In this document: positions 1 through 64,000 of the stretch, one piece after another
Layout of the letters: the number at the start of each line of letters is the position of its first letter
How positions within the stretch are numbered: position 1 is the first letter of the stretch
DNA from: Fervidicoccaceae archaeon
Lineage (GTDB): Archaea; Thermoproteota; Thermoprotei_A; Sulfolobales; Fervidicoccaceae
DNA length: 64,000 nucleotides
Direction of reading: 5' to 3'
Assembly: GCA_038878695.1 (NCBI GenBank)
Contig: JAVZVD010000001.1
Location: 186,001-250,000, forward strand
Position numbers and translations under genes: made by a program
Notes under the pieces: model-generated
The model's input: the letters and a program-made list of their open reading frames with translations, nothing else
Told to the model about the DNA's origin: nothing
Databases searched by the model: none

Positions 1-33
1 CCAAGACGATAAAAGAGTCCGGAGATCGTCGAG

Positions 34-309
34 TTGAGCGACCTCTTCCCGACCTTACTATCGGTGGGACTGCTGCTAGTATTGCTCGGAGTAGTGGTGC
101 TAATAGCGGGCTCCTTAGCGTTGACGTTCAAGACCCTCAGAGAGGGGGGCGGCGAAGTGGAGACGGGCGGCATCATATTCGTGGGCCCGATACCGATCGT
201 CTGGGGCACCACGAGGAAGATCGCTCTGTCCATGCTTCTCTTAGCTCTGGTCCTGACCGCGGCTCTAGCCTTGGTTTACCTGTTGCTCGCGCGGGGAGCG
301 AGGATCTGA
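34..309 (+). CDS. Small two-TM membrane protein (DUF131/TIGR00304-like)
   Basis: A 91-residue protein with two strongly hydrophobic stretches (about residues 7-31 and 64-86) around a short loop containing the motif GGIIFVGPIPIVWG. This layout matches the archaeal DUF131/TIGR00304 family, whose function is unknown. The start is TTG at 34; the true start could lie upstream because the window begins only 33 bases earlier. It precedes an N-acetyltransferase gene in the same direction by 17 nt, so the two may be co-transcribed. Family recognition rests on the loop motif and size. Confidence 0.75.
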   Translation: MSDLFPTLLSVGLLLVLLGVVVLIAGSLALTFKTLREGGGEVETGGIIFVGPIPIVWGTTRKIALSMLLLALVLTAALALVYLLLARGARI

Positions 310-326
310 GGATCGGGGCGAGGGGG

Positions 327-827
327 TTGATCGCAATAAGTGGGCCTAAATGCTCCGGTCTCTTCAAGATCAGGAGGGCCTCTCTCGAGGACCTGCCGGC
401 GGTGATAGAAATAAACCGTTCTTCTCTACCCGAGAACTACCCCTTTTACTTCTTTCGTGAACATCTCGAGAACTGGCCCGAAGCGTTTCTCGTGGCCGAG
501 ATAGAGGGTAAGGTCGTCGGTTACGTAATGTGTCGAGTGGAGGTGGGCTTCGGTCATCTCAACAAGGTCCCAATGAGGAGAGGTCACGTGATCTCGCTGG
601 CTGTGGCTGAGAGGTACAGGAGGCTCGGGATAGGCACCGCGCTAATGAAGGAGGCAATCGAGGCGTTGAAAAATGTGTACAAAGCGCGCGAAGTGTATCT
701 CGAGGTCAGGGTCTCTAACAAACCAGCGATAAGTTTGTACGAGAAATTGGGATTCGAGGTGACGCGCAGAATTCCGGCGTATTACCACGATGGTGAGGAC
801 GCTTTCCTCATGGCTAGGGCCCTCTGA
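327..827 (+). CDS. rimI: RimI/Ard1-type protein N-acetyltransferase
   Basis: GNAT-fold N-alpha-acetyltransferase of the archaeal RimI/Ard1 type, expected to acetylate protein N-termini with acetyl-CoA. The acetyl-CoA loop is RRLGIGTA at residues 98-105, preceded by the strand GHVISLAV and followed by the C-terminal motif NKPAISLYEKLGF typical of the family. Length (166 aa) is normal. TTG at 327 lies just behind a GAGGGG stretch that can act as ribosome binding site. Its 3' end overlaps the convergent ferredoxin gene by 14 nt. Substrates cannot be read from the sequence. Confidence 0.85.
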   Translation: MIAISGPKCSGLFKIRRASLEDLPAVIEINRSSLPENYPFYFFREHLENWPEAFLVAEIEGKVVGYVMCRVEVGFGHLNKVPMRRGHVISLAVAERYRRLGIGTALMKEAIEALKNVYKAREVYLEVRVSNKPAISLYEKLGFEVTRRIPAYYHDGEDAFLMARAL

Positions 828-1047
828 GCGCTTCCAGTCTCCACTCCAACCTCAGCGCCCCACGTTCGCACAAGAGAACGCAAGCGTAGCACGCGATACA
901 CTTCTCGCTCTCCACGACGAGCGAGGAGCGGCCCATAGCGAGACATCGGGCTGGGCATACCTCAACGCACTTCCCGCATAGATCGCACTTCTCACGGTCC
1001 ACTATCAGCGAGTAGCTTGCTCTGAAGACTCTAAAGGTCTCCGCCAA
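814..1047 (-). CDS. 2[4Fe-4S] ferredoxin-type protein
   Basis: A 77-residue protein with two complete 4Fe-4S motifs: CDLCGKCVEVCP and CIACYACVLLCE, each CxxCxxCxxxC. It should carry electrons or form a small cluster-binding subunit. The start is TTG at 1047; it overlaps the end of the upstream PHP gene by 17 nt, so the two are probably translated from one minus-strand message. No redox partner enzyme is adjacent, so the partner is unknown. The C-terminal tail is short and charged. Confidence 0.85.
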   Translation of the reverse strand: MAETFRVFRASYSLIVDREKCDLCGKCVEVCPARCLAMGRSSLVVESEKCIACYACVLLCERGALRLEWRLEALRGP

Positions 1048-1738
1048 AGCCTCTTAGCTCCCTAACAACGCTCCAAGCGATCCTCTCTAAAAGAGCCGTT
1101 GAGCTTGCCTTCCTAAGACGCAACCTTAGCTTTCCTCGTCTGATCAATTCGAGTGCCTCTCCTACGGACTCGGGCTTCGAGGGGAACTCCGAAGAGTAGA
1201 CGCCGACGTAGCTCAGCACGTGGGCATCGCTCGACGCGATACACGGCTTGCCGAGAACTAGAGAGGCGCTCCTAGCTCTTTCGTTGAGGCGAGAAAAAGT
1301 CTGAGCGTTGTAGCACTCGATAGCGTCTAGATGGCGTGCTATCTCGTAGATTCGCGAACCCACGCCCATCCTAGAGAGATCGAAGGGATGCGCGGCTACG
1401 GTGAGGCACCCATTCTCCTCGGCCTCGTCCATTAGCTCCACCCAAGCTCGAGGCAGGGTGGCGAGGGGCTCCTCGCAATACACGAGGATGTCGCCTATGT
1501 CGGTCCTAACCTCAGACCCATATACTACCAATACGTCGTCACCGAGCCCTCTCGCACGCGCATAAGTCGAAGCCAGAACCGAGCCCTTGAAAGTGTTGTG
1601 ATCCGTGACGCTGAGTACGCCGAGCCCTCTCCTCCTGGCCTCCTCCACGAGCTCCGCGGGACTGGGGCGACCGTCGCTGACCGAGCTGTGCACGTGTAGG
1701 TCAGCGAGAGAGTAGGGGCCGCTGGAGCTGCTCTTCAT
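1031..1738 (-). CDS. PHP-domain metal-dependent phosphoesterase
   Basis: The N-terminal motif HVHSSVSDG (residues 15-23), then TDHNTFKG, and the C-terminal SSDAH define a PHP (polymerase and histidinol phosphatase) metal-binding fold. Free-standing archaeal members of about 235 aa hydrolyse small phosphoesters; a role as histidinol phosphatase or nucleotide phosphatase is possible but not shown. It lies upstream of, and overlaps, the small ferredoxin gene. ATG start at 1738. Substrate specificity is unassigned. Confidence 0.8.
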   Translation of the reverse strand: MKSSSSGPYSLADLHVHSSVSDGRPSPAELVEEARRRGLGVLSVTDHNTFKGSVLASTYARARGLGDDVLVVYGSEVRTDIGDILVYCEEPLATLPRAWVELMDEAEENGCLTVAAHPFDLSRMGVGSRIYEIARHLDAIECYNAQTFSRLNERARSASLVLGKPCIASSDAHVLSYVGVYSSEFPSKPESVGEALELIRRGKLRLRLRKASSTALLERIAWSVVRELRGFGGDL

Positions 1739-1776
1739 CTTGCACTCGCCCGCCTTGCTCAGCTCTTCGTCGAAGG

Positions 1777-1784
1777 TATATATT
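1777..1784 (+). promoter_or_regulatory. TATA box for the 1820-2455 gene
   Basis: The sequence TATATATT sits about 40 nt upstream of the TTG start at 1820, which places transcription start near 1806. It lies in the divergent gap between the PHP gene and the hypothetical gene. Confidence 0.6.
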
Positions 1785-1819
1785 CGAGCGACCTCTCTAG
1801 CCGCTCAGGGAGAGGGCTT

Positions 1820-2455
1820 TTGTGGAGAACTATCAATGCCGAGCGCGAGGGCTTAGTAGAGCCTCTAAAGACTGTGGCGGAGAGAGTCAAGGCTTTCCTC
1901 GCAGCTTACGGCGAGCGGGGCGAGCTAGTGCTGAGGGCCGCTCTCGAGAGGGCCTGGGAGCTGGAAGCTAGCGGGGCCAGGGTTCTCGGAGACTTCGATA
2001 ACAGAGGGCTTAAGAGGAAGCTCGAAGAGCGAGGCCTCAAATATAATCCAGGCCAACTGCTCAGGAGGCTGGAGCGCGATTACATGCTCATAGAGACAAG
2101 CTACAGGTCGTCCACGCAGCGGTGGTGGAGATTCGTCGATAAAAGCGAAATAGAAAGGGCGCTCGGGTGGAAGCCCAGCGAGGTAGATGTAGAGGGGAAA
2201 CTCGTTAGGGCGCAGTTCGCCTCGATCCAGCCTGCGAGGCTCGTTAAAGATCTCGAGGAGATCTCATCGAAGGTCGCGCTTTCGCGTGACGATGTTGAGA
2301 GGCTCCGCAGGCTCCTATTCAACGAGTTGGAGCTCGCCGTCAAGCTCACAAAGAAGATGAGAGAGCTGGGAGGCTTTGAAGAAGAGTTGACGATCCTCGG
2401 GAGACTCATGGAGCTGGCCTTCCGAGCAGCTAAACGCTTGGAGCAGAATCTGTGA
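1820..2455 (+). CDS. Conserved-looking hypothetical protein, charged and helical
   Basis: Unrecognised 211-residue protein, rich in Glu, Arg, Leu and Ala and predicted mainly helical. Residues about 50-110 resemble a winged-helix unit ending in RWWRFVDKSEIERALGW, and the C-terminal 80 residues look like long amphipathic helices. It could be a nucleic-acid-binding or scaffold protein, but no catalytic motif is visible. Start TTG at 1820 is chosen because a TATA box lies at the right distance. A box C/D sRNA candidate begins 4 nt after its stop codon. Confidence 0.65.
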   Translation: MWRTINAEREGLVEPLKTVAERVKAFLAAYGERGELVLRAALERAWELEASGARVLGDFDNRGLKRKLEERGLKYNPGQLLRRLERDYMLIETSYRSSTQRWWRFVDKSEIERALGWKPSEVDVEGKLVRAQFASIQPARLVKDLEEISSKVALSRDDVERLRRLLFNELELAVKLTKKMRELGGFEEELTILGRLMELAFRAAKRLEQNL

Positions 2456-2458
2456 TAT

Positions 2459-2533
2459 GGCGCTCAATGATGATAGACCCGAGACTCCGAGGTCAGCCGG
2501 CCTCTGACGATCCGTGTGAGGGCTGAGAGCGCC
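2459..2533 (+). ncRNA. Box C/D sRNA candidate (2'-O-methylation guide)
   Basis: All elements of an archaeal C/D sRNA are in order: 5' terminal stem GGCGCTC (2459-2465), C box ATGATGA (2467-2473), a 13-nt guide (2474-2486), D'-like CCGA (2487-2490), C'-like TGACGA (2505-2510), a 12-nt guide (2511-2522), D box CTGA (2523-2526) and 3' stem GAGCGCC (2527-2533). The terminal stems are perfectly complementary over 7 bp. The D' box is imperfect and the D'-C' spacer (14 nt) is long, so the second guide is less certain. It starts 4 nt after the upstream gene's stop and may be processed from that mRNA. Targets were not assigned. Confidence 0.75.
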
Positions 2534-2564
2534 CTCGGCTGTTGGGCTGTTAGACCGTTTAGAC

Positions 2565-3245
2565 TTAGACCATGAAGTACTGTTCTCGGAGCCTCACCCG
2601 GTCCCCCTCGATCTTAAAGACGTTTCGCCTAGCGCCCTCCCTGACCGGTTCTTCTATTCCGAGCGGGGGCGCTATGCCGTAGTCCTCCTCGAATCTCCTC
2701 GAGAGCTCCTCAAGCGTTAGGGCTCTCATCGGATTTTCTTGGAGTATCTTCTTGATCAGATTTATCGAGTCCTCCATGTAGTTCCACGGATACATGTACC
2801 AGACCCACTCCTCGACCAAGTCAACGTAGAAGTCCGGCTCTATTTGCGCTACTGGTTTGATGTACTGCATAGTTGCAACTTTGAGTTCCTTGGGTCTGCA
2901 GCTCTGAATTAGGTAGCTTCTGCTCACTACGATGCTTCTCCCCGTATCACAAATGTCATCGACGAGGAGCACGCTTTTCCCGGAGAAGTCGACGGATAGG
3001 GGATACTTTACGACGGCGTCCTCGTGGATCCTACCGGCCGTTTCCACCCAGTGTTCGACTTTCAAAGCGAGGAGATCTAGCACTCCGAGGTAGTCGCAGA
3101 GCAATCGGGCGGGCGCCACGCCTCCTCTCGCTATCGCCACTATGACGTCTGGCTGGAAGCCGGTGGCGACGATCCTGCGCGCGAGCTCTCTGGACCAATC
3201 GACCACGTCCTTCCACTCAACCACCTTGACCGGGATCTTGGGCAA
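2565..3245 (-). CDS. Purine-type phosphoribosyltransferase
   Basis: Type I phosphoribosyltransferase: the PRPP loop VLLVDDICDTGRS (residues 92-104) is intact, and the N-terminal half has the IVAIARGGVAPARLL strand-loop. Family members transfer phosphoribose from PRPP to hypoxanthine, guanine or xanthine. At 226 aa it is longer than the minimal domain; the extra C-terminal 70 residues (ALTLEELSRRFEEDYG onwards) look like a small winged helix or lid. TTG start at 3245. The base used cannot be decided from sequence. Confidence 0.85.
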   Translation of the reverse strand: MPKIPVKVVEWKDVVDWSRELARRIVATGFQPDVIVAIARGGVAPARLLCDYLGVLDLLALKVEHWVETAGRIHEDAVVKYPLSVDFSGKSVLLVDDICDTGRSIVVSRSYLIQSCRPKELKVATMQYIKPVAQIEPDFYVDLVEEWVWYMYPWNYMEDSINLIKKILQENPMRALTLEELSRRFEEDYGIAPPLGIEEPVREGARRNVFKIEGDRVRLREQYFMV

Positions 3246-3369
3246 AGTCCTCGCCGAAAGAAGCTGTCGTTATCGGAGGTTTTCTCTTTATCGCTAGAGG
3301 GCTCGCGCCCCTCGGAGAGGTCTTATTAAGATGCTTGGGGAGGAGAGCCCTCGTTGAGGTGCACATTGG

Positions 3370-4203
3370 GTGACCTCACTCAAAATCGAAGAACTCGAGC
3401 CTAAGATCGAGGCAGAGATCGGCGTCATTGGAGGAAGCGGGCTCTACGAGCCCGGCTTCCTGGAGGAGGCGCGGGAGCACAAAATCTACACGCCCTATGG
3501 GGAGCCGAGTGATAATGTTTTGATCGGCCTAGTGGCGGGCCGGCGCGTGGCATTCTTACCCAGACACGGGCGAGGTCACAGGATACCTCCGCACAAGATA
3601 AACTATAAGGCCAATATATGGGCGCTCAAGAGCCTCGGAGTGAAGTGGGTGATCAGCGTCAGCGCGGTGGGTAGCCTGAGAGAGGAGATGAGGCCCGGCG
3701 ATTTCGTGCTACCTGACCAATTCATCGACATGACGAAGAGGAGGGAGTACACGTTCTTCGAGGGTCCTCTCGTTGCCCACGTGAGCATGGCTAGGCCTTT
3801 CTGCGAAGCCTTGAGAAGAAGGCTCAAGAGCGCGTGCGATGCGTTGGGGATTCGAGCGCATTACGGGGGCACCTATGTTTGCATAGAGGGGCCTAGGTTT
3901 AGCACCATAGCCGAGAGCAGGCTCTGGAGAGATGTGTTCGGCGCGCACGTGATAGGGATGACGCTCGTCCCGGAAATCAACCTGGCCTGCGAGGCTCAAA
4001 TATGCTACGCGGCACTGGCCATGGTGACAGACTACGACGTGTGGGCCGAGAGGCCCGTTACGGCTAGCGAGGTAGCCAAGGTGATGAGCGAGAACGTTAG
4101 GAGAGCTAGGCAGGTGGTCGTTGAGACCATCAAGTCTCTCCCGAGTGAACCAGAGGAGGAAGAGTGCAGCTGCTGTAGGAGCCTGGAGGAGGCCTTGCTG
4201 TGA
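3370..4203 (+). CDS. mtnP: S-methyl-5'-thioadenosine phosphorylase
   Basis: Cleaves methylthioadenosine to adenine and 5-methylthioribose-1-phosphate in polyamine and methionine salvage. The phosphate loop [10 protein letters not shown] (residues 18-27), PRHGRGH and the [10 protein letters not shown] segment identify the family. The C-terminus holds a Cys-Ser-Cys-Cys cluster (C266, C268, C269); CxC disulphides stabilise hyperthermophile homologues. GTG start at 3370 follows a GAGGTG ribosome binding site. Its stop overlaps the next gene's GTG by 4 nt, so translation is coupled. Confidence 0.93.
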
Positions 4204-5153
4204 GCGAGGCTCTCATTGAAGAGGTAGAGAGAGTCGTAGAGGAGGCCCTGAGCTGGGCTAAGTCTTCAACGAGGATCGTCGAGGATTTTTTGCTCTCCGT
4301 GGAGAGGCCCGTGGTTTCGTACTCGGGCCTCGGCATAGTACCCGCCAAGACTTTTGCCAATGCCGCTCGGACCTTGACGCAAGAGCCGTGGCTTTATGCT
4401 CTACCCGCCTCTGAGGTAGCAGTGCACGTAGCCCCATATCGCGAGTGGAGATACGCCGTCTTACACTTTATGGTGGACCCGTGGGGGAGGTCTGAGACCG
4501 CGAGGCTAGCCGACGTTCTTTACTTGATGGAGGTCCCGGCTCTCTATGTCTTGCCGGAGTCGGAGGAGCTCGTCCTGGCCCAGAAGATCCCGGAGGGGAG
4601 CGCTCTCCGCGTGCCCGCCAACGTTGATGTGCTATCTCACGAGGTCCTCTTGGCCGCGACGTCTTCGGTGAGCTTCTCGGCGAAGAGAGCTAAGAGGGGA
4701 GACCTCAGGATCTCGAGGCTTATGAGCGAGTTCAGCGACATGAGGGGAATAGCGCGCGAAGTCTCGGAGAGATACTCCGATTTCCTGCGCGAAGTTTCGA
4801 GCCTAGTGGAACACGGTAGGAGACTCACGATACTCTACTCGAGCATAATGGAGCCAGCTGCTCTATCACTGGTCAGAGCTCTCAGGAGAAGAGTTTGCGT
4901 CGAGCTTTTCGAGTTGAACGAGGGGCTTCCTCTCTTGAGTCGAGGAGATAGTGTTCTAATCGTTTGCTCCTCCACCGAGGAGAGTTCATGTAGGGACGCG
5001 AAATTTAGAGCGGCCCACGCAGGCTTCGAGGTACGAGACTTGGTATTTGGGACGGATCCTCTGTCCGCAGTGATCTACTGCTACATCTTATCTCTCTTGG
5101 TAGAGCGTGTGATTGGACTCAAGTCCCTAGAACGCTTGGGCCACCGTTTTTAA
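4200..5153 (+). CDS. Uncharacterised protein coupled to mtnP, possibly SIS-like
   Basis: A 317-residue protein I do not recognise with confidence. Two alpha/beta halves are suggested, each with hydrophobic strands and serine-rich turns such as ILYSSIMEP and VLIVCSST, reminiscent of sugar isomerase (SIS) domains. No catalytic signature is clear. GTG at 4200 overlaps the mtnP stop (GTGA), a sign of translational coupling, so a link to methylthioadenosine or methylthioribose metabolism is a reasonable inference only. Confidence 0.6.
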
Positions 5154-5191
5154 GCCCGAGTCTCGAGCTGGCTCGGGGAGCGTTCAGCGCG

Positions 5192-5821
5192 GTGCTCAAG
5201 ATGCTATCGAGGAGCTCCAGGGAAGAAGAGATGCCGGCGGGCGGAGCCACGGTAGTAGGCCTGAGGTTTCCCGAGGGCGTGGTGCTTGCCGGCGAGAGGA
5301 AGGCGACTTACGGGTCGCTTGTCCTCACGGTCCATCACAAAAAGGTGTTCCTAGTTGACGAGAGACTGGCCTTGGGGTTCGCCGGATTGATCGCGGATGT
5401 GCAGAGTGTGCTGAGGATGCTCCAGGAGGAGCTCCGCTACTACTCGCTCGTAGCCAAGACGAGATTAAGCGTAGAGGGGACGGCGAAGCTCCTCTCGCGC
5501 ATCCTCTACTCCTACAGGTATTTCCCTATGTTCAGCGAGGTGCTCGTCGGGGGAATCGACAACGACCAACCCAAGCTCCTAGTTCTCGACCCCTTAGGAT
5601 CTACTCTGAGCGACGACTTCGCCGCTATAGGAACGGGGGCTCCCATAGCGATAGGCGTGTTAGAGGAAGGGTACAAATCTGATCTAGATGAGGGGGAGGC
5701 GCGCGAGCTCGCTCTCAGGGCGGTGAGAGCGGCTCTCAAGAGAGACGCGCTCTCGGGCGGAATCATAGATGTAATAAGAGTGACCAAGCGAGGCGCATTC
5801 GAGGAGAGGGTCGGCGCTTAG
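5192..5821 (+). CDS. psmB: Proteasome beta subunit, inactive (beta1) type
   Basis: 20S proteasome beta subunit: matches the family through AGERKATYG, HHKKVF (Lys33 region), SRILYSYRYFPMFSE, VLVGGID and the late SGGIIDV motif. The position of the catalytic N-terminal Thr1 is Ala (GGATVVG, codon GCC), so self-processing and peptidase activity are not expected from this chain. Crenarchaea typically carry a catalytically silent beta1 plus an active beta2 encoded elsewhere. GTG at 5192 gives a 17-residue lead; an ATG at 5231 (MPAGGATVVG) would give the short start seen in other beta1 chains. Confidence 0.9.
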   Translation: MLKMLSRSSREEEMPAGGATVVGLRFPEGVVLAGERKATYGSLVLTVHHKKVFLVDERLALGFAGLIADVQSVLRMLQEELRYYSLVAKTRLSVEGTAKLLSRILYSYRYFPMFSEVLVGGIDNDQPKLLVLDPLGSTLSDDFAAIGTGAPIAIGVLEEGYKSDLDEGEARELALRAVRAALKRDALSGGIIDVIRVTKRGAFEERVGA

Positions 5822-5823
5822 AC

Positions 5824-6468
5824 TTGAGGGCTTTTCCGTTGCTCGACCTCGAAAGAGCTTCCAACGTTCAGCTCGAGATAGCGAAGAGGGCGAGATTCGA
5901 TGGCCTAGGTCGCGCGCCGAAGCGCGTAGCCTGCGTCGATGTCGCATACTCCCGAGCTCTCGCCGTAGGAGCGGCCGTAGTTCAAGACGTGCGCTCGCGC
6001 TCCACGATTGATGAGGCCGTTTGCGTGACGAGGGTCTCGGTTCCTTACGTCCCAGGCTTCTTGGCCTTTCGGGAGCTACCTCCAATGATAGCGGCTCTGA
6101 AAGCCCTATCGAGTGACTTCGACGTGGTCTTAGTCAATGGACACGGTCGAGCCCATCCCAGGCGAGCAGGCATAGCCACGCATCTGGGCGTGGTCCTAGG
6201 CGTGCCCAGCGTCGGTATAGCTCGGAGGAGGCTCGTGGGCTCGGAAGTAGAGGGCCGAGCCGGGCTTCTGTTGGTAGAGGGCTCAGAGGTTCTGGGAGTC
6301 GTGCTCGTGCTCGGAGGCTCGAAGTTCTACGTCAGCCCGGGCAATATTCTCACTGTGGACGAGGCTAAGGCCGTTGTTAAGTTGGTATCGGACGATCGAG
6401 GCGTGATCCCTCTTCGGGTCGCCGATGAGCTGAGCAAGGTGGCCGTGAGGTGGATTACAGAGAGCTAA
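5824..6468 (+). CDS. nfi: Endonuclease V homologue with altered metal site
   Basis: Deoxyinosine-specific endonuclease V fold: CVDVAY (D39), YVPGFLAFRE (E84), NGHGRAHPRRAGIATH (H111) and KFYVSPGN are all present. In well-studied homologues the third acidic metal ligand is Asp in a DGHG-like motif; here it is Asn105 (codon AAT). Length 214 aa is normal. TTG start at 5824 is 2 nt after the psmB stop; its end overlaps the riboflavin kinase gene by 19 nt, indicating one operon. Whether the Asn variant cleaves DNA is open. Confidence 0.88.
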   Translation: MRAFPLLDLERASNVQLEIAKRARFDGLGRAPKRVACVDVAYSRALAVGAAVVQDVRSRSTIDEAVCVTRVSVPYVPGFLAFRELPPMIAALKALSSDFDVVLVNGHGRAHPRRAGIATHLGVVLGVPSVGIARRRLVGSEVEGRAGLLLVEGSEVLGVVLVLGGSKFYVSPGNILTVDEAKAVVKLVSDDRGVIPLRVADELSKVAVRWITES

Positions 6469-7199
6469 AGCTCGTGGCATTCCTGGTCCTATGCATGGAA
6501 GGCAAGTCCAAAATTTGGACCACGCAGTCGAGGATAGCATCGCTGGCGGGGGTGAGTCAGCAGAGCGTCTCTAGGCTTCTCAGAGAACTCGAGAAGCTGG
6601 GATACGTGAGCAGGAGAATTAGCCGTCGAGGCGAGCTCTTAGAGCTGACCCCGCTGGGCGTTAAGGCTCTCGAGGAGCTGCACTCTATGATAGCCTCAGT
6701 GGTGGAGGGTTCCCGCGGAGTTCTCCTTCTCGAGGGGGTGGTCGTCAGCGGTCTCGGCGAGGGCAGATTTTACCTGAGTCGTCGCGAGTACTCTGAGGTC
6801 CTCGAGAAGATATTAGGCTTCAAGCCCTTTCCGGGCACGCTTAACGTAAGACTCGCCGGGGAGAGCGTCTGGAAGAGAGCAGCGCTTGATGTCGGAGGAC
6901 GCTTCGTGCCCGGTTTCGAAGATGAGACTAGGACTTACGGAGGAGTCAGAGTTTACAGAGCAAGGATCAACGGGTACGAGCCAGCAGGCCTCGTGCTGCC
7001 CGAGAGGACGAGTCACCCAAAGAGCGTCGTGGAGCTCGTGGCTCCCGTGAGCCTGAGGCGAGTTCTCGGGCTGAAGGACGGAGACGTCGTCTCTATTGAG
7101 GTATTCTTAGGCGAGACGAGCGATACAGAGTCCCCTCATATAGGGGGCAAGAACAGCGGGAGCAGGACCCTCAACACCCCTAGGCTCGGTGGAACATAG
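6450..7199 (+). CDS. ribK: Winged-helix regulator / CTP-dependent riboflavin kinase (RbkR type)
   Basis: Residues 1-85 form a winged-helix DNA-binding domain (SRIASLAGVSQQSVSRLLRELEKLGY), and residues about 92-220 match the archaeal CTP-dependent riboflavin kinase (GFKPFPGTLNVRL, TYGGVRVYRARING). The enzyme makes FMN; the fused form is known as RbkR and can regulate riboflavin genes. GTG start at 6450. The last about 26 residues after VFLGE are non-conserved in appearance and the final 64 nt overlap the convergent SDR gene. Confidence 0.9.
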   Translation: MDYRELKLVAFLVLCMEGKSKIWTTQSRIASLAGVSQQSVSRLLRELEKLGYVSRRISRRGELLELTPLGVKALEELHSMIASVVEGSRGVLLLEGVVVSGLGEGRFYLSRREYSEVLEKILGFKPFPGTLNVRLAGESVWKRAALDVGGRFVPGFEDETRTYGGVRVYRARINGYEPAGLVLPERTSHPKSVVELVAPVSLRRVLGLKDGDVVSIEVFLGETSDTESPHIGGKNSGSRTLNTPRLGGT

Positions 7200-7867
7200 A
7201 TCACTCTCTTCCCCCTCTCTATGCCGTCGGCGATGATCTTCGCCGTCTCCTTCGGGCTCATTCCCTTTCCGTGGACTTCTCCTCCGCCTTTGACGTGGAA
7301 TTCCGTGTTAATGTAGCCCGGATAGATTGCAATGACCCTTACCCCTCTCTCACCTAGCTCTCGCCTCAGCGATCTTACCATGTAGTGGAGACCTAGTTTA
7401 GCCGCCCCGTAGACGGGTAGTCTCTTCATGAAGAAGTGCACGCCGGCCGTGATGACGAATACTACCGCGGAGCCCCGTCCCATGAGAGGTAATAACAGCT
7501 TGGTTAGAGCCACGGGCGATACCATGTTGACCTCGATCGTTGAGTAGAGCTCCTCGAGATCGTGATCTAGTACTCTCTTGTATAGACCAAAACCGGCATT
7601 ATTAATTAACACGTCGACATGACCGGCGACCTTCGCGATCTCCTCTGCTAGCCTGAGGACTTCACTCCCCCTCGATAGATCGGCGACTCTATACTCGAAA
7701 CGTCCTCGGAGCTCGCGGGAAAGCTCCTCGAGCCTGTCCCTCCTCCTGCCGATCCCAACGACCTTGTAGCCTCTAGAGCACATCTCCCTCGAGATCTCCC
7801 TACCGATTCCACTCGAGGCGCCAGTAACTACGACGACCCTCGAGGAGCCCTCCAAGATGATCGGCAC
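7136..7867 (-). CDS. Short-chain dehydrogenase/reductase
   Basis: Classical SDR oxidoreductase: cofactor loop TGASSGIG (residues 15-22), NNAG (89-92), Asn114 and the catalytic Y153-xxx-K157 in YGAAK. The catalytic Ser position (13 before Tyr) appears to be Thr140, a conservative change. R41/R42 after the second strand hint at NADP preference. ATG start at 7858 or 7867 region; the frame opens at 7867. Substrate unknown. Its 3' end overlaps the riboflavin kinase gene on the other strand by 64 nt. Confidence 0.88.
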   Translation of the reverse strand: MPIILEGSSRVVVVTGASSGIGREISREMCSRGYKVVGIGRRRDRLEELSRELRGRFEYRVADLSRGSEVLRLAEEIAKVAGHVDVLINNAGFGLYKRVLDHDLEELYSTIEVNMVSPVALTKLLLPLMGRGSAVVFVITAGVHFFMKRLPVYGAAKLGLHYMVRSLRRELGERGVRVIAIYPGYINTEFHVKGGGEVHGKGMSPKETAKIIADGIERGKRVIYVPPSLGVLRVLLPLFLPPI

Positions 7868-7933
7868 CTTAGCGTCTAATTATGTTCAAAAAGATTTTAA
7901 AGTTAGACCATGCGATCTTGGAGGAAGAAAATC

Positions 7934-9496
7934 TTACAACACGTAGTCCCAGATCCTCGCGCCCTTGTAATTGAACACTATGCTCTTGTAGGCGCTGGTG
8001 TACTCAATGCTATAGCCTATGCCCTCCACACCAACTCCCGACTCTTTCCTGCCACCGTACGGGTAGTAGCCTATGCCGTGTCTGGGGAACATGTTGACGT
8101 AGACTGCCCCGACCTCCAAGTATCTCGCCGCTCGCCTTACGTAGTCTAAGTTCTTCGAGAATATACACGCGTCTAAGCCGTAGGGTCTCCCATTGGCTAA
8201 CCTTAGAGCGTGATCGAGGTCCGTCACCTCTACGAGTAGAGCCACTGGAGCGAAGACTTCTCTTCTATAGAGTTCCATCTCTTGGACTTTATCCGCCGGC
8301 GCCTCGATCAGTGCCGGCTCAATATAAGTAGGCCCCAACCTTTTACCCCCGAAGAGTAGGCGCCCTCCCTTCTCGAGCGCGTCTCTTATGGCCGCCTCCA
8401 TTTTATCGACAGCTTGGACGCTTATGAGAGGACCCACCGTCACGGACGGATCGCGGGGATCGCCTACTCGGACCCTCCTCTCGAGCTCGCTCACTAAAAG
8501 TCTCCTCATGATATCGTAGACTTGAGACTCGACGAGGACTATCTTGATAGCATCGCATCTCTGCCCGGAGTAGCTGATTATACCGGTCACTATGTCTCTG
8601 GCCGCACTCTCGAGGTCGGCGTCTCCTAGCACAATAGCTGGATCGCCTCCGCCCAGCTCGAGCAAATAGCTCTTCACCCCGGCCGTGGCGAGCACCCGCC
8701 TGCCTGTCTCACTGCTACCGGTGAGAAGCACAGCTCCTATTCTTTTGTCGGGAAGCACTTTGCTGAACTCTTCGCCCTCCATGACAGCTAGCATTAGCGC
8801 CCTCGGCGGGAAGCCCGCCTCGAGCAGGAGCCGTGCGAAGAGAATAGGAGCTATCGGGTCGTGGAGCGATGGTTTGAGTATAATGGCGTTGGCGGTTACG
8901 AAGGAGGCCACGACCTTCATTACGGAGTCGTAAAGCGGGTAGTTGAAGGGCGTTATACAGGCGACGACACCGTAGGGCTCCCTCCTGACGAGTCCCTCGG
9001 TCTCGAGCGTATGAGCGTCCCAGTCCCCCGGTATGTAGTCCCCAGAGAATCTCCTGAGGTCGAGCAGGGCCTTCTCGAGTCTATCAATGCTAGCTTTGAC
9101 CTCTCCTCGAGCCAGCTCGTAGGTCTTGCCAGCGTCAAGCACTAGAGCTTCGACTAAGTCGTCTGAGTATTTGACCAAGAGGTCGGCCGTCTTCTCGAGG
9201 ATCTTGAGCCTCCTCTCGCCGGGCGTGTTCCTCACGTCCCATCTGCCACTCGAGTGGAGCTCGCCGAGCTCCCCGAGCGCCTGCTCCGAGTCCATGACGT
9301 GATATTTAGCTATGATGCTTCCGTCTATGGGGCTCACGTCATCTCTGACCCCCCCTCTCCCGGTCACCCACCCGCTCGATGGAGCGTAGACCTTGAATAT
9401 GGGGAGCCCTCCCGGGTCGAGCTCGAAGGTCTCGCGGAAAACGCTAGCTTTCGGCATGAAAGCCTCGCGCTTGGCGCCGCTCAAGCGTAGTTTCAC
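7934..9496 (-). CDS. gapN: Non-phosphorylating glyceraldehyde-3-phosphate dehydrogenase (GAPN-like aldehyde dehydrogenase)
   Basis: Aldehyde dehydrogenase superfamily: catalytic Glu280 in LLELGGGDP and Cys314 in YSGQRCDAIK, with TPFNYP (Asn185) upstream. The GQRC-containing motif and 520-residue length fit archaeal GAPN, which oxidises glyceraldehyde 3-phosphate directly to 3-phosphoglycerate in the modified Embden-Meyerhof pathway. A succinate-semialdehyde or other aldehyde role is the alternative. GTG at 9496 is supported by a TATA box that puts transcription start within a few bases (leaderless); ATG at 9457 is another candidate. Confidence 0.85.
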   Translation of the reverse strand: MKLRLSGAKREAFMPKASVFRETFELDPGGLPIFKVYAPSSGWVTGRGGVRDDVSPIDGSIIAKYHVMDSEQALGELGELHSSGRWDVRNTPGERRLKILEKTADLLVKYSDDLVEALVLDAGKTYELARGEVKASIDRLEKALLDLRRFSGDYIPGDWDAHTLETEGLVRREPYGVVACITPFNYPLYDSVMKVVASFVTANAIILKPSLHDPIAPILFARLLLEAGFPPRALMLAVMEGEEFSKVLPDKRIGAVLLTGSSETGRRVLATAGVKSYLLELGGGDPAIVLGDADLESAARDIVTGIISYSGQRCDAIKIVLVESQVYDIMRRLLVSELERRVRVGDPRDPSVTVGPLISVQAVDKMEAAIRDALEKGGRLLFGGKRLGPTYIEPALIEAPADKVQEMELYRREVFAPVALLVEVTDLDHALRLANGRPYGLDACIFSKNLDYVRRAARYLEVGAVYVNMFPRHGIGYYPYGGRKESGVGVEGIGYSIEYTSAYKSIVFNYKGARIWDYVL

Positions 9497-9520
9497 CGCT
9501 TAAACTTTTAATTTAGAGGC

Positions 9521-9530
9521 GTTATATTTT
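9521..9530 (-). promoter_or_regulatory. TATA box of gapN
   Basis: Minus-strand AAAATATAAC, in a very AT-rich 120-bp divergent gap. Its centre is about 30 nt from the GTG at 9496, consistent with a leaderless or nearly leaderless gapN mRNA. Confidence 0.6.
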
Positions 9531-9619
9531 TTTTCTCCCTTTGAGTAATAATTTAAATAGCATTTCAAAGTTCATCTATGGAACTTTTAACTATGATATA
9601 AAAGATAAATTTAAATAAT

Positions 9620-10450
9620 ATGGGTTGCTTTATAACGAAATCGGGCACCGTGATTGTCATGGAGAAGTCAGGAGAAGAGTTGCTGAGAGCCCTCTTGGGC
9701 CTTGCCGAGAAGAAGGTGATCTCGTTGTCCCTGAGCGTGCAAGAGGGAGAGCTCGGGAGGGTTCTGTCCTCGCTGATCGCCAGCCTCAAAGCAGCAGAGG
9801 CCAAGCTAGAGCGGTTCGTAGCCTTTCCTTCTATGAATGGCCGGTTCAATGTCTATATAGAGGTGATGGGGCCTTCGCTCGAGAAGATAAAGGCGACCCT
9901 CGGGAAAGTGCGAGAGCTCGCGATAGTGAGCATGAGAGAAGAGAGAGCCAGTATATATATGCGTGACGAGCTCGGGCGCGTTATCTCGAGATGGGGCGGC
10001 CGCGCTATGCCGATCGATGAGCTGGAGCTCTATAATTTCTTCAGATACGCCGAGGAGAAGTACAAGAGCGTTGGGAAGCTCGTCGTGGCCTCTCTGGCTA
10101 TGGCGATGGGCAGATCATCGGCGGCAGTATTGCTCCGGCTGCTCGACCGAGACGCGATCGGCGATCGAGAGCTGGAGCTGGCGACGAGGTTCCTAATCAA
10201 CGTCATAGAGTCTAAGAACCTCGGGAGGGTGCTCGAGTGGAGGGCCTCGCCGAACGTTGTAGAGATCAAAGCGACGGCTGCTGAGATGAGGGCCTTCGCT
10301 GGAGAGCCTGAGAGGATGATTCTATTCGTTGAGTCCTTCCTCGAGGGGTACTACAACGCCCTATACCCCGTGGCCCATTACGAGGTTGGACACGTACTCG
10401 AGTCGACCAATGTCGTGAGGTACTTGCTCACGCGAAAGAGAAAAGAATGA
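9620..10450 (+). CDS. Hypothetical protein of unknown function
   Basis: A 276-residue protein without a motif I recognise. It appears soluble and mixed alpha/beta: a first half with alternating strands and helices (KVISLSLSVQEGELGRVLSSLI, FNVYIEVMG) and a helical second half ending in basic RKRKE. ATG at 9620 directly follows a TTTAAATAA sequence that could itself be the TATA box; if so the start would be GTG at 9650 or ATG at 9659. It is transcribed divergently from gapN. Confidence 0.6.
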   Translation: MGCFITKSGTVIVMEKSGEELLRALLGLAEKKVISLSLSVQEGELGRVLSSLIASLKAAEAKLERFVAFPSMNGRFNVYIEVMGPSLEKIKATLGKVRELAIVSMREERASIYMRDELGRVISRWGGRAMPIDELELYNFFRYAEEKYKSVGKLVVASLAMAMGRSSAAVLLRLLDRDAIGDRELELATRFLINVIESKNLGRVLEWRASPNVVEIKATAAEMRAFAGEPERMILFVESFLEGYYNALYPVAHYEVGHVLESTNVVRYLLTRKRKE

Positions 10451-10479
10451 GGGGGTGTGCTCTTTGAGTCGTGTCGTGA

Positions 10480-10553
10480 TGGGCCCGCGGGGAGTCGAAC
10501 CCCGGACCTCCGCCTCGTAAGGGCGGCGTCCTGACCAGCTAGACTACGGGCCC
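10480..10553 (-). tRNA. tRNA-Val (anticodon UAC)
   Basis: Minus-strand cloverleaf: acceptor GGGCCCG/CGGGCCC, anticodon stem CCGCC/GGCGG around loop CTTACGA (anticodon TAC), T arm CGGGG-TTCGACT-CCCCG, discriminator A. No intron and no encoded CCA. The T loop differs by one base from the tRNA-Val(CAC) and tRNA-Met genes in this window. Confidence 0.95.
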
Positions 10554-10722
10554 TCCCGCAGTCTCTATTCCTCACCATAGGGCTTTTGTAGTTAGCGCAA
10601 GCACGGTCGCTTCTGCACCGAGTCTCGCCCGCAAGCTGTAAAAGCCTTGGTGAGAGCAAGAGGCCGAGTCGAAGGCATCAAGCTTTTTCTACCGCCGCGC
10701 GAGAAGACGAACGGGGTCTACT

Positions 10723-11070
10723 TTGGGCACTGAGGGGAGCTGCTTCCGCGAGGCCTTCGAGAGGCTCACTCAGGAGTTCATAGTTAATCCTCTCGTGAGG
10801 CCGACGACTCTGCAAGGCTTCATAGAGAAGATGGTCTCAGCTTTCTCGGGAGCCTCGCTCGAGTGCAAGAACTACGCGTTAACTAGCGAGGACGTGGACT
10901 TCGCCGCTTCCACCGTGTTGAGGCTCCTCGAGACGTACTACCGAGGGTTCTCCGCATCGAGCGCAGCAGAACAGTGTCGTAAGATCGCTCGCGGGCTGCC
11001 GAGTGTCAGAGATAAGCTGTGCGCGAGCCTTTCGAGATTGGCCGAGAAGGTCAGCGTCACCGGCACGTGA
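10723..11070 (+). CDS. Small hypothetical helical protein
   Basis: A 115-residue protein with four cysteines spread along the chain (about residues 6, 48, 86, 101) and amphipathic helices; no recognised domain. The start is TTG at 10723. It sits alone between tRNA-Val(UAC) and the convergent transporter gene livF, 17 nt away. A TATA-like AAGCTTTTTCT lies about 40 nt upstream. Function cannot be inferred. Confidence 0.55.
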   Translation: MGTEGSCFREAFERLTQEFIVNPLVRPTTLQGFIEKMVSAFSGASLECKNYALTSEDVDFAASTVLRLLETYYRGFSASSAAEQCRKIARGLPSVRDKLCASLSRLAEKVSVTGT

Positions 11071-11087
11071 GCTTTTCTCGAGCTTTC

Positions 11088-11801
11088 TCACAAGCCTAGG
11101 TAAAGCTTAGACAACTCTGGGTGGCTCGCGAGAGACGCAGGGTCCCCCTCGTATTTTATGCGTCCACTGACCAGGAGATAGGCTCTGTCCGCTATCTGCA
11201 GAGCGCGAGCGGCGTACTGCTCGACTAGCACTACGGTCAGTTTTAAGGAGTCTCTGAGCTCCACGACCTTATCCAGGACCTTCTTGACATAGACGGGCGC
11301 CAAGTCGGTGGTGATCTCGTCGAGGAGCAGCACTCTGGGATTTCTCATCAGCCCCATCCCTATGGCCAGCATCCTCCTCTCACCCCCGCTCAGCGTCTCC
11401 GCTTTCCTCTTAGCGAAGGTCTTGAGAACTGGGAACATCGCGTAGATCTCCTCGAGCTTCTCCGAGACTCTGTAGTCAGGTAGGCCGTAGCACGCCAGCC
11501 TGAGGTTCTCCTCGACGGTCAGGCCCGCGAATACGTTCCCGATCTGTGGGACGTAGGAGATGCCAAGCTTGGTCACGATGTAGGGCTGCAGCCCCGTTAT
11601 CTCCTGTCCGTCTAGGAGGATCTTGCCTCCATGTATCGTGGCCATGCCGGCGACGCTATTGAGCAGCGTGGTCTTGCCGGCGCCGTTGGGACCCACTACC
11701 ACGGTTATCTCGGATCGTTTGGCCTCGAAGTTCACATCGAAGAGGACCCTAAGCTTGCCGTAGCCCGAGCAGAGCGAAGAAGTCCTCAGCAAAGCTTTCA
11801 A
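11088..11801 (-). CDS. livF: ABC transporter ATPase, LivF type
   Basis: ATP-binding subunit of a branched-chain amino-acid type importer: Walker A GPNGAGKTT, signature LSGGERRML, Walker B VLLLDEITTDL and a C-terminal histidine-free switch region typical of short LivF (237 aa). TTG start at 11801 overlaps the livG stop by 4 nt (TTGA), so it is the last gene of the minus-strand livK-livG-livF operon. It would energise uptake together with LivG and the two permeases encoded divergently. Confidence 0.9.
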   Translation of the reverse strand: MKALLRTSSLCSGYGKLRVLFDVNFEAKRSEITVVVGPNGAGKTTLLNSVAGMATIHGGKILLDGQEITGLQPYIVTKLGISYVPQIGNVFAGLTVEENLRLACYGLPDYRVSEKLEEIYAMFPVLKTFAKRKAETLSGGERRMLAIGMGLMRNPRVLLLDEITTDLAPVYVKKVLDKVVELRDSLKLTVVLVEQYAARALQIADRAYLLVSGRIKYEGDPASLASHPELSKLYLGL

Positions 11802-12571
11802 CCGCTCAAGTAAACTTCTATTACTCTTGAGTCGTTCACTACCTTCTCCGGCGAGCCCTCCGAGAGGATCCTGCCTCGGTCCATGACGTAGACGTAGTCG
11901 GAATAGCGGAGCGCCACGTCGATCCTGTGCTCTATTATTAGGAAGCTCACGTCGATCTTCTCTCTCAGGCTCCTTAGCTTCTCGAATATCCCGACGGCAT
12001 ATGCCGGGTCAGTTCCTCCTATCGGCTCGTCGAGGACTACCAGCTTAGCGCCCGCGGCCAGGGCCCTCGCCACCTCGAGCATCTTCAGGTGCCCCGCTCC
12101 GAGCTTAAGAGCCTGAACGTTCCAGACGCCCTCGAGGCCGACGAGCCTCAAAACGTCAAAGGCTCTTTTGATCCTCTCCTCCTCCTGTCTGATCCAGAGC
12201 CTCCTGAAGAGGGCCTTGAGGGGGCCCTCTTCGTTACCTCCCATTGCGACAAGCACGTTCTCGAGCACCGTGAGACTCAAAAAAGGCCGAGGTATCTGGA
12301 AAGTCCTAACGAGACCCGCCGAGTAGATCTTGTGAGAAGGCCACCCGGTTATGTCGAGCCTCTCGTCGTCTAAAGGACTGAAGTAGACTTTGCCGGCGTC
12401 TGGCTTGAGGACGCCTGTGCACACGTTGACGAGCGTGGTCTTGCCGGCGCCGTTAGGCCCTATCAAGAGCGTCAGCGTCCTCCTGAGCACTTTGACATCT
12501 ACATTGTCTAACGCAACTAGCCCGCCGAACCTCTTCGTCAGCCCAACGGTCTCGAGGATCTCCGGCGGCAT
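11798..12571 (-). CDS. livG: ABC transporter ATPase, LivG type
   Basis: Second ATPase of the importer: Walker A GPNGAGKTTLVN, signature variant KLGAGHLKMLEVARAL, Walker B VVLDEPIGGTDP, and IEHRIDVAL as switch segment. The signature LGAGH departs from LSGGQ, which is common in LivG. ATG at 12571 lies 2 nt after the livK stop. Length 257 aa is normal. Confidence 0.9.
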   Translation of the reverse strand: MPPEILETVGLTKRFGGLVALDNVDVKVLRRTLTLLIGPNGAGKTTLVNVCTGVLKPDAGKVYFSPLDDERLDITGWPSHKIYSAGLVRTFQIPRPFLSLTVLENVLVAMGGNEEGPLKALFRRLWIRQEEERIKRAFDVLRLVGLEGVWNVQALKLGAGHLKMLEVARALAAGAKLVVLDEPIGGTDPAYAVGIFEKLRSLREKIDVSFLIIEHRIDVALRYSDYVYVMDRGRILSEGSPEKVVNDSRVIEVYLSG

Positions 12572-12573
12572 TC

Positions 12574-13896
12574 TCAGCTATACCACTCGACGGTGCCTGT
12601 TAGGCCCTTATATAGTCCAGCGATCTTCCACACGTACGTCCCGTCCTTCGGGGTGACGACCCACAGGTCGAAGTCGGCCACCGACCTATCGCCATTCTCG
12701 TCGAGCTCTATGTAGCCTGATGCTCCGATGTAGTGCTTGAGCACGAGAGGCAAAGCATTGTAGACCGCGATGGGGTCGTACTTCCCCACGGCGTCCAACG
12801 CGAGGGCCAGCGTCCAGGCTATGTCGTAAACGAAGTACGCGTATCCTATCGGGTCCATGCCGAGCTTCTGCTTGATGTAGTCCCTCACCTTGTCCGCGTG
12901 CGGGGAGACGCCCGGCGACGCCATGGTATTGTACATCTTGGTCTTGACCACGAAGTCGGCAATAGAGGGGTCGAGGAACTGGCTTATGCCGGCAGTCCCG
13001 TCAGATCCCTGCCATACGACCTCGCTGAGCGCCGGGTAGGCCTTGGCCGCAAGGACCAGAGCCGCCGTCTCCTCGAAGCCTATCGCGAGTACGCCGACCT
13101 TGTCTTTCCCGTACTTAGCCACGGCATCTCTGACTATCGCGTTGAGCTTAGCGGCCTCGGCCGAGAATTCTTTAGCGGCCGGGTCATATCTGATGCCCTC
13201 GAGGACTCCGCAGCTCTCCTTACTGGCTCCGCACAACTCGAGGAACCTCTTAATCGTGTACTCCTTCAGGCCATCGCCCCAGGTATCTCCTCTCCACACG
13301 GGGGCGACCCATCTGACGCCTCTCTGCCACAACACGTCGGCTATGGCCTTCCCTTGATAAACGTCGTTCGGCGTAAACCTCAGGGCCGTGTCCTTCAGCG
13401 CTAGGGCCGGAGAGGTCGAGGAGGGGCTAATTATGAGCAGCTTGTTAGCCGTCACGTAACCCAGCGACTCCCTCAGCTCGGCGCTCGAGGCCCCGCCAAC
13501 GAAGATCTTAATACCCGCTCCGTGCAGCGCTTGCAACTTATCTAAGTGGGTCTTTGGGTCCGTTGCCGTATCCTCGATCACGAACTTTATCCTCCACGGC
13601 CTTCCGATGGCGTTGAGGTAATCGTTTATCTCCTTCTCGGCGAGAAGCAGCGATTCCCTGAATTGGGCCCCGAAAGTCGAGAGGACTCCCGTCAAGGGCA
13701 GGAGGGCCCCGATTTTGACCTCCCCGGTTAGCCCAACGGGAGCCGCCGTGGCGGTGACGGTGATCGTCGTGGTCTTTATCACGGGAGTGGGGGCGGCTCC
13801 TCGACCGGCGACGAATCCCACGGCCACGCCGATCAACAGCAGTGCTACCATAATAGCGTAGATATAGCCTGAGATTCCTTTCTTCTCGGACGCCAT
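12574..13896 (-). CDS. livK: ABC transporter substrate-binding protein, LivK type
   Basis: Periplasmic-binding fold type I (Leu/Ile/Val-binding or Receptor_ligand family): EVKIGALLPLTGVLSTFGAQF near residue 60 and GGASSAELRESLGYV. Residues 10-30 form a membrane anchor and residues about 36-52 a Thr/Ala-rich linker (KTTTITVTATAAP), the usual design of archaeal lipoprotein-less binding proteins on the outer face. ATG start at 13896 has a GAGGT ribosome binding site. Ligand could be branched-chain amino acids, urea or amides; not decidable here. Confidence 0.9.
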   Translation of the reverse strand: MASEKKGISGYIYAIMVALLLIGVAVGFVAGRGAAPTPVIKTTTITVTATAAPVGLTGEVKIGALLPLTGVLSTFGAQFRESLLLAEKEINDYLNAIGRPWRIKFVIEDTATDPKTHLDKLQALHGAGIKIFVGGASSAELRESLGYVTANKLLIISPSSTSPALALKDTALRFTPNDVYQGKAIADVLWQRGVRWVAPVWRGDTWGDGLKEYTIKRFLELCGASKESCGVLEGIRYDPAAKEFSAEAAKLNAIVRDAVAKYGKDKVGVLAIGFEETAALVLAAKAYPALSEVVWQGSDGTAGISQFLDPSIADFVVKTKMYNTMASPGVSPHADKVRDYIKQKLGMDPIGYAYFVYDIAWTLALALDAVGKYDPIAVYNALPLVLKHYIGASGYIELDENGDRSVADFDLWVVTPKDGTYVWKIAGLYKGLTGTVEWYS

Positions 13897-13995
13897 TCTA
13901 ACTACCTCTTGTGGTATTGTTTAGAGGGAGTTACTACAAAGGGTGTTAAAAAAAGCTTGCTCCCGGGCGCAAAGCGAGGCTACCGAGAGGCGAGA

Positions 13996-14005
13996 AAAAC
14001 ATAAT
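13996..14005 (+). promoter_or_regulatory. TATA-like box for livH
   Basis: AAAACATAAT centred about 25 nt before ATG 14024, supporting a leaderless livH transcript and that the upstream in-frame codons from 13943 are not translated. The neighbouring run of A at 13947-13953 could serve livK on the opposite strand. Confidence 0.45.
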
Positions 14006-14023
14006 AGCGCCTCGCCTCGCTCG

Positions 14024-14944
14024 ATGCCCTGGCGTGAGCCTTTGCTCGACATAGTGGTCAAGGCCGCGGCCTACGCCAGCTGCATCGGGCTCGGCGCGGC
14101 ATCCATAACATTGATATATAGCTCAACGCGGACGTTCAACTTTGCTCACGCCTCTATGGTTGCGTGGGGATTCTACGTCACGTTTGCTCTAACCTACGCT
14201 ACAGGCCTCTCCCCCTACCTCTTCGTGCCGATCGCCGCGCTTTTCTCGGCACTGCTAGGCCTCATCACGTACTACTCCGTCAATAGAAGGCTGCTGCGAG
14301 TCGGCGCCTCGGAGCTGACCCTAATGATGTCGACCCTGGGCGTGGATCTCGTACTCTTTGGCGCTTTGAACATTTTTGCGGATTACCTGCTTAAGGTACA
14401 CAAATACCCGGCCAAGTACTTCTTGCTGGAGACGAGAGAGATCTACATAGCCGGGCTCAGGCTCGTGGGAGTAGTCGCGCCAGCGGTTCTGGCTCTCGCG
14501 GTGATCCTGTTGGGAGTGCTGCTCTATAGGACCAAGCTAGGTATAGCCTTCAGAGCCACGATAGAGAACCAGGCTCTGGCTCAACTCTGTGGAGTCAATC
14601 CGAATAAAATCTACAGCCTCGCGTGGCTAATTGGGGGAGCGCTGGCCGGACTCGCCGGTTCACTCTTGTCGCTCGTGGTTTCAGGCTACACGGCTGTCGG
14701 TATGACCCTCATAGTGACATTCTTCGCCGGCTCGATAGTGGGGGGGCTGTACTCAGTCTACGGGAGCCTGTTGGGCGGCCTGCTCGTTGGCCTGGGAGAG
14801 TATCTCGGCGTGGCCCTGTTGGGTCAGGCGATCGGAGGTTGGATCTATGCGTATAGGCCCGCGATACCGCTGGCCCTCATCGCCGCCACTCTTCTATTGC
14901 AGCCGAGCGGCCTCGCCGCTCTCATGCATAGGACGTCGAGGTGA
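14024..14944 (+). CDS. livH: ABC transporter permease, LivH type
   Basis: Integral membrane permease of the branched-chain amino-acid importer family: eight or so hydrophobic segments, the NFAHASMVAWGFYV motif after TM1 (the family's usual NxAHG-like signature) and GLAGSLLSLV, AGSIVGGLYSVYGSLLGGLLVG near the C-terminus. I start it at ATG 14024 (306 aa), because the 27 extra upstream residues possible from 13943 look unlike a membrane protein and a TATA-like box lies between. livM follows after 6 nt. Confidence 0.88.
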   Translation: MPWREPLLDIVVKAAAYASCIGLGAASITLIYSSTRTFNFAHASMVAWGFYVTFALTYATGLSPYLFVPIAALFSALLGLITYYSVNRRLLRVGASELTLMMSTLGVDLVLFGALNIFADYLLKVHKYPAKYFLLETREIYIAGLRLVGVVAPAVLALAVILLGVLLYRTKLGIAFRATIENQALAQLCGVNPNKIYSLAWLIGGALAGLAGSLLSLVVSGYTAVGMTLIVTFFAGSIVGGLYSVYGSLLGGLLVGLGEYLGVALLGQAIGGWIYAYRPAIPLALIAATLLLQPSGLAALMHRTSR

Positions 14945-14950
14945 TAGTAC

Positions 14951-17695
<2,745 letters not shown>

Positions 17696-18160
17696 CTAGT
17701 TAGCGGCTCTCAATAATAAGCCGAGCACGCCTACGTAGGGTAACTTGAATGGTATGCCTAGCGGAGACCACACTACTCCTACCACGCGCTCGTAGGGAAC
17801 GCCGCGCCCGACTCTGTATTCCCCGAGGAAGCTGTCATCGAATGGATTGCTGTCGCCCTTCGTGACAAACTCTACGCCGGTTCCAGCGTCCACTACGCCG
17901 ATTACTCTATGTATTATAAGATGCCCGCGCACACTTCTGTACACGATTATGTCACCAACCTTTATCTCATGGGACTTTTTGGCCTCGACGAAGACCAGGT
18001 CCCCACTACGCAGAAGGGGCAACATGCTCGATCCCGAGACGACAGCTACGAGCGCTCTCCCCTCAAGCGCTGAGTGAATCGAGAATAGCGCCAGCAGCGC
18101 GACGATCGCGAAAATCGCGATCTTAACGAGGCGCGTAGCCGGCCCACCGGAGCGCCTCAT
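17696..18160 (-). CDS. Signal peptidase I (archaeal/ER type)
   Basis: Membrane-bound peptidase that removes signal peptides from secreted proteins. One N-terminal TM (residues 12-31), the Ser motif SGSSMLPLLRSGD (nucleophile about Ser45), HRV (His84) and GDSNPFDD (Asp region 103-109) form the Ser-His-Asp set of archaeal and ER enzymes instead of Ser-Lys. A second hydrophobic stretch closes the C-terminus. 154 aa is typical. ATG start at 18160. Confidence 0.9.
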   Translation of the reverse strand: MRRSGGPATRLVKIAIFAIVALLALFSIHSALEGRALVAVVSGSSMLPLLRSGDLVFVEAKKSHEIKVGDIIVYRSVRGHLIIHRVIGVVDAGTGVEFVTKGDSNPFDDSFLGEYRVGRGVPYERVVGVVWSPLGIPFKLPYVGVLGLLLRAAN

Positions 18161-18327
18161 CTCATCTCGCCGCGAGCCCAGTGAGGACGAGGAAGAATAT
18201 ATCAGAGAGCTTTAAGAGCTTAGACGGCTTTTGCGCATAGCAGAGTCGCGGACGAGGTGTCAAAGCTACGCTACATCCATGGCTTCCAAACGCCTCAGAG
18301 CTAGCCAGGGCTCTAAGCTCGCTGGGC

Positions 18328-19641
18328 GTGAGCTCAATCGAAGAGCTCATGAAAGCCGCGATACCTCGTGATCTCCTAGATAGAGCGATCTTCAGGTCTA
18401 TCCCGCCTCAGCCCAGCCCTCCTTGGGAGGTCGAGAAAAGAATCAGAGAGCGATTGGAGCGCGGGCCGCGAGTCAATCTAGATAGGATCTTCGCAGGAGG
18501 CCCGGCATGCCCGCATTACGTTCACCCGGTGACGTTGTATATCTTATCGAGAGGGGAGTTCCTCACGGCTTACACGCCCTATCAGCCCGAGATTAATCAG
18601 GGAGCTCTACAAGCCCTCTACGAATACCAGAGCCTGGTCGCGGAGCTCCTCGGCGTAGATGTGGTTAACGCTGGCATGTACGATGGAGCTTCCTCGCTGG
18701 CCGAGGCTTCTCTCATGGCTGTACGAGTCAAGGGCTCAAAGGCCGTTCTGATTCCATCGAACCTCTACCCATCGTATAGAAGGGTCTTGGCTACCTATTT
18801 AAGGGGTCCAGAAGTGACCCTGGTCGAATACTCCATCGATGAGAGGGGGGCACCAGACCTCGGAGATCTCGAGGACAAGGGCAGAAAGATCAAGCCCTCC
18901 GCGGTAATTCTTGAGCTACCTACCTCGGAGGGGGTCCTCCACGATAGATTGAGAGAGGGGATAGAGCTCGCGCACTCGCTCGGCTCTCTCGCTATATCGA
19001 TCGTAGAGCCGACGCTGATGGCTCTAGTCAAGCCACCCGGCGAGCTTGGCTCCGATGTCGTGGTGGCTGAGGGGCAGCCTCTGGGCTTACCGATGCACGG
19101 AGGAGGCAACAGGCTCGGGATACTCGGCATTAAGATGGACAGGGCGCTCTTGAGACAGCTGCCGGGAAGGCTCGTCGGCGCCACGCTAGACGTCGACGGC
19201 AGAAGATCTTACGCCCTGATACTCCAAACGAGAGAGCAACACATAAGGAGAGAGAAGGCGACGAGCAATATAACGACTAATACTGCTCTCAACGCCATCG
19301 CAGCGGCCGTGCATCTTTCGCTCCTCGGGGGCCGAGGGCTGCGCTACATAGCTTCTCTGATCTACGAGAGATCTCGGCTTGGGCTCGAGCACCTGAGGAG
19401 GGGGGGCGTTGCGCTCAAGTACCCCAACTCGAGGCACTACAAGAACATAGTGTACGCTCTCCCGCCGAGCTCGGACGCGAGAGCGATCTACGCGAGAGTG
19501 CTCAAAGAGGGTTTCGTCCCGTTCTCCCTATTCTCGAGAACAGAGAGGCTCGCTCAATCTTGCTTCACAGAGGTCCATAGCCCCGACACGATAGAGCAGT
19601 TCGCGAGAACCCTGTCGCGGGCCATCGGTGAGGAGCAATGA
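18328..19641 (+). CDS. gcvPA: Glycine dehydrogenase (decarboxylating) subunit 1
   Basis: Alpha-type subunit of the glycine cleavage P-protein. Recognised by NQGALQALYEYQSLVAELLG, MYDGASSLAEA and the general type I PLP-transferase layout without the Schiff-base lysine, which is on subunit 2. 437 aa is normal for split P-proteins. GTG start at 18328; the end overlaps gcvPB by 4 nt (ATGA). Together they release CO2 from glycine and pass the aminomethyl group to H-protein, not seen in this window. Confidence 0.93.
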   Translation: MSSIEELMKAAIPRDLLDRAIFRSIPPQPSPPWEVEKRIRERLERGPRVNLDRIFAGGPACPHYVHPVTLYILSRGEFLTAYTPYQPEINQGALQALYEYQSLVAELLGVDVVNAGMYDGASSLAEASLMAVRVKGSKAVLIPSNLYPSYRRVLATYLRGPEVTLVEYSIDERGAPDLGDLEDKGRKIKPSAVILELPTSEGVLHDRLREGIELAHSLGSLAISIVEPTLMALVKPPGELGSDVVVAEGQPLGLPMHGGGNRLGILGIKMDRALLRQLPGRLVGATLDVDGRRSYALILQTREQHIRREKATSNITTNTALNAIAAAVHLSLLGGRGLRYIASLIYERSRLGLEHLRRGGVALKYPNSRHYKNIVYALPPSSDARAIYARVLKEGFVPFSLFSRTERLAQSCFTEVHSPDTIEQFARTLSRAIGEEQ

Positions 19642-21146
19642 GGTATAGGCAAGCGGACTGGGACGAGCCCCTAATATTCGAGCTTCCGCTTCGCGAGAGG
19701 ACCGGCTTCGCTCCTCTTGGGGAGGTCGAAGTTCAACTCGTTGAGAGAGTTCTGAGAGAGCTCGGAGAGCTCGCGCGCGAGTCCCTCGAGCTACCCTCTC
19801 TCTCGGAGTTAGAGGTCGTGAGGCACTTCACTAGGCTCTCGCAGCAGTCCTTCGGCGTCGACACAGGCACGACGCCTCTGGGCTCTTGCACGATGAAGTA
19901 CAACCCAAGGTTGGCCTGGAAGATGCTGCTGTCGGAGGAGCTCGCGGAGCTGCACCAATCGATGCTCGAGTTGGAGAGCTCGCAGGGAGTCCTCGAGCTT
20001 CTCTATGAGCTCCAGACCTGGTTCTCCGAACTTACAGGTCTGCCGGTATGCTCGCTTCACCCGCCGGCTGGCGCTTCGGGTGAGCTGGCGGGCGTGTTAA
20101 TGATCAAGGCCTATCAGCGCGACAAAGGGCGAGCCCACAAGGACGAGATCCTAATCCCCGATAGCGCTCATGGCTCGAACCCAGCCAGTGCGGCCATGGG
20201 TGGTTTCAGGGTCGTAAGAATTCCCACGGGACGCGACGGCCTGGTGGACCTCGAGGCCCTCAGGTTCAGCGCCACGGAGAGGACCGCGGGCATGATGCTC
20301 ACCAATCCGAACACTCTGGGCCTCTTCGAGGAAAGGGTTACGGAGATCTGTGATATCGTCCACGGCGTCGGCGGCTTAATGTACTACGATGGAGCGAATT
20401 TGAACGGAATAATGGGCTGGGCGCGACCAGCCGACATGGGCTTCGACATAGCGCATCTCAATGTGCACAAGACCTTCTCGGCCCCCCACGGTAGCGGCGG
20501 TCCGGGAGCCGGAGTTCTATGTTGCACGGAGGAGTTGGCCGAGTACCTGCCCGGCTACGTGATCGCCCAAGTAGGCGGTCGCTACGTGTTGAGAAGACCC
20601 AGCAGAAGCGTGGGCGATATGACCTCGTCGCTTTTCAATCTCCCCGCGTTAATTTACGCGTACATATTCATACTCGGCCACGGCCTTCGCGGTCTGCGCG
20701 AGGCGGCGGCGAACTCCGTGGCGTCTACGAATTACTTCATAAAGTTAATAGAAGGAGTAGATGGGATAGATTTGCCTATGGCTCCTTCCAAGCCGAGAAT
20801 GCACGAAGTGGTCCTTAGCGCGAAGAAGCTGGCCGAGGAGACGGGGGTAACGGCTAACGATGTCGCTAAGTTCCTTCTGGACCAGGGCCTCCACGCACCA
20901 ATAACTTATTTCCCCTTGATAATTGAGGAGGCTCTGATGATAGAGTTCACCGAGACAGAGCCCCTCGAGATTGTCGAACTCTACGCGAAGGCGATTAAAG
21001 ACGCAATAAAGCTGGCCCGCGAGAACCCGGCCCACCTAAAGAACGCCCCGAGCTCGACCTCGAGAAGAAGATTGGACCTCGTGAGGGCAAATCACCCCTT
21101 GACCCTATCGCCAAGTTATCGTGTCGAGAAAAGAGGAGTTCGTTGA
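19638..21146 (+). CDS. gcvPB: Glycine dehydrogenase (decarboxylating) subunit 2
   Basis: Beta-type P-protein subunit carrying the PLP lysine, Lys278 in HLNVHKTFSAPHGSGGPG. Other family motifs are GTTPLGSCTMKYNPR and HPPAGASGELAGV. 502 aa is full length. ATG at 19638 overlaps the gcvPA stop, so the pair is co-translated. T-, H- and L-protein genes are absent from the window. Confidence 0.95.
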   Translation: MRYRQADWDEPLIFELPLRERTGFAPLGEVEVQLVERVLRELGELARESLELPSLSELEVVRHFTRLSQQSFGVDTGTTPLGSCTMKYNPRLAWKMLLSEELAELHQSMLELESSQGVLELLYELQTWFSELTGLPVCSLHPPAGASGELAGVLMIKAYQRDKGRAHKDEILIPDSAHGSNPASAAMGGFRVVRIPTGRDGLVDLEALRFSATERTAGMMLTNPNTLGLFEERVTEICDIVHGVGGLMYYDGANLNGIMGWARPADMGFDIAHLNVHKTFSAPHGSGGPGAGVLCCTEELAEYLPGYVIAQVGGRYVLRRPSRSVGDMTSSLFNLPALIYAYIFILGHGLRGLREAAANSVASTNYFIKLIEGVDGIDLPMAPSKPRMHEVVLSAKKLAEETGVTANDVAKFLLDQGLHAPITYFPLIIEEALMIEFTETEPLEIVELYAKAIKDAIKLARENPAHLKNAPSSTSRRRLDLVRANHPLTLSPSYRVEKRGVR

Positions 21147-21152
21147 TATATC

Positions 21153-21923
21153 ATGAGGCGCGACCTCTATGAGCTGGTCAGAGCGTGGACAGGCATAGAT
21201 TATCTCTCAGACCTGCGGGCAAGAGAGCTAGCTCGACATTTGGCCGTGAAATACGGCAGAGAGCGCCTGCTTTCACCCAATGAGCTCGAGAGAGGAAAGT
21301 GCTTCGTTGCGGCCGGGGCCGGGCCTTCATTAAGAGCGAAGTCGGCTCTGGTCGAGGCCCTTGTTGAAGAAAAAGACTGCGTAGTCGTAGCGGCCGACGG
21401 CGCTTACCGCTTGCTCAGTGCGCGGCCTAACATCGTGGTCACGGATCTCGACGGCTTAAGCCTCGCCGAGTTGCTCGACGCGTCATCTCGAGCTGTTCTG
21501 GTCATTCACGCGCACGGTGATAACTTGCGAGAGCTCCTCTCGCTCGTCCCCCCTCTCCTGAGAGGGGGGGCGCGAATCCTCCTGACTTCTCAAGTGGGCT
21601 CCTCGCCTCCAGTCTACGACATCGAGGGCTTCACCGACGGCGACCGCGCTGTTGCGCTAGCTGGCGCGCTAGCTGAGCGCGAGCTTTACTTGATCGGTAT
21701 GGATCTCGGTCTACAGCACCTTGAGAGCTCACTCGCGCCTCGGGGACGGCCTCTTTTTTCCGTAGCCAAGATGAGAGCCGCGATGTGGTTGCTCCGAGAG
21801 ATGCTATGCGAGCTTTCGAGTAGAGTGCGCGTGGTGAATCTCTCGTACACGCCTTTTCCATGTTCCGAGGAAGAGCGGCCCCAACTCTACTCCCCAGCGA
21901 CAGCCAGAGAGGCGTTGCGGTAA
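21153..21923 (+). CDS. mptE: 6-hydroxymethylpterin diphosphokinase, MptE-like
   Basis: DUF115/MptE-type enzyme that makes 6-hydroxymethyl-dihydropterin diphosphate, a step in archaeal methanopterin or tetrahydrofolate-like cofactor synthesis. Key motifs: AAGAGPSL, VVTDLDGL, HAHGDN and GFTDGDRAV. 256 aa is close to the family size. It follows gcvPB by 6 nt; the glycine system needs a tetrahydropterin one-carbon carrier, so the adjacency makes sense. The 3' end overlaps the convergent thioredoxin-like gene by 37 nt. Confidence 0.85.
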   Translation: MRRDLYELVRAWTGIDYLSDLRARELARHLAVKYGRERLLSPNELERGKCFVAAGAGPSLRAKSALVEALVEEKDCVVVAADGAYRLLSARPNIVVTDLDGLSLAELLDASSRAVLVIHAHGDNLRELLSLVPPLLRGGARILLTSQVGSSPPVYDIEGFTDGDRAVALAGALAERELYLIGMDLGLQHLESSLAPRGRPLFSVAKMRAAMWLLREMLCELSSRVRVVNLSYTPFPCSEEERPQLYSPATAREALR

Positions 21924-22417
21924 AATGTTATAGCCTCATTGAATAGTTTGAATATCTCGTCTGCGGCAGTGGGAGGGACTCCCTTATAAAGTATCGTCAT
22001 GTTGTATATTACCATCAGGGTGGGGCTCTGATAAATCGAATACGCATTGAAAGTTGCGCGCGCGGTGGGGTCTGAGCATGAGATCGCGAACCATGTGCAC
22101 ACCACTTCGACGAGCGTGAAGTTCTCTCTCCCATATTTCTTAGCGAAGTCCTCCCAAGTTGGGTCGAAGGCTCTGCAGGCGGGACACCTCAGATTATTGA
22201 AGTACACTATATAGCCTCCGTTGTCGGGGGGAGACCAGAAGTAGCCGTCGAGTTTGACTCTGGTCCATCTGCTTTCGGTTAACACGTAGACCCCCTCGGA
22301 GCTTACCTCGTAACTCTTTTCCAGAAGGGATCCAATCAGTGGGAGCAAGTACCCGGCCAATAACACGAGCACTAAGAGTGCTCCGAGAGTCGCCGCGAGC
22401 AATCGCGTAAGTCTCAT
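21887..22417 (-). CDS. Membrane-anchored thioredoxin-fold protein
   Basis: N-terminal TM segment (residues 5-27) followed by an extracytoplasmic thioredoxin-like domain with a CPAC motif (Cys78-Cys81) after the strand YIVYFNNLR and a cis-Pro loop QSPTLMVIYN. Two further cysteines (about 108 and 115) could form a structural disulphide. Probably a thiol oxidoreductase acting on secreted proteins. ATG start at 22417. 176 aa. Confidence 0.8.
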   Translation of the reverse strand: MRLTRLLAATLGALLVLVLLAGYLLPLIGSLLEKSYEVSSEGVYVLTESRWTRVKLDGYFWSPPDNGGYIVYFNNLRCPACRAFDPTWEDFAKKYGRENFTLVEVVCTWFAISCSDPTARATFNAYSIYQSPTLMVIYNMTILYKGVPPTAADEIFKLFNEAITFYRNASLAVAGE

Positions 22418-22620
22418 ACAACTCCACGCGCTCTGAGCTCTAGAGAGGCTTCGTGTTCCCTCGCAGGTACCGCCTCAACGGGGAGAGAATATTTTAACCT
22501 TCTCGCGTGCGCGCGTTCTCGGAAGCGCTGATCCGCTCGGCTGAGCGATGCGTCGAAAATGAGAAAGAGCGGTGAGGAGCCTTCGGCGGGGAGGGCGAAG
22601 AGAAGGGCGCGAGAGCTCGG

Positions 22621-22776
22621 GTGGAGATATGGGGCAAGAACGCTTACATAAAGCTCGAGGGAGGGGGCGAAGCTCTCGTTCCTCTCAGCGAGTTGTGCTC
22701 GTTTGCCAAACGCTTTAAATTGAAGCTCGAGGGCTACGTTTGCGAAGACCGAGCCGTGGAGGTTCTCGACGCGTGA
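22621..22776 (+). CDS. Candidate 51-residue small protein
   Basis: An open frame from GTG 22621 encodes 51 residues beginning MEIWGKNAYIKLEGGGEALV and ending with the acidic VEVLDA. Codon choice resembles neighbouring genes. A TATA box (AATATTTTAA, near 22488) lies well upstream, and a second frame starting ATG 22559 encodes a Lys/Arg-rich peptide that runs out at 22651, so a longer product would need a frameshift. The end overlaps the convergent ACT gene by 43 nt. The preceding 200 bases (22418-22620) show nothing else I can support. Confidence 0.4.
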   Translation: MEIWGKNAYIKLEGGGEALVPLSELCSFAKRFKLKLEGYVCEDRAVEVLDA

Positions 22777-23519
22777 GCTGAGACCAGCTTTCTGCAGCTC
22801 TCCACGATCTCTTGGAGGGCCTCGAGGGCTTTGATCGCCTGATCTCGACTCACTACTATCATTGTGTCGGTGTAAGAACTTATCACCTGCGTTATGTTTA
22901 TGCCCCTATTGAATAGATGTCTGGAGATGTGGCTAATAACGCCGGGAGTTGTGGTTATTTCGTGTGGACTTATGAGGACTATTATCGATTGACCTGTGAG
23001 CTGCTCAAGCACTTCCTCCTCGCTCAATTTGCGGACGATCTTAGAGGCGTCTTCTGAGCTGATCGTCACGGTATAAAATCTCTTCGACTCGACCAGACTG
23101 AAGAATCTGCTCTCGGAAGCGAGTCTCAGTAGGTCCGGCATGAGCTGCTCTGCCGCGTGCCTCCGGATGGTGATGACGGTTATATCGTCTTGGAGCTCGA
23201 TCGAGCTTCGAGCCAGCACCTCGATCACACTTTTCCTTTCTATTTCAGCCTCATTCTTTAATTCATCATGATATCTTATCAATGCAGCTTTTATGGCATC
23301 AACGTTGACTCTCTTGCGTCCGGAGAGCTTGAGGACCTCGCTCATTATTTTCTCTGATGCCCAGGTATAGTTGACGACCCCCATTCTGAGGCACTCGAGG
23401 AGAGGGATGTTCAAGTCGATGATCTTCCTAACGACTTCGGCTATGGGGATCTTGCCTACGTGTTCTTCTGCTCTTTTCTCCCTTCCTCGCTCCACCAAAT
23501 CCTCCGGCCCGACGCTCAC
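22734..23519 (-). CDS. ACT-domain regulatory protein
   Basis: A 261-residue protein with an N-terminal helical region (residues 20-110, IAEVVRKIIDLNIPLLECLR) and a C-terminal ACT-like tandem; the second repeat holds TTPGVISHISRHLFNRGI and SSYTDTMIVVS. ACT domains bind amino acids or other small ligands. No enzyme domain is attached, so it is likely a ligand-sensing regulator. GTG start at 23519 is supported by a TATA box about 22 nt upstream (leaderless). Confidence 0.8.
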   Translation of the reverse strand: MSVGPEDLVERGREKRAEEHVGKIPIAEVVRKIIDLNIPLLECLRMGVVNYTWASEKIMSEVLKLSGRKRVNVDAIKAALIRYHDELKNEAEIERKSVIEVLARSSIELQDDITVITIRRHAAEQLMPDLLRLASESRFFSLVESKRFYTVTISSEDASKIVRKLSEEEVLEQLTGQSIIVLISPHEITTTPGVISHISRHLFNRGINITQVISSYTDTMIVVSRDQAIKALEALQEIVESCRKLVSAHASRTSTARSSQT

Positions 23520-23534
23520 TTGAGTCGTCGATGG

Positions 23535-23546
23535 AAAATATATTTA
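23535..23546 (-). promoter_or_regulatory. TATA box of the ACT-domain gene
   Basis: Minus-strand TAAATATATTTT centred about 22 nt from the GTG at 23519, giving an essentially leaderless mRNA. Confidence 0.65.
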
Positions 23547-23606
23547 CCAACTGAGGGCCCGCTCATCCTTCTCGAAGGGGCCCGAACATTCGAGGAGGTC
23601 GAGGGG

Positions 23607-23612
23607 AAAAAA
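23607..23612 (-). terminator. T-tract terminator after ferredoxin gene
   Basis: Minus-strand run of six T (GCGTTTTTTCCCC) about 30 nt after the ferredoxin stop, the usual form of an intrinsic archaeal terminator. Confidence 0.45.
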
Positions 23613-23641
23613 CGCTAGTTGGCTCGCAGCACCCCCACTCG

Positions 23642-23863
23642 TTACTCCACGATTATTATCCCGACCGGGCAGGACTGCGCAGCGGTGTTGACGCAGTCGC
23701 TCTGCGCGTCGGGGACCTCGCCCTCGGCTATGTTCCCCGCCACGCGATATGCCTCCACGATCGCGGCCTTGCCGTCGCTGTAGCGAACGAACACGGCTGG
23801 ACATAGATTTACGCATATATCGTCTCCCAGGCATTGGTCTCTAGGGTCGATCCTCACCTTCAT
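23642..23863 (-). CDS. [4Fe-4S] ferredoxin with Asp ligand
   Basis: 73-residue ferredoxin of the Pyrococcus type: CLGDDICVNLCPAVF provides Cys11, Asp14 and Cys17 as ligands plus Cys21, and the late CP motif gives the fourth ligand (QSCPVGI). Asp at the second position replaces the usual Cys, and Cys21 with a Cys near residue 57 can form the disulphide known in that family. It is a likely electron carrier for 2-oxoacid oxidoreductases. ATG start at 23863. Confidence 0.9.
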   Translation of the reverse strand: MKVRIDPRDQCLGDDICVNLCPAVFVRYSDGKAAIVEAYRVAGNIAEGEVPDAQSDCVNTAAQSCPVGIIIVE

Positions 23864-23957
23864 TTCTCTTGCACCGCGCGAGGGATCACTCTCGCCTAGG
23901 TTAATTATGCTTGTTGCTCATTTATCTGGTGTTTTCGCAATCGCGCTTGCGCCCTCT

Positions 23958-24404
23958 TCAACGAAGCGAGTAAGCTCCCAGCGCCCACGCGAGCAACAGG
24001 AGCGCTCCCGCGACCGAAAGCGATGCGTTGGCGAGGGGGTCATCGTAACGCAACACGCCGAGTCCGTAGCTTCCCCGTCTCAGAGGCCAAAGGGCGTCGA
24101 TGCCGCGCTTTGTTAAGCCATCGAGCACCAAGTGCGAAGCGTAGGAGAGGGCATAGGAGAGGGCGAAGAGGAAGGGAGAGCCGAGCTCCGACAGGTGCTG
24201 CGCAAGGATGTATACTCCTATCGAGGTCGCAAGTAAAGATGGGAGTCCGTGGAGAGTTCTTCTATGTCCTACGCGTAGATCCACATCGGGTGTCAAGCTC
24301 CCTAACAGTGCTGAGACGACGGTCAAGAGAGCGTCTTCGGCGTTAGGATCTAGAACAAAAAGGGTCAGCCCGACCCCGAATAATATGTGAGTCGCCCTTT
24401 TCAT
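23958..24404 (-). CDS. YdjM-like membrane-bound metal-dependent hydrolase family protein
   Basis: 148 residues with about four hydrophobic segments and the His/Asp pattern of the PF04307 family: THILFG near the start, SLTPDVDLRVGHRRTLHG, and SHLVLDGLTKRGI. The conserved His and Asp residues suggest metal binding; the physiological role is not known. ATG start at 24404. It is followed downstream by no other gene on this strand until the ferredoxin. Confidence 0.78.
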   Translation of the reverse strand: MKRATHILFGVGLTLFVLDPNAEDALLTVVSALLGSLTPDVDLRVGHRRTLHGLPSLLATSIGVYILAQHLSELGSPFLFALSYALSYASHLVLDGLTKRGIDALWPLRRGSYGLGVLRYDDPLANASLSVAGALLLLAWALGAYSLR

Positions 24405-24437
24405 GGTTGCGGACCGCTTCTCTCCCGTCCGTCGAGT

Positions 24438-24803
24438 CTAGACCGCGCGGCGCGCCCTCCTGAGACAGAAGTAGTATTCTTTGGCCACTTCGAGGTCTGC
24501 CAATTCTCGAGGGCTCGCTATCCTTAGAATGAAGCCGCCTATGGAGAAGAGGTAGACTTTTTTATTTTCCTTCTCTTTTATTGAGTACAAGAATGCTCTG
24601 CCACAATAATCTTTTCTCTCTTTGAGTTCCGGTCGGGAATACGTTAACTCGAGCTCGAGCTCCTCGCCGATTTCGTAAGAGAGCCCAAACTCCTCGTGGA
24701 ACTCCACCAACACGTCCTCGCCGCTCGAGCCATCGCAAGCGAGCACTTTGACTTTCGGTATAGCGGAGGTTTCGAGCCCTCTCACACGAAGCGCCATTAT
24801 CAT
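24438..24803 (-). CDS. rpo8: DNA-directed RNA polymerase subunit Rpo8 (RpoG)
   Basis: Matches the crenarchaeal Rpo8/Rpb8 subunit through LSYEIGEELELELTYSRP, the DYCGRAFLYSI motif and the C-terminal KEYYFCLRRARR. The subunit is found in Crenarchaeota and Korarchaeota and helps shape the polymerase funnel. The frame is open up to 24950, but ATG 24803 (121 aa) has a GAGAGG ribosome binding site and a TATA box at about 24850, and the extra upstream residues overlap the divergent lsm promoter. Size agrees with known Rpo8 (about 130 aa). Confidence 0.87.
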   Translation of the reverse strand: MIMALRVRGLETSAIPKVKVLACDGSSGEDVLVEFHEEFGLSYEIGEELELELTYSRPELKERKDYCGRAFLYSIKEKENKKVYLFSIGGFILRIASPRELADLEVAKEYYFCLRRARRAV

Positions 24804-24844
24804 GAGATCTGGCCTCTCATTGTCGAACTTTCGACGATACGTAG

Positions 24845-24856
24845 CATTATTTATCG
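24845..24856. promoter_or_regulatory. Shared TATA region of divergent rpo8 and lsm
   Basis: CATTATTTATCG reads as a TATA element in both directions (GATAAATAATG on minus). It would place transcription starts near 24824 for rpo8 and near 24877 for lsm, each with a short leader and a ribosome binding site. Both promoters therefore share one A/T block. Confidence 0.55.
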
Positions 24857-24906
24857 GTTTAGCCGACATAGACGCCCAGAGCTCCCGAGAAAGGGGTGAG
24901 GTCTCG

Positions 24907-25347
24907 GTGAGCGTCTCAAGCGCGACCAGAAGATTCATGAGCGAGCTCAACGCTCTACTCGATAAAGAAGTGAGCGTGAGATTGAAAGACGGTACGGTGA
25001 TTCGAGGAAAGCTCTACGGCTTCGACACGAACACATTTAATGTTCTCTTGAAGGACGCCACAGACTCCGTTAACACTTTCCCTACCATGTTTCTCTTTCA
25101 CGATAGTATAATATCGATTTCGGCTCTAGAGGCTCCTCTCTTCGACCCCGAGGAATTTGCCAGCATAGTCGCTAGCAAGCTGAACCTCCGCGAGGCCGAT
25201 ATGCGAGTCATACCTGAGGCCGGCATGGTGGTAATACTCAACAGCGTGAAAGTAACGGAGAAAGGGGTAGAGGGGAGCGGCCCTTTGGCCCACAAAATAT
25301 ATAGCATTTACACCGAGTACTTGGAATCCAAGAAAAAGAAAAGTTGA
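24907..25347 (+). CDS. lsm: Sm-like archaeal protein with C-terminal extension (SmAP3 type)
   Basis: N-terminal Lsm fold: Sm1 motif VSVRLKDGTVIRGKLYGFD and the NVLLKD segment, Sm2-like region about residues 60-75 (FLFHDSIISIS). It is followed by about 70 extra residues (VIPEAGMVVILNSVKVTEKG), the layout of the two-domain SmAP3 family. Lsm rings bind U-rich RNA. GTG 24907 is chosen because a GGGGTGAGG ribosome binding site precedes it; the frame is open from 24748 but that stretch overlaps the rpo8 promoter. Confidence 0.87.
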   Translation: MSVSSATRRFMSELNALLDKEVSVRLKDGTVIRGKLYGFDTNTFNVLLKDATDSVNTFPTMFLFHDSIISISALEAPLFDPEEFASIVASKLNLREADMRVIPEAGMVVILNSVKVTEKGVEGSGPLAHKIYSIYTEYLESKKKKS

Positions 25348-25349
25348 AG

Positions 25350-25365
25350 TTTTAGTTAAATTTTT
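25350..25365 (+). terminator. T-rich terminator after lsm
   Basis: TTTTAGTTAAATTTTT directly after the lsm stop codon, an archaeal-type oligo-T termination signal. Confidence 0.55.
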
Positions 25366-25417
25366 GAATTAGAGTTAGACCGCGCGAGTTCGCGCGGGGT
25401 GATGTTCCATCTTTGTA

Positions 25418-27013
25418 GTGAAAGAAAGATGTCTAGCTGGCAGGGTGGGTGAGCTCAGAACACGCAGAGGTACCATAGAGACGCCCTACCTATTCCCTGT
25501 CATAGATATGGCTCGTCAAGAGGTGAGCCTCGCCGAACTGATGGCGGTCGGCTTTCAGGCTGTGACTATCAACGCTTATTTGCTCCTCAAGCGGGGGCAC
25601 CGCGGCTCAATTCACGAACTACTCGGCACGCACGAGCTCGTAGTCATGACGGATTCCGGAGCATATCAACTCCTAGAGTACGGTTCCATAGATGTAGACA
25701 ACGAAACCATAGTGGAGTTCCAAAAGGAGATAGACAGCGATATAGCCGTAATACTCGACGTGCCGACGGGCGACTCCTACGATAGAGACTGGGCACTCTA
25801 TACCGTGGAAGAGACACTGCGGAGGGCCCAATCCGTCGCAAACAAGCTTGATCGCGATAAGAGACTCTGGGTCCTACCGGTGCAAGGGGGCCTGCACTTA
25901 GACCTCGTTGAGAAGAGCGCCGCGGAGAGCGCTAAGCTCGACTTCGATTTGTACGCGCTCGGCAGCCCCACGCGTATGTTAGAGAAGTACAGATACGATC
26001 TCGTGATTGATATGGTAGCGGCCTCGAGAAAGCACATCCCCCCTGCTAAGCCTCTACATCTCTTCGGAGCGGGTCATCCTATGATGATTCCTTTCGCGGT
26101 GGCTATGGGGGTTGACCTCTTCGACTCCTCCTCGTACATCCTCTTCGCTCGCGATGGCAGATACGTGACGAGCTCTGGAACCAGACGTCTTGAGCAATTG
26201 AGCTGCCTCCCCTGCTGTTGCCCCGTGTGCTCCAAGTTGGACGTGACCGAGCTGCTCGAGCTGGAACCGTCCGAGAGAACCAGGCTCCTCGCCACCCACA
26301 ACCTCTACGCGATACAATTGGTCCTCCGAGAGACGAAGCAGGCGATAAAAGAGGGTAGGCTATGGGAGCTCCTCGAGGAGTACTCGCGTAAGCACCCCTC
26401 GCTTCGCAGAGCGTTAGGGCTCATCGCTAGGAAACACGCTAATTACCTCGAGAAACTCGACCCGCGCTACAACTCAGGAGCGAGAGCACCTCTGATCTAC
26501 TCGACGCTATCGCTGACGAATCCCAGGATATCTCGAGCACTCAAATACGTTAGAAAACAATATACTCCGCCGCGTACCGTGAAGCGCCTTATCATGCTCC
26601 CGAGGTTTCGGAGAGACGAGGAGAGCATCACCGAGGAGGACCACGTCGTCTACTACGATGAGCTATTGGGCATAATACCATCGGAGCTCTCGCGAACTTA
26701 TCCTCTCGGTCACGCCGTAACACCAGGCCTCAACGAGAAAGGCCCCTCGCCGCGTCTGATAAAAGCTATTTTATCGTATCTACGCAGGCACGGCGAGTCT
26801 TATCCGGATTCTAAGACCGTCGTGCTCTGTGCTGAGTGGCGAGCTAGCAGCTCCCGCTTGGCAGAGTTCGTTAGCAAAAGCGGCGTGAAGGTCGAGTGGG
26901 CCTCGTGCTTTGCCCCTATCTCAGAGAAGGCTCTTGAGTATTCGGAAAGGCTCCCGGACAACTTCAGCGCTCTTAACTCTCTCGATAATAGGGACCTTAG
27001 TCGTTTAGCGTGA
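25418..27013 (+). CDS. tgtA: tRNA-guanine(15) transglycosylase (archaeosine), no PUA domain
   Basis: Exchanges G15 of tRNA for preQ0, the first step to archaeosine. Catalytic Asp79 in MTDSGAYQ, nucleophile Asp233 in GVDLFDSSSY, and the zinc site CLPCCCPVC (263-271) with His294. Residues beyond about 360 match the C1/C2 tail domains of archaeal TGT. At 531 aa it ends before the C-terminal PUA domain found in euryarchaeal enzymes (about 580 aa). GTG start at 25418. Its last 71 codons overlap the convergent TFB-like gene by 214 nt, unusually long. Confidence 0.9.
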   Translation: MKERCLAGRVGELRTRRGTIETPYLFPVIDMARQEVSLAELMAVGFQAVTINAYLLLKRGHRGSIHELLGTHELVVMTDSGAYQLLEYGSIDVDNETIVEFQKEIDSDIAVILDVPTGDSYDRDWALYTVEETLRRAQSVANKLDRDKRLWVLPVQGGLHLDLVEKSAAESAKLDFDLYALGSPTRMLEKYRYDLVIDMVAASRKHIPPAKPLHLFGAGHPMMIPFAVAMGVDLFDSSSYILFARDGRYVTSSGTRRLEQLSCLPCCCPVCSKLDVTELLELEPSERTRLLATHNLYAIQLVLRETKQAIKEGRLWELLEEYSRKHPSLRRALGLIARKHANYLEKLDPRYNSGARAPLIYSTLSLTNPRISRALKYVRKQYTPPRTVKRLIMLPRFRRDEESITEEDHVVYYDELLGIIPSELSRTYPLGHAVTPGLNEKGPSPRLIKAILSYLRRHGESYPDSKTVVLCAEWRASSSRLAEFVSKSGVKVEWASCFAPISEKALEYSERLPDNFSALNSLDNRDLSRLA

Positions 27014-27597
27014 GAGAGGCTGACGCCCGTCTCGGTTGCTACGCACCTCAACGCGCTCGCATTTAGCGGCTCACCCCTCATAGCCTTCAATATCATCATG
27101 GCCAAAGCCGCCTTCGCTCTATCCGTTCTACAGTTTAGCCTTGGAGAGCGCTTAATCACGCTCTCCAAGATTTCCGCGAGCTCTCCGTTTTCTCGAAGCA
27201 GCTCGGCAGCCCGAGCGCTTGCATCGCTCAAGAGCAACCTCGCACGCCCGCGCTCGCCTCGTAAATACTCTCGGAAGGCGCTTTCGTTGAGGAAGAGCTT
27301 GCCAGAGGCTAGGCCAGAGCTCGCTCTCACGAGCGCTGCGAACTCTCTATAGGCGCTCCTTCGAGGTCCAGAGGAGAGGACAGAACGCGAGGGGCGCTGG
27401 CGTTGAGCAGATCGGCGAGGCTCCTCGGGAGGCGCGCGGGGGCACGCGAGTATTGCGTCGACAACTAGGCCGCAGCCCGCGCATACTATCTCGCCGCTAC
27501 GATAGTTCCACACGAGCTCCGCTTTACCACAGAGCTCGCAAGAGTTCACCGAGATCCCTCGTTTAATGTGCCCGTGTCCGGGTCTACATAGGGCCAT
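26800..27597 (-). CDS. TFB-like transcription factor, reduced (zinc ribbon plus one cyclin-like repeat)
   Basis: Zinc ribbon of TFB type with Cys20, Cys23, Cys39 and Cys42 (CELCG ... GEIVCAGCGLVVD). A variable Arg/Pro-rich linker (residues 53-80) follows, then a helical region with only one cyclin-like repeat (RTDRAKAALAMMILKAMRG, SLSHAKRLRSLLSREL, residues 157-208). Normal TFB has two cyclin repeats and about 300 aa. The frame opens at ATG 27597, but GTG 27549 with a GAGGG ribosome binding site is a good alternative start just before the zinc ribbon. The last 70 residues lie within the tgtA overlap and may not be conserved. Confidence 0.7.
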   Translation of the reverse strand: MALCRPGHGHIKRGISVNSCELCGKAELVWNYRSGEIVCAGCGLVVDAILACPRAPPEEPRRSAQRQRPSRSVLSSGPRRSAYREFAALVRASSGLASGKLFLNESAFREYLRGERGRARLLLSDASARAAELLRENGELAEILESVIKRSPRLNCRTDRAKAALAMMILKAMRGEPLNASALRCVATETGVSLSHAKRLRSLLSRELRALKLSGSLSEYSRAFSEIGAKHEAHSTFTPLLLTNSAKRELLARHSAQSTTVLESG

Positions 27598-27671
27598 AGG
27601 TAACGAGGTTCCGGAGAGGGAGAGGCTTTTCCGAAAGTTTTCCGAGAGCTTATAATTCTCCTCGGAGCGCG

Positions 27672-27953
27672 CTAACGCTTAGAGAAGAAGTAGACTTCCG
27701 TGTCGATCTCGACCTCGCGCTCACCAATTCTTAATTTCGTTTTATCTCTCTTGAAAGTATACGCGGCTCCATAGCGGTCCGCGTACTCCTGTAGCACATT
27801 ATGTGGTATGCTCCCAGCTGGTACTCTGACCACGTACTCGCCGCCGCGATCCGAGAGACACCTGAGTAGTTCCGCTATGAGCAAGAACGGGTGTTCCGCG
27901 CACTCGGAGAACTCGAGCACATCGTGGAATCTCACGTCGCAGTTTACCTTCAT
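27672..27953 (-). CDS. Small hypothetical protein
   Basis: 93 residues, not recognised. Contains the Cys-bearing N-terminus MKVNCDVRFHDVLEFSECAE and a basic C-terminal strand region (TKLRIGEREVEIDTEVYFFSKR), suggesting a small alpha/beta fold. ATG start at 27953. It is transcribed divergently from cren7 and lies upstream of the TFB-like gene on the same strand. Confidence 0.6.
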   Translation of the reverse strand: MKVNCDVRFHDVLEFSECAEHPFLLIAELLRCLSDRGGEYVVRVPAGSIPHNVLQEYADRYGAAYTFKRDKTKLRIGEREVEIDTEVYFFSKR

Positions 27954-27996
27954 GCTTGAACTCTCTGCCTCCCGGAGAGATTGCGATGTAGGAACC

Positions 27997-28004
27997 CTTA
28001 TATC
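27997..28004 (+). promoter_or_regulatory. TATA box of cren7
   Basis: CTTATATC centred 26-27 nt upstream of the GTG at 28028, the exact distance expected for a leaderless crenarchaeal mRNA. Confidence 0.7.
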
Positions 28005-28027
28005 TCTCGAGTACGTCGGGGATTTCG

Positions 28028-28210
28028 GTGACGACGTTGAAGGTCAAAGTCAAAGATAAGACCACCGGGAAGATTGTTGAATTAGAGCCCCTCAAGGTGT
28101 GGTCGCTCGGTCCCCGAGGCAAGAGGTCCGTCAAGATAGGGCTCTTTCGGAGTCCCGATACCGGCATGTACTTCAGAGCTAGGGTGCCAGATGACTACCC
28201 AACCGGGTGA
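28028..28210 (+). CDS. creN7: Chromatin protein Cren7
   Basis: 60-residue DNA-binding chromatin protein of the Cren7 family, diagnostic of Crenarchaeota. Conserved features: the basic first strand TLKVKVKD, KVWSLGPRGKRSVKIGLFRS (the DNA-intercalating loop region) and the C-terminal YFRARVPDDYP. Cren7 bends DNA and constrains negative supercoils. GTG start at 28028 is 24-31 nt behind a TATA box. It converges with top6A. Confidence 0.93.
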   Translation: MTTLKVKVKDKTTGKIVELEPLKVWSLGPRGKRSVKIGLFRSPDTGMYFRARVPDDYPTG

Positions 28211-28219
28211 GGATCCTTT

Positions 28220-29587
28220 TTACTCCAGCCAATCTTTAGTTTCGATTTTCCTCGGTAAGTATTCCTCTGTCAGGAATTTGAGCCCTTTGCTGACCACCGC
28301 TTCTATCTCCAACTTGGAACGGGTCAGCAAGAAGATCCCGATCTCTTTGATCCACTTCGGGTCCTTGAACCACGGATAACCCGGCGATCTCTTGACTTTC
28401 TCGCCACCTTTCCCCGACCTGATCTTAGGCTCTTTCCCCAGCAGCGCCTTCGCGACGTCGTAGCCCACGAGCTCGATGGCTCTAGCGACGTCTCTATGCG
28501 TCGCTTTAATGATGAACCTCTTCCTCTCTTCGGAGCTTAGATAGGGCTTCTTCGCGAGTCTCCACTTGTAGCCGAATTTTCTCAATGCCTCAACGTAGCG
28601 CTCCTTCAGCTCGCGCTTAATGCCGACCTTGTCCGCGTCTTCCGTCTCTTCCGAGCTTACCTCTTCGAGGGGAGGGTCGTCGCCAAAGACGTCGCTCATC
28701 ATGACTCCTAAGAACCTTGCCGAAGGCGTCGCGAGTCTTTCGCTCTCGTAGCTGAGCGTTATGGAACCTATCTTGAAGACACTGTATATGTAGAAACCGT
28801 AAGGGTCCGAATCTGTCAGCACGTAGACCGGGAGCTTGAGCTCCTCGTTGAGCCTTCTGACGAACCTCCTCGTGGCTCTATCGGGCTGTCCGGCGCTCGT
28901 GAGAAGGAGGCATTTATGTTTGCGCCAATAGCCTATCCTATGGAGCTGTTGGAACACCGCGTCTTTTTCCACCACGAGGACGTACTCGGCATCGTAGTCT
29001 AAGAATTCTATGAGGTCGGGCGTGGGCTCTATAGCGTAGGCGCCGTGGCCCATTTTGCTTAGATCGATTACGTCGCCTCCGCTCCTCAAGCGCATGTTGC
29101 CAACGACCTTGCCCTTCTCCTTGCTGAGAATGAGCATCTCTTCGCGGAGCTTCCCAGTAAGGACTTCTATGTCGCATAGAACTGTGTCGCTCTCTTTCTG
29201 TTCGTCCCACGTATTGACGGGCTCGTCGTTGGCGAGCACAGGTGGGATCGTGTGCTTCCCTCGATAGAATAGGTCCCTTATCGTGGGGTATTCGTTGTTG
29301 ATCAACGCCTCGTAGATTATGCTGGCGATCAAAACGGTCTGCATGAATCTTCGCGTCTCGCCCTCGTCTAGGAGCCTTCGCGTGATCTTCTTGTCTCCCA
29401 AGAGCAGGAGCTTCCTCCTCTTGTCGTAGACCGTGTTGTCTAGGGTTCTCTTCGGTAACACGAGCCGAGGCTCGTCGCCTCGCTCGATCATGGCAACGAG
29501 CTTCGTAAAGGTCTCCCTAAGGATCGTGATCGATTCTCTGCGAGCCGAGAGGTCTGCGCTGTCTTGGAAGTCGGGATACGAGGTCAA
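28220..29587 (-). CDS. top6A: DNA topoisomerase VI subunit A
   Basis: Spo11-type subunit that makes the double-strand break. Catalytic Tyr108 in TIRDLFYRGKH; Toprim acidic motifs VVEKDAVFQ and LTDSDPYGFYI follow. 455 aa is longer than most subunits (about 360-390) because of an acidic insert after VFGDDPPLEE and a basic C-terminal tail. Start 29587 overlaps the top6B stop by 4 nt, so the two subunits are translationally coupled. Confidence 0.95.
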   Translation of the reverse strand: MTSYPDFQDSADLSARRESITILRETFTKLVAMIERGDEPRLVLPKRTLDNTVYDKRRKLLLLGDKKITRRLLDEGETRRFMQTVLIASIIYEALINNEYPTIRDLFYRGKHTIPPVLANDEPVNTWDEQKESDTVLCDIEVLTGKLREEMLILSKEKGKVVGNMRLRSGGDVIDLSKMGHGAYAIEPTPDLIEFLDYDAEYVLVVEKDAVFQQLHRIGYWRKHKCLLLTSAGQPDRATRRFVRRLNEELKLPVYVLTDSDPYGFYIYSVFKIGSITLSYESERLATPSARFLGVMMSDVFGDDPPLEEVSSEETEDADKVGIKRELKERYVEALRKFGYKWRLAKKPYLSSEERKRFIIKATHRDVARAIELVGYDVAKALLGKEPKIRSGKGGEKVKRSPGYPWFKDPKWIKEIGIFLLTRSKLEIEAVVSKGLKFLTEEYLPRKIETKDWLE

Positions 29588-31251
29588 GCCCTCTCGCCTC
29601 GCATCACATCATCTTTCTTCTTGAGGCCAACGATTTCGTAGGCAAGACTCTTCAACTTCTCCTCGAGCGCCTTAGCGAGCCTCTCACCGTTCTCCCGCGA
29701 ACCGTCGCTTGCTATGAGCGCTAGCGAGCGGCTGACCTCCGGGATGTACTTTAGAAAGGTGGCCAGCCTCTCCATCGCCTCAGACTCTCTCCTCTTAGAG
29801 CTTAAGAAGTCGCGTAATCTCCTCGCCAGCTCTTGCACGAGCACTCTAACCTCCTGCTCTATCGGCTCTACCTGCGCGATGCTCTCCTTCCCGACTCCCT
29901 TGTACGGCACCTTGGTTGAGGCTATGTGGATCAACACGACAACAACGTCGTTCTCGTTGAGCTTGTATGTTGCTCTCCAAGGGAACTTCTCGGGGTCAAC
30001 CACGGTCCAGGCTACATCTGCTCTCTCATCGTGAAGGAGCGGTATCTTGTTGGCGTATCTTAGCAACACTACGAGGGGGCCCCGTTGACCTCTAAGGCTC
30101 TCGAGTGCTACTTTATCTAACCTTTCCAGGAGCTTGCCGCCGTACGCTATGCCGCCCTCGACTACGAAGGGGTGACCTCCGTACGACTTCGGCTTTCTCG
30201 TGATTACCGCTACGAACTCGGGCTCGAACGCGCTTCGGAGTCCGACTTCGATTATCTCGGGACCTATGGGCGAGAGCGAGTCGCTCGTTGGCGATATGTA
30301 GCTCTCTGCCCTGAGAGCCTTGTATAGATTCTTCAGTTCGTCGCGCGTGAGGCTCTTCGGGTCTCTATCGGGCTCGAGCCCCGCGCTTCTCAGGATCTCG
30401 CCTGCTTTCTTCTCGCCAATGCGCTGGAATTCGCGCGTCAAGAAGCTCGTCAGCGTTCTCGAGCGCGTCTCCGCCAACATGAGCTTTAGCATTTCGAGGT
30501 CTACGCCCATTGGATGAGGCTTACTCTCTCTGGGGGGCTTGGGCATGAGCTCGGTGACCCTCGGGAATCTGTGAACTTCGACGTCATTGACTCCTCGCTC
30601 CTCTGAGTCTAGGGCTGGCATCAACAACGTTATGTCGGCGTAGGGCGTTACTATAGCCGTCCTCTTGACGTAGACTAACACCTGCTCGCGCGTTCTTCTA
30701 TTCCACTCGCCCTCTATTGTCAACCTAGCTATGGTCCCGTGCCAGTTCGACCGCTTCTCCCACACTCCGCGCTCTAGCACTATGGGCTCGTTCTTCTTGA
30801 CGTCTATCAAGAGCTTGAAGTAGTATATGTTTTTGGAGCGCGGCGTGCTGCTGTAGACCTCAAAGGGCTTCCCGGTGGTCAGTTGACCATATAATATGGC
30901 CATCTTGGCTCCGAGCCCGTACATGCCGCGGCTCTGCTTGTACTTGTACTTAGATGAATAGAGGACTCTCCCGAATGCATCGGGGATTACCTGAGGCGGC
31001 AAGCCTATCCCGTTGTCTTCCACCTCAACCGTGATGTGATTGAGGTTGCTCGGATCCTCCCTCAAAATGCTCACGATTATTTCAGGGTGTATGCCGTGCG
31101 CCTCGGTGGCATCGAGCGCATTTTCTAAGAGCTCCCTCACGGTCTGATAAAGTGCTCGCGCCGGGCTCGTGAAGCCCGCTATTTCTTTGTTCCTATAGAA
31201 GAACTCCGAGGGACTGAGCTGTTTGAAGGTCTCGGGGCTCGAGGTCCTCAC
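29584..31251 (-). CDS. top6B: DNA topoisomerase VI subunit B
   Basis: GHKL ATPase subunit. ATP-binding motifs VRELLENALDATEAHG and VEDNGIGLP, the G3 segment RGMYGLGAKMAILYGQ, and the transducer region with the switch Lys area near residue 420. 555 aa is the usual size. With top6A it relaxes and decatenates DNA, complementing reverse gyrase encoded further along. ATG start at 31251. Confidence 0.95.
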   Translation of the reverse strand: MRTSSPETFKQLSPSEFFYRNKEIAGFTSPARALYQTVRELLENALDATEAHGIHPEIIVSILREDPSNLNHITVEVEDNGIGLPPQVIPDAFGRVLYSSKYKYKQSRGMYGLGAKMAILYGQLTTGKPFEVYSSTPRSKNIYYFKLLIDVKKNEPIVLERGVWEKRSNWHGTIARLTIEGEWNRRTREQVLVYVKRTAIVTPYADITLLMPALDSEERGVNDVEVHRFPRVTELMPKPPRESKPHPMGVDLEMLKLMLAETRSRTLTSFLTREFQRIGEKKAGEILRSAGLEPDRDPKSLTRDELKNLYKALRAESYISPTSDSLSPIGPEIIEVGLRSAFEPEFVAVITRKPKSYGGHPFVVEGGIAYGGKLLERLDKVALESLRGQRGPLVVLLRYANKIPLLHDERADVAWTVVDPEKFPWRATYKLNENDVVVVLIHIASTKVPYKGVGKESIAQVEPIEQEVRVLVQELARRLRDFLSSKRRESEAMERLATFLKYIPEVSRSLALIASDGSRENGERLAKALEEKLKSLAYEIVGLKKKDDVMRGERA

Positions 31252-31408
31252 AATGTAGTCACCGTCCCGACTCTATGCCGAAAGTGTTTCTATGGAGCGA
31301 CTACCGGCCCACTTACTGTTCGTTACAGGCATCTATTACCTAACCACGAAAAGGAATTATATGCCCTAAGATGGCTTTCTCCTTCGCGAGTTAGGTGCGC
31401 TCGGTACA

Positions 31409-32080
31409 TTGAAGAGCGCTATGGGAGATGTAGAGGGAGAGCTTGAGGTCATTCTCACCAGGATTAGGGAGCAGCTCGACGGACTGGAGAGAGCGAGAGA
31501 TTCTGCGGTGAGGCTGTCCAGAGATCTCGTGAAGCTTTCGGGGAAGGTCGTCACGTGCGTGATATCCGGCGAGCTCGCCGGCCTTGTCGAGCTTCTACGG
31601 AAGCTGGAAGAGGCGAAGAGCGCCCTCGCATCACTCGTCTCGGAGCGCCCGGCTCTGCTCTATGGAGGCCCGATCGTAAGTGCTCTAGCCGAATACGCCG
31701 AGGCCAGGATTCTCCACGACCTCGTGGTACTCGGCAAGCTGCCGAGCGAGTTAGAGCTAAGCGTGCCGCCCGCTTCATTTCTGCTGGGCCTCTGCGACGT
31801 CATTGGCGAGCTCCGTAGACTCTCACTCGAGCACGTGAGAGCCGGTCGCCTCTCTGAAGCGTGGAGTGCTCTCGATCTCATGGAGATCATATTCTCCAAC
31901 GTATCAACGTTAGATTATCCCGAGGCCGTGGTGCCTGGCCTGAGGCATAAGATCGATTTAGCCCGCAGATTAGTCGATGACACGAAGACCCTCTTGGTGG
32001 AGCTAGACAGCAGAGAGAAGCTCGAGCGCGCGCTGCGCTCTATGAAGGAAACGATTAATAGGCTCGGCCCGAGCACGTGA
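31409..32080 (+). CDS. Translin-family RNA-binding protein
   Basis: Matches the archaeal translin family (COG2178): AEYAEARILHDLVVLGKLPS, PASFLLGLCDVIGELRRLSLEHVR and LDYPEAVVPGLRHKIDLARRL broken over helices 4-7. Eukaryotic translin binds nucleic acids and, with TRAX, cleaves RNA; the archaeal role is not established. 223 aa, all-helical. Start TTG 31409, alternative ATG 31421. tRNA-Met begins 52 nt after its stop without an obvious own TATA box, so it may be transcribed from this unit. Confidence 0.8.
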   Translation: MKSAMGDVEGELEVILTRIREQLDGLERARDSAVRLSRDLVKLSGKVVTCVISGELAGLVELLRKLEEAKSALASLVSERPALLYGGPIVSALAEYAEARILHDLVVLGKLPSELELSVPPASFLLGLCDVIGELRRLSLEHVRAGRLSEAWSALDLMEIIFSNVSTLDYPEAVVPGLRHKIDLARRLVDDTKTLLVELDSREKLERALRSMKETINRLGPST

Positions 32081-32132
32081 TAGATTGAGAGCGGCGCCGC
32101 CTCGAGGTGGTCGCTCTGCGCTCCGACCGGGT

Positions 32133-32232
32133 GGGCCCGTAGCTCAGCCTGGCAGAGCGCCCGGCTCATAGGGCCTTCACCTCTTCGCTTTGAGAGACCG
32201 GGCGGTCCGGGGTTCGAATCCCCGCGGGCCCA
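32133..32232 (+). tRNA. Elongator tRNA-Met (anticodon CAU) with 26-nt intron
   Basis: Acceptor GGGCCCG/CGGGCCC, D arm GCTC/GAGC, anticodon stem CCCGG/CCGGG, T arm CGGGG-TTCGAAT-CCCCG, discriminator A. The anticodon loop CTCATA is interrupted after position 37 by an intron 32171-32196. A bulge-helix-bulge fits: helix CTCA (32165-32168) with TGAG (32191-32194), bulges TAG and AGA. It lacks the three G-C pairs of initiators in the anticodon stem. Confidence 0.93.
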
Positions 32233-32253
32233 TCAAGTAGGCCGACGCAAGCA
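32204..32253 (+). repeat. 50-nt perfect repeat, copy 1 (tRNA-Met 3' end plus flank)
   Basis: Identical base for base to 41754-41803. It covers the T arm and acceptor 3' strand of tRNA-Met (29 nt) and continues 21 nt past the discriminator base. The non-tRNA part starts TCAAGTAGGCCGACG. Confidence 0.95.
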
Positions 32254-32307
32254 GATTTAAATGCCTCGAACTCTCGATGTCCTCTTCTACGTAGGAGGAG
32301 CTCGCGT

Positions 32308-32694
32308 TTGCCTACATGGAATTCGGAGAGCGCCCGCCCGCGGATAATTCGTAGCCAGAGGCTCTTCGTGGCGCTAACCGGGACCGGAGAGAAGCCTTTC
32401 CTTGAGTACGAGGTCGATGAGGTCGCGAAGAAGTTGAGGATCCTGAGAACCTATGTGCCGCCCAGAATGCGAGGGAGGGGTCTGGCGAGGATCCTCCTCG
32501 AGGAGGCTCTCTCCTTCGCCCGCGAGAGGGGGCTCTCGGTCGAGCCTCTCTGTAGCTACGCGCTCCAATATTTCGTTGCAAATCGCGAGGCACGCGATAT
32601 GTTGATTGAGGAGCTGAGGGGGCTCTCCGACGAGGAGTTGAAGAGGGCTCTAAATGAGAGAAGATCGTGGGAGAGCTCTGAGAACAGGGGCTGA
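32308..32694 (+). CDS. GNAT-like N-acetyltransferase (YidJ/YjdJ type)
   Basis: Small GNAT protein of the short family recognised by EKPFLEYEVDEV, RTYVPPRMRGRGLA and ALQYFVAN with Cys/Ser motif VEPLCSYA before it. The CoA loop MRGRGLA is intact. 128 aa. TTG start at 32308 has an AGGAGGAG ribosome binding site 7 nt upstream, and a TATA-like GATTTAAATG lies at about 32254. Substrate unknown. Confidence 0.82.
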   Translation: MPTWNSESARPRIIRSQRLFVALTGTGEKPFLEYEVDEVAKKLRILRTYVPPRMRGRGLARILLEEALSFARERGLSVEPLCSYALQYFVANREARDMLIEELRGLSDEELKRALNERRSWESSENRG

Positions 32695-32711
32695 AGAGGC
32701 TAAGTCTCCGC

Positions 32712-33443
32712 TTAGGCCCCGCTAGCCGCGCCTCTCGAGTTCGAGGGCTCCTGCTCTTTCTCTAGGATCTCCACATAGACTATCTTCTTGGCCCACTCGA
32801 AGTACTTGAACACATCGCGGGCGAGAGCCCTTTTCGCGAGCTGGATATCCGGGCTTCCTTGCTCCTCTCTCGGAATAGTTACTTCCACGACCCCCGATTC
32901 CTTATCGAGTTTTAGCGCGAACCCCTCGAGGTTCTTCGGCCTGAACCTCCTCTTCAGGAGGTACTTGATCTTTTCCTCGTCATCGAGCAACCTCTTCACG
33001 ATCTTCGTTCTATACTCTATGCTCTTGCCTGCGAGCGGGTGGTTGAAGTCCACCGTGACCCTTCCGCCACTGATGTCACGTATCACCGCCGGGACTCCAC
33101 CGATACTCACCACCTTGCCCGGCGCGACCTCGACGTTGGATCTTTTGAACTCCCTCAGCGGTATCACTCTGATTTTGTTGGGATCTCTGAGGCCGAAGGC
33201 CTTCTCCGGTGGAACCGTAAAGGTCTTCTCTTCGCCCTCGTTCATGTTCGTGAGCTCTTCCTCGAAACCTCGAACCATTCTGCCCTCGCCGATTACGACG
33301 AGAACCGGGCCGTATTCTCTGTCCTCTTCATATTTGCCACTCCGCTTAGCCTCCTCCGGGTCCGTGGTCTCGACGAGCTCGCCCGTCTCCTTTATCCTAG
33401 CCGTGTACTCGACCAAAACGAATTCTCTATGGCCGAGCGGCAA
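32712..33443 (-). CDS. FKBP-type peptidyl-prolyl isomerase (SlyD-like)
   Basis: Long archaeal FKBP: FVLVEYTARIKETGELVETT at the start, the flap insert domain around AFGLRDPNKIRVIPL and VDFNHPLAGKSIEY, then an about 80-residue C-terminal extension. It accelerates proline isomerisation and acts as a folding helper in the cytosol. 243 aa fits the long (26-29 kDa) archaeal class. TTG start at 33443. Confidence 0.9.
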   Translation of the reverse strand: MPLGHREFVLVEYTARIKETGELVETTDPEEAKRSGKYEEDREYGPVLVVIGEGRMVRGFEEELTNMNEGEEKTFTVPPEKAFGLRDPNKIRVIPLREFKRSNVEVAPGKVVSIGGVPAVIRDISGGRVTVDFNHPLAGKSIEYRTKIVKRLLDDEEKIKYLLKRRFRPKNLEGFALKLDKESGVVEVTIPREEQGSPDIQLAKRALARDVFKYFEWAKKIVYVEILEKEQEPSNSRGAASGA

Positions 33444-33563
33444 AAGTGACCTCCTCCGAAGCTACCGAGCTTGCCATTCCCAGCGGAGCAAGCGCCTATA
33501 AATCGTTGCGATCTTGAGAGTGCCTGAGGGCGGCAGCAAGGAGCTAGAGGGCTGGCTTCCTGT

Positions 33564-34583
33564 TTGATGGACGCGCGCTGCTCCTGCGAGACTTGCTCCC
33601 AAGTATTCGAGCTCGAAATATCGACCGAGGCACTGCGCATGGCTAGTGAGCGCGGTTATCCTCCCTACATGGTGGAGCGGTATCTCCGTCTCTTAGGATC
33701 TTCGACCGAAGTGGCCGAGTTCCTGGAAAGCGTCGAGAGAGGAATTCCCAAAACCATAAGGTGCAATACGCTGGCCATCGACGATTGCGCTGAACTCAAG
33801 GAGAGGCTCGAAAGGCGCGGCGTGACGCTCGAAAAGATACGTTGGCTTCCTCATGGCTATCGCGTGCTCTCGGGGGTCGACGTCATTGGTCGCCTCGAGG
33901 AACACATCTACGGCCTCTATTACATACAGGGACCCGGCAGTATGGCTGCTTCGTACGTCCTAGACCCGAGGAGAAACTCTCTGGTCGCGGACTTGGCTGC
34001 CGCTCCCGGAGGAAAGACCACACACTTGGCGCAGCTCATGGAGAACACCGGAGCGATTCTGAGCGTCGATAAGAGCAGAGCTAGGATCCGCGCTCTGATT
34101 TCCAACGTGCAGAGAATGAGGGCGACGAACGTGGTCGTACTACTTGAAAATATGTTGAAACTGAGGGGACTAGATGGTCTATTCGATAAAGTGCTCCTAG
34201 ATGCTCCGTGCAGCGGCGAGGGCCTGCTCCCAGTCAAAGAGGAGAGGAGGTACGTGAGGACCTTGTTGGACCTGGCTAAGATGTCATCGTTACAGGTCAG
34301 AATGTTAGAAAAGGCCGTTGAGCTAGCTCGCGATGGAGGTCACGTGCTCTACGCGACTTGTAGCATAGGCATAGAAGAGAACGAGCTAGTGATCCATCAC
34401 GTTCTCGAGCGAAGAGAGGACCTCGAGGTTCTAGACAGTAGGCTGAACGGCGTCGGTGAAGCCGGGGTGACCGAATACGGAAGAGCGAGACTGCGAGACG
34501 AGCTACGGAGATGCTCTAGGCTTTACCCTCACATACACTCAACGGAGGGGTTCTTTCTTTGCCTCCTGAGAAAGAGATCGTGA
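33564..34583 (+). CDS. RNA (cytosine-5)-methyltransferase, NOL1/NOP2/Sun family
   Basis: SAM-dependent m5C methylase: SAM motif LVADLAAAPGGKTTHL, motif IV LLDAPCSGEG and motif VI YATCSIGIEENE, giving the two catalytic cysteines. The N-terminal 100 residues are the typical RNA-binding region (IPKTIRCNTL). Target (tRNA or rRNA) cannot be set from sequence. TTG 33564 or ATG 33567. The next gene starts inside its last 25 nt, so the pair forms an operon. Confidence 0.9.
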   Translation: MMDARCSCETCSQVFELEISTEALRMASERGYPPYMVERYLRLLGSSTEVAEFLESVERGIPKTIRCNTLAIDDCAELKERLERRGVTLEKIRWLPHGYRVLSGVDVIGRLEEHIYGLYYIQGPGSMAASYVLDPRRNSLVADLAAAPGGKTTHLAQLMENTGAILSVDKSRARIRALISNVQRMRATNVVVLLENMLKLRGLDGLFDKVLLDAPCSGEGLLPVKEERRYVRTLLDLAKMSSLQVRMLEKAVELARDGGHVLYATCSIGIEENELVIHHVLERREDLEVLDSRLNGVGEAGVTEYGRARLRDELRRCSRLYPHIHSTEGFFLCLLRKRS

Positions 34584-35107
34584 GGAGGAGCTGCGAAGTC
34601 GGAGGAGAGGCTTTAAGGCTCTTGGAGGAGGCTCTGGGAGTGCGGAGTTTATCCGAGGCGCTGGACTGCAACGAATTGCTCTGTGTTAAGAGGGGGGATG
34701 CCACCGATTTGTTCTGTGTAACCGACAGCCTCTCGCAACTCATCGAGAGAATAGAGCGAAGTTGCGAGCCGCTAGTCGGACTCACGCACGCGGGTATATT
34801 GCTCGGATCAATGAGAGGTGAGCTCTTTGAACCGTCGATTCATTTAGCATATGTTCTAGCGAGAATGATCTCCCGGAGAAGGCTTGAGCCGCGAAGGGGG
34901 ATCGCCGTGGTCCTGGGCCCTGGCGAGGGAGTGTTCACGCGCTCAAAGGTGGTCGGGCGACCTCTATATGAGTTAAGAGGCGCCAACGATCTTAATCTCT
35001 ACTTGGTGCTCTCAGAGAGAGGCGACCCCCTTGGGTGGGGAAGAATCGAGAGGGGGCGCCTCGTTCCCCTCGTCGACAGCGGCTGGTTCCTCAGGGCGGG
35101 CGGTTGA
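34559..35107 (+). CDS. Nip7-like protein with PUA domain
   Basis: Resembles Nip7/UPF0113: N-terminal alpha/beta region ending in LVGLTHAGILLG, then a PUA-type RNA-binding domain with VVLGPGEGVFTRSKVVG, GDPLGWGRIE and the end DSGWFLRAGG, which parallels the Nip7 C-terminus. Nip7 takes part in ribosome biogenesis. TTG 34559 sits 8 nt after a CGGAGGGG ribosome binding site and overlaps the upstream methylase gene by 25 nt. 182 aa is near family length. Confidence 0.75.
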   Translation: MPPEKEIVRRSCEVGGEALRLLEEALGVRSLSEALDCNELLCVKRGDATDLFCVTDSLSQLIERIERSCEPLVGLTHAGILLGSMRGELFEPSIHLAYVLARMISRRRLEPRRGIAVVLGPGEGVFTRSKVVGRPLYELRGANDLNLYLVLSERGDPLGWGRIERGRLVPLVDSGWFLRAGG

Positions 35108-35124
35108 GACTTAGACCGGGCAAA

Positions 35125-35136
35125 GGCTTTAACACC
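35125..35136 (+). promoter_or_regulatory. TATA box of tRNA-Lys
   Basis: GGCTTTAACACC about 30 nt before the mature tRNA 5' end. A near-identical AGCTTTAATGCC precedes tRNA-Val(CAC). Confidence 0.65.
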
Positions 35137-35160
35137 GCTGCGGAGAGAGGAGAAATTCAA

Positions 35161-35234
35161 GGGCCCGTAGCTCAGCCAGGTAGAGCAGCGGGCTTTTAAC
35201 CCGTTGGTCCCGGGTTCGAATCCCGGCGGGCCCG
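35161..35234 (+). tRNA. tRNA-Lys (anticodon UUU)
   Basis: Acceptor GGGCCCG/CGGGCCC, D arm GCTC/GAGC, anticodon arm GCGGG-CTTTTAA-CCCGT, T arm CCGGG-TTCGAAT-CCCGG, discriminator G. No intron and no encoded CCA. Confidence 0.95.
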
Positions 35235-35267
35235 CGAGCTTCTCCTCGAAGGCGTGGTGCCCTCGGC

Positions 35268-36050
35268 TTGAGAAAGCCGGTCATATACTTCATTGGCGCA
35301 GGCCTGGCGCCTTCTCACGTGACTCTCGAGGCTCTAAGCGCGTTATCATCGGTAGACCTCATTCTCGTCGAGACGTACACGAGCTTCGTGGATTGGGACC
35401 TAACAGCTCTGATTAAGCGAATCGCGCCGTTCGCCGAAGTGGTCCCAGTCTCGAGAAAGCTGCTCGAGGAGAATAGCGAGGAAGTAATTAAGGAGGCCAT
35501 TGAGAGGGGGGCCCTCGCGGTGGTCTCTCCCGGGGACCCATTCGTAGCCACCACACACACTGCACTCAGGTTAGAGGCTGCGAAGCGCGGCGTGAAGGCG
35601 ATCTACGTGCCTGGCACGAGCGCGCTCCACTACGCTTTCTCGGCAGCTTGCTTATCGATCTACAAGCTCGGGGGCTGCGCGACCGTCGTTTATCCGAAGT
35701 GGGGGATCCTCAGCGAGAGTGCCTACCTGCTTGTACAGATGAATAGGGAGAGGGGGCGCCACACGTTCCTCTTTCTCGACTTGGACGAGGAGCTCGGTCC
35801 CATGGATCCGAGCCAAGCTCTGCGCCTTCTCCTCGAGGCGCAGAGGAGGCTCGGAGGGTCCGCGTTGAGCCCCTCGGAGAAGATCGTCGTGTTGCAGAGG
35901 CTGGGTCTGCCTCGGGAGAGAATATACTATGTGACGATCGAGAGCGCGTTAAGTAGGGAGTGGAGAGATCCGCCCTACTCCATTATTATTCTTGGCCAGC
36001 TCCACCCGGTTGAGAGTGAGTGCCTGGAGGTAGTCTCGCGAGATGAGTGA
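35268..36050 (+). CDS. dphB: Diphthine synthase
   Basis: SAM-dependent methylase that modifies the EF-2 histidine on the way to diphthamide. Recognised by YFIGAGLAPSHVTLEAL, ILVETYTSF, VVSPGDPFVATTHTALRL and PGTSALHYAFSAACLSIYKLG pieces of the tetrapyrrole-methylase fold. 260 aa is normal. TTG start at 35268, 33 nt after tRNA-Lys; its end overlaps the next gene by 8 nt. Confidence 0.95.
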   Translation: MRKPVIYFIGAGLAPSHVTLEALSALSSVDLILVETYTSFVDWDLTALIKRIAPFAEVVPVSRKLLEENSEEVIKEAIERGALAVVSPGDPFVATTHTALRLEAAKRGVKAIYVPGTSALHYAFSAACLSIYKLGGCATVVYPKWGILSESAYLLVQMNRERGRHTFLFLDLDEELGPMDPSQALRLLLEAQRRLGGSALSPSEKIVVLQRLGLPRERIYYVTIESALSREWRDPPYSIIILGQLHPVESECLEVVSRDE

Positions 36051-36774
36051 GCTCGGAGGCGGCGCTCAGTTTGGACTCGAAGAGCGGGTCTCGACTTACG
36101 CAGCATCGGTCGAGAGAGCGCTCAAGCTCCTCGAGACTCAACTAGCTCAACTTAGCTCGGAGGAGAAGGCCGTCGTAGAGTTAGCGCGTCTATACCTCGA
36201 GGACGCGAAGTATTATTGGGGCTTGGGGGATCTCGCGACGGCCCTCGCAGCCGTCTCGTACGCCGAGGGCCTGATCGACGCACTAGCGCGTTTGGGCAGG
36301 ATCTCGATCGAGTGGAGGAGAGCAGCCGTTCCGAGGGTTGTCGTGGCGGGCACGTTCGACCTCCTACACCCTGGCCACGTATGGTTGCTCCGTAAGGCGT
36401 CCGAGATAGGCGAAGTCCACGTCATAGTGGCGAGGGACTCGAGCGTCAGAAAGTTCAAAGGGAGGGATCCCATCGTCCCCGAGGACTCTAGGCTCTACAT
36501 TATTGAGAACCTGAAGCCCGTGAGGAGAGCTCATCTAGGCGATCCTGAGGACTACCTTAAGCGCGTGGTTGAGCTCAAACCAGATGTGGTGCTCCTCGGC
36601 CCGGACCAGTGGCCGCGCGAGCCCGAGCTGGAGGCTGAGCTCAGAGCCCGGGGTCTCAGGGACGTGAGGATCGTTAGGGTGAGCGAGAGACTTGAAACGA
36701 CGTGGCCCAACAGCAGCACTCAACTCATCTCGAGGATCCTGGAACAGTTCTGCCGAGAGGAGTCGAAAGGATGA
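36043..36774 (+). CDS. DUF357 / cytidylyltransferase fusion (RibL-like FAD synthetase)
   Basis: Residues 1-90 are a helical DUF357-type domain; from residue 102 a nucleotidyltransferase domain begins with GTFDLLHPGHVWLL (HxGH motif), RKFKGRDPIVPEDSRL and VVLLGPDQW. The second part matches archaeal RibL-like FAD synthetase, which adenylates FMN. With the riboflavin kinase gene at 6450, both steps to FAD may be in this window. ATG 36043; stop overlaps rtcA by 4 nt. Confidence 0.82.
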   Translation: MSELGGGAQFGLEERVSTYAASVERALKLLETQLAQLSSEEKAVVELARLYLEDAKYYWGLGDLATALAAVSYAEGLIDALARLGRISIEWRRAAVPRVVVAGTFDLLHPGHVWLLRKASEIGEVHVIVARDSSVRKFKGRDPIVPEDSRLYIIENLKPVRRAHLGDPEDYLKRVVELKPDVVLLGPDQWPREPELEAELRARGLRDVRIVRVSERLETTWPNSSTQLISRILEQFCREESKG

Positions 36775-37838
36775 TACACGTAGATGGTAGCATCGGCGAG
36801 GGGGGAGGTCAGATACTGAGAACCGCCCTCGCCCTCTCTGCCGTCTCGGGCAAACCTATCAAAATCTACAACATTAGGGCCAAGAGAAGCAATCCCGGCC
36901 TCCAGAGACAGCACTTAATGGGAGTCAGAGCCGTAGCCGAGCTTTCCCGAGCGCGAGTCCGAGGAGCCGAGCTCGGCAGCACCGTCCTCGAGTTCGAGCC
37001 GGGGGGGCTAAGAGGAGGGAAGATCGAACTCGACATAGGCACGGCAGGCAGCGTCACCTTAGTGCTTCAAGCAGTGATGCCGGTGCTGCCCTTCCTCCCC
37101 GAGCCGGTCGAAATCATCGTGAGAGGGGGCACCGATGTGCCATGGAGCCCGACGATAGATTATGTGAGGTTCATCGTCGTTCCCCTACTGCGCTTCATGG
37201 GCTTAGAGCTCAACGTCGAACTACTCAAGAGAGGACACTATCCACGCGGCGGCGGCCTCGTCAGGTACGCCGTGCGCGAGCCCCCCGGCGAGTTGAGAGG
37301 TCTTACGCTTGAGGAGCGCGGGAGGGTCTTTGCCGTGAGAGGCTTATCCCACGCCGTGCTGCTGCCAGAGCACGTCGCCAGGAGGCAGGCCTTCTCCGCG
37401 GAAGAATATCTGCGCTCGAGATTGGGGGGAGTGGATGTCGACATTCGAATCGAGCACGCCCCGAGCGGAGCGTTGGGTCCCGGTAGTGGGATCACTCTCT
37501 GGGCCGAGTGTGAGAAGAGCCTATTGGGCTCGGATTCGCTCGGCCAGAAGAGCAAGAGAGCGGAGCTGGTCGGAGAAGAAGCCGCCACGAAGCTTTTGGA
37601 GGATCTCCTCACAGGAGCCGCCCTCGATAGATACATGAGCGACATGATCATACCTCTCCTAGCACTAGCGAAGGGGGTGAGCGTCGTGAGAGGAGCCAGG
37701 TACACTCTCCACGCTCAGACCAATGTGGAGATTGTGAGGATCCTGCTCGGTGATGAAGTCGAGATCCGTGTAGAGGGCGAGGCTGAGAGACCCTTCAAAT
37801 TGATGGTGAAAGGCTCGTCTAACATCAGAAGATCTTAG
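36771..37838 (+). CDS. rtcA: RNA 3'-terminal phosphate cyclase
   Basis: Makes 2',3'-cyclic phosphate RNA ends with ATP. Start motif MIHVDGSIGEGGGQILRTA, then NIRAKRSNPGLQRQHL and the RxGxYPxGGG-like RGHYPRGGGLV; the nucleophile His is in the late HAQTNVEIVR-like region or nearby. 355 aa is full length. ATG 36771 is preferred over the open frame from 36702, because it overlaps the preceding stop as ATGA and begins at the conserved N-terminus. Confidence 0.92.
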   Translation: MIHVDGSIGEGGGQILRTALALSAVSGKPIKIYNIRAKRSNPGLQRQHLMGVRAVAELSRARVRGAELGSTVLEFEPGGLRGGKIELDIGTAGSVTLVLQAVMPVLPFLPEPVEIIVRGGTDVPWSPTIDYVRFIVVPLLRFMGLELNVELLKRGHYPRGGGLVRYAVREPPGELRGLTLEERGRVFAVRGLSHAVLLPEHVARRQAFSAEEYLRSRLGGVDVDIRIEHAPSGALGPGSGITLWAECEKSLLGSDSLGQKSKRAELVGEEAATKLLEDLLTGAALDRYMSDMIIPLLALAKGVSVVRGARYTLHAQTNVEIVRILLGDEVEIRVEGEAERPFKLMVKGSSNIRRS

Positions 37839-38373
37839 AAGTTGGTGGCTCGTCTGTACTCAGTAGCTGCTTCATACGCTCTATTATCCCCGCCTCCCTG
37901 ATTATTCTAGCGACGGCTCTCGGCACGAGGTCATCCCACTTCCCGCCCTCGATCATCATCTTCCTTATACGGACCCCACTCATCTGCTCTCTCATATAAA
38001 AAGGGGGCTCGTGGACGGGGTAACCTTTCTCGGAAAACAGTCTCTTGACGAGAGGGTTTCCGGAGATAGCGCAGTGGAACCTGGGGATCAGCGTCTCGAG
38101 ATAGCTCACCCATAGGCTATTATATTGTATGTCCGGTACTGGGATTATGATGAATCTCTCCAATGGTAGTCCCTCCTCTTTAATGGACTCTCTGAGAGCG
38201 AGGATCCTCTCACCAGCCGTCATTGGGTTGGTCAGCGTGTGACTCTTCTCCGCACTGCCCACCACTACTACGATCTCCTCGGCCAAATTGAGCGACCACC
38301 TGAGAGCGTAGAGGTGGCCGAGGTGGGGTGGTTGGAACCTCCCGGGAAACACTGCTCGTTCGTAGACTCTCAT
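37825..38373 (-). CDS. nadM: Nicotinamide-nucleotide adenylyltransferase
   Basis: Archaeal NMNAT: FPGRFQPPHLGHLYAL (HxGH), VGSAEKSHT, NPMTAGERI and the C-terminal MSGVRIRKMM signature. It joins NMN and ATP to give NAD. 182 aa is normal. The ATG at 38373 lies in the loop of a 17-nt hairpin (38366-38382), so initiation may be affected by RNA folding. It converges with rtcA, overlapping 14 nt. Confidence 0.95.
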   Translation of the reverse strand: MRVYERAVFPGRFQPPHLGHLYALRWSLNLAEEIVVVVGSAEKSHTLTNPMTAGERILALRESIKEEGLPLERFIIIPVPDIQYNSLWVSYLETLIPRFHCAISGNPLVKRLFSEKGYPVHEPPFYMREQMSGVRIRKMMIEGGKWDDLVPRAVARIIREAGIIERMKQLLSTDEPPTSKIF

Positions 38374-38382
38374 TAAGAGTCC
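38366..38382 (-). promoter_or_regulatory. Hairpin enclosing the nadM start codon
   Basis: Minus-strand GACTCT-TAATG-AGAGTC, a 6-bp stem with the nadM ATG in the loop. A second copy, GCTCT-TAATG-AGAGC, is at 38586-38600 with the outer base pair changed from A-T to G-C. Confidence 0.5.
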
Positions 38383-38462
38383 CTCGACCTTTCGAAGCTA
38401 CCTTGACTCTCAATTTTCTTTCTCCCTAAGCTTCTCTTATCCTCCAACACGCACCTGTACTT

Positions 38463-38486
38463 GTTCCACTTGAAATTGAGGGGTCT
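38463..38486 (+). repeat. CRISPR-like degenerate repeat, copy A
   Basis: Begins GTTCCACTTGAAATTGAGG. It matches copy C at 20 of 24 positions and pairs with inverted copy B through a perfect 14-nt arm (38463-38476 with 38559-38572). Confidence 0.7.
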
Positions 38487-38547
38487 CGCGAGACGCCTCC
38501 TCCGAATTACGGGGGAAAAGATCGAGAGCATCGATGTAAACATCAAT

Positions 38548-38572
38548 GGAACCCCCTTATTTCAAGTGGAAC
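38548..38572 (-). repeat. CRISPR-like degenerate repeat, copy B (inverted)
   Basis: On the minus strand it begins GTTCCACTTGAAATAAGG, identical to copy A over the first 14 bases and diverging afterwards. Together with copy A it frames a 110-bp inverted-repeat unit. Confidence 0.7.
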
Positions 38573-38736
38573 GTTTGGAAGGGCGCTCTCATTAAGAGCC
38601 CCCAACCCCTTCTCTTCCTCTGGAACTCCCTTTCAACGCTCTTGGTAGCGAGATATCAAAAACACGATGTACATTTTGTTTGGCTAACTCGAGCTCGTTC
38701 TCTCTTTCATTCACTCTGAAGCACGACAGCGGATAG

Positions 38737-38761
38737 GTTTCCATTTGAAAAAGAGGGGTCT
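38737..38761 (+). repeat. CRISPR-like degenerate repeat, copy C
   Basis: Begins GTTTCCATTTGAAAAAGAGG and ends with GGGTCT like copy A. On the minus strand it ends in GGAAAC, an ending seen in many CRISPR repeats. It lies 7 nt after the exchanger stop codon. Confidence 0.65.
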
Positions 38762-38768
38762 AATGGCT

Positions 38769-39854
38769 TCAGATTTGGAGCACGAATACTATGATGCCGT
38801 ATGTGATGAACCAAGCTAGGCCGAGAGCCATGACTTTCGTTGATATATAACCCTTTCTGATGTAATAGAGGATCAATAACACTATTGAGAGAGTAGCCAT
38901 CACGCTCAAGTATGCATGTATGTCGAGGTGCCAGGGGACGACTAGCATGCCGAGACCTGGATAGAATGTAGCGTACAGTATATTTTCACCCACCACCGCA
39001 CCAACGGCTAGCGTATCTTTACCACGATAGGCCCATATCATAGCGCTCATAGTCTCCGGGATCGCCGTAGCGGCTGGGGCTAAAATCACCGCGGCTCCGA
39101 GAGGGCTGACTCCGACCTCTTTTGAGACTACATCTATAGACTCAACGAGGATCTCGGAGCCGTAGTAGAGCACCAAGACTGCAACGAGGAGCTGGAAGAG
39201 GGCTAGCCCGAGCGGGTGTCCTCGCCTCCTTAGGAATTTATAGAAGTAGGGATCCTCAACCTCACTTTCCTCACTTTCGACTCCGAGCCTCCTCCTTCTA
39301 TACATTAGAGTCACGTAGTAGATGTAGAAGCCTAGGAAGATCGCCCCCAATACATGTTGTAATCCGGCTCGTATCTTCAAAGCGTCAGGCAATAATGTGA
39401 GCGGGAATAATATGGCCATGAAGGTGTAGGGGATCGCTAGAGTTCTCTCTACTTCTAAGACCATATCGTTACGTTTTCCAACTCTATAACCCAATATCAT
39501 AGCTATTAGGACAAGGCCGTAAGCTAGAGAAGACGCCATGAAAGGTTGCCCGTATAGAGTGCCTATGCCTATCTTCTCGCCGGCAGCGCCGCCGTATGCG
39601 AATACCGCTACTAGGAACAACACCATTTCTGGGATAGATGTGAAGAGCGGAGCCAGTATCGCGCCAACAAACGACGCACCCCACCTCATTCTGTGACCAA
39701 CATACTCGATCGCGTTGACGAAAATGTAGGCTCCAATGAATACTACGACCATTCCGAGCGGCAGCTCAAGCAGAGCATAGAGTAGTTCGCTCTCCAAGGC
39801 TCGACCCCAACTTCTTTTTACATTAGCCGATGGTGATGAGAGAAGTTGGGGCAT
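38769..39854 (-). CDS. CaCA-family cation exchanger
   Basis: Sodium/calcium exchanger family membrane protein with two inverted halves, each carrying the alpha-repeat core: LAPLFTSIPEMV in the first and LAPAATAIPETMSAM in the second. Ten or so hydrophobic segments with an acidic cytoplasmic loop (ESEESEVEDP) between halves. The usual G-T/S-S-x-P-E motif is varied to FTSIPE and ATAIPE. The frame opens at ATG 39854, but residues 1-23 are polar and encode a hairpin; TTG 39797 directly before TM1 is an alternative start. Confidence 0.85.
   Translation of the reverse strand: MPQLLSSPSANVKRSWGRALESELLYALLELPLGMVVVFIGAYIFVNAIEYVGHRMRWGASFVGAILAPLFTSIPEMVLFLVAVFAYGGAAGEKIGIGTLYGQPFMASSLAYGLVLIAMILGYRVGKRNDMVLEVERTLAIPYTFMAILFPLTLLPDALKIRAGLQHVLGAIFLGFYIYYVTLMYRRRRLGVESEESEVEDPYFYKFLRRRGHPLGLALFQLLVAVLVLYYGSEILVESIDVVSKEVGVSPLGAAVILAPAATAIPETMSAMIWAYRGKDTLAVGAVVGENILYATFYPGLGMLVVPWHLDIHAYLSVMATLSIVLLILYYIRKGYISTKVMALGLAWFITYGIIVFVLQI
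39805..39851 (-). promoter_or_regulatory. Inverted repeat at the 5' end of the exchanger gene
   Basis: CCCCAACTTCT (39805-39815) and AGAAGTTGGGG (39841-39851) form a perfect 11-bp stem with a 25-nt loop, right after ATG 39854. If translation starts later this is a structured mRNA leader. Confidence 0.6.
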
Positions 39855-39896
39855 TAATAAGCATGTAAAATTTTGTGAGTAGAGAAGAGGAGATGG

Positions 39897-40436
39897 TTAG
39901 AGCCTCGAGCACTCTCTCATAATATTGGGGGGCTTGATCCCCCGCTGCCCCTGGTAGACCCCAGCATAAGGCCTTTGCACGGGGGTCGTGAGCCTTGAGA
40001 ATATCAAATGGACGAATCTCTCACCTGCGTAAAGCCTGATGGGGAAGGATCCTCCCATCACCTCGATGGTTATAGTACCCTCAAAGCCCGCGTCTACTAT
40101 AGTTGGTGGGATCTTGAGGCCTAGCCTCGCGTAAGTGCTCCTCAAGTTCACGAACGCCATGAGGTCGTCGGGCAGCTTCAAGTACTCTATCGTGGAGAGA
40201 AGGACGTGTTCGCCCGGCCAGACGACGAAGCTCTCCCCTCTCTCGATCACATAGAAGTCCTCCAAGCAGCCCCCCGATCTCACATCGAGGATCTCGGGGC
40301 TGCGTCTCAATCTGGCGATCTCGGGAGCAAGCCTCAGGTCGAGGCCGTTCTCTCGCACTATCTCCTCGTAGTAGGGCGAGACCACAAGCCTGCCGCTCTC
40401 TATGTAATAGCGTAGATCTCGATCGCCGAGTATCAC
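39897..40436 (-). CDS. dcd: dCTP deaminase
   Basis: Trimeric dUTPase-fold enzyme that deaminates dCTP to dUTP (or to dUMP in bifunctional forms). Motifs LRSTYARLGL, TIVDAGFEGTITIEV (catalytic Glu) and the C-terminal AGVYQGQRGI. ATG start at 40436. 179 aa is normal. Divergent from trpS. Confidence 0.93.
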   Translation of the reverse strand: MILGDRDLRYYIESGRLVVSPYYEEIVRENGLDLRLAPEIARLRRSPEILDVRSGGCLEDFYVIERGESFVVWPGEHVLLSTIEYLKLPDDLMAFVNLRSTYARLGLKIPPTIVDAGFEGTITIEVMGGSFPIRLYAGERFVHLIFSRLTTPVQRPYAGVYQGQRGIKPPNIMRECSRL

Positions 40437-40531
40437 GTGGCGACCACCTGCTCCTACCTCGCCCGAAGGCTCTGAAGGCTCTCGCGAATAGAAATATTAA
40501 ACTCGGGGGGTACCTCCATCGCGGCGTCTCC

Positions 40532-41668
40532 GTGAGGGGATGCGATATTGTGGCTCGGAGAGACGAGGGGATCCTCGACCCATGGGGCGAGGTCGTCCTC
40601 AGAGATTATGAGAAGCTCTTCAAGTTATTCGGTATAAGACCCTTCAGAGAACTACTGAACTCACTCTACTCGCCTCACAGATTAATGAGGCGCGGCGTCG
40701 TCTTCGGGCATAGGGACTTCGATGTTACGCTGGCTGCTCTCAAGCGCGGCGAGCTCGTGGCTCTCCTCACAGGCTTTATGCCCAGTGGAAAAATGCACTT
40801 CGGTCACAAGATACTAATAGATCAAATGATCTACTATCAAAGCCTCGGAATACACATAATCATGGTGTTGGCCGACATAGAAGCCTACGTCGTCAGGCGC
40901 GTCCCGAGGAGCGAGGCGTTGAGGCTGGCCTACGACGAGTATGTAGCAAATGCCATAGCGTTGGGCCTTAAGGACTCTAACCTCAGAATATACTTCCAAT
41001 CTAACGTGGAACCCCCGGCTTATTACAGGCTTGCTCAGATGCTCAGTCAGAAAGTAACGAGAGCAGAGATGGAGGCCGTATACGGTGAGATCACGCCGGC
41101 CAAGGTAATAGCGTCGCTTACGCAGGCGGCCGACATTCTCCACCCAATGCTTCCCGAATATGGGGGATACGACCACGTCTTCGTGCCGGTGGGACCGGAT
41201 CAAGATCCTCACATAAGGCTAACGAGGGACCTCGTCGATAGATTACACAGGGAGCTTAATCTCTCGAGACCCGCCTCCACCTATCATAGATTCATGACGG
41301 GACTCGATGGTGGTAAAATGAGTAGTAGCAGGCCCGACAGCGCGATCTTCTTGACGGATCCGATAGAAGTCTCATTGTCTAAATTCATGAGAGCTCTGAC
41401 CGGGGGTAGAGCGACGGTCGAGGAGCAGAGAAAATTTGGTGGAGATCCCGATAACTGCACAGTCTTCGAGATGTACGTGTACCACCTAGTTGAGAGTGAT
41501 GAGGAACTTGTTAAAATCTATGAGGACTGTAAGAGCGGTAGGCTGCTCTGTGGCGAATGTAAGCTCATGGGAGGCGAGTTATTAACCAAGTGGCTCGAGA
41601 CGCATCATCAGAGGCTCGGTGAGGCGAGGGAGATAGCGAGGAACCTCGTGAGACCTCCGAGCTTTTAG
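40532..41668 (+). CDS. trpS: Tryptophanyl-tRNA synthetase
   Basis: Class I synthetase of the archaeal/eukaryotic TrpRS type: PSGKMHFGH in place of HIGH and GGKMSSSRP as the KMSKS motif. 378 aa fits. Start GTG 40532 lies about 35 nt after a TATA box (AATATTAAAC, near 40495); GTG 40550 is an alternative because GAGGGGA lies 9 nt before it. tRNA-Val(CAC) follows 40 nt downstream. Confidence 0.95.
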   Translation: MRGCDIVARRDEGILDPWGEVVLRDYEKLFKLFGIRPFRELLNSLYSPHRLMRRGVVFGHRDFDVTLAALKRGELVALLTGFMPSGKMHFGHKILIDQMIYYQSLGIHIIMVLADIEAYVVRRVPRSEALRLAYDEYVANAIALGLKDSNLRIYFQSNVEPPAYYRLAQMLSQKVTRAEMEAVYGEITPAKVIASLTQAADILHPMLPEYGGYDHVFVPVGPDQDPHIRLTRDLVDRLHRELNLSRPASTYHRFMTGLDGGKMSSSRPDSAIFLTDPIEVSLSKFMRALTGGRATVEEQRKFGGDPDNCTVFEMYVYHLVESDEELVKIYEDCKSGRLLCGECKLMGGELLTKWLETHHQRLGEAREIARNLVRPPSF

Positions 41669-41672
41669 CAGA

Positions 41673-41684
41673 AGCTTTAATGCC
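41673..41684 (+). promoter_or_regulatory. TATA box of tRNA-Val(CAC)
   Basis: AGCTTTAATGCC, about 30 nt before the tRNA 5' end and nearly the same as the tRNA-Lys box. Confidence 0.65.
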
Positions 41685-41708
41685 CCAAAGCAACGAAAAA
41701 CGGGAGAA

Positions 41709-41782
41709 GGGCCCGTAGTCTAGCTGGTCAGGACGCCGCCCTCACGCGGCGGAGGTCCGGGGTTCGAATCCCCGCGGGCCCA
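41709..41782 (+). tRNA. tRNA-Val (anticodon CAC)
   Basis: Acceptor GGGCCCG/CGGGCCC, anticodon arm CCGCC-CTCACGC-GGCGG, T arm CGGGG-TTCGAAT-CCCCG, discriminator A. No intron, no encoded CCA. Its 3' half and downstream flank are identical to those of tRNA-Met. Confidence 0.95.
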
Positions 41783-41803
41783 TCAAGTAGGCCGACGCAA
41801 GCA
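41754..41803 (+). repeat. 50-nt perfect repeat, copy 2 (tRNA-Val 3' end plus flank)
   Basis: Identical to 32204-32253 and in the same orientation. 29 nt belong to the tRNA and 21 nt are flanking DNA. The other tRNA-Val gene (UAC) does not share the flank. Confidence 0.95.
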
Positions 41804-41854
41804 TAGTTCGAAGCTCCACGCTTATTCTTCTTATGATGGGGGGGAAAATATCGC

Positions 41855-42928
41855 TCAGAAGTCCTCTCCTCCTATCACTCCAGTCTCCATTGCCAGCTTC
41901 TCGGCCGCGTCCCAAGTCAGCCCCTCCGTTCCCAAAATAGTGTATCTATCGGGCCTTATAGTGTGAGCTATAGTGAGAGCCTCAACGATCTTCTCCTCGG
42001 GCATTCCGAGCTCTTTGGCGGTCGTTGGGGCACCAATTTCCCTCAGTACGCGCCGGATCTTCCTCCAGTTCATCCTGTGGAGCTTACTCATCATGATCGT
42101 CCCAATGCCCGTCTGCTCTCCATGGAGGGCCGGTCTCTCTGCTACTATATCGAGAGCGTGACTGAAGAGGTGCTCACTGCCGCTGGCCGGCCGCGTGGAA
42201 CCCGCGATGCCCATGGCCACGCTACTGCTAATGAGGGCCTCTAGGACGATCCTAGAACCGGCGATCTTGTTCTTTGCGACGACTTCTCTATATTTCACGA
42301 TGTGTTTCGCGGAGAGTAGAGCGAGGCTGGCGGAATACTCGCCGTAGTACTCGTTGCGCAACATATGGGCGAGCTTCCAATCTAAAACAGCGGTGAACTT
42401 CGCTATCACATCGCCGGCCCCCGCTATCAGCAGCCGAGTCGGAGCTGACGCTATGACGTCTATATCGGCCACCACGACCGTGGGCTCTACGGTCTTTATC
42501 GACACGGGCTTCTCCGTTCCGCGCAGTGTAGCGAAGGCGCTGGCTATGCCGTCGTGGCTAGCCGCGGTCGGCGCGCTCACGAAGGGAACGCCGATTTTAC
42601 TCGCGCAGTACTTCGCAACGTCTATACTCTTACCTCCCCCGAAGCCGAGAACGAAGTGTGCCCCCGCTCTCTTTACCTCATCTGCCACGACCTCGGCCAC
42701 TTCCACGTCGGAGCTATCAACTCGAGCCACTTCGATGGAGTATCTCGCGTTGTCTAGAGCCTCCACGAGCCTCCCCGAGTAGGCTTGCCAGACGTGCGGC
42801 CCCGTCACGATGAAGACCTTGAAGCCGGGGACCCTCAGATGTCTCGGGAGATACTCGGTCAATCTGCCGAGGACTCCCGATCCTATGACCACGCGCCTAG
42901 TGAGCTCGATAACGTGCGTCGACAGCAC
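41855..42928 (-). CDS. egsA: sn-Glycerol-1-phosphate dehydrogenase
   Basis: NAD(P)-dependent reduction of dihydroxyacetone phosphate to glycerol-1-phosphate, which sets archaeal membrane lipid stereochemistry. Motifs GFGGGKSIDVAKY, APTAASHDGIAS, and zinc ligands in AGAGDVI, GSEHLFSHAL and LHGEQTGIG. 357 aa is normal. Frame opens at ATG 42928. Confidence 0.95.
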   Translation of the reverse strand: MLSTHVIELTRRVVIGSGVLGRLTEYLPRHLRVPGFKVFIVTGPHVWQAYSGRLVEALDNARYSIEVARVDSSDVEVAEVVADEVKRAGAHFVLGFGGGKSIDVAKYCASKIGVPFVSAPTAASHDGIASAFATLRGTEKPVSIKTVEPTVVVADIDVIASAPTRLLIAGAGDVIAKFTAVLDWKLAHMLRNEYYGEYSASLALLSAKHIVKYREVVAKNKIAGSRIVLEALISSSVAMGIAGSTRPASGSEHLFSHALDIVAERPALHGEQTGIGTIMMSKLHRMNWRKIRRVLREIGAPTTAKELGMPEEKIVEALTIAHTIRPDRYTILGTEGLTWDAAEKLAMETGVIGGEDF

Positions 42929-43078
42929 CTCTCATCGAACCTCGCCAACCTTTGAGCAACCTTCTCGTGACCTTCTCAACTAACTCTGAGAAGCGCGCAC
43001 TTTTTTCCTCTTCCTCCGTCCATTCCCCTGTCCACCAAGCGGAGGGTTTTTTCGCGTCCGCGTCTTCAGATTAAGGCG

Positions 43079-44542
43079 GTGAAACGCAGATTGCAGACCC
43101 CTCCCTTGAAGAGAGTCGGAGAATACGAGTGGGTGATCGATAAGACGTACAAGAAGTGCATGCACGTCTCGGCGGTGATCTACGCCGATGAGCATCTATT
43201 GGAGAAGATGAAGACGGACTTGACCCTCGAGCAGGCTGCAAACGTGGCGTGTCTCAATGGTATAGTCGGGGCGAGCTACGTGATGCCCGACGGCCATCAG
43301 GGCTACGGCTTCCCCATAGGTGGAGTCGCCGGTATGAACGTCGACGAGGGAGGAGTAGTGAGCCCGGGAGGCGTGGGCTACGACATAAACTGTGGGGTCA
43401 GGCTTCTCAGGACCAACTTGGATCTCGAGGATGTGAGGCCGAAGTTGAAGCAGTTGATCGACCTGCTAACAATTAACGTACCGAGCGGGCTGGGCAGCGA
43501 GGGGAAGATAAGCGTAAGCACAGCTGAGCTTGACAAGGTTCTCGAGTTGGGAGTCGAGTGGGCAGTCCAGCGGGGATACGGGCGAGTTGAAGATCCGGAG
43601 CACGTCGAGGAGAGAGGCTCGTGGACTATCGCGGATGCCAGCAAGGTCAGCCCCACCGCTAAGGCTAGAGGTAGAACCCAGTTGGGCAGCCTCGGGAGCG
43701 GCAATCACTTCCTAGAAGTCCAAGTTGTCGACAAGATCTTCGATGAGAAGATAGCCAAACACATAGGGATCGACCACGTAGGACAAGTCGTTGTGATGAT
43801 ACATACTGGGAGCAGGGGGCTGGGCCACCAAGTCGCTAGCGATTATCTACAGATCATGGAGAGAGCGATGAGGAGGTACGGGGTGAGCCCGCCCGATCGC
43901 GAGCTCGCCAGCGTGCCGTTCGCCTCCAATGAGGGACAAGACTACATGAAGGCCATGGCGGCGGCCGCGAACTTCGCTTGGGCTAACAGGCAGCTCATAA
44001 CGCACTGGGTAAGGGAAAGCTTCAAGCAGGTGTTCGGTCAAAGCGACGACGTGTTAGGCCTGGAAATAATCTACGACGTCGCCCACAACATAGCGAAGCT
44101 CGAAGAGCACGTCCACGATGGGAAAAGGACGAAGCTCGTCGTGCACAGGAAGGGCGCAACGAGAGCTTTCCCACCAGGTCATCCAGACGTGCCGAAGGAT
44201 CACAGATCCGTGGGTCAGGTCGTGCTCATCCCGGGCAGCATGGGCACGGCTAGCTACGTGTTGGTGGGAGTGGAGCAGGGCGCAAGGACTTGGTACACTG
44301 CTCCCCACGGGGCGGGGAGATGGATGAGTAGAGAGGGTGCGGTGAGGAAATATAGAGCGGACGAGCTTCTGAGGGAGCTCGCCGAACAGGGCATATATGT
44401 CAGAGCAGCGTCAATGAGAGTGCTAGCTGAGGAGGCTCCGGGAGCCTACAAAGACGTCGACCGCGTGGCCCACGTCGCCGATCGCGCAGGAATAGCGAAG
44501 CTCGTTGCCAGAATGAGGCCTCTCGGTATCACGAAGGGTTGA
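43079..44542 (+). CDS. rtcB: tRNA-splicing ligase RtcB
   Basis: GTP- and Mn-dependent RNA ligase that joins tRNA exons after intron removal. Motifs MPDGHQGYGFPIGGVAG, GGVGYDINCGVRLL (metal Cys), GSGNHFLEVQ and HRKGATRAFPPGHP near the guanylylated His. 487 aa, no intein. GTG start at 43079. The intron-bearing tRNA-Met of this window is a natural substrate after endonuclease cleavage. Confidence 0.96.
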   Translation: MKRRLQTPPLKRVGEYEWVIDKTYKKCMHVSAVIYADEHLLEKMKTDLTLEQAANVACLNGIVGASYVMPDGHQGYGFPIGGVAGMNVDEGGVVSPGGVGYDINCGVRLLRTNLDLEDVRPKLKQLIDLLTINVPSGLGSEGKISVSTAELDKVLELGVEWAVQRGYGRVEDPEHVEERGSWTIADASKVSPTAKARGRTQLGSLGSGNHFLEVQVVDKIFDEKIAKHIGIDHVGQVVVMIHTGSRGLGHQVASDYLQIMERAMRRYGVSPPDRELASVPFASNEGQDYMKAMAAAANFAWANRQLITHWVRESFKQVFGQSDDVLGLEIIYDVAHNIAKLEEHVHDGKRTKLVVHRKGATRAFPPGHPDVPKDHRSVGQVVLIPGSMGTASYVLVGVEQGARTWYTAPHGAGRWMSREGAVRKYRADELLRELAEQGIYVRAASMRVLAEEAPGAYKDVDRVAHVADRAGIAKLVARMRPLGITKG

Positions 44543-46049
44543 GCCGGAGGAGGGCCGCGAGGAGAATCAACGCGAGCCCGCTCCTCGCGGTGGAGAGCGA
44601 CGTGTAGTCTACAGCGCTCGATACGACGAGGTTAACAGCGGCACCCAAGCTCACAAAGCACAACGCTATATTGGGCGCGAAGCTCTGAGAGAGCCCGGCC
44701 CCGACGGCGAGCCCCCCCTCTATTTGAGGGAAAAGCGCGACGTAGGCGTAAAGTCTCATAGCGAAAACTAAAAGTACTGCCGGAATTATCAGAGCCGACG
44801 CTTGAAGGAGCAGGCTGCTCGATCTGAACCTCCGTTCGAGCAGCACCACATCGTGGAGAGAGAAGTACACGAGTTCCAGGAAGCCTGGGTAGGCCGCTCC
44901 GAACTCCTCGAGCGACTCCACAACGTGTTTCACGAAGACCGAAGTCTGTCTGCGCACTCGCGAGGAGGCGGCGAGCTCGCAAATCGCTGCGATGCCCGCT
45001 CTCTCGATGGCATCTTGGTAGCTCAATCCAGCCTTCACTCCCTCTTTTACCGCGCTGAGAGCTTGGAGAACGCGCTGCTCAAGGCGCATCGCTCTCTCAC
45101 TCTCTACGAGGAGAGGAATCCCGCACAGTAAGAGCGGTACGCCGGCCGAGATGGCGATCGTCGCGGAGCTCGCCCCAGAGCGCATCAGGCTGAGCGCGAG
45201 AACAAGTGAGAAAAGCGCACCTAGCGCTGACGGCAAGAGAAGAGACCCATCGTGTAATGATAGAGACGCCGGCCTGGAGGTGTTTATCGAGATAATCAAA
45301 GAGAGCTCGGCTATCATCACCGAGAGCGTTACCAAATTGACCGCGCGCGCAAAGAGGTGCGCGTCGACCAACACGGCCGCTATACTCAGTGTGATAATCG
45401 CAACTCCCAACACGAGCGCTACCTCGATGGCTCCGAGGCAAAGGCCCCAGAACCTCCTCCACCTCTCCCTAAATTCGTCCATTAGTTCTCTTAAGTAATT
45501 CTCAAGATACTCTGGCACTCTACCACTCGTCGTTCCCACAATGAGAAGGCCTCGGAGAAACTCTTTGTAGTGCTCCGAGGAGCTCTCCTTCTCTAGTACG
45601 CTCAGCGCCTCATCCCAAGACTTTCCTAAAGACCGAAGCACGGCGAACTTCTTACACTCGACTCGGAAGGCACGGAAGCCTCCTGAGCGCTCGACGCGAA
45701 ACACTTCATCGACGCTTCCGCAGCTCGAAGTGATAACGAGCGCGTGAACTACAATGAAGGGGAGCTCTTGCGTTAATTGCGAATAGTGCTCTAATTTTCT
45801 GAGTATAGCGTAGATAGCGCCCGGGAGCCCAGCTAAGCTAGCGCCAATGAGGAGCGTGGCAACGAAGGCTCTCGCTTGAATCGATAGCGGAGCGGCCACG
45901 AAGATGAGAGGAGCTAGACCTAGCGTCGCGAGGTCCGTGGCGAGCGCCCTCGGATACAGCTCGCGAGCCAGCGGGAAAAGAGGCTCCAAAAGCCTTCTCC
46001 ACGGCCTCGACTCAGCTCGAATCAGCGAGAGCACTTCGGGCAAGAGCAC
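44529..46049 (-). CDS. Type IV pilus assembly membrane protein (TadC/GspF type)
   Basis: Polytopic membrane platform protein of archaeal pilus systems: duplicated T2SF-like units, each a soluble helical piece (SSEHYKEFLRGLLIVGTTSGRVPEYL split around residue 165; AAYPGFLELVYFSLHDV) followed by hydrophobic segments. 506 aa. It overlaps the upstream ATPase gene by 38 nt and its end overlaps convergent rtcB by 14 nt. It should bind the ATPase and move pilin subunits across the membrane. Confidence 0.82.
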   Translation of the reverse strand: MLLPEVLSLIRAESRPWRRLLEPLFPLARELYPRALATDLATLGLAPLIFVAAPLSIQARAFVATLLIGASLAGLPGAIYAILRKLEHYSQLTQELPFIVVHALVITSSCGSVDEVFRVERSGGFRAFRVECKKFAVLRSLGKSWDEALSVLEKESSSEHYKEFLRGLLIVGTTSGRVPEYLENYLRELMDEFRERWRRFWGLCLGAIEVALVLGVAIITLSIAAVLVDAHLFARAVNLVTLSVMIAELSLIISINTSRPASLSLHDGSLLLPSALGALFSLVLALSLMRSGASSATIAISAGVPLLLCGIPLLVESERAMRLEQRVLQALSAVKEGVKAGLSYQDAIERAGIAAICELAASSRVRRQTSVFVKHVVESLEEFGAAYPGFLELVYFSLHDVVLLERRFRSSSLLLQASALIIPAVLLVFAMRLYAYVALFPQIEGGLAVGAGLSQSFAPNIALCFVSLGAAVNLVVSSAVDYTSLSTARSGLALILLAALLRLNPS

Positions 46050-48012
46050 GCGACCTCCTGGTGAGCTCGTAAAAGCCCCTCAGGTACTCCCTAAGCTCTA
46101 GTCCGCCCACGCCGCGCTTGGATAGGCTCGAGAGAAGCTCCGTCCTGACATTAAGCTCCTCCACCAAGTCAGACTCGCTCAGATCCTCCAACGAAGCGTA
46201 CAGCCTCAGTCTCGAGCTCTTAGCTACAACCTCGGCAGCAGTCGTGGGCTCGAAAGAATCGCTCTCGCGCTTCCATGAGAAGAGCTCACGAAGTGAGAAC
46301 CCCTCGGGCCCTTCGGGGAGAACCTCGACTACTCTGACGATGCGCCTCCCCTTCGATTCGAGCGACCGGACCTCAGCGAAGGCCCAGATGAGACTGATGA
46401 AAGAAGGTCCTAAGGATATAGGCTCGCTCATAAGCCTAAAGATGGCTGAGTTGACGTCGTTTGCGTGGAACGTGCAATTGTGAGAGACCACGGACTCGAC
46501 GACGTACGTTCGAGGTCCCGGCACTTCAATATCGTACGCGAAACCCCTCCTCTTCTCTATCTCGACGTCTTCTATGACGTCTAACCAAGGCTTATTCTCT
46601 GGAGTCAACTCGACTCTCAGGAGCTCATCGCCTCTCCTCAGCTCCTCGGCTCTTCTGAAGCGCAACACCTTCCCGTCCGAGCTCAACAATACGTGGTCAG
46701 GCGAAGCCCTCAACGTAGCGCCACCAGAGGTTCTAAGCTTGATCCATACATTACATCGAGTCCTTACGAGTGCTCTAATCTCAGCCCAGAGAACCCCCCT
46801 TCTTCTGGGGCAGTGTGCCAAGATCCTCAAGCCTTTCGGCGACAAAGCCCCCCTCGCGACCTTATCGAAGAGCTCGTCGATTCGGATGCGCCTCTCGCCT
46901 TCACCTGCGCGAATAACTACAGAATGTCCCTCGGAGACGCACAAAGAGCCGTGACCCGTAGCAGCTGCCTGAGCGAGTACTCTCGCCTCCTCGCCTCTCA
47001 CTTCTCCTATGACGAGATGCTCGGCTCTTCTCCTCAAAGCGAACTTGGTCATAGCTACGAGGTCCAGCTCTTTAGCCTCGCCGCCAGGGTGATAGGAACT
47101 CCGCACGACTAAGGGGTCCCAGTTCTCTAAGAATAGACGCAACTCCGGGGTGTCCTCGATTGTCACCACGCGCCTATCGCTTGGCAACATATTGAGAAGG
47201 GCCTGTAGCAACGTCGTCTTGCCCGCCGCCATTCCTCCAATGATCATCAAAAAGCCTCGCAACTCCGCGAGTAGCCAGAGATAGCTGGCCATCAACGGCG
47301 AGAGCATGCCGCTTGCGATGAGCTGAGCTAAGCTCGGGGGCTCGGCCCCTCTCCTGATAACGAAGCTCGTGCCTTTCCTGGAGACGTCGCTCCCCAACGC
47401 GATAGCCACTCGGTGCCCTTCGCGCGTCACGCCCTCTGCTATGGGCGTAGCCGGTGACAAAGGCTTCCCGATCATCCTAGCTAGCTGCTTTGCTAGGAGC
47501 GACGCCGAGAGCTCATCGAGGATCACGTTGGACTTGAGCCAGCCATCAATGTGTTTGTGGAAAACAGACAAAGCTTCATTGGGTCCGTCGAGAGCGACGT
47601 CTTCAACTAGACGGTCAGCGAGGATTGGATAGAGAGGCCCCAAGCCGGACGATATTCTCTCTACGTAGTACGCTTCATTCGGTGTTAATTGAACAGAAGA
47701 CGCCTCTCCTAGAGAGCGCTTTAAGATGGTTGAGAGCACTCGCTCGATGTTTTCCGCTGGGGGTTCATCGAGACAGTAAATGATCGAATTGTCTAACTCG
47801 AGGATTCTTACCGCGGGTTTCCCGAGAAGAGGTAAATCGTACGCATATACCGACTTCCCTTTCATTGAGCAGTTCACAGGCTCAACAAGGAATCTCGCCG
47901 GGAGGTAGGGTTTGGGCAGAGCCGCGCTATGGTTACGGATCGAGAACAGGCGTGAGAGCGAACCGGAAAGAAAATTTCGAAGTGGTCGAGGGCTCCGAAG
48001 CGCCGCGCGCAT
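46012..48012 (-). CDS. Type IV pilus/secretion ATPase (GspE/VirB11 type) interrupted by a mini-intein
   Basis: Secretion ATPase that powers pilus assembly. Walker A GGMAAGKTT (259-267), Asp-box TIEDTPEL, Walker B LVIGEVRGEE (333-342) and His-box TGHGSL...CTFHAND. The His-box is split after Leu357 by residues 358-512, which form an intein; the mature host would be about 511 aa. The Arg-rich first 49 residues look variable and M50 (47865) is another possible start. It lies between the pilin gene and the TadC-like gene. Confidence 0.9.
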   Translation of the reverse strand: MRAALRSPRPLRNFLSGSLSRLFSIRNHSAALPKPYLPARFLVEPVNCSMKGKSVYAYDLPLLGKPAVRILELDNSIIYCLDEPPAENIERVLSTILKRSLGEASSVQLTPNEAYYVERISSGLGPLYPILADRLVEDVALDGPNEALSVFHKHIDGWLKSNVILDELSASLLAKQLARMIGKPLSPATPIAEGVTREGHRVAIALGSDVSRKGTSFVIRRGAEPPSLAQLIASGMLSPLMASYLWLLAELRGFLMIIGGMAAGKTTLLQALLNMLPSDRRVVTIEDTPELRLFLENWDPLVVRSSYHPGGEAKELDLVAMTKFALRRRAEHLVIGEVRGEEARVLAQAAATGHGSLCVSEGHSVVIRAGEGERRIRIDELFDKVARGALSPKGLRILAHCPRRRGVLWAEIRALVRTRCNVWIKLRTSGGATLRASPDHVLLSSDGKVLRFRRAEELRRGDELLRVELTPENKPWLDVIEDVEIEKRRGFAYDIEVPGPRTYVVESVVSHNCTFHANDVNSAIFRLMSEPISLGPSFISLIWAFAEVRSLESKGRRIVRVVEVLPEGPEGFSLRELFSWKRESDSFEPTTAAEVVAKSSRLRLYASLEDLSESDLVEELNVRTELLSSLSKRGVGGLELREYLRGFYELTRRSRALARSALADSS
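46477..46941 (-). other. Mini-intein (155 residues) in the pilus ATPase
   Basis: Residues 358-512 of the host. Block A starts at Cys358 (CVSEGHSVVIRAG); block B has the T-x-x-H motif as Ser437-Pro-Asp-His440 (GATLRASPDHVLL); block F is FAYDIEVPGPRTYVV; block G is VVSHN with terminal His511-Asn512, followed by Cys513 of the extein. About 50 residues lie between blocks B and F, so no homing endonuclease is present. Joining residues 357 and 513 restores the normal His-box GHGSLCTFHAN. Confidence 0.92.
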
Positions 48013-48033
48013 CTCTCATCTTTCTCGCCGTCT

Positions 48034-48462
48034 TTAAGTCACGATCACGGGCTTAGAGATCAGTGCTTGCCCTCGGCTCGTGAAGTGGACTATAGCATAC
48101 GTATTTGTGCCGAGCTGACCGGATAGGTTCGCCGTCGTTATGTTGGCGTATCTAGACCCTGGCTCTAATGTCATGCCGTCTAGATTTATCAAGGCTAGCA
48201 AGGCACCTCCTCGTAGTATCTCGATCTTGTTGAGGTTCACAGGAGCGTTACCATAATTCGTGACCTCGTAGTAAAACGTAGCATTGCTCTGAGTCGAGCT
48301 GATAACCGAGATGCTAAGAACGACGGAGTCCTCGCTGGTGTAGACCTTCATGATGTGGTTGAAGTATTGATACAACATCACGCCTCCCAACATGGTGGCC
48401 GAGAGCAGTATCACTGTGGCAACAAGCGGCGAAAGTGCGCGCCACGAGCCTCTATAACTCAT
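48034..48462 (-). CDS. Archaeal type IV pilin-like protein
   Basis: N-terminus carries a class III signal: short basic leader MSYRGSWRA followed by the hydrophobic stretch LSPLVATVILLSATMLGG, likely cut between Ala9 and Leu10 by a PibD-type peptidase (not encoded here). The rest is a beta-rich domain (ISVISSTQSNATFYYEVTNY broken by turns, NVNKIEILRGG-like strand pairs) with possible N-glycosylation sites. 142 aa. First gene of the minus-strand pilus operon. Confidence 0.85.
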   Translation of the reverse strand: MSYRGSWRALSPLVATVILLSATMLGGVMLYQYFNHIMKVYTSEDSVVLSISVISSTQSNATFYYEVTNYGNAPVNLNKIEILRGGALLALINLDGMTLEPGSRYANITTANLSGQLGTNTYAIVHFTSRGQALISKPVIVT

Positions 48463-48499
48463 ATTCCCCGTTCCTCGAAAAGGAGACGGCGCTTAAAAA

Positions 48500-49060
48500 A
48501 TGAGCGAGTGCTCGCGCATTATCGAGGAGGTCTTAGAGGTTTCGCGGTTGCTCGTGGATCTTGGTCTCAACACGCTGAGAAGTGGCAACGTCAGCGGACG
48601 TTGCGGTGACTTCATCGTCCTGACCCCCACTTCTCGCTGGAAGCATACATTGACTCCGCGGGACTTGGTCTTCTACGACATGAAGAGAGGGATTTATATA
48701 GGAGCGCTGGACCCGACGATCGAACACATGATGCACGTGCTCTCTTATCGTAAGAAGAGCGACCTCGGAGGGGTAGCGCACGCGCATAATCCTCTGGCCA
48801 CATCGCTCTTAGAAACTAGGTCTCCTGAGGGGGAATTCGAAGAGGAGCGAGCTCTGCGTTTGTGTGAGAGCTCCCCAGCTCCTCCAGGTAGCAGAGAGCT
48901 CGCCGAGGGCGTAAGCTCACTCGCCGACCAGTGCGACATTGTGCTATTGCCGGGCCACGGGCTCGTGTCCTTTGGCCGTTCACCGCTAGATGCCGCGGAG
49001 CGGCTCATAGCTTTGGAGGCACTGGCCAAGAGGATCGCGATCATCGGGAGGAGGAAATAG
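48500..49060 (+). CDS. Class II aldolase/adducin family protein
   Basis: Zinc-dependent sugar-phosphate aldolase fold: LRSGNVSGR substrate loop, Glu75 in DPTIEHMMH, His94 and His96 in GVAHAHN, His153 in LPGHGLVSFG. All expected metal and catalytic residues are present. Members act on fuculose-1-phosphate, rhamnulose-1-phosphate or methylthioribulose-1-phosphate. 186 aa. Frame opens at ATG 48500 and ends just before dys. Confidence 0.85.
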   Translation: MSECSRIIEEVLEVSRLLVDLGLNTLRSGNVSGRCGDFIVLTPTSRWKHTLTPRDLVFYDMKRGIYIGALDPTIEHMMHVLSYRKKSDLGGVAHAHNPLATSLLETRSPEGEFEEERALRLCESSPAPPGSRELAEGVSSLADQCDIVLLPGHGLVSFGRSPLDAAERLIALEALAKRIAIIGRRK

Positions 49061-49062
49061 CA

Positions 49063-50016
49063 TTGCCCGAAGCTCCGAGTGTGGCCTCGATCGAGAGGGT
49101 GGAAGACGTGTTGCCGACGCGCGAGCTGTTAGAGGCGGCGAGCGCTCTCGTTGAATACTATGAGCGGATTCATGGCTTCACGGCAGGAAGCGTGGCGCGA
49201 GCTAGTCGCGTGCTGAGATCGGCCAGAGAGAAGTGCGATCTCCGCGTGTTAAGCTTCACCGGGAACATCGTGGCGTCCGGGCTCAGAGGACTGCTCGCCT
49301 GGCTACTCGAGGAAGAGCACTTTAATCTGGTCGTGACCACGTGCGGCGCAATCGATCACGACATAGCCAAATCCGAGGGGGGAGTCTACATCAAAGGGCA
49401 CTTCTTCGCCGATGATTATGAGCTGGAGAAGCTAGGAATTCACAGACTCGGCAATATATTCATCCCGCGAGATAGCTATGGACCTTTAGTCGAGAGGTTC
49501 GTCAAGAGATTGATGAACGACGTCGCTGAGAGGGCTCGAAAGATATCGGGTCACGAGCTACTATGGGAGGCTGGCTCTAGGATAAACGATAAAGCGTCGA
49601 TATTGAGAGCGGCTAGGTCTCGGAAAATCCCCATCGTTGTTCCGGGCTTCTACGATGGGTCCTTCGGCACAAACGTCTACATCTACTCCAAGGCGCTCGG
49701 CGTAGACGTGGATCTGCGGGCAGATCAGGAGATGTTGAGTGAGAGGTTCTTCGGTGTGAAGGAATGCGTCGCGGCTCTCGTGGTGGGCGGTGGAATAAGT
49801 AAGCACCACGTCCTCTGGTGGAGCCAGTTCTCCGGTGGGCTAGACTATGCGGTGTACGTGACCACGGCAGTAGAATATGACGGCAGCCTAAGCGGCGCCC
49901 TCCCGAGAGAGGCCGTGACTTGGAGTAAGATCAAATCTACGGCCGAGTACGCGGTAGTCCACGGGGACGCCACAGTGATATTGCCCATGCTCGCGTCAAC
50001 TTTCCTGCGGCCTTGA
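49063..50016 (+). CDS. dys: Deoxyhypusine synthase
   Basis: Transfers the aminobutyl group of spermidine to a lysine of initiation factor 5A. Motifs FTGNIVASGLRG, TTCGAIDHDIAK, PGFYDGSFGTNVY and the active-site Lys in GGGISKHH. TTG 49063 follows a GGGAGGAGGAA ribosome binding site and begins at the usual N-terminus; the frame continues upstream into the aldolase gene, which I discount. 317 aa is normal. Confidence 0.94.
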   Translation: MPEAPSVASIERVEDVLPTRELLEAASALVEYYERIHGFTAGSVARASRVLRSAREKCDLRVLSFTGNIVASGLRGLLAWLLEEEHFNLVVTTCGAIDHDIAKSEGGVYIKGHFFADDYELEKLGIHRLGNIFIPRDSYGPLVERFVKRLMNDVAERARKISGHELLWEAGSRINDKASILRAARSRKIPIVVPGFYDGSFGTNVYIYSKALGVDVDLRADQEMLSERFFGVKECVAALVVGGGISKHHVLWWSQFSGGLDYAVYVTTAVEYDGSLSGALPREAVTWSKIKSTAEYAVVHGDATVILPMLASTFLRP

Positions 50017-50030
50017 GGTGTGAGGAGCCC

Positions 50031-51272
50031 TCAGAGCCTCCACGACCTCAGGTACTCTCGTTGCTTCTCGGTCAGGCTATCGATCTCTATCCCCATCGAT
50101 CTCAATTTCTCTCGCGCGATCTCTTCGTCTATCTCCCTCGGTATAGAGTAGATCCTGGGCTCGTGTTTCTCGCTCCAGAGCTTGAGCAACGCCAGCAGCT
50201 GATTTGAGAAGCTCATGTCCATTACTTCGCTGGGATGACCCTCGGCCGCAACCAAATTGACGAGCCTCCCCTGGGCCAGAACAATGAGCTTGCGCCCATC
50301 TTCGAGTATGTACTCGGTGACATGCTCTCGCGGGCATCTTTTCGCAACTGCTCTCCTCTCTAACTCTTTCACGTCTATCTCCACGTCAAAGTGTCCGCTG
50401 TTAGCTAGTATCGCGCCATCTTTCATTAGCTTCATCTCTTCCCACGTTATCACGTCAATAGAACCCGTGGCGGTCACGAAGATGTCCCCAATCTCAGCGG
50501 CCCTTCTAATCGGCATCACCTCGTAACCGTCCATAACGGCCTCGAGGGCTCTCACGGGATCCACCTCAGTCACCACGACTCTTGCCCCCATGCCCCTGGC
50601 CCTGGAGGCTATTCCGCGCCCAACCCAACCGTAGCCGCAGACCACTACGATTTTGCCAGCTAGCAAAACGTTGGTGGCCCTCAGTATGCCATCGACGGTG
50701 CTCTGCCCCGTCCCGTACCTATTATCGAACATCTGCTTCGTTAGGGCATTATTAACCGCGTATACGGGGTACGCGAGCTTCCCCTCGCGCTCCAGGGCGC
50801 GGAGCCTCAATACCCCGGTGGTGGTCTCCTCTGTACCTCCTCGGATCTTCGCCGCGACGTCGAGCCTCTCTGAGTGCAGAAGGGCGTGGAGGTCCCCCCC
50901 GTCATCGACTACAAGGTTGGGCCCCGCGTCCGCCAAGAGCCCTAGCGCCAGCTTGTACTCTTCGAGCGTTTCCCCTCTCTTAGCGAAGACTACGACCCCC
51001 TCTTTGTCTAGCGCTGCAGCCACCTCGTTTTGCGTCGAGAGGGGGTTACTGGCAGCCAAGAACACTCTGGCTCCTAAGCTCTTCAGACTCAAGGCCAACA
51101 CGGCGGTCTCCTTAGTCACGTGGAGACACGCTGAGACCACGGCCCCATCGAGGGGCTTGCCGGGAGCGAGCTTCCGGGTCAAGCTCGTGAGGACCGGCAT
51201 TTTTCTCGCGGCCCACTCCACTTGGAGTCTTCCACGCTCGGCCAGGACCTCGTCCTTAATCCAAGACCTCAA
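50031..51272 (-). CDS. ahcY: S-adenosylhomocysteine hydrolase
   Basis: NAD-dependent hydrolysis of SAH to homocysteine and adenosine. Motifs QVEWAARKMPVL, NALTKQMFDNRYGTGQST and NAD loop VVCGYGWVGRGIA. The frame opens at 51299, but a TATA box at 51307-51318 puts transcription start near 51287, which leaves the leader GGGGAGGAGAGGTCC and the TTG at 51272 as start; that also matches homologue N-termini. 413 aa. Confidence 0.95.
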   Translation of the reverse strand: MRSWIKDEVLAERGRLQVEWAARKMPVLTSLTRKLAPGKPLDGAVVSACLHVTKETAVLALSLKSLGARVFLAASNPLSTQNEVAAALDKEGVVVFAKRGETLEEYKLALGLLADAGPNLVVDDGGDLHALLHSERLDVAAKIRGGTEETTTGVLRLRALEREGKLAYPVYAVNNALTKQMFDNRYGTGQSTVDGILRATNVLLAGKIVVVCGYGWVGRGIASRARGMGARVVVTEVDPVRALEAVMDGYEVMPIRRAAEIGDIFVTATGSIDVITWEEMKLMKDGAILANSGHFDVEIDVKELERRAVAKRCPREHVTEYILEDGRKLIVLAQGRLVNLVAAEGHPSEVMDMSFSNQLLALLKLWSEKHEPRIYSIPREIDEEIAREKLRSMGIEIDSLTEKQREYLRSWRL

Positions 51273-51306
51273 GGACCTCTCCTCCCCGAAGTACCGCAAC
51301 GCAGGT

Positions 51307-51318
51307 TAATTATTTTTA
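51307..51318 (-). promoter_or_regulatory. TATA box of ahcY
   Basis: Minus-strand A/T block within CTAAAAATAATTAACC, about 26 nt before the inferred transcription start. Confidence 0.5.
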
Positions 51319-51323
51319 GTTTT

Positions 51324-51566
51324 TTACTCTAATACATCAAAAATTTGCTCTATTTCTTTAAATTTATCTTCTCTGCTCTTCTCAACGGTAGCCGAGGCCC
51401 GAGGGGAGAGCTCCCCCCATGCCCCCGCACATGTTCCCTCGAACAGCAGGAGCTTGTAGCACGCATAGCAGAGCCTGAATTTAATTCCTTCGGCTTTAGA
51501 AGGTCGGCAGTCCGAGACTGGGGTGTACCTGTGGCATAGATCGCACCTTTGCCAATATATCGTCAA
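51324..51566 (-). CDS. Small zinc-ribbon-like protein
   Basis: 80 residues with two Cys pairs, CDLCHRYTPVSDC at the start and CYACYKLL after about 20 residues, which can hold one zinc ion. The C-terminal third is charged and helical. TTG 51566 overlaps the stop of the upstream DUF72 gene (TTGA), so the two are coupled. Function unknown. Confidence 0.7.
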   Translation of the reverse strand: MTIYWQRCDLCHRYTPVSDCRPSKAEGIKFRLCYACYKLLLFEGTCAGAWGELSPRASATVEKSREDKFKEIEQIFDVLE

Positions 51567-52408
51567 GCTTCCCCCTCCTCCAGGAGTCTTCTCAGAGCAA
51601 CCGCGTCGTCTAACATGTAGATGTTATTGAAGAGGACATAAACGCGCTCGCATTTCTCAGATGCCTCAAGCACTAACTTCTTCAACCTATAGAGGTCTTC
51701 TTTCGCATATTTGTATTTGTAATTCACCTCGGACCCTCCGAGACCGTGGAGCCTTGTGTACGCCAAACCTCTCTCTAGGGTCTGGCTGTGCCAGTGGTGT
51801 CTGAGCACATCAGTCACCACCACGACGCCTTTCTTAGATAGCTCATTGAGGAGCGAGTGCTCGGCGCGCCAAGGTCCCCTAGGCTCCCAAGCTATCGCCG
51901 TCTCTCGAGCAAGTCCTAGGACCTCTTCGAAGAAGAGCCGCGCCCACTCCTTCGCCTCGTCGGTCAGCGGCATAGAAGGTGGCGTCTGAAATACCACGAC
52001 CTCGGCACCCACCCTTGCTGCCTGCTCTAGCGTCAATTGGGCGGCGTGCAGGTTCTCCCTAGTGGGTCTGAGCCAACCGTAAGCATCGAGTCGTCCAGGC
52101 GGGCGCGCTCGCAGCCTCCTCCACGTTGGTGACGAGCTGGGGTGCGTGATGGTCTGCCAGGCTTTCCACGTGAGGATCAAGCCCCTCTCTCTCAGAGAGG
52201 AGAGGGCGCGGAGCCTCTTCTCGCTCACAAGATCGTAGAAACTCTCCTGCACCTCGATTACATCCACGAGCTCTACTAGCTTATCGACTCTGGTGGGGAA
52301 ACCGCAGACGCCAACTTTAACTTTCGAGAAAACCAAGCGACACACCCGCGTCGGCTTCCCGGCGAACGAGAGAGCAGCTCTAATCCCTCTCGAGCGGGGA
52401 GCCAACAT
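51563..52408 (-). CDS. DUF72 family protein
   Basis: TIM-barrel-like DUF72 protein: VGVCGFPT strand, EVQESFYDLVSEKRL, TWKAWQTITHP, VVFQTPPSMPLT and AIAWEPRGPW, ending YVLFNNIY. The function of DUF72 is not known. Residues 1-28 before VKVGVCG are probably extra; ATG 52408 lies close to a TATA box (AATATTAAAA, near 52422), so a downstream start such as GTG 52345 is also possible. Confidence 0.85.
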   Translation of the reverse strand: MLAPRSRGIRAALSFAGKPTRVCRLVFSKVKVGVCGFPTRVDKLVELVDVIEVQESFYDLVSEKRLRALSSLRERGLILTWKAWQTITHPSSSPTWRRLRARPPGRLDAYGWLRPTRENLHAAQLTLEQAARVGAEVVVFQTPPSMPLTDEAKEWARLFFEEVLGLARETAIAWEPRGPWRAEHSLLNELSKKGVVVVTDVLRHHWHSQTLERGLAYTRLHGLGGSEVNYKYKYAKEDLYRLKKLVLEASEKCERVYVLFNNIYMLDDAVALRRLLEEGEA

Positions 52409-52469
52409 AAGTACTTTTTAATATTTGAACTTAGCATCTGATGGAGGAGAAGAAGGAAGCTAAAATAGG

Positions 52470-52895
52470 ATGGTGAAAAGAATGCGCGTAACTAATATAT
52501 TGAAGGTAGACCCTAAGGGTCGGATTACAATCCCGCTTGTGCTGAGAGAAGCCCTGGGCATACAAGAGGGCAGGCTCCTGCTCGCAATAGCCGACACCGA
52601 AAAGAAGGAGCTCGTGATAACGCCGCTGGTGCCATCGGAGAAGCAGATCTACGAGATAAAGGTAGAACTAAGCGATAAGCCGGGAGCGCTGGCCGACCTC
52701 AGCGAGAGGTTACGCGAGATGAAGCTGGACCAGATCCTGACTAGGTGCGCTGTGATCAGGCGAGGCGAGGTCGCGGAGTGCATCTTCGTTGTCGAGCCTC
52801 TGGAGACGCCAAGTGTAGACGTCGAAGCGGTCAAGAAGGAGCTCGAGGCGCTGGAAACGGTCTACTTCATCACGATTAAGCCCCTGGGGAAGTGA
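52470..52895 (+). CDS. AbrB-type DNA-binding protein with ACT domain
   Basis: Residues 8-52 are a SpoVT-AbrB swapped-hairpin DNA-binding domain (LKVDPKGRITIPLVLREALGI), residues 60-140 an ACT domain (YEIKVELSDKPGALADLSERL cut short here at 20). The combination suggests a small-molecule-responsive transcription regulator. ATG 52470, alternative ATG 52482. 141 aa. Divergent from DUF72, which it might regulate. Confidence 0.8.
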   Translation: MVKRMRVTNILKVDPKGRITIPLVLREALGIQEGRLLLAIADTEKKELVITPLVPSEKQIYEIKVELSDKPGALADLSERLREMKLDQILTRCAVIRRGEVAECIFVVEPLETPSVDVEAVKKELEALETVYFITIKPLGK

Positions 52896-52989
52896 GTCTC
52901 GTGAGGGGGGAGAGCCGGAGAGGGGCCTCAACCCGAATGAATGCCGAGGCTTCGCAGGGAACAGAAAACGTGTCCTGAGCCGACGTCTC

Positions 52990-53427
52990 GTGACATTATC
53001 GAGGTCGATGGAGATATTGACAAGTTCTCGAGGCCTCTACGCGAAGGACTGCCTTCGGCTTCCGCGAGAAATTGAGAAGTGGAATGAAGAGACCCTGGCC
53101 GCTCTCTCAGAGTGCGAGCTCATGTTGGCGACGCGCCTTCTGATCGGAGATCTCGCTAAGGGCCGCGGAGCCGCTTTCGCGATCGCTCTGAGTGAGAGCG
53201 GAGAGCTCTGTGCCGTAAAGGCTTCGTTAGCGCGCGTCGCCGATGAGAATGAGCCCTGGGAGAGGATAACCGAGCTATTGGGAGACTGCATGGATATAAG
53301 AATATTGAGGGGGCGCGGTAAGGTTTGGGTGATCTGCGAGGATCGAGAGCTGGATCTCGAGGAGGCGTTGAGCGAAGTCTCCGGCTACGAGGATCCAGCG
53401 GTGCTTTGCTACCATGAGTGGGAATAA
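52990..53427 (+). CDS. Hypothetical protein overlapping xpb
   Basis: 145 residues, acidic, not recognised. Helical N-terminal part (LPREIEKWNEETLAALSEC) and a beta-rich second half (AFAIALSESGELCAVKASL, GKVWVICED). GTG 52990 or ATG 53008. Its end overlaps the xpb start by 14 nt, so it is probably co-translated with the helicase. It does not resemble the nuclease Bax1 that often accompanies archaeal XPB. Confidence 0.65.
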   Translation: MTLSRSMEILTSSRGLYAKDCLRLPREIEKWNEETLAALSECELMLATRLLIGDLAKGRGAAFAIALSESGELCAVKASLARVADENEPWERITELLGDCMDIRILRGRGKVWVICEDRELDLEEALSEVSGYEDPAVLCYHEWE

Positions 53428-55090
53428 CTCGAGGGAGCGACTCCCCTCGGTTAGGTTCAGGGTGCGCGGTTGGATCGACGACGAGACCTTCGGGGAGCTC
53501 CTCAAGTTTAGCGACTACTTAGGTCGAGACGGAGATGAAATAAGATTTGTTTTGAATCACGCGAAAGCAGAAAAAAATAATTATGATCTTAGAGAAATAA
53601 TATTATTTTTGAAGAATCTCGGAGATAGGGTCGATGAGAGAGCTCTGAGGTACCTTGAGGAATACGAGGAGAAGAGCCGCTCCGTTGAACTTGAGCTGGA
53701 AGGCTCAAAGGTGCTCGTGAGGCCTCGCGTTTTCCTGGGAGAATACGCGAAACAGCTTCAGGGATTGCTCAAATACGATAGAGCGAGAAAGGTCTTCTGG
53801 GCTAGCCTCGGGGCCCTCCCCATTTTGCGGGAGAAACTCGAGTCGTTGGGCTTAAGCGTGGTCGATAAAATAGGTCTCCCTGAGGCCCAACCTCTTCCCA
53901 ACAAGCTCTCCTTCAAAGGTCAGCTGAGAGATTATCAGAAGGAGGCTCTCGAGGCTTGGCGCTCGAGCGGGTATCGAGGCATAATCGCTCTGCCCACCGG
54001 AGCCGGGAAGACCCTCGTGGCGATCGCGGCTATGGCTATGCTATCAGAGCGGACCCTGGTGGTGGTCTACACGAAAGAGCAGTTATGGCAGTGGATCGAG
54101 AAGATACTAGAGCTCACAGACGCACCTAAGGCCTTCGTGGCTGGGTTCTACGGCGAGGAGAAGAGGCTAGCCCCGATAACCGTCTCAACTTATCAAACCG
54201 CCTTCAGGAACGTGGAGGACCTCGGGCTCAGGTTCAGTTTTCTAGTCGTCGATGAAGTGCATCACCTGCCGGCCGAGAAGTTCAAGACAATAGCTCTGAA
54301 CATGTACTCTCCAAGAAGAATGGGCTTGAGCGCCACAGTGGTCAGAGAAGATGGTAAGCACGTCGAGCTATTCCCCTTGATGGGTGGGGTGATCTATCAC
54401 AAAGGGGCTCAAGAGCTAGCTCAGTGGGGCTACCTCGCCCCCTACGTAACCAAGCTCATTAGGGTTGATCTGACGAAGGAGGAGCGGGAGAAGTTCGAGA
54501 ACCTTAAGAGGGCATATAGGGCTCTCGTTGGCGAGATTCCCTTTAAGGAGCTAGTGACGCGAGCTCAGCGCGGAGACCCCATCGCGTCAAGAGCGCTAAA
54601 GATACATAGCGAAATGCTGCAGCTAGTTCAACGCTCGAGGGCGAAGCTCGAGGCGCTAACGAAGATAGTAAACGAAGAACTTAGCAGAGGCTCAAAGATA
54701 CTCGTCTTCACGCAATATGTCGATCAGGCCGAGGAACTCGGCAGGATGCTCAACGCCTGCGTACTAACCGGCGAGATGGATCAGAAGACGAGAAGGAAGG
54801 TCTTAGATGAGTTCAAATCCGCTCCCAGCGGAGTATTGGTCCTGACCTCTGTCGGCGACGAGGGTCTCGACATACCGGATGTCGACGTCGGCATAATAGT
54901 AGCGGGGACAGGCAGTCGAAGGCAGTTTATACAGAGGCTCGGGAGACTGCTGAGGCCCAAGCCGGGCAAGATCGCCAGGCTCTACGAAATAGTGACTCGA
55001 GGCACGGGCGAGGAGTCCCAAGCCAGGAGAAGGAAAAGAGCCCTCTTAGATGAGGTCTTAGAGGGAGCCCCCGATCGCGGAGTCGATTAG
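53414..55090 (+). CDS. xpb: DNA helicase XPB (Rad25)
   Basis: SF2 helicase of the archaeal XPB type, linked to excision repair and transcription. Damage-recognition-like N-terminal region, Walker A LPTGAGKT, DEVHH box, SATVVRED (motif III), a thumb-like insert and motif VI QRLGRLLRPKPG. 558 aa is in the range of long archaeal XPB. ATG 53414. No bax1 gene follows. Confidence 0.9.
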   Translation: MSGNNSRERLPSVRFRVRGWIDDETFGELLKFSDYLGRDGDEIRFVLNHAKAEKNNYDLREIILFLKNLGDRVDERALRYLEEYEEKSRSVELELEGSKVLVRPRVFLGEYAKQLQGLLKYDRARKVFWASLGALPILREKLESLGLSVVDKIGLPEAQPLPNKLSFKGQLRDYQKEALEAWRSSGYRGIIALPTGAGKTLVAIAAMAMLSERTLVVVYTKEQLWQWIEKILELTDAPKAFVAGFYGEEKRLAPITVSTYQTAFRNVEDLGLRFSFLVVDEVHHLPAEKFKTIALNMYSPRRMGLSATVVREDGKHVELFPLMGGVIYHKGAQELAQWGYLAPYVTKLIRVDLTKEEREKFENLKRAYRALVGEIPFKELVTRAQRGDPIASRALKIHSEMLQLVQRSRAKLEALTKIVNEELSRGSKILVFTQYVDQAEELGRMLNACVLTGEMDQKTRRKVLDEFKSAPSGVLVLTSVGDEGLDIPDVDVGIIVAGTGSRRQFIQRLGRLLRPKPGKIARLYEIVTRGTGEESQARRRKRALLDEVLEGAPDRGVD

Positions 55091-55119
55091 TATTTAATAT
55101 TCTAGCGCCGGAGCCCACG

Positions 55120-55464
55120 ATGGTGCAGCGTTTGGAGGAGAGTAGCAAGAAAGTGGCCGTTTTCGAGGGTACGGCTAGGGTTGGCGAGATAGCCCGAGGA
55201 TTCATGCATATTCAGCTTAGGCCGGAGGATTTGACGAGCCCCTTATCCTTCCAGATGGCCCTCAGCAGGATCTACGAGACCCTGATCAGGACGCTACAGG
55301 AAGGACCTAAGAAGACGTTCGTAGCCGAGGTCAGATTCACTGACTCAATAGGTCAGAACGTCTCATTCGCCGTCGATCTAGGCACAACACCTCCGCCATT
55401 CCAGAGCGAACGCGTGAAAGCCAAAATCATAGTTGAGCTCTACGAGGAGAATCGAGAGTCCTAA
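55120..55464 (+). CDS. Hypothetical protein downstream of xpb
   Basis: 114 residues, not recognised. Predicted strand-helix-strand with FEGTARVGEIARGFMHIQL and KTFVAEVRFTDSIGQNVSFA. A TATA-like AGTATTTAATATTC immediately upstream (55089-55102) gives it its own promoter. ATG 55120. Its last 38 nt overlap a convergent gene. Confidence 0.65.
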   Translation: MVQRLEESSKKVAVFEGTARVGEIARGFMHIQLRPEDLTSPLSFQMALSRIYETLIRTLQEGPKKTFVAEVRFTDSIGQNVSFAVDLGTTPPPFQSERVKAKIIVELYEENRES

Positions 55465-55726
55465 CTAGTCTTATATATAAATAATATTGTAGCATATCAT
55501 TTAAAACTTCTGTAAAACTTCTTATCAAAATATTATCGGTGTCCAGAGGAATAAGATAGCCTAGCTTGATGATGCGCCTACATATGTTCCTAGACACTCT
55601 GCGCGTGAAACCAAACTTCGCGGATACCTCCTCGACCAAAGAATCGAAGCTCAGGATTTCCCCAGCATGACGTAACGATAGAAAGTAGAAAACCAAGAGT
55701 TCACGCTTCTTCGGCCATCTCCTCAA
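55427..55726 (-). CDS. Winged-helix-like hypothetical protein
   Basis: 99 residues: basic N-terminus and a possible winged helix (ILSFDSLVEEVSAKFGF, RRVSRNICRRIIKLGYLIPL). The 3' half is distinctly A/T-rich compared with neighbours. ATG 55726 overlaps the upstream gene by 26 nt. Could be a DNA-binding regulator; no family assigned. Confidence 0.55.
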   Translation of the reverse strand: MRRWPKKRELLVFYFLSLRHAGEILSFDSLVEEVSAKFGFTRRVSRNICRRIIKLGYLIPLDTDNILIRSFTEVLNDMLQYYLYIRLVRTLDSPRRAQL

Positions 55727-56120
55727 CTCCCTTGCCCCCGCTCTGCACGCCGCAGATGAGCCTCTTAATTTCTCGACAGAGGCTCCTGGGGGCGAATCCC
55801 ATCTTCAGAAGCTCAAGGAGAACACCTAAGTTCTCCTCTTTTAACACTATGGTTTCAGCCCAGGCATCTCTCTCGATCACGTAATAACGATCGCCCAGCT
55901 CCCCTCTGGCTGGGTCTTCGCACAGAATACTACCGCTTCCAATTACGAAGAACGCCTTGGTTGCGAGAGACCCCTTGACGAAAAATGACGCGAGAACTGT
56001 CGTCGGTTCGCACAACAGCAACATTCTCCGACAGATGTCACGTCTACTCAGACACGGGGGGAGGTTGCCGGTTCGGAGCAACGAGATATCGTAGATCACG
56101 GAGCCTTTCTTGAGCCTCAA
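55701..56120 (-). CDS. Hypothetical protein, cysteine-bearing
   Basis: 139 residues, not recognised. Features: CLSRRDICRRMLLLCEPTT, a glycine-rich stretch FFVIGSGSILCED and a helical C-terminus (LEELLKMGF-like, SLCREIKRLICG). TTG 56120 is behind GGGAGGAAA by about 12 nt, and TGAAATAAAAT upstream may be its TATA box. Forms a pair with the winged-helix gene behind it. Confidence 0.5.
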   Translation of the reverse strand: MRLKKGSVIYDISLLRTGNLPPCLSRRDICRRMLLLCEPTTVLASFFVKGSLATKAFFVIGSGSILCEDPARGELGDRYYVIERDAWAETIVLKEENLGVLLELLKMGFAPRSLCREIKRLICGVQSGGKGVEEMAEEA

Positions 56121-56165
56121 ATCGTGGAAATTTCCTCCCGCAGTATCTCAAGGAGATTTTATTTC

Positions 56166-56170
56166 AAAAA
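56166..56170 (-). terminator. T-tract after alba
   Basis: Minus-strand GTAGTTTTTGAAAT about 32 nt after the alba stop. It also borders the A/T block that may drive the next gene. Confidence 0.4.
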
Positions 56171-56201
56171 CTACAAACCGTTTCTGAGAAGCCGATCCTC
56201 G

Positions 56202-56492
56202 TTATTTTGCAAGCTTCAACGTTATCTCAATGGTGGAAACTCTGCTGGTCCTGTCCTGTCCCTGGATCGTTTGACTCCCGATCTTTATGTCCTTCACTTG
56301 GACCTTCTCGACGAGCAGCTTGTTTCTAATTATTTCGACCGTGTCGACCGCCTTTCCAATGGCTCTTCCTCTCGCCTTGATGACGACCTCGTCGACTCCC
56401 TGGTTTAGGAGGGCTAGCACAGCCATGACGTAGTTCATCACAGGCTTTTTACCGACGAGGATTACATTGCTAGGCGTCGCTCCTATGGCCAT
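56202..56492 (-). CDS. albA: Chromatin protein Alba
   Basis: 96-residue Alba: [20 protein letters not shown] with the DNA-binding Lys pair, [17 protein letters not shown] and the closing [11 protein letters not shown]. The frame is open further upstream, but ATG 56492 is the conserved start and has AAGGTG 7 nt before it. Divergent from reverse gyrase; TATA at 56547-56560. Confidence 0.95.
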
Positions 56493-56546
56493 TCCCGGAC
56501 ACCTTTTCCTGTTGCAGCCGCAAGCCCCTCTATACGCCGTAGAAGA

Positions 56547-56560
56547 GCTTAAAAATTTAG
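56547..56560 (-). promoter_or_regulatory. TATA box of alba
   Basis: Minus-strand CTAAATTTTTAAGC, giving a transcription start near 56528 and a leader of about 35 nt. Confidence 0.6.
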
Positions 56561-56610
56561 AGGTGCCGCGGCACGCTTGGCGATTCGTGGTGAAGCGAAG
56601 AGCCCCCTCC

Positions 56611-56618
56611 TTTATATT
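56611..56618 (+). promoter_or_regulatory. TATA box of reverse gyrase
   Basis: TTTATATT after a C-rich stretch, predicting a transcription start near 56641 and a leader of about 47 nt before ATG 56688. Confidence 0.65.
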
Positions 56619-56687
56619 GTCAACCCCCCAGTGCAGCCCTCTCATCGGGTTTCCAGCGCCACGAGCATTGGAGAGGACGAGCTTTCT

Positions 56688-59600
56688 ATGGGTACCGAGA
56701 TCCGCGCCGTCTATTACGCTGCTTGTCCGAGTTGTGGAGGGCCTGCCTCCTCGGTTAGGCTCGAACGAGGCTTGCCCTGTTCCTCTTGCCTCCCCGACTC
56801 GAGCAAACTTGATGAAATTACGATACAGAACTCTAATCGAAGACATATGTATGGAGAAATTGCTAAGAGAGCTTCATCGCGGGCCGCGCGCGGCTACTTC
56901 GCTTATTTATCTTCCATCTACTCGGAGGTGGAGGTTCTCGAGCGGATGTTCTCCGAGGTGGTGGGTCACCGCTTTTGGGATCTCCAGAGATCTTGGTGCG
57001 TACGCCTGCTACTCGGCGAGAGCTTCGCCATGGTGGCTCCCACCGGAGTGGGCAAGAGTACATTGCTCTTAGTGTACGCGCTCTACGCCGCTTCTCAAGG
57101 GAAAAAAGTCTACATCGTTGTCCCAACAGATAACTTACTCTTTCAAACCGCGGAAAGGCTAGACTTCATGAGAGAGAGGCTCGGCACGAATGTGAGAATC
57201 TTATGCTATAATAGTAGGAACAGTAAAGCCAAGAAGGAGAAGACGCTGGAGGGGCTCCTCCTCGGCGAGTACGACGTATTTCTGTCCACGTCCGCCTTCC
57301 TCTCGCGTCATTTCGAGAAGATTAGGTCGCTCAGATTCGATGTGGTGCTAGTCGACGACGTCGACTCCATCCTTAAGAAGAGCGTCAACATAGAGAGGGT
57401 GCTGCTTCTCATAGGCTTCGATGAGAAAGACATTGAGAACGCCGAGGCTATAATCAGAGCTAAGCGCGAGCTGGCCTTGGCTAGGGCATCGATCGACCAA
57501 AGCAGAGCCGAGAGGCTGGCCGAAGAGGTCGAGAGGCTCAGGCTCAATCTAAGCGAGGCCCTGGCCTCGAAGAGAGTAGGCCAACTCGTGATAGCTAGCG
57601 CCACGGGCAGGCAGAGCGGCCTCAAGCCGTTGCTCTTTCGCGAGCTCTTAGGGTTCGAAGTGGGAGGCTTACACGACTATATGAGAAATGTCATTGATGC
57701 ATTTGAACTCTGCGACGAGGAGGAGCTCCCCGCTCTCGTGGCAGAGCTCGTGAGCATATTGGGACCTGGTGGTCTAATCTTCGTGCCCAAAGACCGAGGG
57801 GTCGCGAAGGCCAAAGAGATCGCGGAGAAGCTACGGCGACTCGGCTTGCGCGCAGAGGTGGCGTTGCGCGGGAGAAGGGCCCTCCGCGCAATGGCTCTGG
57901 GAGAGCTCGACGTACTCGTCGGCGTCTCGAGTTACTACGGAACTCTGGTCCGCGGTATAGACCTCCCGGATAAGATAAAGTACGCGATCTTCGCGGGTAT
58001 CCCCAGAAATAGACTCCCATTAGAGAGAGCTCTGCTAAGCCCCAAGAGACTACTACAGGTCCTGGCACACCTGGAACCCGAAACGTTGCGCGAAAGAGAA
58101 GTAGCCTCGCTCCGTTCGATCGTGGAGAGGCTCTCCCATGGCGAGTTGACCGCACTGAAGATCGCTCTCGAGAAGCACTCTCTCGATCAATTGAGGGGGG
58201 ATCTGGCCGAGCTCGGGAGCAGGATCCTCGAGCTCGTCGGCAGAGTCGTTGAGGACGCGAGAAGGAAGCTCTGCGGGGCTCCGAAGCCCAGAATGCTAGT
58301 CGGCTCGAGTTATATTGAGTGTCTCGAGGGAGGGTCTTTATACCTCGTGGTCCCTGACGTCTTCACCTATCTCCAAGCTAGCGGCAGGACTAGCAGGCTC
58401 CTCAATGATAAGATGACTCGCGGCCTCTCTGTAGTCCTAGAAACGTCTCGAGAGGCCGTAGAATCGCTACAGGCCAAGGCCTCTGCGTATCTGCGAGGCT
58501 TCAGACTCATCCCGCTTAGCACTCTCGACCTGCAAGCCGTGAGGGAAGAGCTCGAGGGGTCGAGGAAAGGAGAACTCTACAAGGTGAAACCGGCGAAGTC
58601 ATTGCTTTTTATAGTAGAATCTCCTACTAAGGCGAGAACGATTGCGAGCTTCTTCGGTAGACCGTCTCGGAGAAGATTCCTAGACGTCGTAGTCAACGAA
58701 ATAGCTATGATAGATCCGAATACCAAGGACGCCTATTTGGCTCTCATTGTGGCCACGAGAGGGCACATCTTCGATCTCGCTATTGACGACGTGGGTTACC
58801 ACGGCACTCTCCTAGTGGGGGGAGACGTCGTCCCAATCTACGCTCCCATAACCAAGTGTCGGAGTTGCGGCGAAGTCTTCAGCTCCATCTCGAAGCGCTG
58901 CCCTAAGTGCGGCGAGGCGAATAGGTTGAAGAGCTCAATGGACGTAGTCGAGGCCTTGCGAAGATTAAGCATGGAAGTGGAGACGGTCATCATAGCTACT
59001 GATCCGGACGCGGAGGGCGAGAAGATAGCCTGGGACGTCAGTTTGATGCTGCGCGCGCTGGCCCCGCGCATTTTGCGCGCCGAATTTCATGAAGTCACGT
59101 TGGAGGCGGTGCTGAGAGCGTTGAAGAACCCGAGAGAGATAGATCGGGGGAGAGTAGCGGCTCAAGTCGTGCGCCGGGTCAGCGATCGCTGGATCGGCTT
59201 CTCTTTATCGAAGAAGCTGTGGGAGAAGTTTGGTCGACGATGGCTCGGCGCGGGCAGAGTTCAGGGACCGGTCCTCGGATGGATAGTCGATCGGTACGAC
59301 AGATGGAAACGCGAGAAAGGGTACCGGGTCATCGTTAAGTTAGAACATAACTTAAAACTCAACTTATTCGTCGCAAACGCTAACGAGGCACGAGACCTGA
59401 GAGAGAGATTGTTGAGCACTAGGAAAGTCCGTATTTGGAGGCGATCCTCCGAAATACGAGAGCTAACGCCTCCACCACCGTTTACCACAGACGAACTAAT
59501 CTCCGAGGCCAACAGGCTGCTCGGCTTCGCGGCGCCTCTGACCATGAGGTTGGCCCAGGAGCTATTCGAAGCAGGTCTCATAACATACCATAGGACCGAC

Positions 59601-60434
59601 AGCACTAGAGTCTCGAGCGATGGTTTGCGAGTCGCCCAGGAGTACTTCGAGAAGAGGAATCTGCGATCGCTCTACGCGCCGAGGAGCTGGGATGGCGCGA
59701 AGGGAGCCCACGAGGCGATCAGACCTACCACGCCCTTGGCCCCCGATGAGGTGGAGAGGGGTCTATTGAGCGGAGCGCTCAGAGCTTACGTACCCATCAC
59801 CGAGAAGCACCTAAAACTCTACGGCTTGGTCTTCAGAAGATTCATGGCCAGTCAAGCTAAGCGGGCGGTGGCCAAGTTCGATGAGGTAGAATTCGAGTTA
59901 GCCGGGAAGAGGGTCGAGGCCGAGCTGCTCGAGGAGATCTTAGAAGCAGGATTCTTGGCATTGCTTGGGGAAGAGCCCCGCCCCAGCGTCAAGAAACTCC
60001 TTGAGAGGGGCGAGGCCGACGTTGTAAGCGTCGAGCTCCACCGCGGCTCAGCTGTGCCGCTATATACTCAAGGCGAGATCGTCACTATGATGAGAGAGCG
60101 AGGAATTGGTAGGCCTAGCACCTATGTCACCACTCTGGAGAATCTCGCTAGGCACGGCTACGTAGTTGTGTCTAAGGTGCGCAAGGCCCTGGTACCAACT
60201 AAATTAGGCATCGAGATATACTCCTTTCTCTCGTCCAATTATCCCACGCTCGTAAGTGAGGAGACGACCAGGCGACTGGAAGAGGAGATAAACTCCCTCG
60301 AGAGGGGGGAGCTAGAGCTCAGGGGAACTCTCTCGGGTCTTTTGCGCGAGTTGGAGCTGCTGGGCCTCTACGTCATGGAGCCTGAGCGTATAGGAGTTTG
60401 CGGCGAGGAGCTGAGAAGAGAGCTTTTAGCTTAG
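56688..60434 (+). CDS. rgy: Reverse gyrase
   Basis: Helicase-topoisomerase IA fusion that adds positive supercoils, a hallmark of hyperthermophiles. N-terminal zinc finger (Cys13, Cys16, Cys31, Cys34), Walker [15 protein letters not shown] box, helicase end QASGRTSRL, Toprim start [11 protein letters not shown], second zinc finger CRSCG...[17 protein letters not shown] and catalytic Tyr967 in [13 protein letters not shown]. 1248 aa from ATG 56688, chosen over the open frame from 56577 because a TATA box and GAGAGGA lie in between. Confidence 0.97.
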
Positions 60435-60437
60435 GAG

Positions 60438-60719
60438 TTAAGCTAGCTTCAGCGATATCTCTATGTACGAGACTTTCCTTTTTCCAGACTTCTCGCTTCC
60501 TATAGATACTCCTACTAACTTCAAACCATCTCCCAATCTTTCTTTTATTTCATTATAAATATCTATGGCTTTGCTTATATTTTCGCCTCTTCCTTTAATT
60601 ATTACTACCTCGTCCTCTCCCGCTTCCCTCAGCATTACGATGGCTCTCAGGGCATAGGCGTTCGGGTCCTCGCCCCCAACGAAGATCGTTCGACTTCTCG
60701 AGCGCTCTGAGCCGGACAT
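60438..60719 (-). CDS. Second Alba-family protein
   Basis: 93-residue Alba paralogue: TIFVGGEDPNAYALRAIVM, DEVVIKGRGENISKAIDIY and the end SYIEISLKLA. The Lys pair that contacts DNA in Alba (GKKP) is replaced by GGEDP, so binding properties should differ; heterodimers with Alba are known in Sulfolobus. ATG 60719 is preferred to the TTG one codon earlier. Convergent with reverse gyrase, 3 nt apart. Confidence 0.9.
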   Translation of the reverse strand: MSGSERSRSRTIFVGGEDPNAYALRAIVMLREAGEDEVVIIKGRGENISKAIDIYNEIKERLGDGLKLVGVSIGSEKSGKRKVSYIEISLKLA

Positions 60720-60934
60720 CAATAGTGATCACGCTCTTACCTTCTTCGAGTGGACCTCCTAGGAGCAAGCGCGAGTCAGCCGAAATAAGTGTTTAGCACT
60801 CGGCGGGGCCTCTAACGGTTCTCTTCTTATATGTGTCAACAAGAGGTAAAATTCCCTTGGGCAATGAAGAGAACGCCGCAACCGATAGGTGAGGAGGGCC
60901 TGTGTTTCTGAGCCTCGCATTAGGTGCTCAGTAA

Positions 60935-61423
60935 ATGAAGGCTCGAAGGTGCCGAGCAAGAATATTCTGCGTTGCCGAAGACAGCGTTAAAGCCTCTAAA
61001 ATAGGTATAGCTATGAGCAAAGAAGGCTTCAAGGTAAATTATTTCAGAGAAGGAAAATACGAGGTCATCGAGGCCAGCGGCCCTTGCGGCTTCTTAAGTA
61101 AAACGAAGGAGCTGGGAGAGTGTCTAGTCTTAAGCGGATTCCTCGAGGGCATGTGTCGGAGTGACCGAAAAGGCGAATTGGTAGAGGTACTAGAATCGAC
61201 CGGCCCGAGCGGCGTCCCTGTGCTTTTAGAGAGACGAGGGAGCATTCTACGGGTTAGGCCCTTTAATAGAAGCCTCGTCAATGGAGCGAGAATATTGACC
61301 TTAAAGCGGGATCGCGCGGGAGCAGCTCTATTGTCCGGGAGAATTTTCGCGCTCGAGCGCGAAATGCTTCTAGAGGCAGACAAAATTATGCGGGAAATTC
61401 TCAGAGAGGTCTGCTCTGAGTGA
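60935..61423 (+). CDS. Hypothetical protein
   Basis: 162 residues, not recognised. Basic N-terminus MKARRCRARIFCVAED, a central VIEASGPCGFLSK and a later parallel VLESTGPSGVPVLL, hinting at two similar beta units; helical C-terminus. ATG 60935. The 212 nt before it, up to the second alba gene, show no further gene or RNA I can support. Confidence 0.55.
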   Translation: MKARRCRARIFCVAEDSVKASKIGIAMSKEGFKVNYFREGKYEVIEASGPCGFLSKTKELGECLVLSGFLEGMCRSDRKGELVEVLESTGPSGVPVLLERRGSILRVRPFNRSLVNGARILTLKRDRAGAALLSGRIFALEREMLLEADKIMREILREVCSE

Positions 61424-61435
61424 TCACGCGCCTGC

Positions 61436-61687
61436 TCAGAGCCTCTTGGTCTCAACGCGCTCGCGGCTCTTCTCGAGATCCGCGATAGTCTTCTGGATCT
61501 GCCTCTCGACGCATGAGACGTCGGGGGCCTCCAGCATAACTATCTTGAAGAACTTGGCAGCGCATTTGGCCGAGTGAAAATGAAGCCTTAAGCCCCCTCG
61601 CATTATGATGACGCCTTGCCCCTCCGAGAAGGCGCGCCCGCAGACCACGCAGCGTTTAGCGTCACTCAAGAGAGCTCGCCTCTTCAC
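61436..61687 (-). CDS. TRASH/L24e-like zinc protein
   Basis: 83 residues with a metal-binding pattern RCVVCGRAFSEG ... LHFHSAKCAAKFFK (CxxC then His/Cys), similar to ribosomal protein L24e and TRASH domains, followed by a charged helix. It may be an L24e-like RNA-binding protein or a metal sensor. GTG 61687 overlaps the upstream small gene by 26 nt. Confidence 0.65.
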   Translation of the reverse strand: MKRRALLSDAKRCVVCGRAFSEGQGVIIMRGGLRLHFHSAKCAAKFFKIVMLEAPDVSCVERQIQKTIADLEKSRERVETKRL

Positions 61688-61898
61688 CGAATAGCCTGGA
61701 GAGGATCTCTCTAGCTTTCTTCTCCGCGAGCTCTTTATTGGGAGCCCCCACGTCTATCACGATACCGCTGCGAGCATGTTTGAATCTGAACCTCTTCGTG
61801 GAACCAATCAACCTCTCTTCCACCAACGAGAGCTCCTCCTCGCCCCCTGTCTTCTTTAAGTAATCTATTATCGACGGCTTTGACTTCTCGCCGCTCAA
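61662..61898 (-). CDS. Small hypothetical protein in HIT operon
   Basis: 78 residues, acidic/basic mixed, not recognised: an N-terminal helix and strand pair (KRFRFKHARSGIVIDVGAP) then helix NKELAEKKAREILSRLF. TTG 61898 overlaps the HIT gene stop (TTGA), so it is translationally coupled. Confidence 0.6.
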   Translation of the reverse strand: MSGEKSKPSIIDYLKKTGGEEELSLVEERLIGSTKRFRFKHARSGIVIDVGAPNKELAEKKAREILSRLFGEEASSLE

Positions 61899-62416
61899 GC
61901 GCGTCGCTCTCTCTCTAGAATGATTTTAAGAGCCGCACTCAGCTTTTCGTAGACCTTCTCGAGACTCTCGGATATCACCTTGGTGTCGAAAAGAACAGGC
62001 ATGAAGTTCGTATCTCCTCTCCATCTAGGAACTATGTGGACGTGAACGTGGTCTTCTAGGCCCGCCCCCGAGTCCCTTCCTATATTGATCCCCACGTTGA
62101 AGGCATCGGGCGAGAACGCCTCCCCGAGAGCTAACAGACCCAATCTGATTGTCGTGAAGAGATCCAGAGCCTCCTCGTTCTCGAGGTCTACGAGGCTTGC
62201 GACGTGCCTATAGGGGGCCACCATGATATGACCTGCGTTATAGGGGTAAAGGTTCAACATTAGGAGGCTCCTCTTTCCTCGATAGACGACTAAGTTCTCG
62301 TGGTCCTTCGATAGCGGGGCTTGGGCTGCCTCGCAGATGAAGCACCTAGCTCTCAGGCTCTCACTATTGATCCTCTTCAGGTACTCGCTTCGCCAAGGGG
62401 CCCATAATCTATCCAT
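61895..62416 (-). CDS. HIT family hydrolase
   Basis: Histidine-triad nucleotide hydrolase or transferase: CFICEAAQAP near the N-terminus, AGHIMVAPYRHV, and the triad HVHVHIVPRW. With 173 aa and an N-terminal WAPWRSEYL it resembles the AP4A-phosphorylase-like archaeal branch. ATG 62416 has GGGGAGGAG 9-10 nt upstream. First gene of a three-gene minus-strand operon. Confidence 0.9.
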   Translation of the reverse strand: MDRLWAPWRSEYLKRINSESLRARCFICEAAQAPLSKDHENLVVYRGKRSLLMLNLYPYNAGHIMVAPYRHVASLVDLENEEALDLFTTIRLGLLALGEAFSPDAFNVGINIGRDSGAGLEDHVHVHIVPRWRGDTNFMPVLFDTKVISESLEKVYEKLSAALKIILERERRA

Positions 62417-62539
62417 GTAATGCTCCTCCCCTTCGTCCGATGCCCGCTCTCGTGAGCGACGAGCTCTTGTGCGCAGGCTTAATGTGGATTCGAGCCCTGC
62501 ATTAATAGCTCTAATCGCTGCGCGATTTTCGTTGCTCTC

Positions 62540-64000
62540 TCACCTCGCCGCGCGTGGGTCCAGGCGAAGAGGGGGCTCGGGATCGACCTCTACGAGGCTC
62601 AGTGTAGAGGAGTCGGGCAGTTTAATCACGATTTGACCTACCCCTAATGCCTGGAGAATCGACGCGAGCTCCCCCTTCCGGCCCCCCAAAAGCCTCTCCA
62701 ACGTCTCGGCATAGACGGAGTCACTTGAGCCAAAAGCCACGATTGTTCCGAAGTTAGCGAGAATCTCGTTGGGCAGATCAATTAGGCTCTGCGTTGAGAG
62801 GATAAGCCCCGTACCAAAGCCGCGGCTCTCCTTGACCAGCCTCTTGGTGAAGTACAACGTTGACTCGCTCAGCCTCCAGGCCTCATCGATTATTAAGAGC
62901 CTCCTCAGAGTTGAGGAGGGTCCAATGGAATACATGAGGTCTAGATATGTGCTCAGGATAGCGGCTATAATGGCGAATCTCCCTTCGTCGGTCAAGTTTT
63001 CTAAGAGCAGAGCAGACCAGCGCTCGCCCAACGAATCTTTTATCGATACCGAGCCGCTCTCTGGCGGATCGACGTAAACGAGGCGTATTCCGAGATCCCT
63101 TTCCAAGCTCTCAACGGTCTGGAGGCTCCGGTCGAGCTTCTTAGTCGAGTCAAGCGACAGTCGCCTCCACCTCTGTCCCTCGAGGACTCGCTCCAATGCT
63201 GCCAAAGCCACCTCGGCGGCTTTCGGTTCGAGCCTCGTAGAATAAGAGAATCTGTACCTCTTGTAGCCTTTCGCTAGAAGCTTATCGGTATCTCCCTTTG
63301 GATCTATCAATGTTACATCTACGAGATTCCTGGCGTATAGTCTATTAGCCACAGTCGCTAGGAAAGTCGTCTTGCCCTTGCCAGTCGGTCCCACGACCAG
63401 TACGTGTCTCGAACCGTATTTGCTCAAGTCAAGGAGAAAGGGGATTCTCGTGCCCACTCTATAGCCGACCAGCACTCCTCTCGGGCTCAGACTTTCTCTC
63501 TCGAACGGAGGTAACGCGAGCGACGACGCAGACTCAACGACTCCTCCTACGGAAGTCTTCACCCTTGGGGCGCTCAAGAGAAGCGACTCCAACATGGGGG
63601 ACAGGGCTCTCCGCTCCAAGATCTTGGCCCTGGCGCCGAGCGCTATCGTGAGGGCTCTCGAAAGCTGCTGCGCTTCTCCACGCAACGCGTCAATTACGCT
63701 CTTCTTGTCCTGACCTCGCGTCCGGACGACGACGTAGAATCTTAGCCACCCGAGCCTCTCGCCGTTCCTAAGCCTCTCGTACATTCTTTTCAAAGCTCGT
63801 TCCCTCTCTCTTAACTTCTCGTCGTCCTGCTGCGAGCTCAGCACGGCTCTCAGCGAGCTGAGCTCCCTCTCGACTCGGCTGGCTAATTCGAGCGGATCCA
63901 CTCCTTTTCGAGCGACCCTTAGTTCGACCTCCGTTGATGCGTTAGAGAGAATCTTCCCTAGCACCAAAGCTCTATTGAAGAAGGCATCAGGAGTCCTGGC
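62540..64000 (-). CDS. HerA/VirB4-type ATPase, 5' end beyond window
   Basis: P-loop ATPase related to VirB4/TraC and HerA: Walker A VVGPTGKGKTTFL, ASDP-like DVTLIDPKGD, Walker B LLIIDEAWRL and ILSTQSLIDLP (sensor), with a helical N-terminal region. The frame stays open to base 64000 with in-frame residues ARTPDAFFNRAL before TTG 63967, so the protein is probably truncated by the window edge. Such ATPases pump DNA or protein in conjugation-like systems or process DNA ends; the role here is unknown. Confidence 0.8.
   Translation of the reverse strand, partial: ARTPDAFFNRALVLGKILSNASTEVELRVARKGVDPLELASRVERELSSLRAVLSSQQDDEKLRERERALKRMYERLRNGERLGWLRFYVVVRTRGQDKKSVIDALRGEAQQLSRALTIALGARAKILERRALSPMLESLLLSAPRVKTSVGGVVESASSLALPPFERESLSPRGVLVGYRVGTRIPFLLDLSKYGSRHVLVVGPTGKGKTTFLATVANRLYARNLVDVTLIDPKGDTDKLLAKGYKRYRFSYSTRLEPKAAEVALAALERVLEGQRWRRLSLDSTKKLDRSLQTVESLERDLGIRLVYVDPPESGSVSIKDSLGERWSALLLENLTDEGRFAIIAAILSTYLDLMYSIGPSSTLRRLLIIDEAWRLSESTLYFTKRLVKESRGFGTGLILSTQSLIDLPNEILANFGTIVAFGSSDSVYAETLERLLGGRKGELASILQALGVGQIVIKLPDSSTLSLVEVDPEPPLRLDPRAAR

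Follow-up and report, generated by a model that had tools for sequence, protein, structure and literature searches.

A box C/D sRNA of a Fervidicoccaceae archaeon predicted to guide 2'-O-methylation of the wobble C34 of tRNA-Val(CAC)

A box C/D sRNA gene behind an open reading frame

The window, that is, the whole 64-kb stretch of DNA analysed here, belongs to an archaeal genome of 1.11 Mb in 5 contigs, which was compared with relatives from an order of 11 families. Positions 2459-2533 of its forward strand hold a genuine archaeal box C/D sRNA, in which stem, C box, guide, D' box, spacer, C' box, guide, D box, and stem follow one another from 5' to 3'. The gene sits in a gap of 109 nt, with an open reading frame (ORF) ending at 2455 on one side and a converging phosphoribosyltransferase gene on the other, and 3 nt separate the ORF from the start of the sRNA stem. 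The features considered are the following:

1820-2455, + strand: upstream ORF of 211 aa with homologs in relatives, probable source of transcription for the sRNA
2459-2533, + strand: box C/D sRNA gene, whole, read from the letters and recovered by a relaxed Rfam match, model R1 and a descriptor scan
2459-2465, + strand: 5' arm of the terminal stem, GGCGCTC, paired in the computed fold
2467-2473, + strand: C box ATGATGA, an exact match to RUGAUGA
2474-2486, + strand: D' guide TAGACCCGAGACT, 13 nt, with no convincing target in a comparison against shuffles, and unlike the D' guide of most relatives
2487-2490, + strand: D' box CCGA, with CCGA as the apparent D' box in relatives G012, G032, G049, and G056 too
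2491-2502, + strand: possible hairpin GGTC-AGCC-GGCC inside the D'-C' spacer
2505-2510, + strand: C' box TGACGA, kept as TGANGA in relatives
2511-2522, + strand: D guide TCCGTGTGAGGG, 12 nt, with G2518 opposite C34 of tRNA-Val(CAC), based on target pairing, relatives, shuffles, and co-occurrence
2523-2526, + strand: D box CTGA, (nearly) invariant across relatives
2527-2533, + strand: 3' arm of the terminal stem, GAGCGCC, as read directly and in the computed fold
2565-3245, - strand: converging phosphoribosyltransferase gene
41709-41782: tRNA-Val(CAC) gene, from tRNA gene scans
41739-41749, + strand: predicted target, the tRNA-Val(CAC) anticodon arm CCCTCACGCGG, in which C34 is base 41743

The end boxes C (RUGAUGA, 2467-2473) and D (CUGA, 2523-2526) agree with those of archaeal box C/D sRNAs, both internal boxes C' and D' are degenerate, as is usual, and the two arms of the terminal stem form 7 bp. 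The first-pass annotation had read this stem, the C and D boxes, the C'-like and D'-like boxes, and two guides of 12-13 nt, all of which lie in the letters where it had placed them, and its identification of a box C/D sRNA is borne out by the boxes, by the target of the D guide, and by conservation throughout the order. The D'-C' spacer of archaeal C/D sRNAs usually measures 3-5 nt, and the 14 nt found here are longer. In several G+C-rich members of the family, namely G012 (L308), G014 (L301), G016 (L300), and G032 (L302), the spacer has likewise grown into an inverted repeat at the matching place, whereas in other relatives it comprises only a few bases.

A chance resemblance within a 3' UTR, with no functional RNA, is hardly credible and already contradicted. 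It would agree with a folding energy that is not unusual against shuffles (z -1.3), although such RNAs are defined by boxes and not by long helices, and with the lack of any Rfam family at 2459-2533 at curated cut-offs. However, the locus is recovered by a model trained without it, and its guide is conserved in most relatives. Moreover, a descriptor modelled on the site itself (the C box and CTGA as D, with YYGA for D' and TGANGA for C') was scanned on both strands; this site is its only match in the window, and 60 windows of equal length simulated by a first-order Markov model contain none, in line with the earlier view that the order and spacing of the elements are hard to obtain by chance; since the descriptor was shaped on the site, conservation is the stronger evidence.

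Homologs of the upstream ORF occur in 52 of the 59 relatives, and a Pfam scan assigned the ORF to no family. Its C-terminal end is backed by homologs from many relatives that align to residues 201-209 of 211, and the earlier placement of the sRNA directly behind a stop codon holds. It is common for archaeal C/D sRNA genes to lie across or behind the 3' end of an ORF, and their maturation is governed by the boxes and not by the flanks (PMC7994747), which makes co-transcription with the upstream ORF the likely route; excision of the sRNA from the 3' UTR of the mRNA is plausible. The position behind this ORF is, nevertheless, incidental, since the homologous sRNAs of relatives sit at other genomic places and none was found behind 29 homologs of the ORF. 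The homolog in G023, for instance, lies at contig position 742888-742934 on the minus strand.

The D guide and the anticodon arm of tRNA-Val(CAC)

A duplex of 11 bp, with 10 Watson-Crick pairs and one G-U, joins the D guide UCCGUGUGAGGG to the anticodon arm of tRNA-Val(CAC) at 41739-41749 and places C34 exactly at the fifth nucleotide from box D. When the D guide is compared with the 16S and 23S rRNAs and 41 tRNA genes of its own genome, this tRNA ranks first together with tRNA-Ala(CGC), which also forms 11 pairs with one G-U and C34 at position 5; the score (10.3) and the energy (-21.4 kcal/mol) are the same for both. A Thr(CGU)-like pre-tRNA, also with C34 at position 5, is third among the tRNAs. 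When the D guide was shuffled, 14 of 20,000 sequences matched a tRNA this well with nucleotide 34 at position 5, and 2 of 20,000 did so for two tRNAs. The U residues of the guide that face positions 35 and 37 accept A or G, so that one guide fits the anticodon loops of both Val(CAC) and Ala(CGC). The first-pass annotation had left the guide targets unassigned and had named, among the signs against its reading, the lack of an rRNA or tRNA match of at least 9 bp that sets its target 5 nt away from D or D'; tRNA-Val(CAC) supplies such a match.

In this genome, the duplex consists of 7 Watson-Crick pairs, one G-U, and 3 further Watson-Crick pairs. Owing to this G-U, the locus misses the strict rule of nine consecutive pairs (PMC4644070), which was applied to rRNA and which the relatives satisfy. 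The sRNA is predicted, with a probability of about 0.88, to direct 2'-O-methylation of the wobble C34 of tRNA-Val(CAC) through its D guide.

The D' guide has no comparable pairing in the nucleotide-5 register. Its best match scores 8.5, which 44 of 300 shuffles equal, and no target beyond chance was found for it among the 16S, the 23S, and the 41 tRNAs of its own genome. According to a review, sRNAs that target tRNAs usually carry one guide lacking a target (PMC7994747). This best match (10 of 11 pairs) falls within an intron, that of the Thr(CGU)-like pre-tRNA (L033, G000:C2:53063-53169), the anticodon loop of which is the third-best tRNA match of the D guide. Targeting of this intron was set aside as probably due to chance.

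The sRNA could also act mainly on an rRNA site, with the tRNA match as a by-product, which seems very improbable. If its reading is extended through the C' box, the D guide fits the 16S rRNA (model-match position 882) with a score of 9.8, but this match has two mismatches and stays below both tRNA matches. Similarly, the D' guide common to most relatives, GCGAYYYCGG, fits the 23S rRNA near position 670 with G-U pairs, whereas the sRNA of the window differs in sequence there.

In the favoured explanation, the sRNA would be processed from a longer RNA that probably starts with the upstream ORF, and L7Ae would bind at the C/D and C'/D' motifs, to be joined by Nop5 and fibrillarin. Once the D guide had annealed to the tRNA-Val(CAC) anticodon arm, fibrillarin would 2'-O-methylate C34, the fifth nucleotide from box D; judged by pairing, C34 of tRNA-Ala(CGC) is a second substrate of equal quality in this genome. 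The methylated C34 may in turn affect decoding, as Cm34 is held to tighten the C34-G3 pairing (PMC7668247).

A conserved guide found together with its predicted target

A DNA search recovered the block of C' box, guide, and D box (sRNA nucleotides 47-68) from about 20 relatives belonging to other families, at 91-95% identity. Model R1, a sequence-only model built from 14 of these relatives with the source genome left out, finds the locus of the window as its best match in that genome (23.2 bits, E 5.3e-5, model positions 15-57 of 57), and the guide core CCGUGUGAG of the family stands there before the D box. At E <= 0.01, R1 matches 148 of the 229 genomes of the class; these include members of almost every family in the order, along with two genomes from outside it. 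As judged by these sequence matches, the sRNA family is widespread in its order. Its guide core CCGUGUGAG is nearly invariant among relatives, and the core CCGTGTGAG lies inside an sRNA in 46 of 59 genomes. An exact pattern for guide and D box was also searched across the whole genome collection; the matches listed are mostly bacterial chance matches, together with scattered archaea of the Sulfolobales and Desulfurococcales.

Guide and target go together. The tRNA-Val(CAC) arm CCCTCACACGG of most relatives is a perfect Watson-Crick partner, over 10-11 bp, of the guide CCGUGUGAGGG, and Sulfolobaceae members, with the guide CCGUGUGAGAA, keep only 9 pairs. The isoacceptor tRNA-Val(GAC) has a mismatch with the guide exactly at nucleotide 34. 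Among 50 relatives with a scored tRNA-Val(CAC) target arm, the sRNA guide core is present in 42 of the 43 genomes whose arm has the matching C38, the lone one without it being 87% complete (G030), and in none of the 7 whose arm has A38 (CCCTCACAAGG), six of them from genus g7 and one from family f7. A guide compensated for A38 (CCTTGTGAGG) was not found in these 7 genomes. The Fisher value for this co-occurrence (8e-8) is uncorrected for kinship and overstates the association, since only about two independent lineages are involved.

A different sRNA occurs in five of the six g7 genomes; its guide CCUUGUAAGG, placed ahead of D', can pair with tRNA-Val(UAC) so that U34 comes to lie at position 5 (L368, L369, L370, L371, and L373 in G009, G029, G038, G054, and G047). 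Another such locus, L372, is found in G018, which thus carries both the Val(CAC) guide and the Val(UAC)-fitting sRNA.

These comparisons also bear on whether the main target could be tRNA-Ala(CGC), or a C34 set of Val-CAC, Ala-CGC, and Thr-CGU, instead of tRNA-Val(CAC) alone, a possibility that we consider rather unlikely yet worth keeping in view. The equal pairing of tRNA-Ala(CGC) in this genome and the third rank of the Thr(CGU)-like pre-tRNA speak for it, and so does the U that the guide keeps opposite position 37 even where tRNA-Val has G37, as would be expected if a substrate with A37 were also used. Nevertheless, the guide is perfectly matched to tRNA-Val(CAC) in most relatives, and loss of the sRNA tracks a change in that tRNA, both of which argue for tRNA-Val(CAC) as the main target. 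In a more far-reaching reading, also rather unlikely, one guide RNA may have been kept across the order to methylate C34 of both Val(CAC) and Ala(CGC), with U facing the differing purines at positions 35 and 37, and may have been lost when the tRNA-Val arm changed, with a separate and differently arranged sRNA serving U34 of tRNA-Val(UAC) in the lineage that lost it.

Relation to known guide RNAs and significance

Two Rfam families resemble the locus at relaxed thresholds. One of them, sR18 (RF01141, archaeal C/D box sRNA), aligns with it in one register over the C' box, D guide, and D box, but the locus reaches 19.9 bits, under the gathering cut-off of 45, and differs in its D' guide, its longer D'-C' spacer, and its 7-bp terminal stem. 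Two homologous loci of Sulfolobaceae that share the guide core (G036 and G045) score 58.4 bits, above that cut-off, and the family is thus partly catalogued. The other, sR-tMet (RF02163), matches the locus from end to end with 26.4 bits, under its gathering cut-off of 50, and its C'-guide-D half is in the same register. From its name, we take sR-tMet to be a guide for C34 of tRNA-Met; its guide CUAUGAG fits the CAU anticodon, whereas the guide GUGUGAG of the window locus fits Val(CAC) and Ala(CGC). A second sR-tMet-like match in the source genome (G000:C2:220627, 24.6 bits) lacks both a clean C box and a CUGA box and was dismissed as chance.

Two further observations were made in the Rfam scans. 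In the Sulfolobaceae genome G036, an HgcC-like stretch (L326, 186-332; 32.5 bits, cut-off 50) overlaps and follows the sR18-like sRNA, and its match is carried by the 3' half, which has a strong hairpin, CGCCC-TTTA-GGGCG. In the window, positions 32133-32232 hold an intron-bearing tRNA-Met-like gene, which is found by Rfam and by ARAGORN with introns and missed by plain ARAGORN.

The position-34 targets described for C/D sRNAs in Pyrococcus are tRNA-Leu(CAA), tRNA-Leu(UAA), and tRNA-Met, and a guide in a tRNA-Trp intron is also described (PMC7994747). The sRNA of the window resembles these guides in its presumed machinery, in the predicted wobble position, and in having one guide for a tRNA and the other without a target, but tRNA-Val is not among the examples named. 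Sac-sR10 of Sulfolobus acidocaldarius, an L7Ae-bound C/D sRNA (PMC5539422), likewise has proposed tRNA targets, tRNA-Gly(CCC) and tRNA-Pro, although its guide is unrelated to that of the window locus. The literature searched, to which the largest list (Pyrobaculum, Lui et al. 2018) does not belong, names no C/D sRNA for C34 of tRNA-Val. The locus is, therefore, a previously uncatalogued guide RNA of a known type, wobble guides for Leu, Met, and Trp tRNAs being known.

Rfam models of this kind of sRNA leave most members of the family undetected. The guides of most archaeal C/D sRNAs change fast (PMC7994747, PMC5539422); a guide that is nearly invariant over an order, and present or absent together with the tRNA that it is predicted to target, suggests that selection acts on a wobble modification. 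The sRNA thus yields a precise prediction for culturable relatives, in which Cm34 would be expected on tRNA-Val(CAC) and perhaps also on tRNA-Ala(CGC).

Follow-up and report, generated by a model that had tools for sequence, protein, structure and literature searches.

Two tRNA genes on the same strand of the window (the whole stretch of 64,000 nucleotides of DNA from a Fervidicoccaceae archaeon that was analyzed) share their 3' ends and the 21 nucleotides that follow, here called the trailer. The host is an archaeon of the hyperthermophile type. The features at the locus are as follows, in window coordinates.

31409..32080, + strand: PRK14562-type gene adjoining tRNA-Ile2 (NCBIfam; tblastn at the Ile2 loci of the related genomes G002, G003, and G004)
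32133..32232, + strand: gene very probably encoding tRNA-Ile2(CAU) (Rfam tRNA, 56.8 bits; ARAGORN with introns; body near-identical to that of tRNA-Ile(GAU))
32171..32196, + strand: 26-nt intron of tRNA-Ile2, directly 3' of the anticodon (ARAGORN)
32204-32253, + strand: repeat copy 1 (tRNA part 32204-32232, trailer 32233-32253)
40532..41668, + strand: gene named trpS by an earlier, sequence-only reading, upstream of tRNA-Val(CAC)
41709..41782, + strand: tRNA-Val(CAC) (ARAGORN; Rfam, 68.2 bits)
41754-41803, + strand: repeat copy 2 (tRNA part 41754-41782, trailer 41783-41803)
10480..10553, - strand: tRNA-Val(TAC), identical to tRNA-Val(CAC) at 71/74 positions and followed by a different trailer

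The 50-nt direct repeat described in the sequence-only reading is present as claimed, with 50/50 letters shared between the copies, each of which consists of the last 29 nt of a tRNA gene and the 21-nt trailer. The bordering bases differ between the copies on the left (C/A) and on the right (G/T). The first of the two genes had been labeled tRNA-Met, and ARAGORN likewise names it Met(cat) with an intron. That label needs correction: the joined exons form a 74-nt tRNA with the anticodon CAU and a body of the tRNA-Ile(GAU) type, as judged against the tRNA-Ile(GAU) gene of the same genome (C3:2266-2339), with which the Ile(GAU) bodies of related genomes also agree. In each of G002, G003, and G004, both an Ile(GAU) gene and a CAU gene whose body is of the Ile type are present; the genome under study has, at C2:22890, another CAU gene, this one with a Met-type body. 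Since an Ile-type body is combined with a CAU anticodon and relatives have the same pair of genes, the gene at 32133..32232 is very probably that of tRNA-Ile2(CAU), interrupted by the 26-nt intron; its C34 would presumably carry agmatidine.

The identity extends 21 nt past the tRNA and is thus longer than tRNA conservation explains. Of the 820 tRNA pairs of this genome, 10 have their last 29 nt in common, and the 29 nt of the repeat also occur, before another trailer, in a further tRNA with an intron (C3:39881-39909). The same T arm and acceptor stem recur in Ile2 of G004, G011, G015, and G016 and in Val(CAC) of G003, so that a homologous seed was available; by this comparison, the 29-nt end is older than the putative exchange event considered below. 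Because the tRNA end is old and other tRNA pairs of the genome also have identical ends, only the trailer needs explaining: the tRNA part of the repeat is unremarkable, and the signal is in the trailer. With up to 3 mismatches allowed, the trailer has two matches in the genome (1,112,410 bases, 5 contigs) and no third copy, and the reversed trailer, used as a control, has no match genome-wide. The window contains 2 matches, versus 0.00 expected from 100 shuffles; given 41 tRNA genes and the base composition of their trailers, ∼3e-10 pairs would share 21 trailer bases by chance.

Taken by itself, tRNA-Val(CAC) is an ordinary tRNA gene. It differs from tRNA-Val(TAC) at 3/74 positions, two in the anticodon region and one at position 60; the earlier remark that tRNA-Val(UAC) lacks the flank and differs in its T loop is correct, with a different trailer and one T-loop difference. 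Position 60 of tRNA-Val(CAC) is A60, as in Ile2, while A9 and T20 are common to tRNA-Val(CAC) and tRNA-Val(TAC), against tRNA-Val(GAC). tRNA-Val(CAC) therefore looks like a mosaic of parts of tRNA-Val(TAC) and Ile2; A60 is also present in Val(CAC) of G002 and G003, and thus it is no proof of transfer.

A PRK14562-type gene lies beside tRNA-Ile2 also in G002, G003, and G004 (the tRNA is inverted in G002). The 3' neighbor of trpS is tRNA-Val(CAC) here and a homologue of window positions 21887-22417 in G002, G003, and G007; within 1.5 kb of Val(CAC) in G002, G003, and G004, no genes of the window were found. tRNA-Ile2 is thus still in its old place, and tRNA-Val(CAC) is at a lineage-specific synteny break. 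Misassembly was considered and set aside, as the 50-nt repeat is shorter than the usual read length and the PRK14562-type neighbor of Ile2 is the same in the three relatives.

To place the shared trailer among other tRNA flanks, we surveyed 170 tRNA genes: 41 of the genome under study, 42 of G002 and 41 of G003 (same family), and 46 of G034 (same order). The relatives surveyed are thus 3 of 39, with 129 tRNAs. The own-genome set comprises 41 of 43 Rfam rows, leaving out two below the cut-off as well as tRNAs that Rfam missed (e.g., C3:39881). Flanks were 45 nt (3') and 30 nt (5') long for this genome and ∼150 nt for the others; scoring of identity started at the tRNA end and proceeded outward (+1/-2), and pairs from different genomes, where exchange is not expected, served as the control. 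The control reached a maximum score of 11 on either side (10,829 pairs). Among 3,536 within-genome pairs, four exceeded this maximum with their 3' flanks (scores of 14, 20, 21, and 144) and four with their 5' flanks (13, 16, 18, and 26). The Ile2/Val(CAC) pair, counted among these eight, has the 3' score of 21. The score of 144 belongs to tRNA-Val(GAC) and tRNA-Val(TAC) of G002, which lie in a 250-bp block of 97.6% identity that starts at the tRNA 5' end and ends ∼176 nt past the 3' end; the 5' flanks of these two genes are unrelated. As read from their anticodons, the remaining outliers are two Leu/Leu pairs, two Gly/Gly pairs, one Ala/Ala pair, and one Glu/Asp pair (G003), so that six of the seven other pairs join isoacceptors and the seventh Glu and Asp, whereas the pair studied here joins Ile and Val. 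In this order, then, shared flanks occur on the 5' as well as the 3' side of tRNA genes, and the partners are mostly isoacceptors. Recombination between the genes accounts for sharing on either side, and attachment sites at tRNA 3' ends account for only one; 5' flanks contain promoters, and some of the 5' similarity may be functional.

These observations bear on what could have placed one trailer behind two tRNAs. Selection on a functional trailer (for 3'-end processing, for termination, or as a trailer-derived RNA) would explain its exact identity, and the start of the tRNA-Pro(TGG) trailer is similar, with 11 matches, one mismatch, and one gap over 13 aligned columns. That likeness, however, is at the 99% point of shuffled trailers, and with 39 trailers tried it is not significant; a similarity seen by eye in the trailers of tRNA-Pro(TGG) and tRNA-Val(TAC) was likewise not significant against shuffled trailers and was dropped. 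The trailer follows only 2 of the 41 tRNAs at the Rfam cut-off, and it is absent from 39 relatives except for one 3-mismatch hit, at G023:C1:346631, a locus with no detected tRNA. When the tRNA end and flank were compared with the 39 relatives by blastn, none of the matches listed reached more than ∼7 nt past the tRNA end. The trailer folds no better than its shuffles (z of -0.42, 0.43, 0.06, and 1.82) and contains no Rfam family. A scan for promoters and terminators found nothing, but it is built on bacterial sigma-70 and says little for archaeal DNA. A genome-wide search for the flank had been proposed in the sequence-only reading as the test of a conserved 3' processing signal; since the flank does not follow most tRNA genes and is missing from relatives bar the one imperfect hit, a general processing or termination signal is rejected, and selection on these 21 nt in any of the forms named is highly improbable. 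An attachment-site relic has more in its favor. A virus or plasmid whose attP consisted of the tRNA 3' end and the 21 nt would have integrated at one or both tRNAs, remade their 3' ends, and later been lost. A tRNA 3' half with some flank is the classical shape of an archaeal att site; SSV1 leaves a 44-bp direct repeat (PMC3293823), and the tRNA attachment sites of the SSV1 and pNOB8 type described there resemble the present case in repeating a tRNA 3' end and a short flank of similar length. Moreover, a 28-nt stretch of this tRNA end lies, with 92.9% identity, inside the integrase gene of a fusellovirus, Betafusellovirus yellowstonense, which makes tRNA ends of this kind known targets of viruses. 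This match is, however, confined to the tRNA part. An exact-match search of viral_contigs and genome_contigs did not find the 21-nt trailer, and among the phage and plasmid matches listed none extends past query base 41. Unlike at the sites described in PMC3293823, there is here no element, no element integrase, and no tRNA fragment: both repeat copies adjoin complete tRNAs, no tRNA fragment without its 5' half was found, and there is no third copy. The sequence-only reading had seen no integrase between the copies, which is borne out by Pfam scans of 10 of the 11 intervening protein genes, the eleventh being trpS. The families found are those of housekeeping genes: GNAT, FKBP, an RsmB/F-type methylase, UPF0113 PUA, the tetrapyrrole-methylase family (the gene previously called dphB), two nucleotidyltransferase-like genes, RtcA, an Na/Ca exchanger, and a dCTP deaminase; the content outside the Pfam scan is a tRNA-Lys gene and the gene named trpS. 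A search for integrases elsewhere in the genome, also suggested earlier, returned a single tyrosine-recombinase match (PF00589) at E ≤ 1, which is XerA-like and lies on another contig. Its best match, over a translated piece of 266 residues, is the archaeal XerA model, with 196.7 bits, which falls short of that model's cut-off of 220. Six of the eight family genomes have a tyrosine-recombinase match over the cut-off, one each, and G002, where the 176-nt 3' tract occurs, also has just one. Finally, 5' flanks are shared in relatives as well, a pattern that att sites located at tRNA 3' ends would not leave. An old integration or excision, one of the three explanations offered in the sequence-only reading, is thus possible and finds no support in the recombinase, the missing third copy and tRNA fragment, or the genes between the copies; the trailer is probably not an attachment site, and we regard the relic as unlikely.

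The synteny break admits another reading, in which tRNA-Val(CAC) was newly built, in a single rearrangement, between trpS and its former neighbor, with its 5' part taken from a tRNA-Val(TAC)-like gene and its 3' part and trailer from tRNA-Ile2. Consistent with such a duplicative relocation, no genes of the window lie near Val(CAC) in G002, G003, and G004, trpS is followed in G002, G003, and G007 by the homologue of 21887-22417 where tRNA-Val(CAC) stands here, and the tRNA-Val(CAC) body is 71/74 identical to that of tRNA-Val(TAC). However, Val(CAC) occurs at other places in relatives, which makes it an old gene that may simply have changed its position, and synteny is often broken at tRNA loci: this was the case for 20/45 tRNA pairs between two Staphylothermus species (PMC3218864). 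We consider a gene newly assembled in this way quite unlikely.

We propose instead that the 50-nt repeat is probably a short tract of ectopic recombination between tRNA-Ile2(CAU) and tRNA-Val(CAC), laid down by one-sided conversion or by break repair linked to a rearrangement. Gene conversion was another of the three earlier explanations and is now the best supported, as the sharing of flanks within a genome recurs in relatives and on both sides of tRNA genes. It is favored by the exact identity of the trailers, the homology available as a seed, the recurrence of shared flanks, the Val block of G002, the mosaic look of tRNA-Val(CAC), and the lack of a mobile integrase. Several points count against it. 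The distal end of the tract is non-homologous, whereas a conversion tract is normally bounded by homology at either end; the partners are Ile and Val, unlike the mostly isoacceptor pairs found elsewhere; some of the 5' sharing could stem from common promoter sequence; and A60 is not confined to this Val(CAC). For the mechanism, we infer pairing via the tRNA end, copying past the gene, and a non-homologous resolution. An end that was broken or had stalled within one tRNA gene would pair with the other gene, using the conserved T arm and acceptor stem; the remaining part of the gene would then be copied, and synthesis would continue for 21 nt into the flank of the donor; and the far-side end would be resolved without homology, leaving a patch in the recipient. 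The outcome would be a one-sided gene conversion or a break repair linked to rearrangement. Because the trailers are not conserved in relatives and the eight family genomes (own included) contain no second genome of this genus, the direction of transfer is not readable from the trailers; tRNA-Ile2 is slightly favored as the donor, since its locus is syntenic in relatives and that of Val(CAC) lies at a break.

Ectopic conversion has been described as a route to the concerted evolution of tRNA genes; according to the same paper, even isoacceptor remolding is rare in Archaea (PMC4981973). As in the conversion described there, copying here would have taken place between dispersed, similar tRNA genes, with the tract anchored in the tRNA body. 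Unlike there, the partners differ in amino acid and have no more than the 3' third of the body in common, and the tract is visible through its overshoot into the flank, leaving a converted patch and no anticodon switch. tRNA loci at synteny breaks in related archaea are likewise known from the tRNA-linked rearrangements of Desulfurococcales (PMC3218864), whose subject is split tRNAs and synteny; the available portion of that text does not describe a shared trailer. A narrow literature search on tRNA and ectopic gene conversion, covering titles and the starts of abstracts, found no report of shared tRNA trailers in archaea.

Exchange between tRNA genes looks recurrent and fairly ordinary in this group, and the Ile2/Val(CAC) tract is most likely a further case of an already known process. 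The usual grounds for inferring conversion of tRNA genes are identical bodies, a pattern that selection produces as well; flanks lie outside the gene, so that recombination itself can be read from flanks that are shared. When the two tRNAs of a tract serve different amino acids, the tract also shows how far exchange can reach without a change of anticodon. If the pattern holds across the order, tRNA flanks would be a simple measure of ectopic recombination in archaea that are difficult to culture. Going further, we suggest only tentatively that tRNA genes of this order, among them pairs that serve two amino acids (Ile/Val in the present genome and Glu/Asp in G003), exchange by one-sided homologous recombination so often that their flank tracts can serve as both a clock and a map. 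If that were true, conversion across amino acid identity would be a standing hazard for these organisms, and tRNA introns and split tRNA genes may limit such conversion.

Flank sequence common to several tRNA genes is found in G002, a relative from the same family, at the following loci:

G002 C1:656633-656706 and 743965-744038 (L112, L116), tRNA-Val(GAC) and tRNA-Val(TAC)
G002 C1:349074, 697926, and 864851, three tRNA-Leu genes

The two tRNA-Val genes have in common a 250-bp block (97.6% identity). The tRNA 5′ end is the exact start of this block, which reaches ∼176 nt downstream. The 3′ flanks common to the three tRNA-Leu genes are partly diverged and resemble older exchange tracts.

The genome containing the window (G000) has other intron-bearing tRNAs, as well as tRNA 3′ halves:

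C3:39881-39909 plus upstream sequence (L008 1502-1618, minus strand), intron-bearing tRNA missed by Rfam
C3:∼73039-73242 (L102), tRNA with an intron of >100 nt, read by eye only
C2:∼22816-22876 (L103), tRNA 3′ half
C3:∼73310-73382 (L102), tRNA 3′ half

The tRNA missed by Rfam has ∼45 extra nt, and its last 29 nt are those of tRNA-Ile2(CAU) and tRNA-Val(CAC). The tRNA with the intron of >100 nt is, by elimination, probably tRNA-Trp; read by eye only, this intron possibly holds a box C/D-like RNA.

Among the 41 G000 tRNAs above the Rfam cutoff, no tRNA-Gln gene was found. Both 3′ halves match the 3′ half of tRNA-Gln from G034, a relative from the same order, and look like candidate split tRNA-Gln genes. 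Neither has a 5′ half nearby, and an incomplete search found none elsewhere. A T-rich, TATA-like stretch lies upstream of each. No initiator tRNA-Met was recognized among the 41 Rfam tRNAs of the whole genome; this gene may be intron-rich, split, or inside an assembly gap.
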